A stretch of DNA of 64,000 nt from NCBI GenBank assembly GCA_029777945.1, contig JAKORG010000003.1:1-64000 (forward strand), given 5' to 3'. The stretch is from Deltaproteobacteria bacterium. GTDB lineage: Bacteria > Desulfobacterota > Syntrophorhabdia > Syntrophorhabdales > Syntrophorhabdaceae. Made by a program: the position numbers and the translations under genes. This document shows, piece by piece, positions 1 to 64,000 of this stretch (the first letter of the stretch is position 1; the number at the start of each line of letters is the position of its first letter). The notes under the pieces are model-generated. The model saw only the letters and a program-made list of their open reading frames with translations, did not search any database and was not told where the DNA came from.

Positions 1-1146
1 GTACGGTGATATCTGTCTTAATCTATCTATAATCTTTGGCAAAACATTAAGGACAAAATCTATTTCCTCTTCTGTATTATAGATGCTGAGGCTGAAACGC
101 ACAGAGCCATGAATCATTGTATACGGCACACCCATTGCCGTAAGCACATGAGATGGCTGGGGAGAACCTGATGTGCACGCAGAACCTGATGATGCACATA
201 TCCCGTACTGGTCTAATAGTAAAAGTATGCTCTCACCTTCAACGAATTCAAAGCTTACATGGGTGGTATTGGGGAGTCTTTGCTGTCTATGACCATTAAT
301 CTTGCATCGAGGTATCTTTTCTAAAATACCTTCCTCTAATTTTTCTCTTAAGATTTTAACGTAGTTATTTTCCTTTTTCAGATTTTGATAGGCAAGCTCA
401 CATGCCTTGCCAAGTCCTATTATGCCTGGCACATTTTCTGTGCCTCCTCTGCGTCCATTTTCCTGATGACCACCTATCAAAAAAGGAAAAAAGTCTGCCC
501 CTCTCCTTATATAAAGGACACCTATACCCTTTGGGCCATGGAGCTTATGACCTGATATGGATAGCATATCAATCTGGTTTTCTTTCATGTTAATGGGTAT
601 CTTACCTGCTGCCTGGACTGCATCTGTGTGAAAAATGATTCCACGCTCTTTTGCAATAGATGCCATATGTTCCACAGGAAATATAACACCTGTCTCATTG
701 TTTGCCCACATAATACTCACTACTGCCGTATCAGTTGTGAGACAGTTTCTGTAGGTGTCTATATCAATCATGCCATCCCTATCCACCGGGAGTTCTGTGA
801 TGCGATAACCTTTTGTGGCAAGCCTTTCGCATAGCACCTTTACTGCAGGGTGCTCCACACTGCTTGTGACAATATGCCTTTTATCTGGATTTAAAGATAA
901 TGCTGAGAGTATTGCAGCGTTGTCACTCTCTGTACCACAGCTCGTAAATACAATTTCATCAGGGTATGCATTAATAAGATGTGCCACCTTCTCTCTGGCC
1001 TCGGCTATTTTTTTTGCCACCTCGCCTCCAAAGGAATGGATGCTCGATGGATTACCATAGAGCACACTAAAATAAGGATGCATCTCCTCTAAAACCTCAG
1101 GCGCCACCATTGTTGTTGCATTGTTATCAAGATATATGGTCTTCAT
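1..1146 (-). CDS. nifS: Cysteine desulfurase, NifS/IscS type (3' end cut by window edge)
   Basis: This PLP enzyme would convert cysteine to alanine and pass the sulfur to Fe-S cluster assembly. The frame is open from an ATG at 1146 to base 1 (382 codons), so only a few C-terminal residues should be missing compared with the usual 385-400. The N-terminus reads MKTIYLDNNATT, as in the family. SGHKLHGPKG holds the PLP lysine, and SSGSACTSGS holds the catalytic cysteine in the short-loop NifS form. AGGAGG lies just upstream of the ATG. The gene follows acsB by 42 bases on the same strand. Its cotranscription with three Fe-S-rich CODH/ACS enzymes suggests it serves their clusters (inference). Confidence 0.93.
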   Translation of the reverse strand, partial: MKTIYLDNNATTMVAPEVLEEMHPYFSVLYGNPSSIHSFGGEVAKKIAEAREKVAHLINAYPDEIVFTSCGTESDNAAILSALSLNPDKRHIVTSSVEHPAVKVLCERLATKGYRITELPVDRDGMIDIDTYRNCLTTDTAVVSIMWANNETGVIFPVEHMASIAKERGIIFHTDAVQAAGKIPINMKENQIDMLSISGHKLHGPKGIGVLYIRRGADFFPFLIGGHQENGRRGGTENVPGIIGLGKACELAYQNLKKENNYVKILREKLEEGILEKIPRCKINGHRQQRLPNTTHVSFEFVEGESILLLLDQYGICASSGSACTSGSPQPSHVLTAMGVPYTMIHGSVRFSLSIYNTEEEIDFVLNVLPKIIDRLRQISPY

Positions 1147-1188
1147 TGAATTACCTCCTAAACCACTAATTCAGGAGAAACTGGATTT

Positions 1189-3402
1189 TTATAATAAAGG
1201 TTCAAGGTTAAGGCATGGGTGACCTTTTTGTGATATATATTCGAGCACCTCTTCTTCTGTTTTTGCCACTGTCTCGTCTGCTATCATATCGATGAAGTTG
1301 GGTACCCCCAGTTCCTGAGCCCTCTTTTTGATTTTTTCCCTTAACTCCTCTTTTAATCTTTTAGGCATCCACACAAGCCTTAGAAACCCGCCATCTCCTT
1401 TTAAAAACTTTCTCTGAGTGATGTTGTATTTGCTATGGCCTAAAAAGCCTGGTGTCTGTGCGCCACCACCAACGGCACCTGCAAGGGTTGTAAATTTCAT
1501 GCCACATGGTGTCATATCAGTAAAATCCCTGTCAACGGTCATAATACCGTTACACATGGGAAGTATGGCAGCAATGCACTCACAGCATCCACATGTTGTC
1601 ATGGGGTCTACCATCAAACTATATAAACTTACCCTTTCTATCTTCTGCCTCGATGCCTTATAAACATAATCATTGCAGCCCTTAAACTGGCCGAGTTTTT
1701 CGTCAATGCATTCGCCCTTTTTAACAGGCTGGTTTGGGCCTTCTGGATTTATCTCGTAGGCTGCCTTGCAATCCAGCCAATTGTAAGCACCACAAAGACC
1801 AGTCCTTTCAGGACTTATAATGCACACATGACTTGGTGCAAAGGACTGGCATAGAATACATGAATAGAATGTATCCACACTCTCATCAGTCATACCTTCA
1901 ATCCTTGCATCCCTTTGTGCGTAGGATGCCCTTGCCAGCTTAAGGATTTCTTTTACCTTTTCTTCGTCTGTATATATCTTTATCTGCACCTTATCGAATA
2001 TGGCACCAAATTCCTGATGGTATTTTGCATGGATGATCCTGCCTATATGTTTAAGTTTAAAGCCTTTTTCAACAGCCTGTTTTGAAATACGAATCCAGGC
2101 AATGTCACGTTGACCAATGTGCATAATACCCTGGGCCTGATTTATAAGGTGATGGTTTTGCCTTTCAAGGATGGGCTCAAAGTCTTCCTGAAATCGCCTT
2201 CCTGCCACTTCAGCCACCATGGCAAAGTGAAGCCTTGAACCAGGCTCCACATCTGTCACGTCCTTTCCGATTACATCCACCCGACCGTCTTCCACCTCTT
2301 CCATGCCCTTTGATGTGGTCCACTCAACGGCAATGGTTCTGCCACCACCCATCTCGAGATATATATCTTCTCCCCGCACCCTTTCTCCTTCAAATGCAGG
2401 GCCATATGCTACAGGTATTGGCACCTTTGATACTGTAACCTTAAGACCCCTTACCTCTATTGCCTTTTGCACTATCTGGTTATGGGGTATGCTGGAGACC
2501 ACATGCTCATATGTGCATATACCCGTTGGTAGTATCTGAGGTATAGATGTATCTGAAATGGTGGGAAATCCCCAGTTTATAGCACCTGCTGCATTGGCAA
2601 ACCATTCATCTGTTACCTCTCCTAAGGCAAGGATAAAGGCATATGTCCTGTCTTTGTTGTAGATGAGGTTTTTTCTGAATTCACCAGGTTTAATGCCCCC
2701 AAATGCCATGGCAACCTTGCATGCAAAACCTATGGCAAACACACAAGCAGAGATATGAGGCCCAAAAGGCACAAGTCTTGTAGGCCATCCGATTTGGGTG
2801 CCTGCCTCTATGAGCTGTTCTGTAAAAGTGCTGTTTTTACTGTGGGCACACATAAATACATAGAGATTTCTCTCCTGTAGCTCTAAAGCGATTTTTGCTG
2901 CAGTTTCTGTATCCGGTGCAGCGCCAATAACTGCTGCAAAACCAGGGGCTGTGCCATCAACAAACTCCACACCCCTTTTTCTGAATATTACATCATTTGC
3001 AGCACCAAGCCATATTTTACCTTTATCCAATTCCACATCTTCTTTGTCTGCAAGATAAAAATCAGGTTCTTCCAGATACCTTATGGCCTCTATAATTTCT
3101 TCTGCAAAAAGGGTTGCCATACCAGCATCCAGTGCCGGGGCGAGATAGGGCAGATGCGTTTTCTCACTAACAGGTGGAGGAATAAGCCTTGAACATATCT
3201 CAAGTACCTTTTCAATGTCCTTTATCTTGGATACGTCTATGCCTGTTATGGCATAGATGATAGGCAGGTAATATGCTGTATTGGGAAAGCCTATCTCATA
3301 TTCAGGGCCAAATTTTTCAAGACTAATTCTGTATTTTTCCCTGGCATAATCAAGTATCTTATGGGCGCCTCTTATGGCAGAAGATGCTATAATCTTAGAC
3401 AT
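1189..3402 (-). CDS. acsB: Acetyl-CoA synthase catalytic subunit (CODH/ACS beta)
   Basis: This subunit condenses CO, a methyl group from the corrinoid protein and CoA to acetyl-CoA, or runs in reverse, at the Ni-Fe-S A-cluster. Its length of 737 residues is close to the Moorella enzyme (about 729). All expected A-cluster cysteines are present: C515, C518, C527 and C537 hold the Fe4S4 cluster, and the C604-G605-C606 motif binds the distal nickel. These match the Moorella positions with a constant offset of nine. An AGGGG ribosome site precedes the ATG. The gene lies 10 bases after the CO dehydrogenase gene, so the two would make a stoichiometric bifunctional complex. No archaeal-type truncation of the N-terminal CODH-binding domain is seen. 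Confidence 0.97.
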   Translation of the reverse strand: MSKIIASSAIRGAHKILDYAREKYRISLEKFGPEYEIGFPNTAYYLPIIYAITGIDVSKIKDIEKVLEICSRLIPPPVSEKTHLPYLAPALDAGMATLFAEEIIEAIRYLEEPDFYLADKEDVELDKGKIWLGAANDVIFRKRGVEFVDGTAPGFAAVIGAAPDTETAAKIALELQERNLYVFMCAHSKNSTFTEQLIEAGTQIGWPTRLVPFGPHISACVFAIGFACKVAMAFGGIKPGEFRKNLIYNKDRTYAFILALGEVTDEWFANAAGAINWGFPTISDTSIPQILPTGICTYEHVVSSIPHNQIVQKAIEVRGLKVTVSKVPIPVAYGPAFEGERVRGEDIYLEMGGGRTIAVEWTTSKGMEEVEDGRVDVIGKDVTDVEPGSRLHFAMVAEVAGRRFQEDFEPILERQNHHLINQAQGIMHIGQRDIAWIRISKQAVEKGFKLKHIGRIIHAKYHQEFGAIFDKVQIKIYTDEEKVKEILKLARASYAQRDARIEGMTDESVDTFYSCILCQSFAPSHVCIISPERTGLCGAYNWLDCKAAYEINPEGPNQPVKKGECIDEKLGQFKGCNDYVYKASRQKIERVSLYSLMVDPMTTCGCCECIAAILPMCNGIMTVDRDFTDMTPCGMKFTTLAGAVGGGAQTPGFLGHSKYNITQRKFLKGDGGFLRLVWMPKRLKEELREKIKKRAQELGVPNFIDMIADETVAKTEEEVLEYISQKGHPCLNLEPLL

Positions 3403-3412
3403 ATATCCCCTT

Positions 3413-5359
3413 TTATCCTAAAGAACGTCTCATATCCATATCAAAGAGAACCCTTTCCTTTGTCTTATCTATGCCCAAAGCCTTTCTTTTTTTATCAATA
3501 TGGGCTATCATCCTGTGTGCAGCCTTTATAGGGTCAGGTTCATATGCCCACATGCCTTTATACATTTCTTCAAATTCATGAAAGAGATGTTCTGTTACCT
3601 TATCGCTACCCAGTGTGGGCCAGGTGGTTCCAAAAACAGTAAAGATCCCTGATGTTACAAAATAGTGTCCTATTGCAAGGGCCTTTTCACTCATCCACTC
3701 AGGGGCTGCTCCAGCTGCAGGCAGGTCACTTATATCATTGCCAAGCCCACCTTCTTTTACCATAGCCGTTGCTGCAATGAGTATCCTCGAGTTATCAACA
3801 CAGGCACCCATATGGAGCACAGGCGGGATACCCACTGCCTCGCAGACCTCACTTAGGCCCGGGCCTGCATATTTTTTTGCTGCCTCTGGAACAAGCAGCC
3901 CTGCCTTTCCACATGCCATTGCAGCACAACCTGTTGTTAAGACAAGGACATCGTGTTTTATCAATTCTTTTGTCAGGGTTATATGCCCTAAGTCATGGGT
4001 TGTCCTTACATTATTACATCCCACCACACCGGCTATACCCCTTATCCTGCCGTTTATTATATTGTCATTTAATGGTCTATAGCTTGCCCTGAATAAACCA
4101 CCCAAAAGATAGTTTATAGTCTCGTGGCTGAATCCAACAACAGTTTCCTGAATCTGGGATGGAATATACACATTATGTCTCCTGTTGGGATAGTTTTCAA
4201 TGGCAAGCCTTAATATCTTTTTGGCTGTATCAAGACCTTTGTCTGGATGGAATTCTATGTGTATGGCCCCTTCTATCTTTGCCCTATCTGATGTGGTTAT
4301 GAGTTTTGTATGGAAACACTCTGCAACATTTTTTAATCCCTGCATCTCGCACTGTATATCAACAGTCATGAGTTCCACTGCACCTGTAATGATTGCCAGC
4401 TCTTGCTGTAAAAAGTTTCCTGCACAGGGAATGCCATGTCTCATTAATACCTCATTGGCAGAACAACACATGCCTGCAAGATTTATCCCTTTAGCACCCA
4501 CCTTTTCGGCAAGGCTTTTCAACTCAGGGTCTTTTGTGGCTAAAACGAGCAGTTCTGGTAGAAGAGGCTCGTGTCCATGGACTACTATGTTCACTTCATC
4601 CTCTTTTAAAACACCGAGATTTATACTACCCATAACAGGCACAGGGGTGTTGAACATGATATCCTGTAACTCAGTGGAGATCATTGAACCTCCCCATCCA
4701 TCTGCCAGTGCACATCTTGTAGTTTGAAGTAAAATGTGTTTGTAATCCTGGTCCACACCCATATGGGTCCTGTGCATTATTTCCACCACTTCCCTGTCAA
4801 TGCCCCTGGGGATGACGCCCAATCTTTTCCAGATTTCCTGCCTGCTTACAGGTGCCTTTTTAATATAAGTCAGCTCACCCTTTTGTTTTCCGAACTCTTC
4901 TAAAACCCTCTCACCAAGCTCAATGGCTATTTCCTTTGTATCCTTTCCATCAACATTTATTCCAAAGTCAAGGGCAACGGCAATAAGTTTTAACTCGTCT
5001 TTTATGGAAAACCCCTGTGTTTCTCCACGGGCAGTTTTTAAAAATGTCTCTGCTACTTCCCTTGCATGGTCAGAATGGGCTGCCACGCCTGCAGCTACCT
5101 TTCTGGCAAAATTCCTCGCCACAATCGTATCTATTGTGGCTCCACATACACCTGTTCTTTCTTTTCTGGATTCCCTTTTTGAGCGGGGGAGCCTGCATGG
5201 CCCCATTGCACAGATTTTGCAACAGCTTTCCTCAACACCTATTGGACAAGGTTTTATCTCCTCTGCTCTGCTGAATATTGTTTCAATTTCTTCTTTTTTC
5301 GCCTTCTCTATTAAATCAATCGTTGCACTATCAATACTTGCCGTATAGTCTTTATCCAT
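3413..5359 (-). CDS. acsA: Ni-Fe carbon monoxide dehydrogenase catalytic subunit (CODH/ACS alpha)
   Basis: The enzyme interconverts CO2 and CO at the NiFe4S4 C-cluster; CO passes through a tunnel to AcsB. The 648 residues match the CooS/AcsA family. The N-terminus carries the B/D-cluster cysteines C38, C46, C47, C50, C55 and C72. Later segments GVVGCNN, TTGCAAMACGKAG and HMGACVDN hold C-cluster ligands. The ATG follows GGGAG at good spacing and lies 15 bases after the acsD stop. The adjacent acsB argues for the acetyl-CoA pathway form rather than a stand-alone respiratory CooS. The symbol cooS is equally used for this family. Confidence 0.96.
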   Translation of the reverse strand: MDKDYTASIDSATIDLIEKAKKEEIETIFSRAEEIKPCPIGVEESCCKICAMGPCRLPRSKRESRKERTGVCGATIDTIVARNFARKVAAGVAAHSDHAREVAETFLKTARGETQGFSIKDELKLIAVALDFGINVDGKDTKEIAIELGERVLEEFGKQKGELTYIKKAPVSRQEIWKRLGVIPRGIDREVVEIMHRTHMGVDQDYKHILLQTTRCALADGWGGSMISTELQDIMFNTPVPVMGSINLGVLKEDEVNIVVHGHEPLLPELLVLATKDPELKSLAEKVGAKGINLAGMCCSANEVLMRHGIPCAGNFLQQELAIITGAVELMTVDIQCEMQGLKNVAECFHTKLITTSDRAKIEGAIHIEFHPDKGLDTAKKILRLAIENYPNRRHNVYIPSQIQETVVGFSHETINYLLGGLFRASYRPLNDNIINGRIRGIAGVVGCNNVRTTHDLGHITLTKELIKHDVLVLTTGCAAMACGKAGLLVPEAAKKYAGPGLSEVCEAVGIPPVLHMGACVDNSRILIAATAMVKEGGLGNDISDLPAAGAAPEWMSEKALAIGHYFVTSGIFTVFGTTWPTLGSDKVTEHLFHEFEEMYKGMWAYEPDPIKAAHRMIAHIDKKRKALGIDKTKERVLFDMDMRRSLG

Positions 5360-5374
5360 TCAATCTCCCATTTT

Positions 5375-6319
5375 TTAGGCCAAAAGCTCTTTAATCATAT
5401 CTTTTATAAGGTTTATACTGTCAGGATGTCTCATAATAACGATATCTGCCCCTGCAAGGAGCATGGTCATGGCGGTTATGGCCTCAATTATAATAGACCT
5501 TGCCCTTTCGTCTCCTAATTTAGGGTCTTCATCTTTTGTAAGCCTTGTCTCTTTTATCTTCCAGACCTCTGGTGCCACATTGCATATTATAGGGTGCTGG
5601 AGTTTTGTATCCTCCTGGGTAAGGGCAGCCATCCTGTCTCTCTCCATAACAGAATAAGTATATTCGAGGCCGTAACCAAGGGCACCTGATGTGGGGTCCA
5701 TTAAAATCTTGTCATCAAGGACACCGAGGTTTCCAAGAAGGATGTTTAACTGCTTGGCAAGGTTTACATCAATAGGTGTTGATGCCATGACAACTTGATT
5801 GTAGCCAATTGCCGTTGCCCCTATCTGTTTGTAATTTTTATCAGATATAGGGCCTATTGCAATATTTTTACCCTCGCATGCCTCTGAGACCCTTTTTAAA
5901 AGAACAGCATCCTTTTCGTCATTTGCCGTGCCCCACACAATTAAGGGGCATTCAATGGCATCTGCCACATCCTTTACTACCTTGATTACTTCTTCTACAT
6001 CCCTATCCATGCCGTTTGGATCAGCACTGATTAGTTCAAGGGCAATCATTTCTGCCCCGTATACCTCAGTGCACTTTTTTGCCCATAGGACAGGGTCATG
6101 GCATACATCTTCATAGGGTTTTCTTGCCCACTCCTGCCAGTTTTTAGGTTCACAATCCCAGATCTCAAAGGCCACCCTGGGAGGATGGGGCATCTCTCCT
6201 TCAAAAGTATAAAAGGGATAACAACTCTCACCGCCTATTTTTATTGCCCTATCGCCAAACCCTAATGTAACTTCTCTGATCTTTCCAGTATATTTTATTT
6301 TTGGTATTTCAAAGGGCAT
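5375..6319 (-). CDS. acsD: Corrinoid/iron-sulfur protein small subunit
   Basis: This is the TIM-barrel small subunit of the corrinoid Fe-S protein (CFeSP), which carries the methyl group between methyl-tetrahydrofolate methyltransferase and acetyl-CoA synthase. At 314 residues it has family length (about 310-325). Recognisable AcsD/CdhD segments include PPRVAFEIWD, ADPNGMDRD, LMDPTSGALGYGLEYTYSVMERDR and a C-terminal GADIVIMRHP. AGGAGG precedes the ATG. The large, cobamide-binding AcsC subunit normally sits beside it but is absent here, so the complex must be completed by a gene elsewhere, possibly just beyond base 1. Confidence 0.94.
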   Translation of the reverse strand: MPFEIPKIKYTGKIREVTLGFGDRAIKIGGESCYPFYTFEGEMPHPPRVAFEIWDCEPKNWQEWARKPYEDVCHDPVLWAKKCTEVYGAEMIALELISADPNGMDRDVEEVIKVVKDVADAIECPLIVWGTANDEKDAVLLKRVSEACEGKNIAIGPISDKNYKQIGATAIGYNQVVMASTPIDVNLAKQLNILLGNLGVLDDKILMDPTSGALGYGLEYTYSVMERDRMAALTQEDTKLQHPIICNVAPEVWKIKETRLTKDEDPKLGDERARSIIIEAITAMTMLLAGADIVIMRHPDSINLIKDMIKELLA

Positions 6320-6328
6320 CTTTCCTCC

Positions 6329-6505
6329 TTAATTTGACTTTTCACTTCCATAACATTCATTACTATACCAATAACGAAGGGCACTCTTCAAATATTTAAT
6401 TTTCTCATCCCTTGTTTTAAGTTTTTCTCTCCAGTCATACCTCTTATAAGGTTCATCATCTTTTGTTTTTACATCAAAAACCTCTTTTTTTTCATCTTTT
6501 TCCAT
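6329..6505 (-). CDS. Small charged protein in the CODH/ACS operon, function unknown
   Basis: This 58-codon ORF starts at an ATG preceded by AGGAGG at ideal spacing. It ends inside the ribosome site of acsD, 9 bases before that ATG, so it looks translationally coupled. The protein is very rich in lysine and glutamate in its first 35 residues. It then has a short segment KYLKSALRYWYSNECYG with aromatic residues and one cysteine. No transmembrane segment or metal-binding pair is visible and I do not recognise the family. Its place between folD and acsD suggests a small accessory or assembly factor of the corrinoid or CODH/ACS complex (inference). A chance ORF is possible but unlikely given the start site. 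Confidence 0.65.
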   Translation of the reverse strand: MEKDEKKEVFDVKTKDDEPYKRYDWREKLKTRDEKIKYLKSALRYWYSNECYGSEKSN

Positions 6506-6513
6506 AAATCCTC

Positions 6514-7398
6514 CTAACCCTCTACACTTTTTTTTGCAGCATTTAATGTATTGAGCATGAGCATGGTAATGGTCATGGGTCCAACCCCACCGGGCACAGG
6601 GGTTATGGCAGATACCTTTTCCTTTACTGATTCAAAGTCCACATCACCGCACAGTCTTGCCTTTCCCTCAGGTGTTGTGCCTATTCTGTTTACACCAACA
6701 TCTATTACAACAGCACCTTCCTTTACCATATCTGCCGTTATTGCCTTTGGACTACCCAGGGCAACTATCAGGATATCTGCCCTTTTCGTATGCACAGTAA
6801 GGTTTTTTGTGCCTGTGTGACAGATCGTTACCGTTGCATTTGCCCCTTTTGCCTTTTGACATAACATCATGGCAATGGGTTTACCTACGATGTTGCTTCT
6901 TCCTAAAACCACCACCTCTGCCCCTTCTGTTTCGATATTGTTTTTTATCAGCAATTGCTGAATACCATAAGGGGTGCAGGGATAAAAAAGGGCTTCCCCG
7001 ATTACAAGCCTTCCCATATTGACTGGATGGAAACCATCCACATCTTTGTTGGGGTCTATGGTATAAATAATCTCTTTTTCGTTTATATGATGGGGCAGAG
7101 GTAATTGCACGAGTATGCCGTGTATTTTTTCGTCTTTGTTGTATTTTTCTATTAAGGATAGTAGCTCAATTTTACTTACTTTTTCAGGTAGGTTTTCCTG
7201 AATCGAATAAAATCCGAGGTCCTTTGCCGTTTTCTGTTTAGCTGTTACATAGCTAACAGAGGCAGGGTTGTTTCCCACAATTATCGTGACAAGCCCTGGT
7301 GTTATGTTAAATCGAGATTTCAGGTTTTCCACATCCCTCTTTATCTCTTTTCTTATTTCATTGGCCACATCCACACCGCTAATTATCCTTGCAGACAC
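6514..7398 (-). CDS. folD: Methylenetetrahydrofolate dehydrogenase/cyclohydrolase
   Basis: This bifunctional enzyme interconverts methylene-, methenyl- and 10-formyl-tetrahydrofolate with NAD(P), in the methyl branch of the Wood-Ljungdahl pathway and in one-carbon supply. The 294 residues match FolD. Visible motifs are the catalytic-lysine region SYVTAKQKTAKDLGF, the QLPLPHHI substrate loop, VVLGRSNIVGKP of the Rossmann fold, and the C-terminal TPVPGGVGPMT. The GTG start at 7398 has AAGGAGG 8 bases upstream. It lies between cooC and acsD, so here it is probably dedicated to C1 flow to or from acetyl-CoA synthase. Confidence 0.97.
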   Translation of the reverse strand: MSARIISGVDVANEIRKEIKRDVENLKSRFNITPGLVTIIVGNNPASVSYVTAKQKTAKDLGFYSIQENLPEKVSKIELLSLIEKYNKDEKIHGILVQLPLPHHINEKEIIYTIDPNKDVDGFHPVNMGRLVIGEALFYPCTPYGIQQLLIKNNIETEGAEVVVLGRSNIVGKPIAMMLCQKAKGANATVTICHTGTKNLTVHTKRADILIVALGSPKAITADMVKEGAVVIDVGVNRIGTTPEGKARLCGDVDFESVKEKVSAITPVPGGVGPMTITMLMLNTLNAAKKSVEG

Positions 7399-7420
7399 CT
7401 CAATCGCCTCCTTAAATTTA

Positions 7421-8170
7421 TTATTCTATATTTTTTTCAAATATACTGTAAGCGTCCATTAATGATATTGTATCCCCTTTGAGCCCAAAGATACTAACTT
7501 CCTCTGTATCGGCCTTGATAAGATATTCATCTTCCCTTATGATGCCGTTTATATTTATACCTTTTTTTTCAACAAGCAAATACAACTCTTCTTTCCTTTC
7601 CGGTTTCACCCTGTTTACAATGATATAGAATTCTTTTATGTTCAAATTAAGCTCATCTATTAAACCTATCATCCTGTGTGCTGTTTCAAGCCCCCTTGGT
7701 GTAGGATCTGATAATATATACAGGGAATCCACATTTTGTGTTACAAGTCTGCTCATGTGTTCCATACCTGCCTCATTGTCAACTACGATAAATTTATAAT
7801 TTTTTTTAAGGGTTTCTATGGATTCTTTTGCAATGCTGTTGGCTGCACAGTAACAGCCTGGGCCTTCAGGCCTTCCCATAACGAGTAAATCAAAGCCTTT
7901 ACCCTCAACAATTGCCTGATGGATCTTATATTCAAACCACATGTGCTTAGTCATGCCAGGGGGCACCTCTTTTTTTAAGAGTTCCCGGGCTTCGCCTATG
8001 GTATGGTTGACGCAAACACCGAGCAATTCGTTGAGATTGGAATTGGGGTCTAAATCCAGTGCAAGGACAGGAGAAATCTTTCTTTCTTCAATAAGATATC
8101 TGATAAGTAAGGCGGCAAAGGTAGTTTTACCTACCCCCCCTTTTCCTGCAATAGCCACTACTTTAGACAC
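7421..8170 (-). CDS. cooC: CODH nickel-insertion ATPase, CooC family
   Basis: This MinD-type P-loop ATPase matures nickel CO dehydrogenase or acetyl-CoA synthase by dimerising and handling Ni(II). The 249-residue protein has the deviant Walker A GKGGVGKTT at residues 9-17 and the diagnostic C106-Y-C108 pair, which coordinates metal at the CooC dimer interface. DNEAGMEHMSR is the Walker B/switch region. The GTG start overlaps the end of the RACo gene by 8 bases and has GGAG upstream, indicating coupling. Whether it serves the C-cluster (CooC) or the A-cluster (AcsF) cannot be told from sequence alone. Confidence 0.93.
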   Translation of the reverse strand: MSKVVAIAGKGGVGKTTFAALLIRYLIEERKISPVLALDLDPNSNLNELLGVCVNHTIGEARELLKKEVPPGMTKHMWFEYKIHQAIVEGKGFDLLVMGRPEGPGCYCAANSIAKESIETLKKNYKFIVVDNEAGMEHMSRLVTQNVDSLYILSDPTPRGLETAHRMIGLIDELNLNIKEFYIIVNRVKPERKEELYLLVEKKGININGIIREDEYLIKADTEEVSIFGLKGDTISLMDAYSIFEKNIE

Positions 8171-10115
8171 TTTTATCTCCTATGCTATTTTTTATTTTCT
8201 TAATAACATTAGGGAAGAGCCTTTCATTTGTATGGGGTAGAAACATGGCAGCAATAAATTCGTCCATAAATGCTTTGTTATTTGAAAGTTCAATATTTGT
8301 CATCATCTGTGCCACCCTTTGGGCCTCTTGGGCATATGTTTTTGATAGGGCGCACAGGGTTGCACCGTGAAGGGATGCATTACCGATAAAACTAAACTTT
8401 TCCACAGGGAGTTCAGGAAAAAGCCCTATGATTTGTGCCTTAAAGGGGTCTATAAAATGTCCGAATCCACCTGCTATAATGATTTTATCAATGTCATCTA
8501 AACCTATGCCTGACACATCTACAAGGACCTTACAACCTGCGAACATGGCTGCCTTTGCCCTCATGAGATTGTCCAGATCAGATTCTGTTATTACAATATC
8601 CTTTCCTGTAAGCGTGTCTTTACCATAACAAATCACGTATTCATAGACACCTTCTGTCTGTCTTATTCTTTTTGAGCCTAAATCCCTATTTATCTTTCCG
8701 TTTTGTAAAATTATTCCAGATAAAAACATCTCTGCAATGCCATCGATGAGACCTGAACCGCATATGCCCGCAGGCTTTATGTGTCCTATGGTCAAAACAG
8801 TGGGTTCAAAAGTAACAGGATCTATCCTTATCTGCTCTATTGCACCTTTTGCTGCCCTCATACCGCACTTTATCCCCCCACCCTCAAAGGCAGGGCCGGC
8901 AGAACACGATGCACACAGCATCCAATCAGGACCAGTGAGGACTATCTCACCGTTTGTCCCTATATCAATAAAAAGATTGACGCCGTCTTTTTTATTAAGG
9001 CCTGAACCAACTATACCAGATACTATATCTCCCCCTACATAAGAAGAAACACAGGGAAATGAAAAGATAGGCGTCTCCCGGGATAGATTGATGCCAATGT
9101 CATAAGCCCTCACAACAGGGGGGGATAAAAAACATGGGGTATAAGGCTCTATCATGATATATGTTGGCTCAACACCTAAAAAAAGATGGGTCATCGTTGT
9201 ATTTCCTGCAGCTACAATAAACATTATATCTTCTTTTTTAATACCCGAGGCACCGATGAGTTCCTCCATGATTGAGTTTGTGGTCTTCACCACTGCATCG
9301 TGGAGTCTTTTTAATCCACCTTTTTTCTTCGTATGCATGATCCTCGTTATCACATCGTCACCGTAGCTGATCTGGGCATTATAATCGGATAATTCTTCCA
9401 ATATACGGGGCCCATCCTTTTCTTTTTCTGTTATGTCTATTAACCTTCCACAAATAGTCGTTGTTCCCAAATCCAGCGCAATTGCATATTGCCTTTTTGT
9501 TGTATCACCAGATTCTATTTTTATGAGTTCCCAATAATGGCCTGTATCAAATAGGGTTACTGTGATTACTCCGTTGGCATCTCTTATAGTGGAAGGTAGT
9601 GTCTGAAGTGCATGGAGCCTAACCTTAATATCTTTTTTATGGATTTCTTTTTTAATGGCACCGATCACACTTGAAAGGTCGTCCATGCCCTCACAGGTGG
9701 CGAGCTTAATGTTTATAAGTTTTTTAAAAACAATGGGATTAGGTTTAATCGTATTCAAAGACAGTATATCGTAACGGGCAGAGAGGACCTTTGTTTTAAT
9801 CTTTTCCCTCAATGCCTCTTTATCTATCTGAGATTCTATGGGAATCTCAATAATTGCATCACCTTTTATATATGACTGGCATGCAAGGATAATGTCTTCT
9901 TTTTTGTCCGTTTCTGATCCGCTGGATTCTCTTTGGCCTCTATACTCTATATTGCCTTCTATAAGTTTTAACCTACACCTGCCACATGTGCCGAATCCTC
10001 CACATGAGGCATTTATGTTAATCCCTGCACTCATGGCAAAATCAAGAAGGTTTTCTCCTTCCTCTGCCGTATAAACAATATCGATGGGTAAGAATCTTAT
10101 TTTAAATCTTTTCAT
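8163..10115 (-). CDS. Reductive activator of the corrinoid protein (RACo/AcsV type)
   Basis: RACo proteins use ATP to drive one-electron reduction of inactive Co(II) corrinoid to Co(I), returning CFeSP to its methyl-accepting state. The 650 residues show an N-terminal plant-type 2Fe-2S ferredoxin with C38, C44, C47 and C79, a middle linker, then an ASKHA-type actin-like fold (DUF4445). Nucleotide-site segments are LDLGTTTICG near residue 213, FIDIGTNGEI, and a C-terminal GGFGHFIDPFKAQIIG. It is the first gene of the operon. No clear ribosome site precedes the ATG at 10115, and an AT-rich stretch sits directly upstream. Related activators serve O-demethylases, but the context points to CFeSP. 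Confidence 0.92.
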   Translation of the reverse strand: MKRFKIRFLPIDIVYTAEEGENLLDFAMSAGININASCGGFGTCGRCRLKLIEGNIEYRGQRESSGSETDKKEDIILACQSYIKGDAIIEIPIESQIDKEALREKIKTKVLSARYDILSLNTIKPNPIVFKKLINIKLATCEGMDDLSSVIGAIKKEIHKKDIKVRLHALQTLPSTIRDANGVITVTLFDTGHYWELIKIESGDTTKRQYAIALDLGTTTICGRLIDITEKEKDGPRILEELSDYNAQISYGDDVITRIMHTKKKGGLKRLHDAVVKTTNSIMEELIGASGIKKEDIMFIVAAGNTTMTHLFLGVEPTYIMIEPYTPCFLSPPVVRAYDIGINLSRETPIFSFPCVSSYVGGDIVSGIVGSGLNKKDGVNLFIDIGTNGEIVLTGPDWMLCASCSAGPAFEGGGIKCGMRAAKGAIEQIRIDPVTFEPTVLTIGHIKPAGICGSGLIDGIAEMFLSGIILQNGKINRDLGSKRIRQTEGVYEYVICYGKDTLTGKDIVITESDLDNLMRAKAAMFAGCKVLVDVSGIGLDDIDKIIIAGGFGHFIDPFKAQIIGLFPELPVEKFSFIGNASLHGATLCALSKTYAQEAQRVAQMMTNIELSNNKAFMDEFIAAMFLPHTNERLFPNVIKKIKNSIGDKSV

Positions 10116-10133
10116 AAAATTCGTTTATAATTT

Positions 10134-10146
10134 AACAGAAACTGTT
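10134..10146. promoter_or_regulatory. Short inverted repeat in the divergent RACo / EAL-HDOD promoter region
   Basis: AACAG-AAA-CTGTT is a perfect 5-base inverted repeat centred 25 bases upstream of the RACo ATG, inside the 99-base divergent intergenic region. It could be an operator for the CODH/ACS operon. It is short for an AT-rich region, so chance is a real alternative. No convincing -35/-10 pair was found around it. Confidence 0.25.
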
Positions 10147-10214
10147 GTTTTTGTATAAACTTTTCGGAAAAAATTCAATAGACAAAAAACATTTATTAGA
10201 TTAGTATTTGGTTT

Positions 10215-11441
10215 GTGGAAAAAGTCTATGTGGGCAGACAGCCCATTATAAATAAAAACGAGATCATCTTTGGATATGAACTTCTCTTTCGTAGTGGCAT
10301 TACAAAGACTGCTAAAGATATCTTAGATGGTTCAAAGGCTACTGCAACAGTTATTATCCATTCCTTAAATGACTTAGGCCTTAACAACATAATAGGTAAA
10401 AAAAGGGGTTTTATAAATGTAAATTACGAAATTTTATCAAGCGGGTTCTGCGAAATCCTTCCTATTGAAAATACAGTATTTGAAATACTCGAGGATGTGG
10501 AAGTAACCCGTTCACTTATCGAAATTTGTAAATCAATAAAATCAAAGGGTTATAAAATAGCCCTCGATGATTTTACATTCGATGAATCCAAAGGGCCTTT
10601 AATGGAGATAGCGGATTTTATAAAGATAGATATCCTGGCACATCAAAGGGATGAATTGTTATGGCTTTTGGAATTATTAAAACCATATCATGCAAGGCTC
10701 CTGGCAGAAAAGGTAGAGACAAAGGAAGATTTTTTGAACTGTATTGATCTCGGATTTGAACTTTTTCAGGGTTATTTTTTTGAAAAGCCTTCTATAATAG
10801 AAGGGAGAAGTATATCGTCTTCACAAATGATACTTTTCGAATTATTCAACGAGCTATCTCGGGAAAGGGATATAGATGTTATAGAGGGTCTATTCAAGAA
10901 AAACCCGGAATTGGACATAAAGCTCTTAAATTTTATAAACTCTGCTGCCTTTTATCACTCTCAAAAAATAACCTCCATAAGGCAGGGTATTATTATGCTG
11001 GGATATAGAAGCCTCCAGAAATGGATAGCCTTGATGCTTTTTTCTAAGGCAGGGGTGGATATTAAATCCAATCCATTGCTCGAAAGGGCAGCGTTCAGGG
11101 GGTTTTTCATGGAGCTCCTTGTTAATAATATTACAAAAAATAGAAGGACAGGTGATCAGGCATTTATAGTGGGCATACTTTCTGTTTCAGATGTCTTAAT
11201 GAATATGAAAATAGAGGAAATTGTTAAAAGATTGAATCTTTCCGAAGAGATAAAAAATGCGCTCATATACAGAGAGGGTTTACTCGGTGAGATTTTTACG
11301 CTTGTTGAAATGCTTGAAAGAAATGAATTAGAGGGGATAGATAAAATAATTACTAAATATAAACTTTCCAAGAGCAAGATATACGAGATAGAAACACAGG
11401 CCATAATGAATTTTGAAAGAATGGATACTAAAACACATTGA
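10215..11441 (+). CDS. EAL-HDOD signalling protein (YuxH-like)
   Basis: This is a cytoplasmic signalling protein with an N-terminal EAL-type domain (residues 1-200) and a C-terminal HDOD domain (about 200-400). The start GRQPII...GYELLFRSG is diagnostic of the YuxH group. The EAL signature is degenerate (ELL), although ALDDF, LAEKVE and QGYFFEKP are kept, so cyclic-di-GMP hydrolysis is doubtful and a binding or scaffold role is more likely. The HDOD part lacks the metal-binding HD pair, as usual. It starts at GTG without a strong ribosome site. It stands alone and its end overlaps the convergent tsaB by 14 bases. Its target is unknown. Confidence 0.88.
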   Translation: MEKVYVGRQPIINKNEIIFGYELLFRSGITKTAKDILDGSKATATVIIHSLNDLGLNNIIGKKRGFINVNYEILSSGFCEILPIENTVFEILEDVEVTRSLIEICKSIKSKGYKIALDDFTFDESKGPLMEIADFIKIDILAHQRDELLWLLELLKPYHARLLAEKVETKEDFLNCIDLGFELFQGYFFEKPSIIEGRSISSSQMILFELFNELSRERDIDVIEGLFKKNPELDIKLLNFINSAAFYHSQKITSIRQGIIMLGYRSLQKWIALMLFSKAGVDIKSNPLLERAAFRGFFMELLVNNITKNRRTGDQAFIVGILSVSDVLMNMKIEEIVKRLNLSEEIKNALIYREGLLGEIFTLVEMLERNELEGIDKIITKYKLSKSKIYEIETQAIMNFERMDTKTH

Positions 11442-12114
11442 GTTTTATCTCTGCCTCTGATTTCCTCCCATAAACAGGTATGAGGGGATCCTTTTTGTTT
11501 TTTGTCAAAAGGCGTAATCCTGTCTTTATCAACATTTCACCGGATATCTTTTTATATGAGTCCTTCACTAAGATGATATCTTTATTGCGGGGAATATGGG
11601 GTTCACACATGGCTAACCCTGAGCCGAAACATATACACGGTGTCTTTATATGCTGCACGGCATCTTGTGGTTTTTTTGAGGCAATATCTGTTTCACGAAA
11701 AAGTTCATTGTCTTTTACATAATAGAGCGAAAAAAACACCTCACCCTTTTTTGCATCTATTACAGGAAATATATAATAGCCTTCAAAGGAAGAAAAAAAT
11801 GCCCCCAATACATCTAAGGTAGAAACACCTACAACAGCCACATTTGACATACCCGAGGCAAGGCCTTTACAAAAGGCAAGCGCCACCCTGATCCCGGTAA
11901 ATGTGCCTGGGCCCAAAGTAACAACTATGATGTTGAGATTTTCAGGAGAATAATCATGGAAGCGAAGCATTTCCGTAACCATGCTTGCCATTATCTCTGA
12001 GGCATTTCTCTTTGCCTTTATGTGCCTCTCCTCGATAATTTTTTCCTCTATAGATAGAGCTATGACCAATTCATCGAGGGAGTTATCTATGCCAAGAACA
12101 AGCCTATTTTCCAA
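11428..12114 (-). CDS. tsaB: tRNA threonylcarbamoyladenosine biosynthesis protein TsaB
   Basis: TsaB is the inactive ASKHA paralogue that scaffolds TsaD/TsaE in making t6A37 of ANN-decoding tRNAs. Family features are VLGIDNSLDELVIAL at the N-terminus, KRNASEIMASMV, and VVTLGPGTFTGIRVALAFCKGLA, the characteristic TsaB loop. An upstream extension to 12162 is open but lies inside rseP and encodes nothing family-like. I place the start at the TTG at 12114, giving 228 residues (family about 230), with an 11-base overlap with the rseP end. The C-terminus overlaps the convergent EAL-HDOD gene. Confidence 0.92.
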   Translation of the reverse strand: MENRLVLGIDNSLDELVIALSIEEKIIEERHIKAKRNASEIMASMVTEMLRFHDYSPENLNIIVVTLGPGTFTGIRVALAFCKGLASGMSNVAVVGVSTLDVLGAFFSSFEGYYIFPVIDAKKGEVFFSLYYVKDNELFRETDIASKKPQDAVQHIKTPCICFGSGLAMCEPHIPRNKDIILVKDSYKKISGEMLIKTGLRLLTKNKKDPLIPVYGRKSEAEIKLNVF

Positions 12115-13189
12115 AGAACATCCTCGTAATATCGTTAAAAAAAGCAAGGGCCATAATAGCAATCAAAACACCCATACCCACCTTCTGGGATATGTCCATG
12201 ACCCGCTGTGATAGCCTCCGTCCTGTTATGAGTTCCACTATGTGGAAAAGGATGTGGCCTCCATCGAGTATAGGTATGGGCAACAGGTTTATCACTGCAA
12301 GGTTTATGCTTATAATTGCTATAAAATATATTAGGTTTTTCTTACCTTCCTTTGCCTGTTTCCCTGCCACTTCGAGGATAAGAAGAGGGCCGCCTATCTG
12401 TTTTGGAGATATGGAGCCTTCTATAAGCTTTATAATTCCAACAACAGTCACCTTTGACAGAAAATAGGTCTGGTATACTGCCTTTGGTATTGCACCTATA
12501 ATGCCCTCTTTTCTTTTTAAAAAATCATTGGATGCCGTAATGCCTATTACCTTTCTTTTAATCGTCTCTCCGAAGACATTTTTGCCTTCTATAGTTTTTG
12601 GTGCAATAAAGAGGTCGAATGTTTTATCACCCCTTTTTATGGTGAATTTAAGGGGTGTCTTGTCAATCTTTGCCATAACATCTATTAATTCACTCCATTC
12701 GGAAATATTTACCCCTTCTATTGCAACAATAGTATCCCCGGGCATAATACCTGCTTCGTATGCTGGATAGTTTTTTTCAACACTGCCTACCTTTGTGGAT
12801 AATACATTGTAGCCTCCAACAAAGACTATGTAGAACAGTAAAAATGCAAAGAGTATATTGAAAAAAGGCCCTGTAAAGGCAATGAGCATCTTAATTACTG
12901 GGGGTTTATTATGATATGCCCTGTGCGCCTCCTCCTCTTTTATTACATCATCGGGAGATTCTCCAAGTAGCTTTACATAGCCACCTAAGGGCACTGCAGA
13001 AAGTGCATACTCTGTTTCTTTTCTTTTAAAACTTATGAGCTTTTTTCCAAAACCCAAAGAAAAGGTAAGAACCTTTACATCAAAAAGCCTTGCCACTATA
13101 AAATGCCCTAACTCATGGACGAAGATGAGCAGGCTTAACGCAATAATTCCATAAACTATACTTATGATATTGTCCAAGTTTAAATTCAT
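12104..13189 (-). CDS. rseP: Site-2 membrane metalloprotease RseP
   Basis: This intramembrane zinc protease cleaves anti-sigma factors and signal-peptide remnants in the inner membrane. The HELGH zinc motif is at residues 25-29 in the first membrane helix. One PDZ domain spans roughly residues 110-190 (GSVEKNYPAYEAGIMPGDTI). NLLPIPILDGGHILF is the third-ligand LDG motif in a later helix. The 361 residues fit the one-PDZ RseP form, shorter than the two-PDZ E. coli protein. Its ATG overlaps the dxr stop by 4 bases, and the dxr-rseP order with cdsA and uppS upstream is the usual proteobacterial arrangement. Confidence 0.96.
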   Translation of the reverse strand: MNLNLDNIISIVYGIIALSLLIFVHELGHFIVARLFDVKVLTFSLGFGKKLISFKRKETEYALSAVPLGGYVKLLGESPDDVIKEEEAHRAYHNKPPVIKMLIAFTGPFFNILFAFLLFYIVFVGGYNVLSTKVGSVEKNYPAYEAGIMPGDTIVAIEGVNISEWSELIDVMAKIDKTPLKFTIKRGDKTFDLFIAPKTIEGKNVFGETIKRKVIGITASNDFLKRKEGIIGAIPKAVYQTYFLSKVTVVGIIKLIEGSISPKQIGGPLLILEVAGKQAKEGKKNLIYFIAIISINLAVINLLPIPILDGGHILFHIVELITGRRLSQRVMDISQKVGMGVLIAIMALAFFNDITRMFFGK

Positions 13190-14337
13190 TTTTTCATATC
13201 CCCTATTATTTTTTCTCCGAATTCCTTAGCCCAGTTATGATAGTGCCATATCTCATCCATATCCTCGATGACTTTTTTCAGTTTATGGTTATCCAGGGCC
13301 TTTTTAATCAATAATGGAATGTCTGTAAATCTTATCTTGCCTTCAACAAATGCCTGTGATGCAACTTCACTCGCCGTATTTAATACGACAAGGGCCGAAT
13401 CACCTTCGTCAAGGGCATCATAGGCAAGTTTTAGCGAAGGAAATCTTACAAAATCCGGTGAATAAAAGGTCAACCTCTTTAGCTCCTCCAGATTCAATCT
13501 TTTTAAATTAAGTGCAGTGGTTTTGCCTTCATTTAAGGCATATGATATGGGTAGTCTCATATCAGGATGGGATAAATATGCAGTAAATGAACCATCTATG
13601 AACTCTACCATACCGTGTATTATGCTTTGTGGATGAATTATCACCTTTATATTTTTGTGGTTTATTTTGAATAACCACTTTGCCTCAATAACTTCAAAGC
13701 CTTTATTCATAAGGGTCGCAGAATCAAGGGTGACCTTTTTCCCCATGCTCCATGTAGGATGGTTCATAGCCTCTTCTGGACTTACTGTCTTAAGTGCCTT
13801 TTTCTTATGTTTTCTAAAAGGACCCCCTGAGGCGGTAATGGTTATGGATTTTACCTGAGATGGTTTCACGTTTTTTAGGAGCTGATATAAAGCAGAGTGC
13901 TCGCTATCTACTGGTATAAGTCGGGATGAACCCTTTTTTATGAGTTTTGTAACGATTCTGCCTGCCATGACAAGACTTTCCTTGTTGGCAAGGGCAAGGA
14001 TTTTGTTTGCCTTTAGGGCTTCTATGGTAGGATTAAGACCTACACTTCCTGGCAGGGCATTGAGAACTATATCCACATCTGTGTTTATAAGATTTAATAT
14101 GCCCTCCATGCCGAAAAATAGCCTTTTTCTGTCAAACAACACGTTTTTTTCCTGTTCCCTGTGAAATATACATACATATTTTGGTTTAAAAGTCTGTATC
14201 TGCCTGTTTAAAAGTTCAATATTGTCTCTGCACACAAGGCCGTAGACTTCAAAACGGTCTAACTGGTTTTCTATTACATCAAGGGTTGACCTGCCTATGG
14301 AACCCGTTGAGCCTAAAATTAGGACCTTCTTTTTCAA
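13186..14337 (-). CDS. dxr: 1-Deoxy-D-xylulose-5-phosphate reductoisomerase
   Basis: This enzyme makes 2-C-methyl-D-erythritol 4-phosphate with NADPH, the first committed step of MEP isoprenoid synthesis. The 383 residues match the family. LGSTGSIGRSTLDVI is the NADPH-binding start, LANKESLVMAG and PVDSEHSALYQLL line the metal/substrate site, and TASGGPFR and ATLMNKGFEVIEAKWLF are the flexible and catalytic loops. It overlaps rseP by 4 bases downstream. With the polyprenyl synthase at 20.8 kb and uppS upstream, the window holds several steps of isoprenoid-carrier supply. Confidence 0.97.
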   Translation of the reverse strand: MKKKVLILGSTGSIGRSTLDVIENQLDRFEVYGLVCRDNIELLNRQIQTFKPKYVCIFHREQEKNVLFDRKRLFFGMEGILNLINTDVDIVLNALPGSVGLNPTIEALKANKILALANKESLVMAGRIVTKLIKKGSSRLIPVDSEHSALYQLLKNVKPSQVKSITITASGGPFRKHKKKALKTVSPEEAMNHPTWSMGKKVTLDSATLMNKGFEVIEAKWLFKINHKNIKVIIHPQSIIHGMVEFIDGSFTAYLSHPDMRLPISYALNEGKTTALNLKRLNLEELKRLTFYSPDFVRFPSLKLAYDALDEGDSALVVLNTASEVASQAFVEGKIRFTDIPLLIKKALDNHKLKKVIEDMDEIWHYHNWAKEFGEKIIGDMKK

Positions 14338-14365
14338 TTCCCCTTTACCTCATAAAGATTAAGCA

Positions 14366-15163
14366 TTACATCTTAAAAACAGCAATATAGTTATATAAAA
14401 AGGGTGTGGTAAAAATAAAGCTATCTATTCTATCCAGTATTCCACCGTGGCCTGGGATCAGTCCTGACGAATCCTTTATACCACAGAGTCTCTTCCATGT
14501 TGATTCAAAAATATCACCGCCCTGACCCATCAGACCCATAGCAATGCCAACACAGATGGATTCAAAAAAACTAAACCCTGTGAGCTTTATTGTCGATAAG
14601 ACCACAATCGTGCTTCCCAAAACAGCACCTAATAATCCCTCGAGGGTTTTTTTAGGGCTTATATGGGGCACAAGGGGCCTTTTGCCTAAACTCTTTCCCA
14701 GAGAATATGCAAAGATATCACTTGCCCAGATAGAGCATAAAACTATAATAGGTAAATAAATACTGAGCCTTCTCAAAAAATAAAAGTAAACAAGGGGAAT
14801 GGCTATAAAGACCTCACTTAAAAATAATACAATTACACCCCTTGCCAAATCAGCATAAACCCCTGATTCATAGTTTTTGAAAACAAATGCCTTTAAGATA
14901 AAATAGATAAAGACCGAACACATAATCCACATTATATAAATCTCGTAATTTCTTAAATACAGGGTAACAGAAGATACAAGGACAAGCACACCTATCAACA
15001 ACTTTTCTTTTACCATTGCAATATTTGTGGCTTCAATTGTTGCCAAAAAGGTAATTATTGCAAGAAAGATATAGAACAGACCTGGTGGTAAAAAAAAGAA
15101 AAGACCAACGATGAATGGGCCAAGGCATAAACCTGCTATAACCCTTTTTTTTAATTCTCCCAC
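14366..15163 (-). CDS. cdsA: Phosphatidate cytidylyltransferase
   Basis: This multi-span inner-membrane enzyme makes CDP-diacylglycerol from phosphatidate and CTP for phospholipid synthesis. The 265-residue protein has about seven hydrophobic segments. It carries the CdsA signature near its C-terminus: ISPKKTLEGLLGAVLGS, then GQGGDIFESTWKR and IPGHGGILDRIDS with the metal-binding aspartates. The start is a GTG that touches the uppS stop directly. Its product is also the source of the substrate for PgpA encoded at 32.3 kb. Confidence 0.95.
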   Translation of the reverse strand: MGELKKRVIAGLCLGPFIVGLFFFLPPGLFYIFLAIITFLATIEATNIAMVKEKLLIGVLVLVSSVTLYLRNYEIYIMWIMCSVFIYFILKAFVFKNYESGVYADLARGVIVLFLSEVFIAIPLVYFYFLRRLSIYLPIIVLCSIWASDIFAYSLGKSLGKRPLVPHISPKKTLEGLLGAVLGSTIVVLSTIKLTGFSFFESICVGIAMGLMGQGGDIFESTWKRLCGIKDSSGLIPGHGGILDRIDSFIFTTPFLYNYIAVFKM

Positions 15164-15886
15164 TCACGCTTCCTTTATACTTCCGAATCTTCTATCACGC
15201 CGTGAATATTCTTTTAATGCCTCTATATAGGCCTCTTCCCTGAAGTCAGGCCAGAGGGTATCTGTAATATAGAGTTCTGTATAGGCGAGTTGCCATAGAA
15301 GAAAATTGCTTATCCTCATTTCCCCGCTGGTTCTTATTAAAAGATCAGGGTCAGGGATTCCCTTTGTCCACAGGTATTTTTCAAATACCCGTTCGTTTAT
15401 CCTTTTTATTGCACCCCTTTTATACTCTTCGGCTATGGCTGTGGCTGCCTGAAGGATTTCCTTTCTTGCACTGTAGCTCAATGCAATGTTTAAACATAAC
15501 TCTCTGTTTTTCTTTGTCTTATCCATTGTTTCCTGTAATCTTCTCTGGACCCTTTTAGGAAAGTCTTTAATATCCCCTAATATGTTCAGTCTAATACCTT
15601 TTTCCATCATCAAAGGTAATTCTTTTTCAAGGTAAATTTCGAGAAGCTCGAGCAGTCTTTTTACCTCTTCTTTTGGTCTTTTCCAGTTTTCCTTTGAAAA
15701 GGCATATAGTGTTAGATACGGTATATGGAGTTTCCTTGTAGTAGTTACAATTTCCCTTACTGATTCCATACCTACCAGATGGCCCTCTACCCTTGGCAGG
15801 TTTCTCTGCCTTGCCCATCTTCCGTTTCCGTCCATTATGATTGCCACATGGACAGGCAGATTTTTTATCTCCCCTGTGTCTACCAA
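15164..15886 (-). CDS. uppS: Undecaprenyl diphosphate synthase (cis-prenyltransferase)
   Basis: UppS extends farnesyl diphosphate with eight cis-isoprene units to form the lipid carrier for peptidoglycan and other glycans. The 240-residue sequence has IIMDGNGRWARQR (catalytic Asp19), GHLVGMESV, LTLYAFSKENWKRP, the LNIALSYSARKEI region, and a C-terminal DLLIRTSGEMRISNFLLWQLAYTE variant of the substrate-binding motif. The start used is a TTG at 15886, 3 bases after the frr stop, with GGAG nine bases upstream inside frr. Translation is probably coupled. Confidence 0.95.
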   Translation of the reverse strand: MVDTGEIKNLPVHVAIIMDGNGRWARQRNLPRVEGHLVGMESVREIVTTTRKLHIPYLTLYAFSKENWKRPKEEVKRLLELLEIYLEKELPLMMEKGIRLNILGDIKDFPKRVQRRLQETMDKTKKNRELCLNIALSYSARKEILQAATAIAEEYKRGAIKRINERVFEKYLWTKGIPDPDLLIRTSGEMRISNFLLWQLAYTELYITDTLWPDFREEAYIEALKEYSRRDRRFGSIKEA

Positions 15887-15889
15887 TGA

Positions 15890-16447
15890 TTATAGCTCCA
15901 TTATTTCCTTTTCTTTTTCATTATACAGCTTTTCTGCCATTTCAATGTATTTGTCCGTTAATTTCTGAACCCCCTCCTGCTCCTTATGGGCATCGTCCTT
16001 TGAGAGTAGTTTGTCCTTTTCCATCCTTTTTATCTTTTCGTTTATATCCCTTCTTATATTTCTCATGGCAACCTTTGTGTTCTCTAACATCTTCCCACCG
16101 AGTTTTGTAAGTTCTTTTCTCCTCTCTTCTGTTAGTTTTGGAAAAACAAGCCTTATGGTCTTACCATCTGAAATGGGATTGACGCCTAAATCGGATTTCT
16201 GAATTGCCTTTTCTATTTCTCCAATTACAGAATTATCCCAGGGTTGAATCGTTATGGTTCTGCTGTCCGGCACGCCGATTGTTGCTACCTGATTTATAGG
16301 GGTAGGCTGGTTATAGTAGTTTACCTTTATATCATCGAGAAGGGAAATAGAAGCCACACCTGTTCTGAGCTTTGATAAGTCTTTTTTTAGATTTGACAGG
16401 CTCTTTTTTAATTTGTCTTCCAGTTCAACTGTTATCTCGTTTTTCAT
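15890..16447 (-). CDS. frr: Ribosome recycling factor
   Basis: With EF-G, this factor splits post-termination ribosomes. The 185 residues are exactly family length. LRTGVASISLLDDIKVNYY matches the conserved RTGRAS region, and the ITIQPWD, LGVNPISDGKTIRLVFPKLTEERRKEL and DINEKIKRMEKDKLLSKDDA blocks follow in the expected order. The ATG at 16447 overlaps the pyrH stop by 4 bases. It belongs to the rpsB-tsf-pyrH-frr translation block found in most bacteria. Confidence 0.97.
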   Translation of the reverse strand: MKNEITVELEDKLKKSLSNLKKDLSKLRTGVASISLLDDIKVNYYNQPTPINQVATIGVPDSRTITIQPWDNSVIGEIEKAIQKSDLGVNPISDGKTIRLVFPKLTEERRKELTKLGGKMLENTKVAMRNIRRDINEKIKRMEKDKLLSKDDAHKEQEGVQKLTDKYIEMAEKLYNEKEKEIMEL

Positions 16448-17157
16448 AAGACCTCCCTTATAGTGGTCCCCACATCCTCACCGAGGACTATCTTTTTAAG
16501 ATTATTTTTACCCTTTATATTAAACACCACAACTGGCAACCTGTTTTCCATGCAAAGGGTTATGGCAGTGGCATCCATCACTTTTAGATTTTTTTCAAGA
16601 AATTCCTTGTATGTGATGCTTTTATAAAATCTTGCATCTGGATACAGGACAGGGTCTTTCTCATATATACCGTCTACTTTTGTGGCCTTGAGAAGGATAT
16701 TGCAGGATGTCTCTATTGCCCTTAAAGCAGCGGTTGTGTCTGTGGTAAAAAAAGGGTTTCCAGTGCCTGAGGCAAAGAGCACTATCCTTCCCTTTTCAAG
16801 ATGATATATGGCCCTTCTTATCGAATAGGGTTCGGCAATTTTTTCAATATAAAGGGCAGACAGAACCCTTGTTTCAATACCCGAATTCTCGAGGATATTC
16901 TGAATGGCTATGGAATTAAATACCGTTGCCAGCATACCCATATAATCGCCTGTTATCCTGTCTATGCCTTGTGCCTCTGCCTTTAATCCTCTGTAAATAT
17001 TTCCTCCACCCACAACGATCCCTATCTCAACGCCGAGTTCTTTTATCTCCTTAATCTGTTTGCAGATAGTTTTAACAGTTTCAGGATCGATTCCATAACT
17101 GAACCTGCCCATAAGTGCTTCGCCGCTTAATTTTAATAGAATGCGACTGCAAATCAT
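16444..17157 (-). CDS. pyrH: UMP kinase
   Basis: PyrH phosphorylates UMP to UDP and is an amino-acid-kinase-fold hexamer regulated by GTP and UTP in most bacteria. The 237 residues start ILLKLSGEALMG, followed by IGIVVGGGNIYRG, TGDYMGMLATVFNSIA and SGTGNPFFTTDTTAALRA, all diagnostic. KATKVDGIYEKDP is the ATP-site loop. It lies 6 bases downstream of tsf in the ribosomal-protein block. Confidence 0.97.
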   Translation of the reverse strand: MICSRILLKLSGEALMGRFSYGIDPETVKTICKQIKEIKELGVEIGIVVGGGNIYRGLKAEAQGIDRITGDYMGMLATVFNSIAIQNILENSGIETRVLSALYIEKIAEPYSIRRAIYHLEKGRIVLFASGTGNPFFTTDTTAALRAIETSCNILLKATKVDGIYEKDPVLYPDARFYKSITYKEFLEKNLKVMDATAITLCMENRLPVVVFNIKGKNNLKKIVLGEDVGTTIREVL

Positions 17158-17163
17158 CTAAAT

Positions 17164-17769
17164 TTAACCTTCCTGTGTTTCTCCTAACTGGAACCTTACG
17201 AATCTTCTGATTACAATATTTTCACCTATCTTTGCTGCAAGCTCCTCTAAAAGCTGCTTTATTGTAATATCAGGATTTTTTATAAAAGATTGTTCCATCA
17301 GGCATACTTCCTGGTAAAACTTCTCCATTTTGCCTTCGGCAATCTTATCCACTATCTTTTCAGGTTTCCCTGCATCTAATGCCTGATGTCTGTAAATGTT
17401 TTTTTCTTTTTCTTTAACATCTTCCGGAACATCCTCTCTTTTGATATAGATAGGGCTTGCTGCAGCAATCTGCATGGCTATATCCTTTGCAAAATCCTGA
17501 AAATCCTTTGAATTGGCAGCAAAATCAGTTTCACAGTTTATTTCCACAAGGACACCTATCTTACCGCCTGTATGTATGTAAGATGCAATAACACCTTCAG
17601 AGGCAATTCTACCCGTTCTTTTCTGTAATTTTGCAAGGCCTTTTTCCCTTAAAAATTCTATAGCCTTTTCCATGTCACCCTTTGCATGTTTTAGTGCCTC
17701 CTTACAATCCATTAAACCAACGCCTGTCTTTTCTCTTAATTTTTTTACTAATTCTGCACTTATTTCCAT
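17164..17769 (-). CDS. tsf: Elongation factor Ts (short form)
   Basis: EF-Ts recycles EF-Tu by displacing GDP. The N-terminal UBA-like segment [26 protein letters not shown] and the [15 protein letters not shown] motif contacting EF-Tu are clear. The frame is open from an ATG at 17787, but GGAGG at 17784-17780 sits seven bases before the ATG at 17769, which is also where family homology begins, so I use 17769 (201 residues). This is the short EF-Ts form, with part of the second core subdomain missing compared with the roughly 280-residue E. coli protein. Confidence 0.95.
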
Positions 17770-17783
17770 TTTATATTCCTCCA

Positions 17784-18575
17784 TCAATCGTTGTCGTAAT
17801 ACTCTTCGTATTTTGATTCAAGGATGCTTTCGTCTATAAAAGGTTTGGGCTCACTTGTAATGGTCTCTTCCTTACCCTGAAATTCTTTTTGATATATTTC
17901 TCTTCCCTCGATTACTGCATCGGCAATCTTCATTGTTATGAGTTTTATTGCCCTTATTGCATCGTCATTGCCAGGGATTACGAAATCTATGTCATCAGGG
18001 TCACAGTTTGTATCCACTATACCCACCGTAGGTATGCCCAGTTTCTTTGCCTCTTTTACAGCTATATATTCCTTTTTAGGATCCACCACATATAGAATAC
18101 CTGGTAACCGATCCATGCCTTTTATGCCGCCGATGTTTTTTTCGAGTTTTTCGATCTGCCTATCGATTCTTATAGCCTCTTTTTTGGGTAACATTTTATA
18201 AATTTCACTCTGTCTCAATTCCTCAAATTTCTTCAGTCTTTCTATGCTCTTTTCAATGGTCTGGAAGTTTGTCATGGTCCCACCAAGCCATCTTTCATTT
18301 ACATAAAATGCGCCACACCTTATTGCCTCTTCCTTTATTGCCTCCTGCGCCTGCTTTTTTGTGCCTACAAAGAGTATGTGTTCGTTACGGGATGCCACCT
18401 CTTTTACAAAATTATAGGCATCTTTAAACATCTTCAAGGTTTTTTGTAAATCGATGATGTAGATGCCGTTTCTTGCACCAAAGATATAGGGCTTCATTTT
18501 GGGATTCCATCTCTTTGTCTGGTGGCCGAAATGAACGCCTGCCTCAAGAAGTTGTTTGATAGTTAAATTTGACAT
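17784..18575 (-). CDS. rpsB: 30S ribosomal protein S2
   Basis: This is a structural protein of the small subunit. The N-terminus has [35 protein letters not shown], and later segments [22 protein letters not shown] and [29 protein letters not shown] are all canonical S2. The 263 residues include an acidic C-terminal tail. AGGAGG precedes the ATG. It is the promoter-proximal gene of the rpsB-tsf-pyrH-frr-uppS-cdsA-dxr-rseP-tsaB series. The 182-base upstream leader (18576-18757) is AT-rich, without a regulatory fold I could identify. Confidence 0.98.
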
Positions 18576-18781
18576 GTTACCTCCTGGTTTTTTTCTTCCG
18601 TCTCTCGCACTTTAACAAATAGACAGTTTTTGTCTGCACCCTATTGTTAATTGAGAGGCGTGTTTTTTTAATTGCCTGTATAAATATCATACAGTAGAAA
18701 ATATTTCAATAAAATTATATTGTTGGAAGCTTTAATTAAATTTGACTTTCCCTTACCTTGTATGTTAGACATTCTAATCTC

Positions 18782-20029
18782 ATGAAAGAACAGCTAACAA
18801 AGCCGTTTAAGGCCATATTATACAATAAAGAAAAGGTAGATGATGTAGGTGCATGTATCTGCCCTCCCTATGATGTAATTACAGATAAAGAGCAATATCT
18901 TAAAAAAAGTGACTACAATATAATAAGGCTCGAGCTACCCCAGGCAGAGCCACCTTTAGATGAGTACGAATCAGCAAAAAAGATAATGGCAGAATGGTTG
19001 AAGAAAAAGGTTCTTATAGAGGACAAAGAAGACTCTATATATGTTTATGAACAAAAGTTTGTTTTTAACAAAAAGACCTATATAAGAACGGGCTTTGTAG
19101 CTTTAAATAAGATAGATAAGGATAGGATACTTATACATGAGGCAACAAGGTCAAAGGCAAAACAGGACAGGGAAAGGCTTATCTCCACCTTAAAGGCATA
19201 TACGAGTTTTGTGTTTGGGCTCTACGAAGACAGGGAGCATAAGATAGAAGATGTACTTTTACAATCGAAAAAAAGTCTCCTCTATTCGTTCGTAGACGAA
19301 AATTCTATAGAATACAAAATATTCAAGATAAGTGAAAAAAAGGAGTTAAAAGAACTGTGTGAACTGATGGAAGGCAAAAAGATTTATATTGCAGACGGTC
19401 ATCACAGGCTCGATGTTTCATATAGATTAAAAATGGATTATATACCCATTTATCTGACAAATATGTATTCTGACAGTATAATCATATGGCCCTACCACAG
19501 GATTATTACATTTAAAAAACAGAGAAGTCTCTACGATTTTATAAAAACATTAAGCGAATACGGTGAAATAGAAAAGAAGAACATAATAAACAGTAATACA
19601 ATAGAAGGCTCTATTGAGATTATCTCAAAAGAGCAAAGGCCATCTTATGCCTTTTACTCAAAGGAAGACATAAACAATCTATTTATATTAAAGCTGGAAC
19701 GGCAGGTTCAATTCAGGGAAGAGGTTCACGACGTATTAAAAAGGCTAAAGGTAAATATACTCCATGCCGGGATATTGAACAATCTTTTAGGCATTGAAGA
19801 GGAAGAGATATCTTTTACCCAGGAGCCCTATAAATTTTTAGATGCCTTAAAAAGAGGGGATATAGATCTGATTGTGCTACTTCCTCCAACCACAGTAGAT
19901 GAGGTGAAGGCAGTGGCAGATAATTTTCTTTACATGCCGCCGAAATCAACATTTTTTTTCCCAAAGGTCTCCACAGGACCTATTATATATAGTTATGATA
20001 AACATCAAGCCGGAATTGAGTTTGACTGA
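18782..20029 (+). CDS. DUF1015 family protein
   Basis: This is a conserved bacterial protein of unknown biochemical role. Diagnostic segments are the N-terminal KPFKAILYNKEKVDD..CICPPYDVI, then RLELPQ, YVYEQKF..YIRTGFVAL, the HEATRSKAKQDRERLI motif and IADGHHRLDVS, as in the whole family. The frame is open from 18758 (TTG), but homology begins at the ATG at 18782, which I use (415 residues). No good ribosome site precedes either. The 3' end overlaps the methyltransferase gene by 35 bases. Some members are annotated as HTH-type or phosphatase-like, which I do not consider supported. Confidence 0.85.
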   Translation: MKEQLTKPFKAILYNKEKVDDVGACICPPYDVITDKEQYLKKSDYNIIRLELPQAEPPLDEYESAKKIMAEWLKKKVLIEDKEDSIYVYEQKFVFNKKTYIRTGFVALNKIDKDRILIHEATRSKAKQDRERLISTLKAYTSFVFGLYEDREHKIEDVLLQSKKSLLYSFVDENSIEYKIFKISEKKELKELCELMEGKKIYIADGHHRLDVSYRLKMDYIPIYLTNMYSDSIIIWPYHRIITFKKQRSLYDFIKTLSEYGEIEKKNIINSNTIEGSIEIISKEQRPSYAFYSKEDINNLFILKLERQVQFREEVHDVLKRLKVNILHAGILNNLLGIEEEEISFTQEPYKFLDALKRGDIDLIVLLPPTTVDEVKAVADNFLYMPPKSTFFFPKVSTGPIIYSYDKHQAGIEFD

Positions 20030-20753
20030 AAACTTTGACAAGGATTTAACGCTTGAGATACTATGTAACGAAAAGATCAAGATCTTCCAGAGAAAAAAAG
20101 GTTACAGGTTTTCCATTGATGCGATAATCCTTGCAAATTTTGTTAGATTGAAAAGGTATGAAAAGGTCCTGGATATAGGTACAGGATGCGGTATCATACC
20201 TATTTATATGACAAAGGTAATGGGTTATAAAAACAAATTCATAGGTATAGAAATCCAGAAAGAGTTGTATGAACTGGCCTTGAAAAATAAAGAATTAAAT
20301 AGTTGCGAGAACATCGAATTTATCCACGATGACATAAAGGCATACGTAAACAATTTTAAAAATATAACCTTTGACGCTATTATCTCAAATCCACCTTATA
20401 CAAAGGAGCAAACAGGTAGAAAATGTCCTGGCCAATCAAGGCTTATTGCAAGGCATGAAACATTACTGCCCCTTGAATCTCTCCTGAATGGGGCCTCAAA
20501 AATGTTAAAACAAAAAGGAAGACTATACCTGATATACCCTGTGAAGAGGTTAGGCGAACTTATCTGGAGGGCACAATCAGAAAAACTCGAGGCAAAGAGG
20601 ATACGCTTTGTGCATCCAAGAAAAGATAAACAGGCAAACCTTTTTCTCGTGGAGTTTGTAAAAAGGGGTGGAATTGAATTAATAGTAGAAAAACCTCTTT
20701 ACATATACGAAAATTTTTATTATACGGAAGAGATACAGCATTATTATGCATAA
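19995..20753 (+). CDS. tRNA1(Val) (adenine-N6)-methyltransferase-like protein
   Basis: This is a SAM-dependent N6-adenine methyltransferase of the TrmN6/YfiC group, which in E. coli methylates A37 of tRNA1Val. The 252 residues contain FQRKKGYRFSIDAIILANF, typical of the group, then the SAM-binding VLDIGTGCGIIPIYM and the catalytic NPPY motif followed by TGRKCPGQSRLIARHE. The ATG lies inside DUF1015 with a 35-base overlap. The target cannot be fixed from sequence; 23S rRNA or tRNA substrates are both possible for this superfamily. Confidence 0.85.
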   Translation: MINIKPELSLTENFDKDLTLEILCNEKIKIFQRKKGYRFSIDAIILANFVRLKRYEKVLDIGTGCGIIPIYMTKVMGYKNKFIGIEIQKELYELALKNKELNSCENIEFIHDDIKAYVNNFKNITFDAIISNPPYTKEQTGRKCPGQSRLIARHETLLPLESLLNGASKMLKQKGRLYLIYPVKRLGELIWRAQSEKLEAKRIRFVHPRKDKQANLFLVEFVKRGGIELIVEKPLYIYENFYYTEEIQHYYA

Positions 20754-20763
20754 AAAGGGACCT

Positions 20764-21732
20764 ATGGAAAAGATACTCACATTAATTGAAAAGGATTTGA
20801 AAAGACTCGAGCTTGCCATTGATACTTTAAATGAAACAAAAGTAAAGGTCATTACAAATATTATTGATCATATAATAAAATCAGGCGGAAAAAGAATAAG
20901 GCCTATTTTATTGATACTCACATCAAAATTATGCGGCTATAAGGGCAAAAGGCACATAAAATATGCTGCAGTAATCGAATTCATACATACTGCAACTTTG
21001 CTGCACGATGATGTTATAGATAATGCCCAATTAAGAAGGGGGTCCTCTACTGCAAATATCCTATGGGGTAATCAGGCAAGTGTGCTTGTTGGTGATTTTC
21101 TATATTCCAAATCTTTTGAGCTTATGTCAAAAGAAGGGAATATGGATATAATAAAGACCGTTTCAAATGCCACAACCATACTTTCAGAAGGGGAAATCCT
21201 TGAGCTTATTAAAACATCTGATACAAACCTTACAGAGGAGGAATACTTTGAAATAATCAACAAAAAGACTGCCATACTCTTTTCTGCTGCATGCGAAATA
21301 GGAGGTATCTTAGGTGATATTAGCAAGGCGAAGATTAGACGATTAAGCGACTACGGGAAGTATTTGGGGATTGCCTTCCAACTTGTAGATGACCTTCTTG
21401 ACTATGTGGGAGAAAAAGATACCTTCGGGAAACAGGTAGGCACTGATTTAAAGGAAGGGAAGGTAACCCTCCCTTTAATATATACATTAAAACATGCCAG
21501 CGAAAAAGATTCGTCTTTAATTAAAGAAAACTTATATAAGAGGGAAATAACCTCTAAAGATTTTAAGACTGTAAAAAACATTGTAGAAAAATACGGGGGG
21601 TTTCAATATACGCATAATGTAACAAAGATATATATAGAAAAGGCAAGGAAATGCCTTGAAGGATTTGGGCCTTCAAATTATAAAGATGCCCTTCTCTCAC
21701 TCACTGATATGATGCTTACAAGAAAGGTCTGA
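20764..21732 (+). CDS. ispB: Trans-polyprenyl diphosphate synthase
   Basis: The enzyme condenses isopentenyl diphosphate onto allylic primers to make the quinone side chain or a shorter prenyl diphosphate. The first aspartate-rich motif HDDVIDNAQLRRG and the second motif QLVDDLLDYVGEKD are intact, and GGKRIRPIL and GKVTLPLIYTL are family blocks. The open frame begins at 20746, but the ATG at 20764 follows AAGGGA and matches family N-termini better, giving 322 residues. Chain length depends on residues before the first motif: TATLL there suggests a long-chain (quinone-type) product. The GGPS/FPPS alternative cannot be excluded. Confidence 0.88.
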   Translation: MEKILTLIEKDLKRLELAIDTLNETKVKVITNIIDHIIKSGGKRIRPILLILTSKLCGYKGKRHIKYAAVIEFIHTATLLHDDVIDNAQLRRGSSTANILWGNQASVLVGDFLYSKSFELMSKEGNMDIIKTVSNATTILSEGEILELIKTSDTNLTEEEYFEIINKKTAILFSAACEIGGILGDISKAKIRRLSDYGKYLGIAFQLVDDLLDYVGEKDTFGKQVGTDLKEGKVTLPLIYTLKHASEKDSSLIKENLYKREITSKDFKTVKNIVEKYGGFQYTHNVTKIYIEKARKCLEGFGPSNYKDALLSLTDMMLTRKV

Positions 21733-21757
21733 AGGGGCCAGAATTTTTTAGCTAAAA

Positions 21758-23299
21758 CTATTTTAAGGAACTTTTAAAAAACTTAGCAAAAATTAATAAA
21801 AATACTACGGCTAATATATATATAAACCAATCGCCGTATCTCACATAAAATGTTTTTTTATCGGATAGATAGAAATCGTCTTTTAAAACAGCATCTTCAA
21901 AAATATGCGTCTTTTTTTTGATTCGTCCCCTGTTATCTATTACCGCACTGATTCCTGTATTTGCCGCCCTTAAGATAAACCTATCCGTCTCTATTGCCCT
22001 GAATACATAAAAAGTAAAATGCTGGAAAGGGGCAGATGTTCTGTCATACCATGCATCGTTTGTAAGATTAATAATTACCTGGGCACCTCTTCTTACTGTG
22101 TTTACAGAGATGTGGGGGAATATCCCCTCATAGCAAATAAGGACACCGATATTTCCGATAGAGGATTTTATAGGGTCATTGGTGCTGCCAGCAGAAAAAT
22201 TTCCCCCTGCTGCTGTTATCTTTTCAAGAAAAGGTATGTAATCTCTAAGGGGTGTGTATTCTCCAAAGGGAACAAGGTGAACCTTATTGTAAAAACCCGC
22301 CAGCTCCCCGTGTCTATTTATCAAATATGCAGAGTTGTAAAATTTATCGCCCTTTTCTTCATGAACTGTTCCAAAGACAAGATCTGCCTTTATGGACATT
22401 GCAAGGGATATTAATTGGTGTTCAAATGATTTTGTCGTATTGAATGGAAAAGGCAGGGATGTTTCAGGCCATATAATAAGGTCGCACCCATTTCCATATT
22501 CCATTGTCATATTTATATATTTTTCCACTGTTTTTGCCTTAAACCGCTCATCCCATTTTACATCCTGGGTAATATTACCCTGGACTATGGCCACCTTTTT
22601 TGCTCCCTCTCTACTACCGTCAGCTTTTAATTGTACTACACCATAAAGAATGGATATGACTATTAATACCCCAGTAACAATGCTATACAGCACAGGAATC
22701 CTTTTTTCTATCAATACATAATAGAAAATGCAGTTTACAGCCACTATCAAAAAGGAGATAAAATACACGCCCGTTATAGATACAACCTGAATGAAAGGGA
22801 GAAAATTGTGCTGTGAGTAAGCTATTAATGCCCAGGGAAAACCTGTTAGAAAAAAGCCCCTTATATATTCAAGGAATACCCAGATAAAAGGTGCAGATAG
22901 AAAGACAGGGAAAGCGTATTTTTGTTTAAGAACAGTAATAACATAAGAAAATATGGCCACATAAAATGCCATATATAAGACAAGAAGAACCATAGTAGCG
23001 ATGCTTGTAAAAATATCAAGACCACCGTATCTATTCATGGCAATGACAACCCAATATATAAGGCCAAGATAAGACACTATGCCAGAAATAAACCCTTTTT
23101 TAAAATTATAAGAGGGATTATCGTTCCTAAACGATACAAGAAGGGGAATAAGGCTTATAAATGCTACAGGAGATATAGATATAGGGGAATGGCACAGAAC
23201 CATCATAATGCCCGATAGAACAGGCAGTCGTATTTCGTATAGGTATTTAAAGATACCCTCTTTGGTGGGTTTTATAGCTTTATTTTTAGGCCCCATCAT
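21758..23299 (-). CDS. lnt: Apolipoprotein N-acyltransferase
   Basis: This inner-membrane enzyme adds the third acyl chain to lipoprotein N-termini. The 513 residues comprise about six hydrophobic helices (residues 25-220), then a nitrilase-like periplasmic domain with the catalytic triad: glutamate in WPETSLPFP, lysine in NKVHLVPFGEYTP, and cysteine in GVLICYEGIFP. A final helix lies near the C-terminus. It directly follows ybeY with no gap and converges on the prenyl synthase gene. It indicates a diderm cell with triacylated lipoproteins. Confidence 0.95.
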   Translation of the reverse strand: MMGPKNKAIKPTKEGIFKYLYEIRLPVLSGIMMVLCHSPISISPVAFISLIPLLVSFRNDNPSYNFKKGFISGIVSYLGLIYWVVIAMNRYGGLDIFTSIATMVLLVLYMAFYVAIFSYVITVLKQKYAFPVFLSAPFIWVFLEYIRGFFLTGFPWALIAYSQHNFLPFIQVVSITGVYFISFLIVAVNCIFYYVLIEKRIPVLYSIVTGVLIVISILYGVVQLKADGSREGAKKVAIVQGNITQDVKWDERFKAKTVEKYINMTMEYGNGCDLIIWPETSLPFPFNTTKSFEHQLISLAMSIKADLVFGTVHEEKGDKFYNSAYLINRHGELAGFYNKVHLVPFGEYTPLRDYIPFLEKITAAGGNFSAGSTNDPIKSSIGNIGVLICYEGIFPHISVNTVRRGAQVIINLTNDAWYDRTSAPFQHFTFYVFRAIETDRFILRAANTGISAVIDNRGRIKKKTHIFEDAVLKDDFYLSDKKTFYVRYGDWFIYILAVVFLLIFAKFFKSSLK

Positions 23300-23770
23300 C
23301 TATCTTTTTTCTAAAACGAATTCCCTGTAAACATTTTGTTGGGATATATATTTTAGAAGCTTTCTCTCCATATATCTCATTCTTCTTGCCTCTTTAGCTC
23401 CCCTTTCATGGTCGAAACCTAAAATATGGACAATGCCGTGTATAATAAGCTCAACGAGCCTCTCTGAAAAACTACAGCCAGAAATGTTTGCCTCATAATC
23501 TGCCATCTCAACGGATATAGCAATATCACCTATGATGTTTTCTTCAAAGGTATGATTTCCATTTTCCATATAAGAAAAGGAGATAACGTTTGTAGGCTTA
23601 TCTTTATTAAAATACCTTTTATTTAATCTTGTTATGCCTTTATTGTCAGTGAGAAAAAGGCTTAATTGCTTATCCTGTAGCCTTAAATAGATTAGTAACC
23701 CTTCTATCAATCTTTTGAGCTGCCTTGTCTCTATCTTCAGAAACTTTTGGGAGTTTTTTATCAGTACCAT
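23300..23770 (-). CDS. ybeY: Endoribonuclease/rRNA maturation factor YbeY
   Basis: This metal-dependent RNase is implicated in 16S rRNA 3' maturation and ribosome quality control. The zinc motif HGIVHILGFDHERGA (H-x3-H-x5-H form) is present near the C-terminus, and the N-terminal MVLIKNSQKFLKI..LKRLIEGLL matches family starts. The ATG at 23770 has AAGGA 9 bases upstream, so the first 34 codons overlap the 3' end of the HD-domain gene in another frame (101 bases). The ybeY-phoH-PgpH association is common in bacteria. Confidence 0.95.
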   Translation of the reverse strand: MVLIKNSQKFLKIETRQLKRLIEGLLIYLRLQDKQLSLFLTDNKGITRLNKRYFNKDKPTNVISFSYMENGNHTFEENIIGDIAISVEMADYEANISGCSFSERLVELIIHGIVHILGFDHERGAKEARRMRYMERKLLKYISQQNVYREFVLEKR

Positions 23771-25376
23771 TGAAAACAGTCCTTTCAGGGTATTCTATCC
23801 TCTGGTGGAATATGCCCAGAAGTATAGTTATGAAGCTTTTCTGAATCGCATGTAAATCTTTTAAGGTAAGTTCGCACTCGTCTAACTGACCGTCGAGAAA
23901 AACCTTTTCTATTACTTCCTGGACGTGTTTCTCAATTCGCTTAGGTGTAGGTTCATTAAGAACCCTTGAAGATGCCTCCACAACATCGGCAAGCATTACA
24001 ATACCAGCCTCTTTTGTCTGTGGTTTTGGGCCTGGGTATCTAAAATCCTTTTCATCTATTACAAACAATTCAGGGTCTTCGCTTTCCTTTGCCCTGTTGT
24101 AGAAATAACTTACAAGGGATGTGCCATGGTGTTCTTTTATGATGTCCTTTATCTTTTTTCCTAATTTATATTTTTCTGCAAGCTCTATACCTTCTTTTAC
24201 ATGGGAAAGGATAATAAGGGAGCTCATGCTCGGGGTCAAATCCTTGTGGGCATCGTCAAAGCCTTTTCTGTTTTCGATAAAATAGTGGGGCATCTTTAAT
24301 TTACCTATATCGTGATAATAGGCAGCTACCCTTGTAAGGAGAGGATGGGCTCCAATCGCCTCTGCCGCTGCCTTTGAGAGATTGCCCACTATGATACTGT
24401 GGTGATATGTCCCAGGTGCCTTTATCATCATCTCTTCAAGAAGGACATTATCAAGGTTTGCAAGCTCAAGGAGTTTGATATTCGTTGTATAATCGAATAT
24501 ATGTTCTATAATAGGCAAGATTCCTAAGGCAATAAAACTGCTTATAATACCGTTTATAAGGATAAAGACGATTTTTGAAGGTAGGTCTAATAAAGAATCA
24601 CCGGTTATGATATGGAATACTAATATAAGAAATCCAACGATAAAGGATGTTAATATACCTGCCTTTATTATGATGCTTCTACTTTCACACCTTTCTGAAA
24701 AATAAGAGGCAAGGATGTTTCCGATTAAAACATACATAAAAACTGGCATACTTAGATCAAGCATAATACCTGCATAAATTGCTGTTAAAAGGGAAAAGAT
24801 AATCGCTGCCTCTGAAAACAAGGCAATCCTTAAGACTATACCGAGGGTAAATATAGGGACAAGATACATTAAATTAGTATTGCTAAGCCCGCTTATGTTT
24901 TCTATTGCCAGTGACATAACCTTTATCAACATTATAATAAATAACGACATGGATGAGCAAAAGACTATATCCCTTTCCGATAATTTAAATTTCTTTATGT
25001 TTTTTGATGAAAATTCATATATGAGAAAGGTAACGAGCAGGATGAGTATGAAGAGGGATAAAAAGAATTTAAACCTGAAGGGCTCTTTTGATTCCTTTTC
25101 CTTTAATGCATTGAGTATCGTGAGCTGGTCTTTTGTAACCTTTTCGCCTTCTCTAACAACCACCTCACCCTTTTTAATAGTTATACCGAGAGAAGGTATA
25201 TCTGTTTCGTATTTAGACTTTATGCTCTTGCTGGGTATATCACCTATATGGTATTCCGGTAGGGTTCTGTCTGGTTTATATGAAATAATAACTGATAAAA
25301 AAATGGAGAGCACAAAAAATATAAATAAAGTTCTATATTTTTGATACGATGGAGGTTTATCTTTGCTGTTCGGCAT
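23670..25376 (-). CDS. Membrane HD-domain phosphodiesterase, PgpH/YqfF (7TMR-HD) type, short extracytoplasmic domain
   Basis: PgpH proteins hydrolyse cyclic-di-AMP in the bacteria where they are characterised. The 568-residue protein starts with one membrane helix (about 15-32), a short loop of about 60 residues, then seven hydrophobic helices (about 95-290). The cytoplasmic HD domain follows, with HHSIIVGNLSKAAAEAIG, the HD pair in VAAYYHDIGK, and the later DIIKEHHGT and DVVEASSR metal ligands. The loop replacing the usual 7TMR-HDED sensor domain is much shorter than in Listeria or Bacillus homologues. It lies 2 bases after phoH and overlaps ybeY by 101 bases. The c-di-AMP substrate is inferred. 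Confidence 0.85.
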   Translation of the reverse strand: MPNSKDKPPSYQKYRTLFIFFVLSIFLSVIISYKPDRTLPEYHIGDIPSKSIKSKYETDIPSLGITIKKGEVVVREGEKVTKDQLTILNALKEKESKEPFRFKFFLSLFILILLVTFLIYEFSSKNIKKFKLSERDIVFCSSMSLFIIMLIKVMSLAIENISGLSNTNLMYLVPIFTLGIVLRIALFSEAAIIFSLLTAIYAGIMLDLSMPVFMYVLIGNILASYFSERCESRSIIIKAGILTSFIVGFLILVFHIITGDSLLDLPSKIVFILINGIISSFIALGILPIIEHIFDYTTNIKLLELANLDNVLLEEMMIKAPGTYHHSIIVGNLSKAAAEAIGAHPLLTRVAAYYHDIGKLKMPHYFIENRKGFDDAHKDLTPSMSSLIILSHVKEGIELAEKYKLGKKIKDIIKEHHGTSLVSYFYNRAKESEDPELFVIDEKDFRYPGPKPQTKEAGIVMLADVVEASSRVLNEPTPKRIEKHVQEVIEKVFLDGQLDECELTLKDLHAIQKSFITILLGIFHQRIEYPERTVFNGTDKKLPKVSEDRDKAAQKIDRRVTNLFKATG

Positions 25377-25378
25377 CT

Positions 25379-26362
25379 CTATTCGATTCCCTTTGTGGAG
25401 TTTCGTTTTGTCTCGTATGCCTTTATTATCTTCTGCACAAGAGGATGCCTTACCACATCACCCTTGGAGAAATATACAAACCTTATACCCTTTATGCCTT
25501 TCAGTATGGACTGGATCTCCACAAGTCCGCTTGCCTTTTTATCTGCCAGATCTATCTGGGTTATGTCTCCTGTAACCACTGTCTTTGATGAAAAGCCGAG
25601 TCTCGTCAAAAACATCTTCATCTGTTCAGTGCCGGTATTCTGGGCCTCATCCAATATTATAAAAGCATCATTTAATGTCCTGCCCCTCATAAAAGCAAGG
25701 GGTGCAATCTCTATTATGCCTCTCTCTATAAGCCTTGTAGCCCTATCCATATCGAGCATATCGTAAAGGGCATCGTAAAGAGGTCTTAAATAGGGATTTA
25801 CCTTTTCATACATGGTGCCTGGTAAAAATCCGAGTTTTTCTCCTGCCTCAATGGCGGGCCTTGTCAGTATAATCCTTGAAACCTCTTTTCTATAATATGA
25901 CGATAGGGCCATTGCCATGGCAAGATAGGTTTTGCCAGTTCCAGCAGGGCCTATGCCTATCACCATATCGTATTTTCTAATGGCATCTATGTAAGCCTTT
26001 TGGTTTTTTGATTTTGGGGTTATTACCTTTTTTGTGGGGACAATGTATATCTCATCTTTTTTTTCGTGTTCCTGGGTAATCTGATGGGATGTAACCAATC
26101 TTACTGCGCTGTCTATATCGGATGAGTTTACAACAAAACCTTTTTTGATGATACCCTTTAATTCGTTTATAACCCTGCTCGTACTTTCTAACTCATCCTT
26201 GTTGCCCACTATGGTTAAATGATTGCCCCTGACACTTGCCTTAATATTAAAATACTTTCTCAGATATTTTATGTTTTCATCACGGGGCCCAAACAGGCTA
26301 CGGGCTGTGTTTATATCATCAAAAGAAAATTTTATATATTGTTCTTCAGTCTTTCCTTCCAA
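25379..26362 (-). CDS. ybeZ: PhoH-like ATPase (YbeZ type)
   Basis: This is a cytoplasmic NTPase of the PhoH family with an N-terminal KH-like region (LFGPRDENIKYLRKYFNIKASVRGNHLTI). It functions with YbeY in RNA metabolism. The 327 residues contain Walker A GPAGTGKTYLA near residue 135, DEAQNTGTEQMKMFLTRLG as Walker B, and VTGDITQIDL sensor I. It is 2 bases upstream of the membrane HD gene, followed by ybeY and lnt, forming the conserved phoH-pgpH-ybeY-lnt operon. Confidence 0.94.
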   Translation of the reverse strand: MEGKTEEQYIKFSFDDINTARSLFGPRDENIKYLRKYFNIKASVRGNHLTIVGNKDELESTSRVINELKGIIKKGFVVNSSDIDSAVRLVTSHQITQEHEKKDEIYIVPTKKVITPKSKNQKAYIDAIRKYDMVIGIGPAGTGKTYLAMAMALSSYYRKEVSRIILTRPAIEAGEKLGFLPGTMYEKVNPYLRPLYDALYDMLDMDRATRLIERGIIEIAPLAFMRGRTLNDAFIILDEAQNTGTEQMKMFLTRLGFSSKTVVTGDITQIDLADKKASGLVEIQSILKGIKGIRFVYFSKGDVVRHPLVQKIIKAYETKRNSTKGIE

Positions 26363-26440
26363 AAACTAATCTATTCCTCCTATGTTGCTATATTATACCA
26401 TAAAAAAACTTTTTAAAAAATATATACAAAAAAACAAAGA

Positions 26441-28261
26441 TTATTCAACAGTAACACTTTTTGCAAGGTTTCGAGGTTGATCCACATCAGTGCCCAAGAG
26501 GTTGGCAATATAATAAGCAAGTAGCTGTAATGGTATGGCAGATATAATAGGTTGAAGTTCGTATATGGTTTTAGGCATTACAAAGGTTGATTCCACCCTC
26601 TGTGCCATCTCATGTTCAGTCGTGTCTGTAAAAAGTAAAACCTTTCCTCTTCTTGCAAGGACCTCTTCTATATTACTGCAGGTCTTCTGATATGTCGTAT
26701 CAATAGGGGATAATACGACAACGGGGAAGTTTTCGTCGATGAGGGCAATGGGACCGTGTTTCATCTCCCCTGCTGCATAGGCCTCTGCGTGAATGTAAGA
26801 TATCTCTTTGAGTTTTAATGCACCTTCCATAACAGATGGATAGTTTATGCCCCGGCCTATATATAAAAAGTCTTTGTATGTCATATATTTTCTTGCCATT
26901 TCCTCGATGTTTTCTGCATTATTTAATACTTCCTGTATCTTATGGGGGATCTTTCTTAACTCGCCTATTTTTTCCTGTAATTGCCTTGTATTGAATAAAC
27001 CAAGCCTTTTGCCTGCAAAGAGCATGAGCATAAACAGCACTGTTATCTGGGTTGTAAAAGCCTTTGTTGATGCCACACCTATTTCAGGGCCTGCGTGGGT
27101 AAATATTACACCGTGTGCATCCCTGGCAAGGGTGCTTCCGAGGACATTACAGATCGAAAGGACATAGGCATTTTTATTTTTACCCTCTTTCATGGCAGCT
27201 ATCGTATCAGCGGTCTCCCCTGATTGTGATACGAGAATAAGCATATGCTCTTTATTTATAATGGGGTCTCTATACCTGAACTCTGAGGCAATATCAACCT
27301 CTACCGGTATTTTTAAGTTTGATTCAAACATATATTTACCTATAAGACATGCATGATACGATGTGCCACAGGCCACCATCCATATCTTTTTTATTTTCCT
27401 TAAATCTGGCAGTTTAAGATCATCGAGTTCTATCTCGCCTTTATCTTCTTTAACCCTTCCTATAAGTGTATCTGTTATGGCAATGGGTTGTTCGAAAATT
27501 TCCTTTAGCATGAAGTGTTTATATCCACCCTTTTGTGCCATGGCCCCAGTCCATTTTATTGTGTGGATGGTTCTCTCAACGGTATTTCCCTCTATGTCTA
27601 AAATTTTGAAACCCGTTTCATTAAATATTGCTATATCGTTATCCTCAAGAAAGATGATTTTATTCGTCATATCGAGTACTGCAGGTATATCGCTCGCTAT
27701 GATCGATTCGCCGTCTATCACGCCTACAATCAAAGGGCTTTCCTTTTTTGCAGCGATCATGGTCCTGTCTTTTTCCCTTATGACCCCTATGGCATAAGAG
27801 CCTTTTAATTCACATGCAGCAAGCCTGACTGCATCTATGAAATCATGACCCTTTTCCAGATAATTACTTATAAGATGGGGTATAACCTCTGTATCTGTAT
27901 CTGATGTGAATTTATGTCCCTCTTTTTTTAACCTCTGTTTCAACTCCATATAATTTTCTATTATGCCATTATGGACCACCACAATGTCTTTTGCCCTGTG
28001 GGGATGGGCGTTTCTTTCAGAGGGGATACCATGGGTAGCCCACCTTGTATGGGCAATCCCCATGGTTCCTTTTATGCCTTTACTTAAAGCAAGTTCTTTT
28101 AATTCGTCTACCTTACCTTTCTGTCTTATGACTTCTATCTTTCCTTTATTCCATACTGCGATCCCTGCCGAATCATAACCCCTGTATTCGAGCTTTTTCA
28201 GTGCATCTATGAGGATGTTGAAGGCCTCTTTCTTACCTATATAGCCTACTATGCCGCACAT
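26441..28261 (-). CDS. glmS: Glutamine-fructose-6-phosphate aminotransferase
   Basis: GlmS makes glucosamine-6-phosphate from fructose-6-phosphate and glutamine, the entry to UDP-GlcNAc. The 606-residue enzyme has the Ntn glutaminase domain (catalytic Cys2 in MCGIVGYIG, then GIAHTRWATHG), followed by two SIS domains (ACGTSYHACLIGKYM, LVSQSGETADTIAA) and the C-terminal DQPRNLAKSVTVE with the usual tail. It follows glmU by 28 bases, so the two steps are probably cotranscribed. No glmS ribozyme is recognisable in the 28-base gap upstream. Confidence 0.97.
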   Translation of the reverse strand: MCGIVGYIGKKEAFNILIDALKKLEYRGYDSAGIAVWNKGKIEVIRQKGKVDELKELALSKGIKGTMGIAHTRWATHGIPSERNAHPHRAKDIVVVHNGIIENYMELKQRLKKEGHKFTSDTDTEVIPHLISNYLEKGHDFIDAVRLAACELKGSYAIGVIREKDRTMIAAKKESPLIVGVIDGESIIASDIPAVLDMTNKIIFLEDNDIAIFNETGFKILDIEGNTVERTIHTIKWTGAMAQKGGYKHFMLKEIFEQPIAITDTLIGRVKEDKGEIELDDLKLPDLRKIKKIWMVACGTSYHACLIGKYMFESNLKIPVEVDIASEFRYRDPIINKEHMLILVSQSGETADTIAAMKEGKNKNAYVLSICNVLGSTLARDAHGVIFTHAGPEIGVASTKAFTTQITVLFMLMLFAGKRLGLFNTRQLQEKIGELRKIPHKIQEVLNNAENIEEMARKYMTYKDFLYIGRGINYPSVMEGALKLKEISYIHAEAYAAGEMKHGPIALIDENFPVVVLSPIDTTYQKTCSNIEEVLARRGKVLLFTDTTEHEMAQRVESTFVMPKTIYELQPIISAIPLQLLAYYIANLLGTDVDQPRNLAKSVTVE

Positions 28262-28289
28262 TACTCTCCCCCTTTTATGTTTTACTAAA

Positions 28290-29282
28290 TTATTTTTGAT
28301 TTACAGTAAAAGGATTCACAACAGTCCCTTTTTCTATAACCAGTCCCTCTATGTGAGAAAACCCTTTAATAACAACATTATCCTTGATAAAAGAATCTTT
28401 TATAACTGTATTCGGACCGATAATTACATTTCTACCTATCTGGGCATTACCTAAGATATGGGTATTGGGATAGATTATAGTATCCTTACCTATTTTTACA
28501 CTGTCTTCAATGTAGATGTTCTTGTCTAACAAGGTGACCCCTTTTTTTAAATGCCATTGAATAATCCTCTCCTTCATAATCACATTTGCCTCAAGTAATT
28601 CTATCCTATTGTTTACCCCGAGCACCTCCATATTTTTTGGGTAATAATAGGCCATTACATTTATGGAAGAGTTATTGGCTATTAGGCATATATCGGTGAG
28701 GTAGTATTCGCCTTTTCTGTTTTCATTTTTAATCTCTTTCAACAGATAAAAATACCTCTTAGGTATGATACATATACCTGTATTTATTTCTTTTATTCTC
28801 TTCTGCCGTTTATCGGCCTCGGCATCTTCTATGATTGCCTTTATCAGGTTTCCATCTCTTATAACCCTTCCATAACCTGATGGGTCTTCTACCTTAGTGG
28901 TCATAAATGTAATCGTGTTATATGATTTATAAAACTCTATAAAATTTTCTATGGTAGAGGATTCTATTAGCGGCACATCTCCGTAAAGAATAAGGGTATC
29001 ATTGTGTTTAAGAATATCTTCTGCGCATAATACTGCATGGGCAGTGCCTTTCTGCTCCACCTGAATCCTGTAGTCAATATCATATCTTTTTATGTAGGGT
29101 AAGATTTTATCCTTTCCAAACCCCACAATCACTGTAATATTTGAAGGCAAAAGTTCTTTTGCCCTCTCTATTACATAGGATATCATGGGTTTGCCCATAA
29201 TCTCATGCATAACCTTTGGTTTGTCGGAGACCATCCTTTCCCCTTTTCCTGCAGCAAGTATGACTATGCTTAATCCTTCCAT
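28290..29282 (-). CDS. glmU: UDP-GlcNAc diphosphorylase, short GlmU lacking the acetyltransferase half
   Basis: The N-terminal half of GlmU makes UDP-GlcNAc from GlcNAc-1-phosphate and UTP. This 330-residue protein has the complete nucleotidyltransferase domain: LAAGKGERM, EQKGTAHAV, LYGDVPLI and DPSGYGRVIR. Only the first few left-handed beta-helix turns follow. It stops about where bifunctional GlmU proteins read GPFARLRPG, so the acetyl-CoA and GlcN-1-P acetylation site is absent. The 28-base gap to glmS holds no remainder, so this is not a recent frameshift. GlcN-1-P acetylation must be done by another protein. Confidence 0.88.
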   Translation of the reverse strand: MEGLSIVILAAGKGERMVSDKPKVMHEIMGKPMISYVIERAKELLPSNITVIVGFGKDKILPYIKRYDIDYRIQVEQKGTAHAVLCAEDILKHNDTLILYGDVPLIESSTIENFIEFYKSYNTITFMTTKVEDPSGYGRVIRDGNLIKAIIEDAEADKRQKRIKEINTGICIIPKRYFYLLKEIKNENRKGEYYLTDICLIANNSSINVMAYYYPKNMEVLGVNNRIELLEANVIMKERIIQWHLKKGVTLLDKNIYIEDSVKIGKDTIIYPNTHILGNAQIGRNVIIGPNTVIKDSFIKDNVVIKGFSHIEGLVIEKGTVVNPFTVNQK

Positions 29283-29283
29283 T

Positions 29284-30021
29284 TCAAATGACCTTTTTCT
29301 CTGAAATCCTTACTATTAAAATACTCAATTCATAGAGGCCCCATAGGGGAATGGCCATGAAGATCTGGCTTGCCACATCTGGTGGCGTTATAATCGCACT
29401 TATGATAAAGATACCCAATACTGCATATCTCCTCTTTGAAGAGAGCATTTTATAGTTTATTATACCAATCTTTCCAAGATAAAATGCAAGAAGAGGCATC
29501 TCAAAAATAACACCGAAGATAATGAGCAATTTTAAAGTAAGGTTTATATACCCCTTTAAATCAGGCATGGGGATAATGAACTCTGCTGCATAGCTTACAA
29601 AAAACCTGTATATAAAAGGCATCACAACGAAATAACAGAAAAGGGCACCGCAAATAAAACAGATGCTTCCGTAGAAGATAAAGGGAAAGGCATATTTTTT
29701 TTCCTTCTCGTATAACCCTGGGGACACAAACATCCAAATTTCATATAGAATTACCGGAGAGGCAGCAAATATTGCTGTAACCAGAGAGATCTTAAAATAG
29801 GTGATAAAGGCCTCGGTCACATATGTAAATATAAAAGAACTCTTTTCAGGCATCACAGCAATAAAAGGTTTCATCAAAAAATAGAATATCTTTTCCTTAA
29901 AATAATATGCAAAGACAAAGGCAATACCAACGGCCATAATGCATACAACTATCCTATCCCTTAATTCCTTTAAATGGGAAATAAAGGGTTGTTTTTCTTC
30001 AGGGGTTATTTTTTTGACCAT
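29284..30021 (-). CDS. tatC: Sec-independent translocase subunit TatC
   Basis: TatC is the twin-arginine signal receptor of the inner membrane. The 245 residues begin with PFISHLKELRDRI, the conserved cytoplasmic motif. Six membrane helices follow, with FVSPGLYEKEKKYAFPF in the first cytoplasmic loop and FGVIFEMPLLAFYLG in the fourth helix. It lies 22 bases downstream of a tatA-like gene and 1 base before glmU. Tat export may deliver cofactor-bearing anaerobic oxidoreductases, though none of the redox enzymes in this window shows a Tat signal. Confidence 0.95.
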   Translation of the reverse strand: MVKKITPEEKQPFISHLKELRDRIVVCIMAVGIAFVFAYYFKEKIFYFLMKPFIAVMPEKSSFIFTYVTEAFITYFKISLVTAIFAASPVILYEIWMFVSPGLYEKEKKYAFPFIFYGSICFICGALFCYFVVMPFIYRFFVSYAAEFIIPMPDLKGYINLTLKLLIIFGVIFEMPLLAFYLGKIGIINYKMLSSKRRYAVLGIFIISAIITPPDVASQIFMAIPLWGLYELSILIVRISEKKVI

Positions 30022-30043
30022 GGTCTTGCTCGATCAATGAGAA

Positions 30044-30289
30044 TCAAAGAGGGGGTTTATTTTCGTCCTTTGTGCCTTCACCTTGTCCTTCTTCTTTCTG
30101 TCTGTCATCTAAATCCTCTTCCTTTACAGCCTCTTCCTCTATTGTTTCTTTTACTTCATCTGCCATTTTTTTAAATTCACCTATTGCCTTACCTATTGAT
30201 TTAGCAAGTTCCGGTAGCCTTGAAGGCCCAACTACAAGTAAGGCGACAATAAGTATCACTATTAGCTCTGGTAAGCCTATGCCGAACAT
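30044..30289 (-). CDS. tatA: Twin-arginine translocase TatA/TatB-type subunit
   Basis: This is a single-helix Tat pore/receptor subunit of 81 residues. It has a membrane helix (about residues 6-22) with the FG-containing start MFGIGLPELIVIL. A GPSRLPELAKSIGKAIGEFKK amphipathic helix and a charged, glutamate/lysine-rich tail follow. The P-S-R-L-P hinge occurs in both TatA and TatB. As the only such gene beside tatC it may act as a bifunctional TatA. Confidence 0.9.
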   Translation of the reverse strand: MFGIGLPELIVILIVALLVVGPSRLPELAKSIGKAIGEFKKMADEVKETIEEEAVKEEDLDDRQKEEGQGEGTKDENKPPL

Positions 30290-30525
30290 AAAAGTAACTT
30301 ATCACAAAACCGATAAAATCAAAACAAATTTTTAGCCCGCCCTAAAGCATGAATTTATAAAAATTTATAAGACAACAGGTTATTGAGAAAAATAGAGGTC
30401 ATATCACAGCATATTATTGTTGGTTATAAATCTAAAGTGTCCATGTATAACCCATCGTTAAACATTCAAAATCTATCTGTTTTATGCTTTCCTTTATCTC
30501 GATTTTTTTATAGAATTATAAAGTT

Positions 30526-31098
30526 ATGAATGGTTTAAAAAGACCTATAAAAGGTATTTTGCTTAGTTTTATGTGTATCCTTGTATGGTTTTTATGGATT
30601 GTAATAAATGTTTCACCGCAAATATGCTCTGCCGGTGAACCGTGGGGAATATATGTGGAAAGGATAGAGGATACAGGGGGACTTGAAAGGTGCAAAATAT
30701 GCGGCAAAATCATTAGAATTGGTAGTATCCACATGGATGCAGAGTTAATAGTAGAAAACCATCTTAAAAATACCCTAAAGGATATGGAAATAAACTTTAT
30801 AGATGGCAGGGGCACAGATAGATATATTCATGTCTTTATATATAGATTCATAGAGCGTATAGGTGGAAATCTTGCTGTTGAAAGGCCTGCAAGCGTTGGT
30901 CTTCATATCCATCTTATTGAAAAAAATAACAATCTTAAAAAGGTGTATGTCTTTGATGAAACCCAGCAGGCCTTAAGCCAAAATGTTTTTAAGCTCAGGT
31001 CATTTTTAAAAAGAAGGGCAAGATGGCTTACTGCTTCTGAACTCGCAGAAGAGGGTATTTATGAAGCCCTGCAAACACTGAAAGAGGATCTAAGATGA
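30526..31098 (+). CDS. Membrane-anchored or secreted hypothetical protein upstream of hisA
   Basis: I do not recognise the family. The 190-residue protein has a hydrophobic N-terminal segment (about residues 10-30) after basic residues, ending near ICSAGEP, consistent with a signal peptide or anchor. A CKICGK pair at about residue 65 could be a half metal site, and two His-rich spots, VGLHIHLIE and IGSIHMD, lie further on. The C-terminus is basic and helical. The stop overlaps the hisA ATG by 4 bases, so it is in that operon. No clear ribosome site precedes its ATG. It may be an envelope lipoprotein-like factor, but no function can be given. Confidence 0.7.
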   Translation: MNGLKRPIKGILLSFMCILVWFLWIVINVSPQICSAGEPWGIYVERIEDTGGLERCKICGKIIRIGSIHMDAELIVENHLKNTLKDMEINFIDGRGTDRYIHVFIYRFIERIGGNLAVERPASVGLHIHLIEKNNNLKKVYVFDETQQALSQNVFKLRSFLKRRARWLTASELAEEGIYEALQTLKEDLR

Positions 31099-31802
31099 AA
31101 CTACTATTTGCAATGGATTTAATAAACAATAAGGCTGTGAGATTGAAAAGGGGCAATTTTTCCGATGTTACTGTTTACAGTGAAAGCCCTGTTGAAAAGA
31201 TAAAGGAAATGATAAGTCAGGGTGCAAGGGATTTTCACATTGTAGACCTCGATGGCGCAAAAGAAGGTGTCCCTGTCCATTATGAGCTTGTTAAAAATAT
31301 TAGAGAACAGATAAAAGGATATATGGAGGTAGGTGGGGGTATTCGTTCTTACAATACTATAGAGATGTATAATGACTTAGGTGTAGACGGGATTATTATT
31401 GGAACGAGGGCCTTAGAGGATGAAGACTTTTTTAAAGGATTATCACGATACAAAAACATCGTATTAGGTCTTGATGTCTATGAAGGTAAACCGATGATAA
31501 AGGGATGGAGTCAACCTGTTAATAGGACAGTAGAAGATATAATCAGACAATCGGAAGAGGTGGGCATAAAGGCCCTATTATGCACTGCCATTGCAAGGGA
31601 CGGAATGCTTGTAGGCCCTGACTTTGAAGGACTTGAAAGGGTTTTAAATATTACAGAGATACCTGTAATCGCCAGCGGTGGTGTAACAACAATAGAAGAT
31701 GTAAAAAGATTAAAATCAATGGGTGTGTGGGCTACGATAATAGGTAAGGCATTTTATGAAGGGCTTATAAGAATAGAAGATGCCATGGAGCTTGTAGATT
31801 AA
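31095..31802 (+). CDS. hisA: Phosphoribosylformimino-AICAR ribotide isomerase
   Basis: HisA performs the Amadori isomerisation in histidine synthesis. The 235-residue TIM barrel has the catalytic aspartate in LLFAMDLINNKAVRL, then FHIVDLDGA, EVGGGIRS, GIIIGTRA, the second acid in VLGLDVYEGKPMIKGW, CTAIARDGMLVGPD, and the phosphate loops IASGGVTT and IIGKAFYEG. It overlaps the preceding ORF by 4 bases. HisF, its closest paralogue, is less likely because the start lacks the LDVxxGRVVKG pattern. No other his genes except hisI are nearby. Confidence 0.9.
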   Translation: MKLLFAMDLINNKAVRLKRGNFSDVTVYSESPVEKIKEMISQGARDFHIVDLDGAKEGVPVHYELVKNIREQIKGYMEVGGGIRSYNTIEMYNDLGVDGIIIGTRALEDEDFFKGLSRYKNIVLGLDVYEGKPMIKGWSQPVNRTVEDIIRQSEEVGIKALLCTAIARDGMLVGPDFEGLERVLNITEIPVIASGGVTTIEDVKRLKSMGVWATIIGKAFYEGLIRIEDAMELVD

Positions 31803-31866
31803 AAGTCACGGACATTAATTGGAATAATTTTATGCAAAAAACATTATCATAAATGGGGTGAGACAC

Positions 31867-32250
31867 ATGGATATAACAGAGGAAATCAGATGGGATGAGA
31901 AAGGGCTCGTTCCTGTTGTGGTTCAGGATTATATATCAAAGGATGTCCTTATGCTTGCCTATATGAATAAAGAGGCCCTTGAATTAACGCTTAAAACAAA
32001 AACAGCCCATTATTTCTCAAGGTCAAGACAAAAACTATGGCTCAAAGGAGAGACATCAGGGCATACACAAAAGGTAAAATCTATAAAGGTAGATTGCGAT
32101 AATGATACAATCCTTATGGAGGTAGAACAGACAGTAGGAGCATGTCATACTGGTTACTGGAGTTGTTTTTATCGCACATGGGAAAACGGCTGGCATATAA
32201 CTGGCAAAAAGGTATTTGAAAGTAAAGAGGTATATAAAAATAAGTCATAA
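31867..32250 (+). CDS. hisI: Phosphoribosyl-AMP cyclohydrolase
   Basis: This zinc enzyme opens the adenine ring of PR-AMP in histidine synthesis. The 127-residue protein contains [25 protein letters not shown] and the diagnostic [14 protein letters not shown]. The zinc/magnesium motif [12 protein letters not shown] follows, with [11 protein letters not shown] after it. I place the start at the ATG at 31867, after GGGGTGAGA, rather than the GTG at 31858. The PR-ATP pyrophosphohydrolase (HisE) domain is not fused. Its stop overlaps the pgpA start. Confidence 0.95.
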
Positions 32251-32699
32251 TGAATAGCATTTATTTGTTTTTTGCAACCTGCGGATTTATTGGCTATTTG
32301 CCTTATATGCCCGGCACATGGGCATCTATTTTTGCCTGTTTTGTCCTTTATTTCTTGCCCGTTAGATCTTTATTAGCCTATGTGGCTTTAATCCTTTTTC
32401 TTGTATGTGCTACTATTTGTATAAATATGTTAACCTTTGAGGGTAAAGACCCACAGCATATCGTAATCGATGAGTTTTGTGGCATGTTTGTTACTATGGC
32501 AGGGCATAGCACTACTATCATAAATCTTTTAATTGGCTTTATACTTTTCAGGTTTTTTGATATAGTAAAGCCATATCCTGTTAGATATGTGGAAAGATAT
32601 AAAAGGGGATACGGTATCATGGCAGATGATATTGTGGCTGGTGTATTTGCCAACATATGCACGAGTCTATTCGTTTGTATAAGGTATCTATTTAGATGA
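32250..32699 (+). CDS. pgpA: Phosphatidylglycerophosphatase A
   Basis: PgpA dephosphorylates phosphatidylglycerol phosphate to phosphatidylglycerol in the inner membrane. The 149 residues have three to four hydrophobic helices. The family motifs are GYLPYMPGTWAS, HIVIDEFCGMFVT (catalytic acids) and FRFFDIVKPYPVRY, with a C-terminal GIMADDIVAGVFANI. Start and stop overlap hisI and the cinA-type gene by 1 and 4 bases, showing tight coupling. The pgpA-cinA-thpR-recA-alaS order is common in deltaproteobacteria. Confidence 0.94.
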   Translation: MNSIYLFFATCGFIGYLPYMPGTWASIFACFVLYFLPVRSLLAYVALILFLVCATICINMLTFEGKDPQHIVIDEFCGMFVTMAGHSTTIINLLIGFILFRFFDIVKPYPVRYVERYKRGYGIMADDIVAGVFANICTSLFVCIRYLFR

Positions 32700-33175
32700 A
32701 GCAAGAAGAGTTGGTTGCAAACATCCTCAAGGATAAGGGATTAACGATTGCCGTTGCCGAATCCTGCACAGGCGGACTCATTGCAAATAGACTTACAGAT
32801 ATTGAAGGTGCATCAAAATATTTTATGGCCGGTTTTGTTACATACAGTAATGAATCGAAATCTAAATTTTTAAAGGTTCCCAATGAATTGATTATGGAAA
32901 AAGGTGCAGTGAGCCATGAAGTGGCATATAAAATGGCAGAAGGCGTAAGGCACGTCACAGGCGTTGATATAGGCATATCCTCTACCGGGATCGCTGGACC
33001 ATCAGGAGGTACAAAGGAAAAACCCGTTGGCACTGTATATATAGGCATCTCAGGAAAGGACGGAACATTTGTAAAAAAACTTTCCTTAAGAGGCTCACGG
33101 GTTAATATAAAGAAACAGACCTCCGATGAGGTATTAAAAATGATATTAGAATATATTGAAGGTAGATTAATGTGA
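32696..33175 (+). CDS. pncC: CinA C-terminal domain protein, nicotinamide mononucleotide deamidase
   Basis: This is the stand-alone amidohydrolase domain of CinA, which converts NMN to nicotinate mononucleotide in pyridine-nucleotide salvage. The 159 residues include LTIAVAESCTGGLIANRLTDIEGASKYF with the catalytic serine region, VTYSNESK, GAVSHEVAYKMAEG, GISSTGIAGPSGGT and KPVGTVYIG, all family-defining. The N-terminal MoCF-like domain of full CinA is absent. It overlaps pgpA and thpR by 4 bases each. Confidence 0.94.
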   Translation: MKQEELVANILKDKGLTIAVAESCTGGLIANRLTDIEGASKYFMAGFVTYSNESKSKFLKVPNELIMEKGAVSHEVAYKMAEGVRHVTGVDIGISSTGIAGPSGGTKEKPVGTVYIGISGKDGTFVKKLSLRGSRVNIKKQTSDEVLKMILEYIEGRLM

Positions 33176-33726
33176 GGGCATTTATTGCATTCGAACTTCC
33201 CGTTGATATAAAAAATTATCTATCCAGTATTATTAATACTATGTCTTCAAGCGTAAAGGGTGTGAAATGGGTAAGCGATGAAGGTCTCCATATTACGATG
33301 AAATTTTTAGGAGAAATTGAAGATAAGAAGATAATCCAAATCAAAGAAACTCTATTGCCCATAGAAAATCAATATAGACCTTTTGATTTAATAATCTCCA
33401 GGATCGATGCCTTTCCCAACAAAAAAAGACCAAGGGTAATAGTGGTGGAACTGAAAAATGGAATTGACATTATTAACAACATATTTCAAGATATAGAAAA
33501 TTTATTAGAAAAATTAGGTTTTGAAAAAGAATCGCGCACTTTTAAACCCCATATAACCCTTGGTAGGATGAGGACACCTATGCCCTTGCTGGAAAAGTTT
33601 ATACCTAATCTGGAAGAGAAAGCCTTTAAAGCAGAGGATCTGGTGTTATTTAAAAGCACGCTTACAAATAAAGGGGCAATATATGACCCCATATGGAAAA
33701 TAAAATTGGGAGGCACAAACACATGA
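33172..33726 (+). CDS. thpR: RNA 2',3'-cyclic phosphodiesterase
   Basis: This is a 2H-family enzyme that opens 2',3'-cyclic phosphates or ligates 2'-5' RNA ends. The 184 residues contain both catalytic HxT motifs, [10 protein letters not shown] near residue 41 and KPHITLGRM near residue 125, and the family start [10 protein letters not shown]. It starts at GTG, overlapping the preceding gene by 4 bases. It also overlaps recA by 4 bases at the ATGA junction, so it is embedded in the recA operon. Confidence 0.94.
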
Positions 33727-34730
33727 AGGATGAAATAAACAAAACAAAGGCAATAGATATGGCAGTAACCCAGATAGAGAGGCTATTTGGAAAGGGCTCT
33801 ATTATGAAGCTTGGAGAAAAGCCCATTGAAGAAGTCCCTGTTATATCAACAGGTTCCCTTTCCCTTGATATGGCCCTTGGTATAGGAGGTCTGCCAAAGG
33901 GCAGGGTTATAGAAATTTACGGACCTGAGGCATCAGGCAAGACCACCCTTGCCCTGCATGCAGTGTGTGAAACGCAGAAAAAGGATGGGGTTGCCTCCTT
34001 TATAGATGCAGAGCATGCCCTTGATGTGAATTATGCAAAGAATATAGGGGTTAAGACAGATGAGCTTCTCATATCACAACCGGATACAGGGGAACAGGCC
34101 CTTGAGATTGCAGAGATCCTTGTAAGAAGTGGTGCAGTGGATATTATTGTTATAGATTCTGTTGCTGCTTTGGTACCTAAGGCAGAAATAGAGGGAGATA
34201 TGGGTGATGCCCATATGGGTCTCCAGGCAAGACTTATGTCCCAGGCATTGAGAAAACTAACGGCAACGATAAGTAAATCAATGACAACGGTGATATTTAT
34301 AAACCAGATAAGACAGAAGATAGGGATTCAATTTGGAAATCCTGAGACAACCACAGGAGGTAATGCCTTAAAGTTTTATTCCTCCATAAGACTTGATATA
34401 AGAAGGGTTTCCTCCATTAAAGACGGACAGGACGTAATAGGTAGCAGGACAAGGGTAAAGGTCGTAAAAAATAAACTTGCACCGCCTTTTAAAGAGGTGG
34501 AATTCGACATAATCTTTGGTGAAGGCATTTCAAGGGCAGGTGATGTGCTCGATTTAGGGGTGGATGCAGGGATTATCGAAAAGACAGGGACATGGTTTTC
34601 ATACGGCGATATACGCTTGGGTCAAGGTAGAGAAAACGCAAAGGATTATCTGAAAAAGAGGGAAGATCTCCTTAAAGAAATAGAGGAAAAGATAAAAGAA
34701 AAATTTTTAACAAAAAAGGGTGAATCGTGA
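33723..34730 (+). CDS. recA: Recombinase RecA
   Basis: RecA forms filaments on single-stranded DNA for strand exchange and LexA-type co-proteolysis. The 335 residues carry Walker [10 protein letters not shown], the IDAEHALD and [18 protein letters not shown] segments, QALRKLT, and loop 2 around NQIRQKIG and [17 protein letters not shown]. The frame is open from 33693, but homology begins at the ATG at 33723, which follows GGGAGG with 9-base spacing, so I use that. No SOS box is evident in the overlapping upstream coding sequence. alaS overlaps its stop by 4 bases. Confidence 0.98.
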
Positions 34731-37345
34731 CATCGAATGAAATAAGAAGACTGTTTTTAGATTATTTTGCAGATAACAACCATACAATAGTCCCAAGCTC
34801 ACCCCTTGTGCCAGAAAAAGACCCTACCCTTCTTTTTGTAAATGCAGGAATGGTGCAGTTTAAAAACATCTTTCTCGGTATTGAAAAAAGGGATTATATA
34901 AGGGCAACATCGTGCCAGAAATGTGTAAGGGCAGGAGGTAAGCATAATGACCTCGATAATGTAGGGAAAACATTAAGGCATCATACCTTCTTTGAGATGC
35001 TCGGCAATTTTTCTTTCGGTGACTACTTCAAAAAAGAGGCCATTGCATATGCATGGCGATTCTTGAGGGATGTCTTAAATCTTGATGAGAAAAGACTATG
35101 GATAACAATTTACAAGGATGATGAAGATGCTGCCATGATCTGGAGGCAGGTTGGGGTAAAAGAGGAAAGGATCATAAGGCTTGGTGAAAAGGACAATTTC
35201 TGGTCTATGGGAGATGAGGGGCCATGTGGTCCATGTTCTGAGATTGTTTACGACTTGGGTGTGACAGTGGGATGTAAAAGGCCCAACTGTATGGTAGGAT
35301 GTGATTGCGACAGATTTCTCGAGATATGGAATCTTGTCTTTATGGAATTTGAAAGACAAAAAGACGGGACAATGAAGAGATTACCAAGACCGTCTATAGA
35401 TACAGGTATGGGGCTTGAAAGGATTGCATCGGTATTACAGAAAAAAGTGGGCAATTATGAAACAGACCTTTTTGTCCCTATACTAAAAAGAATAGAGGAC
35501 ATATCTGGCCTTACCTACGGTGAAGTGGAAAAGACAGACATTGCCATGAGGGTCATTGCAGACCATGTGAGGAGTGCCACATTTATTATAAACGATGGAG
35601 TGTTGCCCTCGAAAGAAGGAAGGGGATATGTCTTAAGAAGAATAATAAGAAGGGCATTGAGATACGGTAAAAAGATAGGTATAGAAAAGGAGTTTTTGCA
35701 CACCTTATCCAGTGTTGTTGTGGACATAATGGAAGATGCGTATCCTGAGATAAAACAGAATCATGCCTTTATCGTGAGGGTGCTTAAGGGTGAAGAGGAG
35801 AGGTTCCTTGAAACCTTAAATATAGGCATGAGATTATACGAAGAGATTGCCGAGGATTTAAAATCAAAGGGTTTAAATACCATTCCCGGCAGTTTAATCT
35901 ATAAACTTTACGATACCTATGGATTTCCAGTGGATATTACGAGGGAAATGGCTGAAGATGACGGTTTATCCCTTGATATGGCAGGTTTTGAAGAAGAATT
36001 AAAGGCACAGAAAGAAAGGTCAAGGATTGCTTCTAAGATAAAAGGTGATGAATTAGAAATAGGGCATATAGAGGCCTTGAAGGCTGATTTAAAAAATAGA
36101 TTCGTTGGTTACGAAAGGCTTTATTCTACAGGGAAGGTCCTTGCAATTATAATTAAAGACCAATCTGTAGAGGCCTTAGGTGAAAATGAAGTGGCCGAAT
36201 TGTTTTTCGACACTACACCTTTTTATGCAGAAAGCGGTGGTCAGGTTGAGGATGTAGGGCTTATAAAAACAAAAGGTGGGGAGGCCCTGGTTATTGCTGT
36301 AAAAAAGGTAAGACAGGACCTTTTTGCCCATAAAGTGAAAGTTATAAAAGGTGAGATTAAAATAGGAGACACAGGGGAATTATATGTGGATGTTGAAAAA
36401 AGAAAGGCAGTATCGAGGAATCATACGGCAACCCACTTACTCCATTATGCATTGAGAACTGTACTGGGTGACCATGTAAAACAAGCTGGCTCCCTTGTAG
36501 AGGGAGAGAGATTTAGATTCGATTTTACCCATTTTCAGGGTCTTAGCGAGGCTGAACTGGCAAGAGTAGAGGATATAGTTAATGAAAAAATACTCGATTG
36601 TATTGATGTTAAAATAGAGGAAAAGACAAGGGAAGATGCCATAAAGGAAGGTGCCATAGCCCTTTTTGAGGAAAAATATGGTGAAATGGTAAGGGTTGTG
36701 AAGATAGGCGATTTCAGCGCCGAACTATGCGGTGGAACGCATGTGAGAAATACAGGAGAGATTGGTAGTTTTTATATCATAGGTGAGTCGTCCCTTGCAG
36801 CAGGTGTAAGAAGGATAGAGGCGGTTACAGGTAAGGGTTCAATAAATTTTAAGAGAAGGATAGAGGGCATTTTAAAGAACTTATCAAAACAGACGAATAC
36901 AGAGATAGCAAGGCTCGAGGATAAGATAACGGGTTATATAGAGGAATTGAAAGAAAAGGAAAAAACAATAGAGAGATTAAAAACTGAGATTATATCGTAT
37001 AAAATAGAAGATGCCATAAAATCGGTCCATGAAAAGGACGGTATAAAGATAGTTACCTTGTTTTTGGAAAACGCAACAATAGATGACTTAAGAAAGGCAA
37101 CGGACATTGTAAGGAGTAAGGAAGACAGATCCATAGTTGCCGCAGGTTCAAAGGATGAGTTAAAGGGCACTGTTATCGTTGCCGTCAGTAAAGGCCTGCA
37201 GAACCAGTATAACGCAGGAAAACTTTTAAAAACCCTGGCTGAGAGATTCCACGGAAAAGGGGGAGGTGGGCCTAATATTGCCCAGGGAGGGCTACCGCCT
37301 GAAAATATAAAACATGCATTAAAAGATTTTTATAAGATTATTTAA
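34727..37345 (+). CDS. alaS: Alanyl-tRNA synthetase
   Basis: AlaS charges tRNA-Ala and edits mis-acylated Ser and Gly. The 872-residue protein has the class II catalytic core at the start (FFADNNH-type opening, [48 protein letters not shown]). The editing domain has the zinc-like [12 protein letters not shown] and [15 protein letters not shown] motifs, and the C-Ala domain ends with [13 protein letters not shown]. An extra four-cysteine segment, [15 protein letters not shown], lies in the catalytic domain. It starts at GTG and overlaps recA by 4 bases. Confidence 0.97.
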
Positions 37346-37362
37346 GACAAAAAGACTCTTTT

Positions 37363-38034
37363 ATGATTAGATACATTGAAACAATAAAAAATGTAAGCCT
37401 CTTTAATATATTAAGCGATGATGAATTAAAGCTTGTAGCAAAGATTGCCATCATAAAACACATCCCAAAGGGTTATACGGTCTTTCAGGAAGGGGAAAGG
37501 GGTGATGCCCTGTATATAATAGTAAAGGGAAAGGTAAAGGTATCCCTTTACGATGATGAAGGCAGGGAATATATACTCGATTTTATAGGAAAGGATGGGT
37601 TTTTTGGCGAACTATCCCTCCTTGATGATTTACCCCGCTCTGCAAATATTATAACAACCGAAGAATGCGAATTTCTCGTGTTAAAGAGGGATAATTTTTT
37701 AAAACTGCTTATGGAAAATCCAGAAATTACTATCAATATCTTGAAGGTCATGGCAAAGAGGTTAAGGGCAGCAGATGAAAGAATAAAAGGCCTTGCATTT
37801 TTTAGTGTGGAAGGGAGGGTATTAAAGTATCTAATCGATATAGGAGAGCGAACGGGAATCAAGATAAAAAACCATATAATTATAGAGAATGGGCCAACAC
37901 AAATTGAGATAGCAAGCTCTTGTGGCTGCTCAAGAGAGACTGTTTCAAGGATGATTAAGAATCTATCAAAAAAAGGAATACTTACTGTTAGAAAAAGGCA
38001 CTATACCCTATACACAGGCCACCTTACATTCTGA
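37363..38034 (+). CDS. Crp/Fnr-family transcriptional regulator
   Basis: This is a cyclic-nucleotide-binding-fold activator/repressor. The 223 residues have an N-terminal cupin domain (about 1-130) with GDALYIIVKGKVKVSLYD and FFGELSLLDDLPRSANI, which preserves the glycine, glutamate and arginine of the cAMP pocket (GELSLLDDLPRSA). The dimerisation helix follows, then a C-terminal winged helix (IEIASSCGCSRETVSRMIKNL). No N-terminal Fe-S cysteine cluster is present, so it is not a classical FNR. It lies 17 bases after alaS. Its regulon is unknown. Confidence 0.92.
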   Translation: MIRYIETIKNVSLFNILSDDELKLVAKIAIIKHIPKGYTVFQEGERGDALYIIVKGKVKVSLYDDEGREYILDFIGKDGFFGELSLLDDLPRSANIITTEECEFLVLKRDNFLKLLMENPEITINILKVMAKRLRAADERIKGLAFFSVEGRVLKYLIDIGERTGIKIKNHIIIENGPTQIEIASSCGCSRETVSRMIKNLSKKGILTVRKRHYTLYTGHLTF

Positions 38035-38074
38035 TTCAGACTTTTAAATAAATATCAAAGGAAATAGCAATCAA

Positions 38075-38836
38075 ATGGGACACAGAAAAAGATATTCCAC
38101 CATATTTAAATTTCTTATTATATCTATTTTTTTCTCTATAATTGCATGGTCAGGATATTATCTCATACTTTTTGATGTCTCATACTTGAAAACTAAAAAT
38201 CCTGAAAAGACATCCTTTATGGAGTACAGGGAAAAACAATGGAAAAGACAGGGCAGAAAGGTAAACGTAGAAAAAAGATGGGTCCCCATATCAGCCATAT
38301 CACCTTATCTTGTAAAGGCAGTAATCATTGCAGAAGATGACAAGTTCTGGTCACATAAGGGTTTTGATTTTGAGGCCATCCAAAAGGCTATTGAAAAGGA
38401 CATAAAAGAGGGAAGGCTTAAATTTGGTGGCAGCACAATAACCCAGCAGCTTGCAAAGAATCTCTTCTTAACACCAACAAAAAATCCCATAAGAAAGATA
38501 AAGGAGGCAATAATCACATGGAAGCTTGAAAAGACCCTATCAAAAAAGAGGATACTCGAATTGTATCTTAATGTGGCAGAATGGGGTGTGGGCATATTTG
38601 GTGCTGAGGCGGCATCAATAAGGCACTATGGTAAGGCCTCTTTAGACCTTGATCCTATGGAGGCAGCAAGACTTGCTGCAGTCCTGCCAAATCCCATTAA
38701 GTATCGCATAGACGGAAAATCGAGGTATGTTGAAAAAAGGGCGCAGATAATATACGAGATCATGGTTAAAAGGGGTATCGTTGTCCCTGAATACGAGGAT
38801 GTTATAAAAGACAAGTCAGAAACAAATGACCTATGA
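38075..38836 (+). CDS. mtgA: Monofunctional peptidoglycan glycosyltransferase
   Basis: This GT51 enzyme polymerises lipid II into glycan strands on the outer face of the inner membrane. The 253 residues begin with a membrane anchor (about 10-30). The catalytic motifs follow: AEDDKFWSHKGFD with the essential glutamate, GGSTITQQLAKNLFL, RKIKEAIITWKLEKTLSKKRILELYLN and AEWGVGIFGAEAAS. No transpeptidase domain follows, which defines MtgA. It stands 40 bases after the Crp/Fnr gene and before a gene-free spacer. Confidence 0.95.
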   Translation: MGHRKRYSTIFKFLIISIFFSIIAWSGYYLILFDVSYLKTKNPEKTSFMEYREKQWKRQGRKVNVEKRWVPISAISPYLVKAVIIAEDDKFWSHKGFDFEAIQKAIEKDIKEGRLKFGGSTITQQLAKNLFLTPTKNPIRKIKEAIITWKLEKTLSKKRILELYLNVAEWGVGIFGAEAASIRHYGKASLDLDPMEAARLAAVLPNPIKYRIDGKSRYVEKRAQIIYEIMVKRGIVVPEYEDVIKDKSETNDL

Positions 38837-38988
38837 TGAATTTAATACCCTAATAACGGGGATGTCTTAAATGGATGTGATTCCAAAGCCAGTATTCATT
38901 AGTGAGTTTAAGGAAGAATCAGTAAAGATGAATATATAAGATGAATTATCCATTTAAAAGGAAGTGGGCAATCAAAAACATTACCAAT

Positions 38989-39018
38989 GAAATAAACGAG
39001 ATAAACAAGATAGACCAG
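38989..39018. repeat. Degenerate ATAAACGAG-type repeat, left cluster
   Basis: This cluster has two imperfect units, ATAAACGAG and ATAAACAAG, followed by ATAGACC. The same AAATAGACC-like words recur in the right cluster, which suggests both derive from one repetitive element. It lies in non-coding sequence left of a gene remnant. Confidence 0.5.
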
Positions 39019-39073
39019 AAAATCTATAGTTTAATGTTCAATGTTCTATGTTCAAAGTTAAAAATCATAAATC

Positions 39074-39177
39074 ATGAAAATAGATAAATTTGAAGATAGT
39101 AAAGCAAGGAACTTTTCAGCACCCTTTATGAACATGCAGAAAAAATTAAGCGTCAATTATCAAATTTTATTAAATAA
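39074..39177 (+). pseudogene. Remnant of a four-helix-bundle (S23/IVP-like, TIGR02436-type) gene
   Basis: Two short pieces resemble opposite ends of the small four-helix-bundle proteins common in this kind of genome. From the ATG at 39074 the frame reads MKIDKFEDSKARNF, like the usual MKIxxFEDIxAWxxAR start. In another frame, 39124-39177 reads LYEHAEKIKRQLSNFIK and stop, like the usual C-terminal helix. The 120-residue middle is missing, so it is an internally deleted, frameshifted relic. The call rests on remembered family ends only and is tentative. Confidence 0.45.
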
Positions 39178-39198
39178 TATTCTAATTCAACCCTAAAA

Positions 39199-39290
39199 CG
39201 CTCTTAACGCAACAAACGCTATAAACGCCATAAACGAGATAAATGGAACAGACTAAATAGACCGAATAAACGAGACAAACGAGATAAACG
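39199..39290. repeat. Degenerate ATAAACG-type repeat, right cluster
   Basis: A run of imperfect units is seen: TTAACGCAAC, AAACGCTAT, AAACGCCAT, AAACGAGAT, AAATAGACCGA, ATAAACGAGAC, AAACGAGAT, AAACGG. Unit length is about 9-10 bases with the core AAACGAGAT. Irregular spacing and the short unit exclude CRISPR. It may be a decayed simple-sequence array or the end of a small mobile repeat. Confidence 0.6.
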
Positions 39291-39364
39291 GAATTGGGTA
39301 TATTGAAATTAAGATAAAAAGGTTTTAAAAACTCTTTTTAATTCATATATTTTGCTATATAATT

Positions 39365-40048
39365 ATGAATATGAACATCCTTCTTATAGAAGATGAGGAG
39401 AAGGTTGCTAACTTCATAAGCCTTGGATTAAAAGAAGAGGGCTATGAGGTTGATATTGCCTATGATGGAAAAAAAGGTTTAGATCTCTTAAGGGAAAATA
39501 CATACAATTTGATACTCCTTGATTTAATGATACCTGAGATAGATGGATTGGAGCTATTAAAAACGATAAGGTCATGGGGTCTGGATACCCCTGTCCTGAT
39601 AATTACGGCAAAAAACACCAAAGAAGATGTGGTAAAGGGGCTTGATACAGGTAGTGACGATTATCTTACTAAACCTTTTTCTTTTGAAGAGCTCCTTGCC
39701 AGGATAAGGGCGCTTTTAAGAAGGATAAAAAAACAGGGTGTAGATATATTAAATTATAAAGAGTTGACCCTTAACCCTTATACGAGAAAATTAAAAACCC
39801 CTAAAGGCGAAATAGACTTAACAGAAAAGGAATTTATGATTTTGGAACTTATGATAAGAAACAGAGAAAAGGTCCTTTCAAGAAAGGATATTGCCGAATA
39901 TGTATGGCATAATATACAAGATACTACAAACATTGTGGATGTTTATGTAAACTTTTTAAGGAAAAAAATCGAACCTCTTTTAGAGAAAAGATACATACAT
40001 ACCGTAAGGGGTATGGGATATATATTTAAAGAAGATGAAAATGTTTAG
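39365..40048 (+). CDS. OmpR-family response regulator
   Basis: This is a two-component transcription factor. The receiver domain (residues 1-118) has the acidic pair in IEDEEK, the phospho-acceptor aspartate in LILLDLMIPEIDG, the threonine region LIITAKN, and the lysine in YLTKPFSFEELLARI. The winged-helix effector domain (about 130-225) has LTEKEFMILELMIRN and the recognition segment TNIVDVYVNFLRKKIE, ending VRGMGYIF. It overlaps the histidine kinase start by 14 bases. With htrA downstream, control of envelope stress is likely (inference). Confidence 0.95.
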   Translation: MNMNILLIEDEEKVANFISLGLKEEGYEVDIAYDGKKGLDLLRENTYNLILLDLMIPEIDGLELLKTIRSWGLDTPVLIITAKNTKEDVVKGLDTGSDDYLTKPFSFEELLARIRALLRRIKKQGVDILNYKELTLNPYTRKLKTPKGEIDLTEKEFMILELMIRNREKVLSRKDIAEYVWHNIQDTTNIVDVYVNFLRKKIEPLLEKRYIHTVRGMGYIFKEDENV

Positions 40049-41453
40049 TCTTCCCATTAAATGGAAGCTTACCCTCTGGTATAGCTTAATACTTGCCTTG
40101 ATTTTGATTGCATTTTCTTCCGGCGTGTATATATATTTCAGAAACAGTCTCCAGAAAAGTATAGACACAAAGATAAAATCAATAGCAGATGTTCTTTCTA
40201 CTTCTATGGTGGAAACCCACGGCATCAATGTATTTAGTAATTTCGAGAGATACTTAGAAAATGTTCTGGGAAAGAAGCCAAAGGGAAAATTTATCCAGAT
40301 AATGGATAGCTCAGGCAAGATTGGGGCCAAGATGAGCGACATAGAGGCAGAGACGATACCCACAAGCTTCTCTGCCCTTGAAAAGGCACTAAAAGGAGAG
40401 GTTGTTTACGAAACCATAGAATCTCCTTCAAAGCAGAGGATAAGGACTGTTATAGTGCCTATAATGGAAAAAGAAAGGTATAAGATTACAAGTATTGTTC
40501 AGGTGGGAACTTCCCTTGAAGACTTTGATGAAACCCTAAGAAGGCTTTTGCTCATATTTTTAATAAGTATACCTACTTCCATTGCAATAACAACAGTGAG
40601 CGGTTATTTTCTTGCAAGAAAGGCACTAAAGCCAGTGGATAAGATAAGGAGGACGGCTATTAAGATCTCGTCGAGCAATCTTGATGAGAGAATCGACGTA
40701 GGCGATAAAAGGGATGAGCTTGGCCGTTTAGCAACTACCTTCAACGATATGATAGAGAGATTAAAAGAGTCTTTTCAAAGGATAAACCAGTTCAGTATTG
40801 ACGTATCCCATGAGCTGAAAACACCCCTTACTATTTTAAAAGGCGAGACAGAGGTGGCACTGAGAAAGGATAGGGATATAGAGGAATATAAAAAGATACT
40901 AAAAAGCAATTTAGAAGAAATAGACAGGATGACGAAAATAATAGATGACCTTTTGCTTCTGTCAAAGGCAGAGTCTGATAATATTGTGATAAATCAAGAA
41001 GACATCCCGATAAAAGATTTACTTGTGGATATATGTATGAGCATGGAGGTGTTTGCAAAACAAAAAGGTGTGGAGCTTGTGCTCGGAAACATTGACGAGG
41101 CAAATCTAAGGGGTGATGAATTAAAGATAAGGAGAATGTTTTCGAATATTATCGAAAATGGCATCAAGTATACCCCGAAGGGCGGTATGGTAGAGGTTTA
41201 TTCTTCTTTAAATGATGGTTATATTAATGTATACATCAAGGATAATGGTATAGGCATACCAGAAAGCGATATAAAGTTTATTTTTGATAGATTTTACAGA
41301 GGGGACAAATCAAGAAGAAGGGAGACAGGAAGCGGACTCGGATTATCTATTAGCAAATGGATAACAGAGGCCCATAAAGGCACCATAGAGGTGAAAAGTG
41401 TTCCATCACAGGGAAGCACATTTATAGTGAAATTACCTTTAAAAAATGAATAA
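40035..41453 (+). CDS. Membrane sensor histidine kinase
   Basis: This is the cognate kinase of the upstream regulator. The 472 residues have a first membrane helix (about 12-32), a periplasmic sensor region (about 33-165), a second helix (about 170-192), a HAMP domain, the HisKA dimerisation domain with phospho-His in DVSHELKTPLTILKGE, and a HATPase domain (NIIENGIKYTPKGG, DNGIGIPESD, ETGSGLGLSI). Its start lies inside the regulator gene, and htrA follows after 23 bases. The layout resembles Cpx/Cus-type sensors. Confidence 0.95.
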   Translation: MKMFSLPIKWKLTLWYSLILALILIAFSSGVYIYFRNSLQKSIDTKIKSIADVLSTSMVETHGINVFSNFERYLENVLGKKPKGKFIQIMDSSGKIGAKMSDIEAETIPTSFSALEKALKGEVVYETIESPSKQRIRTVIVPIMEKERYKITSIVQVGTSLEDFDETLRRLLLIFLISIPTSIAITTVSGYFLARKALKPVDKIRRTAIKISSSNLDERIDVGDKRDELGRLATTFNDMIERLKESFQRINQFSIDVSHELKTPLTILKGETEVALRKDRDIEEYKKILKSNLEEIDRMTKIIDDLLLLSKAESDNIVINQEDIPIKDLLVDICMSMEVFAKQKGVELVLGNIDEANLRGDELKIRRMFSNIIENGIKYTPKGGMVEVYSSLNDGYINVYIKDNGIGIPESDIKFIFDRFYRGDKSRRRETGSGLGLSISKWITEAHKGTIEVKSVPSQGSTFIVKLPLKNE

Positions 41454-41476
41454 ATCAAAGGTGTAAGGAGGATATT

Positions 41477-42931
41477 GTGAAAAAGGGAAGTATTTTATTG
41501 ATACTGTGTTTTACGATTGTTTTGATACTGGGTTTTGGATTTGTAAAGGAAAAGATTGTTACAAAGGAAACCCCTTATGAGAATATCAGACCCGTTGCAT
41601 TTGAGAAAGGGGGATTACCCAGTCTCAGTAATCTTATAAAGGCAATAAAGCCATGTGTAGTAAATATAAGCACAACGATGACCATAAAAGGGCCTGGTTT
41701 CACAGACCCCTTTACCGGTCCCTATAGTCCTTTTAGAGACTTCTTTGGTAATGATTTTTTTGAAAGGTTCTTCGGTGATTTACCAAAAAGGGAATTTAAG
41801 CAAAGAAGTCTTGGTTCAGGCTTCATAATAGATAAAGATGGCTATATCTTAACCAACAATCATGTTGTAGAAAAGGCAACCTCTATAAAGGTGAAACTCT
41901 CAGATGGTAAAGAGTATGATGCAAAGGTAATCGGTAAGGATGCAAAAACAGACATTGCCCTTATAAAGATTAATGCAAGGCACGATTTGCCTGTGGCAAA
42001 ACTCGGTGATTCGGATAAGCTTGAAGTTGGAGACTGGGTTATTGCCATAGGAAATCCCTTTGGACTTGAGCATACAGTTACTGCAGGTATAGTAAGTGCA
42101 AAAGGAAGGGTTATAGGTGCAGGACCATACGATGATTTCATCCAGACCGATGCATCAATTAATCCTGGAAACAGTGGTGGCCCATTATTTAATATAAACG
42201 GTGAAGTAATTGGCATAAATACGGCAATTGTAGCAACAGGTCAGGGAATAGGCTTTGCAATCCCAATAAATATGGCAAAGGATATGCTTCAATCCTTAAA
42301 GACAAAGGGTAAGGTGGTGAGGGGTTCTTTAGGTGTGCGCATACAGGAGGTCACCCCTGAGATTGCAAAGAATTTCGGTTTAAAAGAGCCTCAAGGCGCC
42401 CTTGTTGCAGATGTTATAGAAGGCAGTCCAGCAGATAAGGCAGGTATAAAAAGCGGTGACATTATAGTTTCTTATAACGGGAAAGACATAAAAAATAGGG
42501 ATGCCCTTCCGAAGCTTGTAGCTGCCACTGAGATAGGGAAAAAGGTTAAGGTAGGCATAATCAGGGATGGAAAGAGGATAGATTTGGAGGTGGTTGTAGG
42601 AGAACTTCAAGACGAAACAGTTGTTGCCTCTAAAAAACCTGATGTAGAAAAAGATTTTGGTCTTATTGTCCAGAATATAACCCCTGAGATTGCAAGACAC
42701 CTTAAATTAAAAGATACAAGGGGCGTTATAGTAACTGAGGTAGAACCTAATAGTCCTGCCTATAATGCTGATATAAGGGAAGGCGATATAATTATAAAGA
42801 TCGGTAAGAAGACAATAAAAAATGTCAATGATTTTAAAGAGGCTTTAAAAAAGGCTAATATAAAAGAGGGTATTGTAATCTTCTTAAGAAGGGAGAATGT
42901 GACCTTCTATACAGTTTTGAGGGAAGAATAA
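41477..42931 (+). CDS. Periplasmic serine protease, DegP/HtrA family
   Basis: This ATP-independent protease/chaperone removes misfolded periplasmic proteins. The 484 residues have an N-terminal hydrophobic signal/anchor (about 5-23). The trypsin-like domain has catalytic His129 (NNHVVEKA), Asp159 (TDIALIKI) and Ser233 (NPGNSGGPLFN). Two PDZ domains follow (about 290-375 and 395-484). The GTG start has AGGAGG at ideal spacing. Placement behind a two-component system suggests stress-inducible expression. Confidence 0.96.
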   Translation: MKKGSILLILCFTIVLILGFGFVKEKIVTKETPYENIRPVAFEKGGLPSLSNLIKAIKPCVVNISTTMTIKGPGFTDPFTGPYSPFRDFFGNDFFERFFGDLPKREFKQRSLGSGFIIDKDGYILTNNHVVEKATSIKVKLSDGKEYDAKVIGKDAKTDIALIKINARHDLPVAKLGDSDKLEVGDWVIAIGNPFGLEHTVTAGIVSAKGRVIGAGPYDDFIQTDASINPGNSGGPLFNINGEVIGINTAIVATGQGIGFAIPINMAKDMLQSLKTKGKVVRGSLGVRIQEVTPEIAKNFGLKEPQGALVADVIEGSPADKAGIKSGDIIVSYNGKDIKNRDALPKLVAATEIGKKVKVGIIRDGKRIDLEVVVGELQDETVVASKKPDVEKDFGLIVQNITPEIARHLKLKDTRGVIVTEVEPNSPAYNADIREGDIIIKIGKKTIKNVNDFKEALKKANIKEGIVIFLRRENVTFYTVLREE

Positions 42932-42971
42932 AAAAACTTTAAATAAATATTTTTATAGGTTATTATAGCTT

Positions 42972-44177
42972 ATGCCCTTATATGAATGGGAAGGCACAAC
43001 CCTTAAAGGAGTGCCGAGAAAGGGAACCCTCAAGGCAGATTCAGAAGCAACCTTGAGGGTATCCCTTCGTAAAGACGGGATAATCCTTACAAAGGCAAGA
43101 GAAAAAAAGACCACCCCAAAAGAGAAATACAACCCCAAGAAAAAAATAAAACCCATGAATATTGTTGTCTTTACAAGACAACTCTCCACCATGATAACAT
43201 CCGGTCTACCCCTTGTTCAATCCCTTGATATCCTTTCAAACCAAATGGAGGATAAAGACCTAAAAGGAATTGTGAGGGAGATAAAAGAAAAAATAGAGAC
43301 AGGCTCCAGGTTTGCAGATGCCCTAAGGGATTACCCCCAGTGTTTTGACCCCCTTTATGTTAACCTCGTAGTTGCCGGTGAAGAGGGGGGTATGCTTGAT
43401 AATGTTCTCCAGAGGCTTGCAGTCTACATGGAGAAGACAGAAAAATTAAAGAAAAAGGTAAAATCTGCCATGATTTACCCTATAAGCATTATCGTTGTTG
43501 CAATAGGTGTTGTCATGGTTTTACTAATCTTTGTTATACCTGTATTTGAGACCATGTTCAAAGATATGGGTGCCTCCCTTCCAGCACCTACCCAGATAGT
43601 GGTTAATCTTAGCAGATTTGTTAAATCAAAAATCATTTACATGATTGTTTTTGTAGGTGTTATAGTATTTGCCTTTAAAAAATACTACAGCACCATTAAT
43701 GGCAGAAGAAAAATAGATGCCATTATATTAAAATTGCCAATCTTCGGTGTCCTTGCCATAAAAGCATCTATTGCACGGGTTACGAGAACCCTTGCCACAC
43801 TTCTTTCAAGCGGCGTGCCTATCCTTGAGAGTCTTATTATAGTTGCAAAAGTAGCAGGAAATAAAATAGTGGAAGAAGCACTCATCACTGCAAGGGCAAG
43901 GATAAGCGAAGGTAGAAGTATGTCAGAACCCCTTGAAGAAAGTAAGGTTTTTCCACCTATGGTTGTCCAGATGATAGAAGTAGGGGAATCTACAGGTGCC
44001 CTCGATAATATGCTCAATAAAATAGCTGATTTTTATGAAGAAGATGTGGATAACCTTGTCTCTAACTTAATGGCAATGATGGAGCCCATGATAATGATGT
44101 TCCTTGGCGTAGTTTTAGGAGGTCTCATTATTGCAATGTATCTGCCTATATTTAAACTCGGTCAAGCAATAGGTTAA
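42972..44177 (+). CDS. Type IV pilus / type II secretion inner-membrane protein (PilC/GspF)
   Basis: This polytopic protein anchors the assembly ATPase of type IV pili or type II secretion. The 401 residues start MPLYEWEGTTLKG, typical of PilC. There are two GspF domains (about 70-195 and 275-395), each with the FTRQLSTMITSGLPL or ITRTLATLLSSGVPIL-type opening, and three membrane helices (about 170, 220 and 375). The second domain opening reads RVTRTLATLLSSGVPIL. No pilB, pilT, pilin or gsp gene is nearby, so it is an orphan in this window. It lies 40 bases after htrA. Confidence 0.93.
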   Translation: MPLYEWEGTTLKGVPRKGTLKADSEATLRVSLRKDGIILTKAREKKTTPKEKYNPKKKIKPMNIVVFTRQLSTMITSGLPLVQSLDILSNQMEDKDLKGIVREIKEKIETGSRFADALRDYPQCFDPLYVNLVVAGEEGGMLDNVLQRLAVYMEKTEKLKKKVKSAMIYPISIIVVAIGVVMVLLIFVIPVFETMFKDMGASLPAPTQIVVNLSRFVKSKIIYMIVFVGVIVFAFKKYYSTINGRRKIDAIILKLPIFGVLAIKASIARVTRTLATLLSSGVPILESLIIVAKVAGNKIVEEALITARARISEGRSMSEPLEESKVFPPMVVQMIEVGESTGALDNMLNKIADFYEEDVDNLVSNLMAMMEPMIMMFLGVVLGGLIIAMYLPIFKLGQAIG

Positions 44178-44202
44178 ATTATAAAATAGGGGGGAGGCGG
44201 AT

Positions 44203-47172
44203 ATAATAGGTAAAAAAAAGAGGCTCTTTATAAAAGTCCTTTTAATACTGTGCGGTATATTTGTGATCTTTACTTTATCAGGTTTTTTTGTTGCCCCTCC
44301 TGTTCTAAAATCCCTTCTTGTAAAAAACATATCAAAGACACTTCAAAGGGACGTGTCTATAGCAAAGATTGATATTAATCCTTTAAACCTCACATTAAAA
44401 GTATCGGGTATAAAAATAAAGGAAAAAGGAAAAACTGATACCATGTTTTCCCTTGAGGAACTTTTCATAAATGTCGAATCATCTTCAATAGTCAGAAGGG
44501 CGCTGATTTTAAAAGAGATTACAATAAAACGGCCTTATGTAAACATCATAAGAAACAAAGACAGAACATATAACTTCTCAGATATACTGAAAATGGGTGA
44601 AAAGGAAAAAGAGGGGGAGAAAAAGAAGGCAGTAGAAAAAAAGAAAAGACCCTTTTATTTCTCCTTAAACGATATATCCATCATCGACGGGACAATAGAC
44701 TTTTATGACGCCCCCTTTGAAACCCGTCACATTATAAGGGAAATGAACATAAAGGTGCCCTTTATATCAAACCTTGTCCATCATGTAAATACCGTTGTTA
44801 GACCATATTTCTCTGCAAAGATAAACGACGATCAATATGAAATAAAGGGTGATGTAAAGCCTTTTGCCGAAACACGGGAGGCCTATATTGATATCAATAT
44901 CCAGGATTTAGACCTGCCTAAATACCTTTCCTATTCCCCGGTAAAGCTAAATTTTAAACTCCTTTCTGGAAGTCTCGATATTGCCTCTAAAGTATCTTTT
45001 ATAGATTATAAGGATAAGCCATCCTCCATTGTTATAAGCGGAAATGTTGCGATTAGGCAGCTATTTTGTAATGACCTCAAAAATAAACCCCTTTTTAAAC
45101 TACCGGGTATAGAGATAGATGTAAGATCTATTGAGCCTTTACAAAAAGACATAAAGGTGTCGAGGGTGTCTTTTAGCTCCCCTGAGGTATATGTTCAGAG
45201 GGAAAGGGACGGCACATTAAATCTCCAGAAACTCTTTTTAGAGGAGGGGGCCCAAAAGAAAAAGTTAGAGGAAAAGGAGGTTACAAAAAAACAGGAAGAA
45301 AAAAAGGATGAAAAAGGCCAGCTTGTTCTGGACATTGATGAAATTACAATACAGAAAGGCAAAGTTACATTCAATGACTTAAATGTCTCTCAACCAGTGA
45401 ATATAATATTAAAAAATTTAGATTTAAAGGCAGACCGTATATCCCTTGAAAAGGATAATATTTCAAATCTAATACTATCTTTTTCCATTGGCAAAGAGGG
45501 GTTTATAAGGTTAAAGGGGCCTTTTAAAATAAACCCACCTTTTGCAGATTCAGGGGTGGATATAGGCAATATCCATATAAATACCCTTCAGCCCTATTTT
45601 GCAGAGAAAATAAACATAGATATAACAGAGGGTGCATTTTCTACATCGGGAAAGATAGTTTTCAATAAGCCAGAAAAAAAGGATCCCACAATAAAATACA
45701 CCGGTAAGGTACTTGTTACCAATCTTTCTATCATAGACAAGGCCCATGCAAAGTCGCTTCTTAACTGGAAGGCCTTTTCTATTAACAACTTAAATTTTAA
45801 TTCAGACCCCTTTTCTCTCCATGTAGAAGGTATATCATTAGCAGATTTCTTTGTGAAAGTAGTCGTAAACCAAGATGGGACTTTAAACTTACAACATATA
45901 ATGGTAAAAGATGAAAAACCCAAAGAACAAGGAAAATCAGAAGCACAATCTCCCAAGGAAAAAAGCCCAGAGCCTGAAAGGGATATAAAAATAGGCAATA
46001 TTACCCTCCAGGGTGGAACCATAGAGTTCACGGATATGGCTGTAAAACCAAATTATACAGCAACCCTTACAGAGATAGCAGGAAAGGTATCGGATATTGC
46101 ATTAAAGGGCGATAGGCTTGCAGAACTGACTTTAAGGGGTAAGATAAACCAATTTGTTCCTTTAGAGATTGGAGGTAAGATAAAACCAGCCATGGAAAAT
46201 CTCCTTGTTGACCTCTATGCCAAATTCAATAGTCTTGATTTGAGTCCCTTAACACCTTATTCAGGAAAATATATAGGCTATAAAATTGAAAAAGGAAAGC
46301 TCTCCATTGACTTAAAATACCTCATTCAAAAAAGAAAGCTCGATTCTCAGAACGTAATCTTCATAGACCAGCTTACCTTAGGAGATAGTGTTGATAGTCC
46401 CGATGCAATAAAACTTCCTATTAGGCTTGCCATTGCCCTTTTAAAAGATAGAAATGGCCAGATCAAACTCGATATCCCTGTTTCAGGTAGTCTTGATGAC
46501 CCAAAATTCAGCGTGTGGAGGATAGTCATTCAGGTTATTATAAATCTCCTTACAAAGGCAGCTACAGCGCCTTTTGCCCTTTTGGCCTCACTCTTCGGTG
46601 GTGATGAGGAGATAAGCTATATTGAATTTGACTACGGTGACTATAATGTTAACGAACAGAACATGAAGAAGATAGAAAACCTTGCAAAGGCACTTTTTGA
46701 AAGACCTTCCCTAAAACTCGATGTGGAAGGTCATATAGATTTGGAAAAGGACAGGGAGGAATTAAAAAAGAGGATGTTTCTAAATAAACTCCAGGCACAG
46801 AAGTTAAAGGATATGATAAAAAAGGGTGAGAAGGCAATCCCTGTAGATGATGTTAAGATAGAATCAGGTGAATACGAAAAATACCTGAAGATGGCTTATG
46901 ATGCTGAAAAATTCGCAAAACCCAAAACCATCATAGGCACCATTAAGACCCTGCCACCCCAGGAGATGGAAAAGCTCATCTTCACCCACATAGATGTAAG
47001 CGAGAACGACTTAAGAACCCTTGCAAATAAAAGGGCCGTGACTGTCAAAGAACTATTACTTAAAACAGGAAAGGTAACAGTTGACAGGATTTTTGTCATT
47101 GAACCAAAAACATTAGTCCCTGAAAAAAAGGATAAAGTTAAAAATAGCAGGGTAGACTTTATCCTTAAATAG
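44203..47172 (+). CDS. Large DUF748/AsmA-like envelope protein, probable AUA start
   Basis: This is a DUF748 protein, part of the AsmA-like superfamily thought to bridge inner and outer membranes for lipid transport or envelope integrity. The body repeats beta-rich modules such as ISIIDGTIDFYDAPF, ITIQKGKVTFNDLNV and ITLQGGTIEFTDMAV. It ends with an OmpA-like segment (about residues 825-985). The first standard start codon is a GTG at 44263, but that cuts off the positive residues and half of the signal anchor KKKRLFIKVLLILCGIF. A strong GGGGGGAGG at 44189-44197 places initiation at the ATA codon 44203 or 44206. A stop at 44182 leaves no ATG, GTG or TTG upstream. Confidence 0.85.
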   Translation: MIGKKKRLFIKVLLILCGIFVIFTLSGFFVAPPVLKSLLVKNISKTLQRDVSIAKIDINPLNLTLKVSGIKIKEKGKTDTMFSLEELFINVESSSIVRRALILKEITIKRPYVNIIRNKDRTYNFSDILKMGEKEKEGEKKKAVEKKKRPFYFSLNDISIIDGTIDFYDAPFETRHIIREMNIKVPFISNLVHHVNTVVRPYFSAKINDDQYEIKGDVKPFAETREAYIDINIQDLDLPKYLSYSPVKLNFKLLSGSLDIASKVSFIDYKDKPSSIVISGNVAIRQLFCNDLKNKPLFKLPGIEIDVRSIEPLQKDIKVSRVSFSSPEVYVQRERDGTLNLQKLFLEEGAQKKKLEEKEVTKKQEEKKDEKGQLVLDIDEITIQKGKVTFNDLNVSQPVNIILKNLDLKADRISLEKDNISNLILSFSIGKEGFIRLKGPFKINPPFADSGVDIGNIHINTLQPYFAEKINIDITEGAFSTSGKIVFNKPEKKDPTIKYTGKVLVTNLSIIDKAHAKSLLNWKAFSINNLNFNSDPFSLHVEGISLADFFVKVVVNQDGTLNLQHIMVKDEKPKEQGKSEAQSPKEKSPEPERDIKIGNITLQGGTIEFTDMAVKPNYTATLTEIAGKVSDIALKGDRLAELTLRGKINQFVPLEIGGKIKPAMENLLVDLYAKFNSLDLSPLTPYSGKYIGYKIEKGKLSIDLKYLIQKRKLDSQNVIFIDQLTLGDSVDSPDAIKLPIRLAIALLKDRNGQIKLDIPVSGSLDDPKFSVWRIVIQVIINLLTKAATAPFALLASLFGGDEEISYIEFDYGDYNVNEQNMKKIENLAKALFERPSLKLDVEGHIDLEKDREELKKRMFLNKLQAQKLKDMIKKGEKAIPVDDVKIESGEYEKYLKMAYDAEKFAKPKTIIGTIKTLPPQEMEKLIFTHIDVSENDLRTLANKRAVTVKELLLKTGKVTVDRIFVIEPKTLVPEKKDKVKNSRVDFILK

Positions 47173-47195
47173 TGGATATGGAATTATTTTTTTGC

Positions 47196-47226
47196 AAAAA
47201 AAAGCCAGCCCTGTTAAAAGGCTGGC
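47196..47226 (-). terminator. Intrinsic terminator of the bam-GNAT operon
   Basis: On the minus strand GCCAGCC and GGCTGGC form a perfect 7-bp stem with a 9-base loop, followed at once by eight T. It lies 26 bases past the GNAT stop, so it ends the leftward operon that begins at bamB. Confidence 0.9.
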
Positions 47227-47251
47227 ATAAACTATTAATTACTATGACAGG

Positions 47252-47704
47252 TTAAAGGGTCCTTTCTAAGTTTATGACCTTTGATGGGCTAAATTTGTTT
47301 GCACTAAAAAAATGGATCAACTTTGCATCATCCCAATCAACAAGGGTGTTTACCTTTTCTACACCAAGCTTTTTAAGATGTGCTAGATATTCATTAATCA
47401 ACAGTTTACCAATGCCTCTTCTCTGATAATCAGGGTCAACACCTATTGTATCAAGGGTCGCTTTTTCCTGAGATATACCAAACTCTCCTATGTAGAGCTC
47501 ACCCATTATAAAACCTACAACCATGCCATTTTCTGTCTCTGCCACAAGGGAGGTAGGAACATAATCTTTTGATTGGACTAATTTTTCGAATTTCAGCTTA
47601 TAGTATTCTGGTCTGTAGAGCCCTAAGACTTTATTGTCAATCTTCACAATTGCATCAAAGTCATCAGCCCTTAAAAACCTAATATTAATCTTTACCTCAC
47701 CCAT
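47252..47704 (-). CDS. GNAT-family N-acetyltransferase
   Basis: This is an acetyl-CoA-dependent (or acyl-CoA-dependent) acyltransferase. The 150-residue protein has a single GNAT fold: LRADDFDAIVKID at the start, VVGFIMGELYIGEFG, the acetyl-CoA loop VDPDYQRRGIGKLLINEYL (Q/RxxGxG/A), and a C-terminal HFFSANKFSPSK. GGAGG precedes the ATG. It is the last gene of the leftward benzoyl-CoA reductase operon, 62 bases after the MvhD-like gene and before a terminator. A role in lysine acylation control of aromatic degradation is possible, because such control is known in other benzoate degraders. The substrate is unknown. Confidence 0.88.
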   Translation of the reverse strand: MGEVKINIRFLRADDFDAIVKIDNKVLGLYRPEYYKLKFEKLVQSKDYVPTSLVAETENGMVVGFIMGELYIGEFGISQEKATLDTIGVDPDYQRRGIGKLLINEYLAHLKKLGVEKVNTLVDWDDAKLIHFFSANKFSPSKVINLERTL

Positions 47705-47766
47705 AGTGCCCTCCCTTCAAAATATTATTTTCTCTATATATATGAGTGTAGCACCAGGGTGTTAAT

Positions 47767-48624
47767 TTATGCAACCTCTTTTTCTTTACCTTTCCTTACT
47801 ATGGTCCTCTGTTCTTCTGGAATCGGTGGTGGAACCGGCTGACCAACTAACTTTGTGACAGCACCGAATCTCGGTGGACAGGCCTCATAGCATGTTCCGC
47901 ATTTTATACACTTGTCCTGATTTATAATATGCACCATATTTTTCTTACTGTCTATGGCCTCTACAGGGCACCTTCTTGCACAGGTCATACATGCCTGGCA
48001 CTTAGCAGGGTCAATCCAGTAGGACACAATCTCGCTGAAAAGTTTTTCAATCTCCTCTTTTGTAAAGTAGTCTTTATGGATACTCATGTCTTCATGGGGT
48101 GTTTCAAGGCGTTTTGAAAGTTTTTCGTTCATAACTACTTTTATATAAGGGATAAGTTTTATTACCTCGGCGAGTTTTTCTTTAATCTGTGAAATATCTA
48201 CGCCTTCTGACTTACCGAACGGTCCTATTTCCCTGACCTTTTTTGTAAAACTATTTACATGTTCTACAAAAAGGTTTGCCTCGGCACCGGACATAAATCT
48301 CAAGGTCAATCTCTCTGGATTTATGCCAATATACTCGAGAAGCCTTTTGCATAAAAGGACCATATTCATGGTATGGTAGTTGCCATGGGTTATGTAATTA
48401 CATTCATTTAAGTGACACGCACCAATGAATACCCCGTCCATTCCGTTTGAGAAAGCCCTGAGCACAAATTTAAGGTCAACTCTACCGGAACACATAACCC
48501 TAATGAGTCTTATTTCATTTGAATATTGCAGTCTGGAAACTCCAGCCAGGTCAGCAGCCCCGTAAGCTCACCAGTTGCAAGCGAAACCTAATATTCTTGG
48601 CTTAAATTTTAATGGTGCGCTCAT
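47767..48624 (-). CDS. bamF: Selenocysteine-containing MvhD-like electron-transfer protein (BamF-like)
   Basis: MvhD proteins carry electrons between HdrA and a partner oxidoreductase. The full gene starts at the ATG at 48624 (GGAG upstream) and reads ILGFACNW, then TGA at 48568-48570 (residue 19), then AYGAADLAGVSRLQY and IRVMCSGRVD. This is the canonical MvhD motif CNWC/UxYxGADLAG with selenocysteine in place of the second cysteine. Later parts include CHLNECNYITHGN and a C-terminal two-cluster ferredoxin (CQACMTCARRCP, CIKCGTCYEACP), giving 285 residues. A UGA-ignorant call would start at 48495 and lose the redox site. In Geobacter the BamF subunit is also described as a selenoprotein. Confidence 0.9.
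48533..48545 (-). promoter_or_regulatory. Candidate bacterial SECIS hairpin in the MvhD-like gene
   Basis: Starting 26 nt into the message counted from the U of the in-frame UGA, CUGGA-GUU-UCCAG forms a perfect 5-bp stem with a loop beginning with G. Position and loop fit the loose bacterial SECIS pattern recognised by SelB. The stem is short and may extend through a mismatch. Confidence 0.5.
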
Positions 48625-48661
48625 ACTTTCTCTTCTCCTTTTTTAAATAACTTTTTGTTTA

Positions 48662-51600
48662 TCAGCCATTTTCGCCAACTGCCTTTAATTGCTCTACAAA
48701 AAGCTCTTCAATGGCTGCATCTATCTGGGCATCCAGCTCATCATTCGTGTAATATTTCAACTGGATTGCACCTGTTGGGCATTTTGAGTTGCAAAGCCCA
48801 TCGCCTTTACATAGGACAGGGTTTATAAATGCCTTTTTACCCTGTTTTGTGTCCCTTAACTCCAGTGCTCCATATGTGCAGACATTAACGCATGCACCAC
48901 AACCCATGCACCTCTTTTCATCGATAGTGCAAACAGAACCGGATGCTGTAACCACATCATTGGAAAGTAATGTTAAAACACGACCTGCTGCGCCATAAGA
49001 GTGGTTTATCGTCTCTTGCATGAATTTCGGGTAATGGGCAAGTCCGCACAGATATACACCATCTGTTGCAAAATCAACGGGTCTTAACTTTACATGGGCC
49101 TCTTTAAAGAAACCGTCAAGGCTTAACACTACTTTAAACTGGTTTGCAATCTCCTTTGTGGATTCTGCAGGAATTATTGCAGCAGCAAGGGATACAACAT
49201 CTGCATCAAGCTCAAGTTTCTTATTGAGTATATAGTCTGTGACTGTTACTTTGAGCACAGGTCTTCCGTCTTCTGCCTCACCTGGTTCCACAGTAGGCTT
49301 GTCTTCAGGTTCATAGCGGATAAACTTTACATCCTTTGATGCTGCCTCACGATAGTAATCTTCGTTGAAACCATATGTCCTTACATCCCTGAATAGGATA
49401 TATATATCCACATCAGGCCTTTTCTCTTTTAGCATGAGGGCATTTTTAATGGAGTGGCTACAGCAGATCCTGCTGCAGTAATTTCTATCTTCGTTTCTAC
49501 ATCCAACACATTGAATCATCACAACACTCTGGGCATTCATCACCTGATCATCTTCTTTTACTATCTTTTCTTCCAGCTCTAAATTTGTGAAAACCCTTTC
49601 GTCTTTACCGTATAGATATTCAGTTGGTTTATAAACTTCTGCACCAATGGCAATAACAGTGGCACCGTGTTTTATCTCAACAGGCCCTCTATTAGAATTA
49701 ATTTTTGTCACGAAATTTCCAATATATCCCGTGGCCTCTGTTATTGTTGCCTCTGTATATACATGGATTTGCGGATGGTTGTAAATCTTTTTTATCAAAT
49801 CTTTAAGATATGCCTGCACATCTAAGCCCTGTAAGGTTCTATAAACCCTTCTCGCATTACCACCGAGTTCTTTCTCTTTTTCTATAATAAATACCTCATG
49901 GCCCTGATTTGCAATGGATAGGGCACAATTCATACCTGCCACACCGCCACCTACTATTAGACAACGCTTATCCACAGGTAGCTCGAATTCTTGAAGTGCT
50001 TCAAGATGACATGCCCTTGCCACAGACATCCTGATCAAATCATGGGCCTTTTTTGTTGCCTCTTCCTTTTCCTTAGAATGCACCCATGAGTTGTGTTCCC
50101 TTATATTTGCCATTTCATAATAATACTGGTTGAGACCTGCTTCTCTTAATGTATCACGGAATAAGGGCTCCAGCGTCCTCGGTGAACATGCTGCAACTAC
50201 TACCCTGTTGAGACCTAACTCTTTAATCTTATCAGTTATTTCTTTTGCAGCATTTGTAGCACATGAGAAAATCTGTTCCTGTGAATATACCACATAGGGT
50301 AAGGTCTTACAGTATTCCACTGTCTCAGGCACATTTACTACCCTGCCAATATTGGCTCCACAGTGACATACAAATACACCGATCCTTGGTTCTTGCTGGG
50401 AAACATCCATTTCCGGTGGATAGATTCTCTCCTTTGCAAGGTGACCCCTTCTGTATTTAAGGAGTTCTCCAATCTGAGACCCTGCACCGCTGGCGCTAAA
50501 AACAGATTCGGGAATATCAATAGGTCCCTGCAATGCACCACTTACAAAAATACCGGGCACATTCGTCTTCATAGGATTGGTCTCGTTTAATTTGCAGAAG
50601 TTGTGGTGGTTTAATTCAATGCCAAATTTCTTCTTGAAATCTTCTACATTAACAGGTGGGTTCATGCCAACAGATAAAACCACCATATCAAACTCTTCTT
50701 CTTTGACACCATCATCAGGCGTGGAATAACGGATAGTGACATTCTTTGTAACAGGGTCCTCTTTTACTATGGAAACATAACTTCTTATAAACCTTATACC
50801 AGGCAGTGCCTCTGTCCTCTGGAAGTAACGTTCAAAATCTTTTCCATAGGATCTAATGTCATTATGGAATATTGTGCATTTTGCATCTGCATCGTGGTCT
50901 TTTGTAAGTATTACCTGTTTCTGAGTATATGTGCAGCAAACAGCAGAACAATAGCTGTTTGCACCTTCTATTACCTGTCTTGAACCTACACATTGTATCC
51001 ACGCAATATTGTGGGGGTGTTTTTTATCCGATGCACGGAGTATTTCGCCTCCATAAGGCCCTGTTGAGCATAGAAGCCTTTCATAGTCCATACTCGTTAC
51101 TACATTTTGAAATTCCCTGTAATGGTATTCTTTTAATATCCTTGGATCAAAAGGTTCAAAACCAGGGGATAAGATAATTGCACCTACCTCGATCTCGATC
51201 TTCTCTGGTTTCTGATTCAAATCTATTGCATTGTTTTTGCACACACCTTCACAGATCTTGCACTTTTTCTCTTTTAGATACAGGCAACTCTCATCAATAT
51301 ACGCAATAAGGGGAATCGCCTGGGCAAAATAGATATGCACTGCCTTATTTAGAGATATTTCCTGGTTATACTGATCAGGATACTGGACAGGGCAGTATTC
51401 AACACAGGTGGTGCAGCCTGTACATTTATCTTCTATTATATATCTGGGTTTTTTCAGGAGTGTTACATGAAAATCACCTACCTCACCCTCTACCTCATGA
51501 ACCTCGGTATAAGTGAGTACCTCTATATTTGGATGCCGGCCGACCTCGACCAGTTTAGGTGCCAGTATTCACATGGAGCAGTCATTGGTCGGAAAGGTCT

Positions 51601-51799
51601 TATCAAGCTGGGCCATATGGCCACCTATACTTGGTGCCTTCTCGACCAGATATACCTTAAAACCTGCTGTGGCGAGGTCAAGGGATGCCTGGATACCGCT
51701 TATACCTCCACCTACCACCAGGACATCTCCTAAATTGTCTTTACCGAGCATTTCTCTTAAATGTTTGATGTTGTCTGTAAGGGATATTACCTTTTCCAC
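48662..51799 (-). CDS. bamE: Selenocysteine-containing HdrA-like flavoprotein (BamE-like)
   Basis: HdrA-type FAD/Fe-S proteins split or relay electrons. The GTG start at 51799 (GAGGTG upstream) gives [18 protein letters not shown] (FAD site) and then [10 protein letters not shown] followed by TGA at 51569-51571 (residue 77). The sequence continues [20 protein letters not shown], exactly the HdrA sequence expected after TNDCxM(C/U). A ferredoxin [12 protein letters not shown] lies at residues 126-137, a CHCGANIG motif near 480, a second FAD domain ([20 protein letters not shown]) near 610-635, and a C-terminal two-cluster ferredoxin near 955-1007. The total is 1045 residues. Without UGA readthrough it would be split into 76- and 892-residue ORFs. 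Confidence 0.92.
51536..51553 (-). promoter_or_regulatory. Candidate bacterial SECIS hairpin in the HdrA-like gene
   Basis: Beginning 19 nt from the U of the UGA, CUGGUC-GAGGUC-GGCCGG forms a 6-bp stem (two G-U pairs) with a six-base loop. The AGGUC of the loop resembles the apical loop of the E. coli fdhF SECIS element. Distance and loop G fit SelB recognition. Confidence 0.6.
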
Positions 51800-51861
51800 T
51801 TTAAATCACCTCTTAAAAAAATTTTCATCTGTCCTTGTGCCGAAACCCGTTTGCCCAGTCA

Positions 51862-52656
51862 TCAGTTTCTGCTAAAACCGAATCTTTCAGGATGGGAATA
51901 AACAGACAGACTTTTACCGCGCACACGACCCACAAGGGCTATACCGAGTTCGTCTGCAAGCTTAACAGCTGTCCCTGTAGGTGAATGACGGGAAACTACA
52001 ACAGGGACGCCCATCCTTGCTGCCTTTAATAGCATCTCAGAAGAAATCCTTCCTGTGCTTATAAGTACACAGTTTTCCGTAGAGATGCCATTGAACAGAC
52101 ATTCACCCAGTATTTTATCAACTGTGTTATGTCTGCCAATATCCTCAGCCACCATGATGACCTTATTTCTATCTGCAAGGGCAGATGCATGAAGGCCACC
52201 ACTTGTCACGTATAAATCCATATATTCTTGGAGTTGTTTCATAAATAACATTATCTGATTTGGGGATATTTCGAGCTCCGATTCAACCTTTTTGGCTGAT
52301 GTTACAAAGGATGGACCACCACCACAACCAGATGTAAGTCTTTTTCTTTTTGGTAAATCGAAATCCGATCTCGCAAGCCTTACATCAGCCTCTGTTTCAT
52401 CATCGCATACCCGTAACATGGCAATTTCACCAATACCAGTTATCACACCTTCTGAATATAAAAATCCGATTACAAGATAATTTAGTTTTATAGGTGTGCA
52501 CAGTATTGTTACAAAATCATTAAGGTTTACTTTAATCGTCAATTCCCTCTCAATGGGCACATGGGCCTTTGACTCAGACCATCTGTCTTCTGAAAAACGA
52601 ACACATGTCGTCTCAAAGGAGATCTCTTTTTTAGGATGTGAATCAAATCCTTCCAT
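51862..52656 (-). CDS. fdhD: FdhD-type Mo/W-cofactor sulfurtransferase
   Basis: FdhD moves sulfur from a cysteine desulfurase onto the bis-pterin Mo/W cofactor of formate dehydrogenase-type enzymes. The 264 residues have the family core TSGGLHASALAD, EDIGRHNTVDKILGECL, LISTGRISSEMLLKAARMGVPVVVSRHSPTGTAVKLADELGIALVGRVRG. In place of the E. coli C-x-x-C loop there is TSGCGGGPS, so only one cysteine is kept. It lies between the BamD-like and HdrA-like genes with gaps of 8 and 62 bases. No formate dehydrogenase is in the window, so BamB cofactor maturation is the natural target (inference). Confidence 0.9.
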   Translation of the reverse strand: MEGFDSHPKKEISFETTCVRFSEDRWSESKAHVPIERELTIKVNLNDFVTILCTPIKLNYLVIGFLYSEGVITGIGEIAMLRVCDDETEADVRLARSDFDLPKRKRLTSGCGGGPSFVTSAKKVESELEISPNQIMLFMKQLQEYMDLYVTSGGLHASALADRNKVIMVAEDIGRHNTVDKILGECLFNGISTENCVLISTGRISSEMLLKAARMGVPVVVSRHSPTGTAVKLADELGIALVGRVRGKSLSVYSHPERFGFSRN

Positions 52657-52664
52657 AGTGCCTT

Positions 52665-53819
52665 TTACGTAACTTCCTGTAAAATCTCTGTAATATCCTT
52701 AACGGTTATATCGTCTGCATGGTTTAATACGAGCCTACTATCCTCAAGGGCAGTTATGCAATAGGGACAGGCAGTTGCCAGAACCTTTGCCCCAGCATCT
52801 ATTGCCTGTTCAATCCTTATGTTTGAAAACCTTTCATGTTTTTCTGTTTCTGCCCAGACCCTTCCTCCACCCATGCCACAGCAAAGGCTTTCCTCCCTTG
52901 CCTCTGGAAGTTCAACGAGTTCCAAGCCTGCTATGCTTTTTAAGGTTTCCCTTGGTTCGTCGTATATACCGTTGTGTCTACCGAGATAACATGGATCGTG
53001 ATATGCAACCTTTTCTTCTTTAAATTCACCAGAAATCTTTAACCTTCCCTGTTTTATCAACTCATGAACATACTGGGAGACATGAATCACTTCAAAATTC
53101 ACATTAAACATGGGATATTCGTTTTTAAATGTGTGATAACAGTGTGGTGATGATACAAGGATCTTTTTGACACCATTATCAATAAATGTTTTTATGTTTT
53201 CCTTTGCAAGTTTTTTGAACAGTTCTTCGTTTCCTGTCTTGCGGATACTTTCACCACAGCAGTTCTCTTTTTCTCCGAGTATGCCAAAATCTACCTTTGC
53301 CTTATTCAGTAAATTTACCGTTGTCTGGGCAACCTTTTTAAGCCTTGGGTCATAGCTGCAGTAGCAGCACGGAAAATAGAGAATCTCCATGCCTTCTTTA
53401 AATGTCTTTACATTTAGACCTTCTGCCCATGCAGCCCTTGTCTTTCTATCCTCGTTAAAGGGATTGCCCTGTGAGGCAAGGGCAGTGCTTATTGTCCTGT
53501 AAGACTTAACTGATCCTGGATATACCCCGTAACCTGTTGCCATTCTGCGGAGCGCTACCATATCATCGATCTGTTTCACATCCCTTGGACATTTTTGAGG
53601 ACACTTACCGCACGTAGTGCAACGCCATATTTCCTCTTTTTCTATCTCACTTAAACCAAAAGTGGCTTCACGAACAAGCTTTCGCATGCTGAATTTTCTA
53701 ACCCTGTTCCAGGGACAAACGGTATCGCATTTACCGCATTGGTAGCAAAACTTGACAGCCTCTCCGCCTTTTTCCTTTACCTCATCTATAACTTCTTTAA
53801 AGGGTGCTAAAGTTTCCAC
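52665..53819 (-). CDS. bamD: Fe-S/CCG-domain oxidoreductase (BamD-like, HdrBC fusion type)
   Basis: This is an electron-transfer subunit combining HdrC- and HdrB-like parts. The 384 residues start with two 4Fe-4S motifs (CYQCGKCDTVCP at about 25-36 and CTTCGKCPQKCP at about 67-78). Two CCG domains follow (FPCCYCS...ENCCGE and HDPCYLGRHN...ESLCCGMGGG), which in HdrB bind unusual cubane clusters at the disulfide site. The start is GTG at 53819 after GAGGG. It follows bamC by 31 bases. In the class II benzoyl-CoA reductase complex this subunit links the BC catalytic unit to the HdrA-like flavoprotein. Confidence 0.9.
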   Translation of the reverse strand: METLAPFKEVIDEVKEKGGEAVKFCYQCGKCDTVCPWNRVRKFSMRKLVREATFGLSEIEKEEIWRCTTCGKCPQKCPRDVKQIDDMVALRRMATGYGVYPGSVKSYRTISTALASQGNPFNEDRKTRAAWAEGLNVKTFKEGMEILYFPCCYCSYDPRLKKVAQTTVNLLNKAKVDFGILGEKENCCGESIRKTGNEELFKKLAKENIKTFIDNGVKKILVSSPHCYHTFKNEYPMFNVNFEVIHVSQYVHELIKQGRLKISGEFKEEKVAYHDPCYLGRHNGIYDEPRETLKSIAGLELVELPEAREESLCCGMGGGRVWAETEKHERFSNIRIEQAIDAGAKVLATACPYCITALEDSRLVLNHADDITVKDITEILQEVT

Positions 53820-53850
53820 GGTTTATCTACCCTCTTTCGATCTAATTTTT

Positions 53851-54405
53851 TTATTCTTCTTTTTGAGTCATTCTGGCAACTGTATCTAACACCTTTTCAA
53901 GACCGTATTTATCCACCATTACCTGTATACCTATGTCGAGTTCTTCCAGTTTTACCTCTTCTTCAACCTCCTCTTCCCTTTCCTCATAAGTTAATGCATC
54001 TACGAGACACCATTTCACACACATAGGTTCGTCGAGGGGTGGCTCTGTCTCGCACATATCACATTTTATAGGAAGACCTGAATCTGGCTCCTTAAAAAGG
54101 TCCCGGGAAGGACAGGCAGCACCACAGAAACTACATACGCTTTCACCGTATTCATAACCACTTTGCATCTTCTCACCAATCATGTATAGTGGTCTTCCTG
54201 CGCACTCTGCTGCTGTATAGAAGCTTCCTTTTACAGGGACAAAAACATTTTTTAATTCATTCCTGAATACCTGAATCCTTGACCTTGCAGGGTTTACGCT
54301 TGCATATTTTGGATTTGAATGAAAAGCCGCACAGGCTACCTCACATGCACGGCAACCCATACACTTGTCAAGGTCAATTTTGATTATCTTTACTTTTCTT
54401 TTCAT
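53851..54405 (-). CDS. bamC: Ferredoxin-like subunit of class II benzoyl-CoA reductase (BamC)
   Basis: BamC is the multi-cluster Fe-S protein that passes electrons to the tungsten subunit. The 184 residues contain CMGCRACEVACAAFH (residues 15-29), a SFCGAACPSRDLF block with a preceding cysteine near 91-100, and CDMCETEPPLDEPMCVKWC near 116-134, enough for about three 4Fe-4S clusters. The acidic C-terminus (EEREEEVEEEVKLEELD) is unusual and may mediate docking. It lies 14 bases after bamB, and the pair forms the catalytic BC unit. Confidence 0.92.
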   Translation of the reverse strand: MKRKVKIIKIDLDKCMGCRACEVACAAFHSNPKYASVNPARSRIQVFRNELKNVFVPVKGSFYTAAECAGRPLYMIGEKMQSGYEYGESVCSFCGAACPSRDLFKEPDSGLPIKCDMCETEPPLDEPMCVKWCLVDALTYEEREEEVEEEVKLEELDIGIQVMVDKYGLEKVLDTVARMTQKEE

Positions 54406-54419
54406 AGCGCCTTCCTCTT

Positions 54420-56387
54420 CTATTCTTCCTTATGGATTCCTCTTTTTACAAAATCCTCATAAACATAATCGAGATTGAGCTTTTGAAGCGTTTCCTTTGT
54501 GGGAACACCCCTTAAGTCCCAGCCCCTGTATTTATAATATTCATCCATGAGCTTCTGTTCGTATTCGGGGAATCTCTTCTTCCAGTGATCTTGGGGTGGC
54601 GTTTCATCTTCTCTTTTTAATCCCCTTGTGATGTTATAACTCCTTATGAGATTCCTTATGCGCAGTGCAGCATTCCACAATTTCTCTTCGTCCATGTCTA
54701 TACCTGTTCCGTAAGCCATAAAAAGCGGTAAATTATGGATATGGTAAGGTGGTTTAATGGGGAATGAAGAAACACCTGCACATAGGCCAAAGGAATCATC
54801 TATGTAATGCATGGTTTCCTGCCATTCAACGAGTTCGGCTATTAAGTCTGGAGGTGGCCAGAAAGGAAAGTTTTTGCCTTCATCGCCCCATTCAAGTATA
54901 AACTGTTTAAACCTTTCTTCTTTTCCTGTAGGGATCTGTATCCAGTCTTTTACGAACTCTTCTCTTATATGTTTTTCCATAGGCATTTGTGGAATTTGAC
55001 CTTCAATCTGGGTGATATTGACCTTTTCACCAGTAGACCACAGGATATAATAGATGGGGTTTAACATGCCGAGTTTTATAGGTACCTGCTCGTGTTTTCT
55101 TATGGTGTTGTGGTCAAATGCCTCCGCGCCCTTTCCTATCTTTCGTGCCGCCCAGTATACACCATCTGCAAGCACCTCACCAATACCTTCCCTTCTTACT
55201 ATCTTATCTAATAACCAGTGGAACCTTTCTTTTTTATCCTTTGGAAAACCAGGCATATCACTATCTGTGAGAATACCGTTTTCGTAGAGTTCTATTGCAA
55301 ATGCCATGACCTGTGGTGCTGTAAATCCATCTACTCCATAGTGTTGTGCCTTAGAAAGTATCTGGAATCCAAAGTCAAGGTCATCTACCTCGGCTGCCAT
55401 TACATAGGTAAGTTTTGTAAAGCACTTGAGAATATATGTGGGATAACCTGGTACTTCAACAATACCTGCACATCTTACAGGGCAGTTATAACAGCTTATA
55501 AGGCATTTTTTGTATGTTTCCATTGCATCTGCCCATTGTTTCTCAACCTCTTTATTCCAAAAGCCTTTTCTCCTCTTCCTTGCGTGTCCCCAGGCAAAGC
55601 TATCTAAATGCCACTGTTCATCGTGTAATGCCATTTCCTGCGGTGAACCTATATATGCAAGTATGGGTGGAACACCTGGGATGGGGTAATTGAGCCTGTA
55701 CTGGATGTAATCTAAAACCTTATTGCATTCTTCCAGGAATTCAGCAGGTTTTGCAATGTTTATGTCCTTTGTGCCTCTAACTGCTATTGCCTTTAATTTT
55801 TTATCACCCATTACGGCACCAAGCCCTAATCTACTTGAGCTTCCTCTGTGGGTTTCTACAGAGGCAAAATACACTCTATTTTCACCGGCAAGACCTATAG
55901 AAATCACCTGTGCCCTTGGTTCTTTCAATTCTGACCTTATTGCTTCTGCTGTCTCGTATGTGCTCTTTCCCTGTAAGTGTCTTGCATCCCTTATTTCCAT
56001 CTTGTCATTATTTATCCATAGATAGACCCAGTCAGGTGATTTTCCTCTAACAATAACTTTATCGTAGCCGGCATATTTTAATTCAGGAGACCAGTAGCCA
56101 CCCATCATAGAAAATCCAAATAATGAGTTCTGAGGTGAGATGGAGGTTATAATTGTGCGGTTTGCACTTGGAGCCGGTGTACTACATAGAAGCCCAGAGC
56201 TAAAGATTAACAGGTTATCTGGTGAAAATGCGTCAGTGTCTGCCGGCACCCTATCCCACATGAGTTTTGCATTTGTGCCCAACCCACCGAGATACTGCTC
56301 TGTCATTTGCGGGTCTGATTCAACCCTTTCAATGTTTCCTGTGGATAAATCCACTTCTAAATAATATCCTGTCTCTGCATATCTCAT
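54420..56387 (-). CDS. bamB: Class II benzoyl-CoA reductase tungsten subunit (BamB)
   Basis: BamB is an aldehyde:ferredoxin oxidoreductase-family protein with a tungsten bis-pterin. It reduces benzoyl-CoA to cyclohexa-1,5-diene-1-carbonyl-CoA without ATP hydrolysis. The 655-residue protein shows AOR features: GGLGTNAKLMWDRVP, SANRTIITSISPQNSLFGFSMMGG, SSRLGLGAVMGDKKLKAIAVRG, the Fe-S cysteine run CLISCYNCPVRC, and a C-terminal IDDSFGLCAG. The context (bamC, bamD, HdrA-like and MvhD-like downstream; ring-cleavage enzymes divergent) fits BamB rather than a generic AOR. AAGGGG precedes the ATG. Confidence 0.93.
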   Translation of the reverse strand: MRYAETGYYLEVDLSTGNIERVESDPQMTEQYLGGLGTNAKLMWDRVPADTDAFSPDNLLIFSSGLLCSTPAPSANRTIITSISPQNSLFGFSMMGGYWSPELKYAGYDKVIVRGKSPDWVYLWINNDKMEIRDARHLQGKSTYETAEAIRSELKEPRAQVISIGLAGENRVYFASVETHRGSSSRLGLGAVMGDKKLKAIAVRGTKDINIAKPAEFLEECNKVLDYIQYRLNYPIPGVPPILAYIGSPQEMALHDEQWHLDSFAWGHARKRRKGFWNKEVEKQWADAMETYKKCLISCYNCPVRCAGIVEVPGYPTYILKCFTKLTYVMAAEVDDLDFGFQILSKAQHYGVDGFTAPQVMAFAIELYENGILTDSDMPGFPKDKKERFHWLLDKIVRREGIGEVLADGVYWAARKIGKGAEAFDHNTIRKHEQVPIKLGMLNPIYYILWSTGEKVNITQIEGQIPQMPMEKHIREEFVKDWIQIPTGKEERFKQFILEWGDEGKNFPFWPPPDLIAELVEWQETMHYIDDSFGLCAGVSSFPIKPPYHIHNLPLFMAYGTGIDMDEEKLWNAALRIRNLIRSYNITRGLKREDETPPQDHWKKRFPEYEQKLMDEYYKYRGWDLRGVPTKETLQKLNLDYVYEDFVKRGIHKEE

Positions 56388-56401
56388 TTTTTTGCCCCTT
56401 T

Positions 56402-56433
56402 AAAAAAACTTTGCAGCATTAAAATTTTGCTGC
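56402..56433 (-). promoter_or_regulatory. Hairpin plus T-run in the bamB leader (possible attenuator)
   Basis: On the minus strand GCAGCA and TGCTGC form a 6-bp stem around an AAATTTTAA loop, then AAAG and seven T. The T-run abuts the AAAGGGG ribosome site of bamB. It looks like a weak intrinsic terminator or a hairpin hiding the start, either of which could attenuate the operon. Confidence 0.45.
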
Positions 56434-56469
56434 ATCTTTTAATCAACCTTTTATATAAATTTACTGACA

Positions 56470-56499
56470 AATTTACACGATTAAAAAATCAATTGTCAA
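56470..56499 (-). promoter_or_regulatory. Candidate promoter of the bamB operon
   Basis: On the minus strand a perfect -35 TTGACA (56499-56494) is followed after 18 bases by TAAATT (56475-56470), four of six bases matching the -10 consensus. It would give a leader of about 75 bases containing the hairpin described separately. Confidence 0.5.
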
Positions 56500-56590
56500 G
56501 GAAAAAATGAAATAATTCACAAGCCCAGAAATAAAAATTTTTACACATAATTTTTTAATGTGGTTTGTTGTTTTTATTAATATTTTTATC

Positions 56591-56618
56591 TTGACATAGA
56601 CTCATGCAAAAATATAAT
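56591..56618 (+). promoter_or_regulatory. Consensus sigma-70 promoter of the ring-cleavage operon
   Basis: TTGACA (56591-56596), a 16-base spacer and TATAAT (56613-56618) match the sigma-70 consensus at every position. Initiation near 56625 would give a leader of about 50 bases before the SDR start. Such strength suggests high expression or tight control by a repressor. TTCACAA words flank it at 56515 and 56637. Confidence 0.8.
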
Positions 56619-56675
56619 ATTAAACTTATAAAATTTTTCACAAACTAAAATCTATACTTAGTCGGTGAGGTGAAT

Positions 56676-57428
56676 ATGAAATTAGAGGGAAAAAATGCCG
56701 TAGTTACAGGTGGTGGCAGGGGCGTAGGAAGGGCAATTAGCCTTGCCTTTGCAAAAGAAGGTGCCAATGTGGTTGTGAACTATGCCGGAAACCAGAAGGC
56801 AGCAGATGAAGTGGTGGAGACGATTAAGGCAATGGGAAGAAAGGCCGTGGCTGTTCAAGGTGATGTGGCAAAGGAAGAAGATGCGATTAAAATAATAGAA
56901 ACATGCGTTCAGAATTTTGGTTCTATTGATATCCTTGTAAATAACGCAGGTATTTCAAAACCGGCAATGTTACATAAGATGACCGTTGATATCTGGGATC
57001 AGGTGGTGAATGTTCAGATGAGAGGTCCCTGGCTTTGCATAAAGGCGGCTTCAAAATATTTTATGCAGCAGAACTATGGCAGGATAATAAATGTTACATC
57101 CGTTGCAGGCATGGTAGGGACCATAGGCCAGATAAATTATGCAGCGGCAAAAGGTGGGGTTGTTACCCTTACGAAATCTGCTGCAAGGGAACTCGCAAAG
57201 TACAATGTCACCTGTAACTGCATCTCCCTCGGCATTGTAACTACAGAGATGACAACAACATTACAGCAGGATGAAAAGTTAAGAGAGATCTATACAAGAA
57301 GGATTCTACTTGGCAGATATGCAGAACCTGAGGATGTTGCACCGGCCTTCGTATTTTTTGCCTCAGATGACTCTCGCTATATCACAGGGCAGGTGCTGCC
57401 TGTGGATGGCGGATACGGAATGACGTAA
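56676..57428 (+). CDS. Short-chain dehydrogenase/reductase of the aromatic-degradation operon
   Basis: This NAD(P)-dependent oxidoreductase resembles FabG. The 250 residues have the cofactor motif VTGGGRGVGRAISLAFAKEG, NNAGIS, the catalytic serine region INVTSVAG, YAAAKGG (Tyr-x3-Lys) and a C-terminal ITGQVLPVDGGYG. The ATG at 56676 is 5 bases after GAGG and is preferred to the GTG at 56670. As the first gene before had and oah it may act on a 3-hydroxyacyl-CoA downstream of ring cleavage, such as 3-hydroxypimelyl-CoA. A fatty-acid FabG role is the alternative. The substrate assignment is inference. Confidence 0.85.
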   Translation: MKLEGKNAVVTGGGRGVGRAISLAFAKEGANVVVNYAGNQKAADEVVETIKAMGRKAVAVQGDVAKEEDAIKIIETCVQNFGSIDILVNNAGISKPAMLHKMTVDIWDQVVNVQMRGPWLCIKAASKYFMQQNYGRIINVTSVAGMVGTIGQINYAAAKGGVVTLTKSAARELAKYNVTCNCISLGIVTTEMTTTLQQDEKLREIYTRRILLGRYAEPEDVAPAFVFFASDDSRYITGQVLPVDGGYGMT

Positions 57429-57480
57429 AAATGATGTAAAAAAGAAGGCAAGATTAATAAAATTTATAAGGAGGTGTTCA

Positions 57481-58593
57481 ATGGGAGAAGTACCAAAAAC
57501 AATCAAGCAGTGGCAGATGATTCAGCCTACAACATTTAATAAAGAGACAAAGGAGAAGATACCTGGAAAACTCGAGTTGGCAGAAATACCTGTCCCTGAA
57601 CTAAAGGAAGGCGAAGTCTTGGTTGAGATTGCAGGCTGCGGTGTATGCCATACAGACCTCGGCTACTTTTATGATGGTGTCCCAACAGTAAGTAAACCGC
57701 CCCTTGCACTGGGCCATGAGATAGCCGGAACAGTTGTAGCAGGAGATCCAGCATGGATAGGCAAAGAGGTAATAATCCCTGCTGTTATGCCCTGTAGAAA
57801 ATGTATACTCTGCAAGACAGGCAGGGGTAACAGATGTCTTGCCCAGAAGATGCCAGGGAATTCCATTGGTGTCTACGGTGGGTTTGCAAGCCATATACCT
57901 GTACCTACAATAGATTTATGTTTAGTTCCTTCTGACAAAAAGGGTTTTGCCCTTGAACAGCTTGCCGTGGTTGCAGATGCTGTGACAACACCGTATCAGG
58001 CAGCAAAAAGGGCAGATTTACAGCCTGGAGACAATGTTGTAATTATAGGTGCCACAGGTGGTGTGGGTGTATATATGGTGCAGATGGCAAAGGCCCTCGG
58101 TGCAAAAACAGTTATAGGTATTGCAAGAAACATGGAAAAACTCCAGAGAGCCCTCAAATATGGCTGTGATGCAGTAATTAGCACCCTGGACAAAGATAAT
58201 AAGGCCATAGTAGGTGAATGGAGGAATTTCTGCAAATCCAATGGTATAGATACAGCAGGCTGGAAGATTTTTGAAGTAACAGGCACAAAGGCAGGACAGG
58301 ATCTTGCCCTTGATCTCCTCTCATTTGTAGGAAAACTCATCCTTGTCGGTTTCGGTATGTCAAAGAGCGAGTATATGTTCTCAAAACTTATGGCATTCGA
58401 TGCAGAGATTATAGGCACATGGGGATGTCTGCCTGAGTATTATCCTATTGTGCTCGATATGGTGCTTTTAAAACGTATTCAGATTGAGCCTTTTGTTGAG
58501 GTAAGACCAATGAGCACAATTGCTGCAACTTTTGAAGAGATACACAAAGCAGGTTCTCCTGCGAAAAGGGTAGTATTAAAACCAGATTTTTAA
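57481..58593 (+). CDS. had: 6-Hydroxycyclohex-1-ene-1-carbonyl-CoA dehydrogenase
   Basis: This zinc-type medium-chain dehydrogenase oxidises the hydrated benzoyl-CoA derivative to 6-oxocyclohex-1-ene-1-carbonyl-CoA with NAD. The 370 residues contain the catalytic zinc region GCGVCHTDLGYFYDG and GHEIAGTVV, structural zinc cysteines in CRKCILCKTGRGNRC, and the Rossmann motif VIIGATGGVGVYMVQMAKALGA. Placement directly upstream of the ring hydrolase matches the known had-oah pair (BamQ in Geobacter). AAGGAGG precedes the ATG. A general alcohol dehydrogenase is the only serious alternative and the context argues against it. Confidence 0.93.
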   Translation: MGEVPKTIKQWQMIQPTTFNKETKEKIPGKLELAEIPVPELKEGEVLVEIAGCGVCHTDLGYFYDGVPTVSKPPLALGHEIAGTVVAGDPAWIGKEVIIPAVMPCRKCILCKTGRGNRCLAQKMPGNSIGVYGGFASHIPVPTIDLCLVPSDKKGFALEQLAVVADAVTTPYQAAKRADLQPGDNVVIIGATGGVGVYMVQMAKALGAKTVIGIARNMEKLQRALKYGCDAVISTLDKDNKAIVGEWRNFCKSNGIDTAGWKIFEVTGTKAGQDLALDLLSFVGKLILVGFGMSKSEYMFSKLMAFDAEIIGTWGCLPEYYPIVLDMVLLKRIQIEPFVEVRPMSTIAATFEEIHKAGSPAKRVVLKPDF

Positions 58594-58623
58594 ACACAAA
58601 AAAAACATTTAAGGAGGGAAACT

Positions 58624-59772
58624 ATGGGTTTAGAATGGATGCCAAGGGAACATGAATTAAAGGATCATTCAAGACACACTTCTCAGTGGTGGGGAACTGA
58701 AGCACCATGCACGATGTATGAGAAAAGGCCACTGAAGGATCCAAAGGGCAATGTAATACCTGATCTGTATGTAGCATGGATAATTTTAAACAATCCTGCC
58801 CAGTACAACAGCTACACCACCCAGATGGTAAAAGGTGTTATTGCAGGTTTTGAAAATGCATCAACGGACAGAGAGGTCGTTGGTGTTGTATTTACAGGTG
58901 TAGGACCTTTTGCATTCTGCACAGGCGGCAATACAAAAGAGTATTCCGAATACTACAGCAAGCGTCCAGAAGAATACGGCGCATATATGGAACTTTTCAA
59001 CAACATGGTGGATTCAATCCTTATGTGCAAGAAACCTGTAGTCTGCCGTGTAAATGGCATGAGGGTTGCAGGCGGCCAGGAAATCGGAACAGCATGCGAT
59101 TTAACCTTAGCATCAGACCTTGCAATATTCGGTCAGGCAGGACCACGTCACGGTTCAGCACCTGTTGGTGGCGCATCAGATTTTCTCCCATCATATCTGA
59201 GTATTGAAGATGCAATGTGGAGCTGTATTAGCTGTGAAATGTGGTCAGCTTACAAGATGTGGTGGAAAGGCCTTATAACAAAGGCATTCCCTGTTTTAAA
59301 AGACGATAAAGGTAATTGGATAAGAAATCCACAGGTCATCACCGATACATTTATAAAGGATGGAGAGATAGTATACGGCGAAAACAAAACTGGTGATGAA
59401 TTCAAACAGGCCCGTGCATGGGTGCAGGAAAAACAGAAAAAGGGTGAAGTAGACTTCTCATTAATTGATGCTGAAATCGACAGAATCATGTGGACATATG
59501 CAAATCTGTTCCCAGGCTGTCTCATGAAATCCATTGACGGCGTAAGACAGAAAAAGAAATTCTTCTGGGATACAATGAAAAATGACCACAGACACTGGCT
59601 CGCAGCCAATATGGGTATTGAAGCATTCCTCGGCTTTGGTGCATTCAATACTAAGAAGATTACAGGCGTTGATACCATTGACTTCATCAAATACCGTCAA
59701 GGTGTTGCAAAGGGCGTTCTTATGGACGACAAATTCTTTGAAGAAGTCCTTGGTAAACCTCAGACAAAGTAA
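58624..59772 (+). CDS. oah: 6-Oxocyclohex-1-ene-1-carbonyl-CoA hydrolase
   Basis: This crotonase-family enzyme adds water and cleaves the alicyclic ring to 3-hydroxypimelyl-CoA, the signature step of the anaerobic benzoyl-CoA pathway (BamA marker). The 382 residues are much longer than ordinary crotonases, as expected. Characteristic segments include HSRHTSQWWGTEAPC, YSEYYSKRPEEYG, RVNGMRVAGGQEIGTACDLTLASD, FGQAGPRHGSAPVGGASDFLP and MWSCISCEMWSAYKMWWKGL. AGGAGG precedes the ATG, 30 bases after had, and a strong terminator follows. Confidence 0.97.
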   Translation: MGLEWMPREHELKDHSRHTSQWWGTEAPCTMYEKRPLKDPKGNVIPDLYVAWIILNNPAQYNSYTTQMVKGVIAGFENASTDREVVGVVFTGVGPFAFCTGGNTKEYSEYYSKRPEEYGAYMELFNNMVDSILMCKKPVVCRVNGMRVAGGQEIGTACDLTLASDLAIFGQAGPRHGSAPVGGASDFLPSYLSIEDAMWSCISCEMWSAYKMWWKGLITKAFPVLKDDKGNWIRNPQVITDTFIKDGEIVYGENKTGDEFKQARAWVQEKQKKGEVDFSLIDAEIDRIMWTYANLFPGCLMKSIDGVRQKKKFFWDTMKNDHRHWLAANMGIEAFLGFGAFNTKKITGVDTIDFIKYRQGVAKGVLMDDKFFEEVLGKPQTK

Positions 59773-59789
59773 TTTTGGGGACTTTCACA

Positions 59790-59814
59790 GGGGGGAGAAA
59801 TCCCCCCTTTTTTT
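59790..59814 (+). terminator. Intrinsic terminator between oah and dch
   Basis: GGGGGGA-GAAA-TCCCCCC is a perfect 7-bp stem closed by a GNRA tetraloop, followed by seven T. It lies 17 bases after the oah stop and 16 bases before the dch ATG, so it would separate or attenuate expression of dch and the genes beyond. Confidence 0.93.
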
Positions 59815-59830
59815 ATTAGAGGAGGTAAAG

Positions 59831-60601
59831 ATGGGTTATAATTTAATTGTTTTTGAAAAAAAAGATAAGGTAGCAAGGATTACCCTTAATGTTCCACCTT
59901 CAAACTGGCTCACCATATCCATGATGAAAGAGATAAACGATGCATTAAATGATGTAAAAAAGGATAATGCGATCCAGATGCTTATATTCGACCATGCAGG
60001 TGATAAGGCATTCTGTGACGGTGTTGATGTGGCAGACCATACAGAAGACAAAGTGGACGAGATGATAGAGGTCTTCCACAGAATGTTTCGTAACCTTGCA
60101 GAGATGGATATAACAACAGTGGCAGTAGTAAACGGCCGTGCATTAGGTGGTGGATGTGAACTTATGTCTTTCTGTGATATAGTTGTGGCATCGGAGAAGG
60201 CCCGCATTGGTCAGCCTGAAATTGCTGTTGGTGTTTATCCACCTGTTGCAGCCGCATGGTTTCCAAAGATTATAGGTTTACAGAAGACCTATGAGCTTCT
60301 TTTGACAGGTAAGATTATAAGTGCAAAAGAGGCATTGGCCATAGGTCTTGTTACAGCGGTTTTACCTGTTGAGAATTTTAAAGAAGAGGTGGATAAATAT
60401 CTTGCCGATTATCTAAATAAGAGTAGACCTGTTGCCATATGGACAAAAAGGGCAATTAAGGCAGGGTTAAGCCTTGATTTCTTGCAGGCACTTAAGGCTT
60501 CAGAAATTATCTATCTTAAAGGATGCATGTCAACCCAAGATGCAATAGAGGGTATCACAGCCTTTATGGAGAAGAGAAAACCTGTATGGAAGGATAAATG
60601 A
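59831..60601 (+). CDS. dch: Cyclohexa-1,5-dienecarbonyl-CoA hydratase
   Basis: This crotonase-fold hydratase adds water to the dienoyl-CoA made by BamB, giving 6-hydroxycyclohex-1-ene-1-carbonyl-CoA, the substrate of Had (BamR in Geobacter). The 256 residues start at the ATG at 59831 after GAGGAGG. An upstream open extension into oah is spurious. Family features are LNVPPSNWLTISMMKEI, AFCDGVDVADHTEDKV, GRALGGGCELMSFCDIVVASEKARIGQPEIAVGVYPP and LTGKIISAKEALAIGLV. It comes after a terminator, so its level may differ from oah. Confidence 0.93.
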   Translation: MGYNLIVFEKKDKVARITLNVPPSNWLTISMMKEINDALNDVKKDNAIQMLIFDHAGDKAFCDGVDVADHTEDKVDEMIEVFHRMFRNLAEMDITTVAVVNGRALGGGCELMSFCDIVVASEKARIGQPEIAVGVYPPVAAAWFPKIIGLQKTYELLLTGKIISAKEALAIGLVTAVLPVENFKEEVDKYLADYLNKSRPVAIWTKRAIKAGLSLDFLQALKASEIIYLKGCMSTQDAIEGITAFMEKRKPVWKDK

Positions 60602-60643
60602 AAAATGATCTGGCTGATAGCTAAGGGGTAATATATATAATTC

Positions 60644-61816
60644 ATGCTTTATGCGCCAAAGGAAGAGATTTTTTTAAGGATAAATAGACTGAAACACCTT
60701 ATGGAAAAGGCATCTATGGACGGTGCCTTTTTCCATTATAAAATAGATTACTATTATCTAACGGGCACAATGCAGGATGCACTGCTTTTTGTGCCCTTAG
60801 ATGATGAACCTGTGCTTTTTGTAAAAAGGGAGGTTTCACGGGCAAAGAGAGAATCGCCCATTAAAAGGATTGTTTCTATCCGTTCTATAAAAGACATTAT
60901 AAGCTTTATTAAAACCATGAAAAATGTGGGGGTACAACTGGATGTGCTCCCCTACAACGATGTAATAAAATTCAAAGATATCTTGGGTGATGTAAATCTC
61001 GTGAATTGTTCTCCCCTTACAAGGGAATTGCGAAAAATAAAATCTCCTTTTGAAATAACTCTTTTAGAGAGGGCTGCTGCTATCCAAAAGATGGTATATG
61101 AGTATATACCCCATGTTCTTGTGGAAGGCATGACAGAAATCGAATTGGGCGGTATACTTGAGGCTTATGCAAAGGCACTGGGTCATGAAGGCATTTTAAG
61201 GGTGAGGTCTTTAAACTATGAGGCATATACCTGGCATATATTAAGCGGAAGGACGGGAAGCATTGTAAGCCAATCAGATTCGCCTATGGGAGGATTGGGA
61301 TTATCACCTGCATTTCCTGTAGGTGCAAGCATGAAGAGGATAAAAAGAAACGAGCCTATTCTTATTGACTTCGGCATATGCTATCATGGTTATCAGATAG
61401 ACCAGACAAGGATGTTCGCCATAAACTCCATGCCAAAAATTTTTGTTGATGGCTATGAGGCGTGCAGGGAGATCCATTATAAGGTGCTGGATAAAATTTT
61501 AGAAGGATGGACAAGTAAGGAGCTTTTTGAATATTCGAAGAAGCTTGCCGATGACCTCGGTTTCAGTGAATATTATCTTGGTTTTAAACCACACAAGGTA
61601 AAATTTTTAGCCCATGGCATAGGTCTCGAGCTTTCTGAATTCCCTTTTATAGCTGCAAATCATGATTATCCAATAAATGACGGTGCAGTTATTGCAATAG
61701 AACCCAAAATGGTATTTCCAAAAAGAGGTGCCTGCGGTATAGAAAATACAGTGCATATAACTAATGGTAAATACAGGATCTTAACAAATACGGAAGAGCG
61801 TATCATTGTTATATGA
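60644..61816 (+). CDS. M24-family metallopeptidase (Xaa-Pro aminopeptidase/creatinase type)
   Basis: This is a pita-bread-fold hydrolase. The 390 residues have a creatinase-like N-terminal domain (about 1-140) and a catalytic domain with the metal ligands in order: Asp in ILIDFG, Asp in QIDQTRMF, His in AHGIGLEL, Glu in IAIEPKMVF and Glu in GIENTVHIT. All five are present, so it should be active. It lies 42 bases after dch and overlaps the next gene by 4 bases. Its substrate is not set by sequence, and a role in aromatic metabolism is not evident. Confidence 0.88.
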   Translation: MLYAPKEEIFLRINRLKHLMEKASMDGAFFHYKIDYYYLTGTMQDALLFVPLDDEPVLFVKREVSRAKRESPIKRIVSIRSIKDIISFIKTMKNVGVQLDVLPYNDVIKFKDILGDVNLVNCSPLTRELRKIKSPFEITLLERAAAIQKMVYEYIPHVLVEGMTEIELGGILEAYAKALGHEGILRVRSLNYEAYTWHILSGRTGSIVSQSDSPMGGLGLSPAFPVGASMKRIKRNEPILIDFGICYHGYQIDQTRMFAINSMPKIFVDGYEACREIHYKVLDKILEGWTSKELFEYSKKLADDLGFSEYYLGFKPHKVKFLAHGIGLELSEFPFIAANHDYPINDGAVIAIEPKMVFPKRGACGIENTVHITNGKYRILTNTEERIIVI

Positions 61817-62607
61817 AAGTCCTTTTTTCAACAGGATGCCTTTATTATCTGCCCCTGAAAGAGATATTTTCACTGGCAAAAGAGGCTGGTTTTGACGGTT
61901 GCGAGCTTTTGATAGATAGACAGGTAAATAGACCTGATTATCTCGATATCGTAAAGGAATGCTGTGAGATACTGCCTGTTTATTCAATCCATGCACCTTT
62001 TTTAAAGATCGATGCCTGGGGAAGTAAAACCAACGCAATAGTGGAGACTATAAAGATTACCCAGGCAATAAATGCCAGTATAATAAACTTCCATCCCCCT
62101 TCATGGCTTTCAGTAGAGCTAATTTTTTTCAGATGGTTTAAAAGGATGGAAGATTTTCAGAAGACCCTCGGCTCAGAAGGTATAAGATTAACCATTGAAA
62201 ACATGCCCCGTGTGGGCAAAAGGCTCATGCTCATACCTTATATATTAAACGATTATATTGACCTCATAGATTACGGGATTAAAAGGAACCTTGATTTTAC
62301 ATTTGATACAACACATCTGGGAACGTTCGGTATTGACCCTGTAGTGGGATTTTTGAGATTTTTCAAAACAGGTAGGTTGAGAAACATTCACATAAGCGAT
62401 TATAATGACACAGATAGCCACCTTTTTCTCGGAAGAGGAGACATGCCTGTTGCAAAATTTTTAAATACTATAAGAAGATTGGGCTATAATGAATTGATTA
62501 CCCTTGAAATATCGCCACAAGAACTACCCAGGTCAAGGCATTGGATGTTAAAGATGTTGAAATACCAACTCTCTCTTTTAAAATTTCATTTAGGCCTGGT
62601 TATATGA
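61813..62607 (+). CDS. Sugar phosphate isomerase/epimerase-like TIM-barrel protein
   Basis: This belongs to the xylose-isomerase-like / endonuclease IV-like superfamily. The 264 residues show FSTGCLYYLPLKEIFSLAKEAGFDGCELLID, YSIHAPFLK, LTIENMPR (metal glutamate), LDFTFDTTHLG, RNIHISDYN and a late TLEIS, giving a plausible Glu/Asp/His/Glu metal site. It overlaps the peptidase gene by 4 bases and radA by 4 bases. The reaction cannot be assigned; isomerase, epimerase or endonuclease activity are all possible. Confidence 0.8.
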   Translation: MKVLFSTGCLYYLPLKEIFSLAKEAGFDGCELLIDRQVNRPDYLDIVKECCEILPVYSIHAPFLKIDAWGSKTNAIVETIKITQAINASIINFHPPSWLSVELIFFRWFKRMEDFQKTLGSEGIRLTIENMPRVGKRLMLIPYILNDYIDLIDYGIKRNLDFTFDTTHLGTFGIDPVVGFLRFFKTGRLRNIHISDYNDTDSHLFLGRGDMPVAKFLNTIRRLGYNELITLEISPQELPRSRHWMLKMLKYQLSLLKFHLGLVI

Positions 62608-63932
62608 GTAAAAAAACACTGTTTATCTGTGAAAACTGTGGATATGAGACCTATAAATGGATGGGTAGGTGTCCGCGATGCTCTTTATGGGATTCGATGA
62701 AAGAGGTAGCATATGAAAAGGAAATGCCAAAGGCATTTTCGCAACCCCTTATAATGGAAGATGAAGATTTACCTGATGAAAGGATTATTCTCGGCATTGA
62801 AGAACTCGATAGGGTTTTAGGTGGAGGCATGACAAAGGGGTCATCCATACTTTTGGGCGGAGACCCCGGGATAGGGAAATCAACCCTCTGTTTTGAAATT
62901 GCATCGAAGATTGTAGAGATGGGTTATTCTTGTCTTTATGTGTCCGGTGAGGAATCGGCAAAACAGCTTATAGGAAGGAAAAAAAGGTTAAGCCTGAAGG
63001 GAAAATTTCCCATACTTACCACAAATTATCTTGATGACATCATCTCTGCCATAAATGCAAAGGTCTATGACCTTGTAATAATCGATTCCATTCAGTCCAT
63101 ATACAATACAAGGCTCTCCATGTTGCCTGGCACCATAAGTCAGATAAAGGATGTGTCATCCCGACTTGTCATGGAGATGAAGTCAAAAGAAACTACCCAT
63201 ATATTTATAGGTCATGTAACAAAGGAAGGGATGATTGCAGGCCCTAAGATACTCGAGCATATGGTAGATACGGTTTTATACTTTGAAGGGGATAAAATGC
63301 TTCCTTACAGGATACTAAGGGTTACAAAAAACAGGTTCGGTCCCATAGATGAGGTTGGTATATTTCAGATGAAGAGGGATGGTCTTATAAGTGTTGAAAA
63401 TCCTTCTGATTTTTTTGTATCAGAGAGAGAAAATATAGGCAGAGGAAGCACCTTATTTCCCTTTATAACAGGCACAAGACCTCTGTTGCTTGAGGTTCAA
63501 GCAGTAACACCGAAGACAAATTTTTCCATGCCGAGAAGGCTTTCAATAGGTTACGATTTAAACAGGTTATTTATTATCATAGCCATCGTGGAGAAAGCAA
63601 TGGGAAGACCCCTTTATGACAGGGATATTTACATAAACATAACAGGCGGAATAAAGGTGACAGAGCCTGGTGTTGATTTACCTGTAGCCGTTGCCATCAT
63701 GTCAGATTATCTAAATTTAGATATAGGGAGGGATACGGCGGTATTGGGAGAGATAGGCCTCACAGGAGAGATAAGAAAGATAGTAAATATGGATTTGAGG
63801 ATAAAAGAGTGTGTGAGGCTCGGAATAAAAAGGGTGTTGTGTCCTAAGGGTGTGGAAAATATACCTGAAATTGAGCTGGTGCCTCTAAAAAATGTAAAAT
63901 CCCTCTTCGAATACCTTGTTACAAGGCGCTAA
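62604..63932 (+). CDS. radA: DNA repair protein RadA/Sms
   Basis: RadA is a hexameric DnaB-like branch-migration motor in recombinational repair. The 442 residues start with the zinc finger CENCGYETYKWMGRCPRC. The RecA-like core follows with Walker A GGDPGIGKSTL, the Walker B segment LVIIDSIQSIY and the RadA-specific KNRFG motif (VTKNRFGPIDEVGIF), then a C-terminal Lon-like domain (NITGGIKVTEPGVDLPVAVAIMS). The frame is open from 62541, but the zinc finger begins after the ATG at 62604, which overlaps the previous stop as ATGA. Confidence 0.97.
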   Translation: MSKKTLFICENCGYETYKWMGRCPRCSLWDSMKEVAYEKEMPKAFSQPLIMEDEDLPDERIILGIEELDRVLGGGMTKGSSILLGGDPGIGKSTLCFEIASKIVEMGYSCLYVSGEESAKQLIGRKKRLSLKGKFPILTTNYLDDIISAINAKVYDLVIIDSIQSIYNTRLSMLPGTISQIKDVSSRLVMEMKSKETTHIFIGHVTKEGMIAGPKILEHMVDTVLYFEGDKMLPYRILRVTKNRFGPIDEVGIFQMKRDGLISVENPSDFFVSERENIGRGSTLFPFITGTRPLLLEVQAVTPKTNFSMPRRLSIGYDLNRLFIIIAIVEKAMGRPLYDRDIYINITGGIKVTEPGVDLPVAVAIMSDYLNLDIGRDTAVLGEIGLTGEIRKIVNMDLRIKECVRLGIKRVLCPKGVENIPEIELVPLKNVKSLFEYLVTRR

Positions 63933-63961
63933 TCGTGTAATGTTTAATATATGCCCTTTAA

Positions 63962-63975
63962 AGTGCGGCCGCACT
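63962..63975. repeat. 14-base perfect palindrome downstream of radA
   Basis: AGTGCGGCCGCACT is a perfect palindrome, unusually GC-rich for its surroundings, 30 bases after the radA stop. No T-run follows directly, so it is not a clear terminator. It could be a protein-binding site or the start of a longer structure cut by the window end. Confidence 0.5.
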
Positions 63976-64000
63976 ATTAACATTATGGCATGGTAAAAGC

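Follow-up and report, generated by a model that had tools for sequence, protein, structure and literature searches.

Does the UGA codon that interrupts an mvhD-like reading frame in an unstudied Syntrophorhabdaceae-like bacterium end translation, or is it read as selenocysteine (Sec)? The codon lies on the minus strand of the 64,000-nucleotide stretch of DNA that was analysed (hereafter, the window; Table 1), in a gene that we name bamF. This gene very probably encodes a selenoprotein that serves a class II (tungsten) benzoyl-CoA reductase complex as its electron-transfer subunit of MvhD/FlpD type. The reading is based on the position of the UGA, homology, conservation of the SECIS element, presence of the Sec machinery and the bam context, Sec incorporation itself being deduced from these.

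Table 1. Coordinates of the features discussed in the text (window positions, except for selD; Sec and SECIS assignments are predictions).
Feature	Position	Strand	Evidence or remarks
bamF (mvhD/flpD-type), 285 aa including one Sec (U19)	47767–48624	−	PF02662, 8.6e-47; Fer4 domains; PDB 5odc_D, 1e-39
FlpD domain, then C-terminal 2x[4Fe-4S] ferredoxin domain	bamF product, FlpD at residues 11–134		
bamF start, ATG	48622–48624	−	Shine-Dalgarno-like AAGGAG upstream; same start position in most relatives
In-frame UGA of bamF, Sec codon, second position of CxxU	48568–48570	−	MvhD alignment; TGA in 80/80 relatives
SECIS stem-loop of bamF, CUGGA-GUU-UCCAG	48533–48545	−	Synonymous-site freezing; stem-pair counts
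bamE (hdrA-type), from GTG, with readthrough of an internal UGA	48662–51799	−	HdrA profile NF040770, 9.6e-283, below curated cut-off
In-frame UGA of bamE, Sec codon, DCSM-U-ILAPKL	51569–51571	−	Own conserved hairpin; 56 TGA-type sequences
fdhD, Mo/W-cofactor sulfurtransferase	51862–52656	−	TIGR00129, 179.8 bits (cut-off 140.9)
bamD, HdrC/HdrB-like, CCG domains	52665–53819	−	PF02754, 9.6e-36
bamC, 4Fe-4S protein	53851–54405	−	Family searches; position adjoining bamB
bamB, tungsten benzoyl-CoA reductase catalytic subunit	54420–56387	−	PDB 4z3w_A, 973 bits, E 4.4e-292, whole length
Ring-pathway dehydrogenase	57481–58593	+	TIGR03201, 455.6 bits (cut-off 338.65)
selD copies	G000:C60:31575-32492 (L016); G000:C81:13062-13979 (L017)		One with in-frame TGA, the other without

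Reading frame and protein family of BamF

From the ATG at 48624, the minus-strand frame reads MSAPLKFKPRILGFACNW-UGA(48570–48568)-AYGAADLAGVSRLQY and contains this single in-frame UGA; the corresponding DNA is AAGGAG...ATGAGCGCACCATTAAAATTT...TTCGCTTGCAACTGG TGA GCTTACGGG. With the UGA translated as Sec, the product starts with MSAPLKFKPRILGFACNWUAYGAADLAGVSRLQYSNEIRLIRVMCSGRVD and has 285 residues, the stop codon ending at 47767. Open reading frame finding with translation table 11 returns a product of 242 aa from 48495, which begins within the second conserved motif, MCSGR, and lacks 43 codons, including the redox motif, that relatives retain. A true stop at the UGA, followed by synthesis of a shorter protein devoid of the CNWC/U motif from the ATG at 48495, would correspond exactly to this 242-aa frame. 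It is nevertheless very improbable, since the upstream codons are conserved as protein in relatives, homology to MvhD starts at residue 6, a Shine-Dalgarno-like site precedes 48624, and a start at 48495 would cut into the conserved MCSGR. The 48495 start is an artefact, and a standard gene caller would mis-annotate bamF. The initial annotation had proposed that a second in-frame UGA, read from the ATG at 48624, restores a CNWU motif, and that the apparent start at 48495 discards the active site. Both the frame and the codon position were confirmed, as was the loss of the redox motif with the 43 upstream codons, and no homologue devoid of these codons was found among the full-length relatives.

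The PF02662 (FlpD/MvhD) domain was recognized in BamF with 158.6 bits (gathering threshold 22.3), and the MvhD protein of PDB 5odc aligned over residues 6–142 (E 1e-39), with its CNWC opposite CNWU. The UGA of bamF thus occupies the position of the second Cys of CNWC in MvhD from solved Mvh-Hdr complexes, in agreement with the alignment to a conserved redox Cys anticipated in the initial annotation, and the other core cysteines (C16, C45, C70, and C75) are retained. Homology to solved MvhD settles the predicted fold of BamF.

Conservation of the UGA codon across relatives

The 80 best matches to the BamF query, retrieved from GTDB data with one genome per species and spanning several phyla, all carry TGA at the Sec codon (80/80, all from other genomes), a set that leaves out distant Cys-type members by design because it consists of best matches only. 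Variation around the codon includes CNF-U in place of CNW-U (L062) and, in a separate search, CDT-U (L110). In a phylum-wide search, each of the first 51 matches contained one internal TGA, and Cys-type homologues began at about 55–59% identity and lower; the nearest relatives, 89–90% identical, belong to MAGs named Deltaproteobacteria and Syntrophorhabdaceae. On the tree, a single branch separates 120 UGA-type sequences from 31 Cys-type sequences. If the TGA were in truth a TGC or TGT altered by pseudogenization or by sequencing error, a single base change in a draft assembly of 102 contigs would suffice, but the identical TGA in 80 other assemblies and an otherwise intact and conserved frame make this extremely unlikely, and the comparative data refute it.

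Several individual sequences deserve comment. L135, the one close match without internal stop, was discarded as an exception: its assembly shows a gap (NN) in place of the motif, and its hairpin is preserved. The FlpD homologue L174 (genome G240) has Cys at CNWC, and UGA occupies one of the conserved Cys positions farther along (GG-U-QLGEC), possibly a second Sec site in the FlpD family. In L074, from an Anaerolineae MAG, a second TGA near position 6054 stands where the SECIS stem otherwise has a Gly codon (MS-U-VSR), being either an error or a second UGA within the hairpin. Finally, L048, on a contig labelled Bathyarchaeota, contains a bacterial-type bam cluster whose bamF is of the UGA type and falls among those of Chloroflexota; a binning error may be the cause.

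A stem-loop with frozen codons follows the UGA

Downstream of the UGA, the minus strand reads CTGGA (48545–48541), GTT, and TCCAG (48537–48533), which can form a stem of 5 bp with a GUU loop located 27 nt past the UGA. The bSECIS model demands a G in the first two positions of the apical loop, a loop of 3–9 nt, a stem of 4–16 bp and a distance of 16–37 nt from the UGA (PMC13188914). The bamF hairpin satisfies these rules for loop, stem, and spacing.

Codon-by-codon comparison of the 120 UGA-type and 31 Cys-type sequences revealed that codons +24 to +36 are nearly fixed in the former, where GCT (98%), GGA (93%), GTT (92%), TCC (100%, 120/120) and AGA (94%) encode the respective conserved residue, whereas the same five codons are spread in the Cys set (n = 31). 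Synonymous entropy over this segment amounts to 0–0.5 bit in the Sec set, compared with 1.8–2.4 bits in the Cys set and with 1.2–1.9 bits for codons of conserved Arg, Ser, Gly, and Val residues elsewhere in the Sec-set genes; at other invariant Arg positions of UGA-type genes, the commonest codon reaches 62% and 58%. Each of the five stem pairs is formed in 113–120 of the 120 UGA-type sequences but in 6–23 of the 31 Cys-type sequences. Moreover, the +26/+36 pair underwent a compensatory change from T-A to G-C in two separate lineages (L050 and L192) that lie apart in the tree, and in a GGC-GTG subset the stem is one pair shorter and the loop larger. The conservation of the UGA, together with synonymous-site freezing confined to UGA-type genes, is far beyond chance. 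The CUGGA/UCCAG hairpin pointed out in the initial annotation is present, and the search for a SECIS downstream of 48568 that it had suggested led to an element with fitting geometry and frozen codons.

The folding energy of the 59-nt stretch falls within chance (z = −0.16); the isolated 13–18 nt hairpin folds with −4.0 to −5.3 kcal/mol and a 47-nt segment with −10.7, the bSECIS cut-off being at most −7.5. No SECIS match was obtained in an Rfam search, a result whose bearing depends on Rfam's coverage of bacterial SECIS elements; a sub-threshold match to the 2dG-I riboswitch was taken as chance. This unexceptional folding energy, as well as the conservation of the amino acids LAGVSR, would be compatible with a hairpin conserved for another reason and a UGA at which a near-cognate tRNA inserts, for instance, Trp. 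However, protein constraint fails to explain the freezing, because Cys-type homologues with a nearly identical peptide use free codons. The freezing tracks the UGA, and BamE shows this coupling as well. Near-cognate readthrough is very improbable. BamF is, on sequence grounds, very probably a selenoprotein produced by ordinary SelB/SECIS decoding. The contrast between frozen codons in Sec genes and free codons in Cys homologues provides clean comparative evidence of SECIS function in the FlpD/MvhD family. Because the SECIS core (GCTGGAGTTTCCAGA) hardly varies, it offers a simple marker for truncated bamF/mvhD genes in other genomes.

A second UGA-containing gene and the bam cluster

The neighbouring bamE contains its own in-frame UGA, owing to which the 892-aa open reading frame starting at 51340 lacks about 150 codons of the gene. 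The UGA is accompanied by a stem-loop, CUGGUCG-AGGU-CGGCCGG, that is likewise frozen in TGA-type sequences (GTC 56/56, GAG 56/56, CGG 54/56). Chance is untenable as an explanation for two UGA genes side by side that both possess a conserved hairpin of their own.

In the order of transcription, bamF is preceded by genes encoding BamB, BamC, BamD, FdhD, and the HdrA-type BamE. These neighbours (BamB, BamC, BamD, and FdhD), together with the ring-pathway dehydrogenase, identify the locus as a bam benzoyl-CoA reductase cluster, that is, an anaerobic benzoate cluster. The label "BamF-like" of the initial annotation was well chosen, as the gene shares its cluster with a true BamB. No bamGHI genes adjoin bamF in the 64-kb window, where a GNAT gene comes next; five Complex1_51K genes occur elsewhere in the genome. 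Since bamGHI are not in the cluster, our claim concerns a BamF-type subunit and not the whole Geobacter complex.

Selenocysteine machinery and proposed role of BamF

Genes selA, selB, selC, and selD are all present in the assembly, each above its family cut-off, and the tRNA-Sec scored 69.9 bits, with anticodon tca according to ARAGORN; absence of selB or selC, which the initial annotation had considered contrary to its proposal, does not apply. Near the selD copy without TGA, a 1342-aa open frame (L102) includes a Cys-type FlpD domain.

In bacteria, SelB-dependent decoding at a local SECIS is an established process. In the proposed mechanism, SelB loaded with Sec-tRNA(Sec) would bind the stem-loop in the mRNA under translation, and selenocysteine would be inserted at the UGA, so that the redox site of the MvhD domain would read CNWU. 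Sec-containing BamF would then work beside a second selenoprotein, the HdrA-type BamE. By analogy, BamF may link BamE to a further redox partner in electron transfer, and Sec may tune its CNWU redox centre. It is also conceivable, although we regard it as rather doubtful, that in this syntrophic lineage a Bam complex with adjacent Sec-BamE and Sec-BamF and no local BamGHI uses its Sec centres to pass electrons to a different, unlinked partner. Extending bamF to 48624 puts right the annotation of a key redox subunit in a bacterium that probably degrades aromatic compounds anaerobically.

Comparison with known systems

In MvhD of the methanogen Mvh hydrogenase-heterodisulfide reductase (5odc), Cys occupies the position of the Sec codon of bamF, and the partner is a hydrogenase, whereas BamF is found in a benzoyl-CoA reductase setting. 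Within the FrhD/MvhD/VhuD family of bacteria and methanogens, Sec-FrhD and Sec-HdrA were described in Deltaproteobacteria in 2006, with FrhD in Geobacter metallireducens and four proteins of each type in Syntrophus aciditrophicus (PMC1794560), and a 2026 review lists FrhD/MvhD/VhuD as CxxU selenoproteins (PMC13188914). The initial annotation likewise took it as known that MvhD/BamF-type proteins can carry Sec at the second Cys. BamF shares with these proteins, found in Syntrophobacter, Syntrophus, G. metallireducens, and others (PMC1794560; PMC13188914), the PF02662 domain, the CxxU position, and an adjacent Sec-HdrA; it differs from them in its additional C-terminal 2x[4Fe-4S] ferredoxin domain, its location in a bam cluster, and its host.

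Regarding class II benzoyl-CoA reductases, a Sec-BamE (with Sec UGA and SECIS) and a Sec-MvhD have been annotated in Desulfococcus multivorans (PMC5109826), and bamF of G. metallireducens was annotated as a hydrogenase delta subunit (PMC1924859); the FrhD entry for this species (PMC1794560) suggests that Geobacter BamF contains Sec as well. The gene order bamB-C-D-(fdhD)-E-F is shared with both organisms, but here fdhD is inserted between bamD and bamE, and the bamGHI genes that belong to the bam cluster in G. metallireducens are not adjacent within the window. BamF is thus a well-supported new example of a known Sec family, whose selenium versions have been known since the 2000s.
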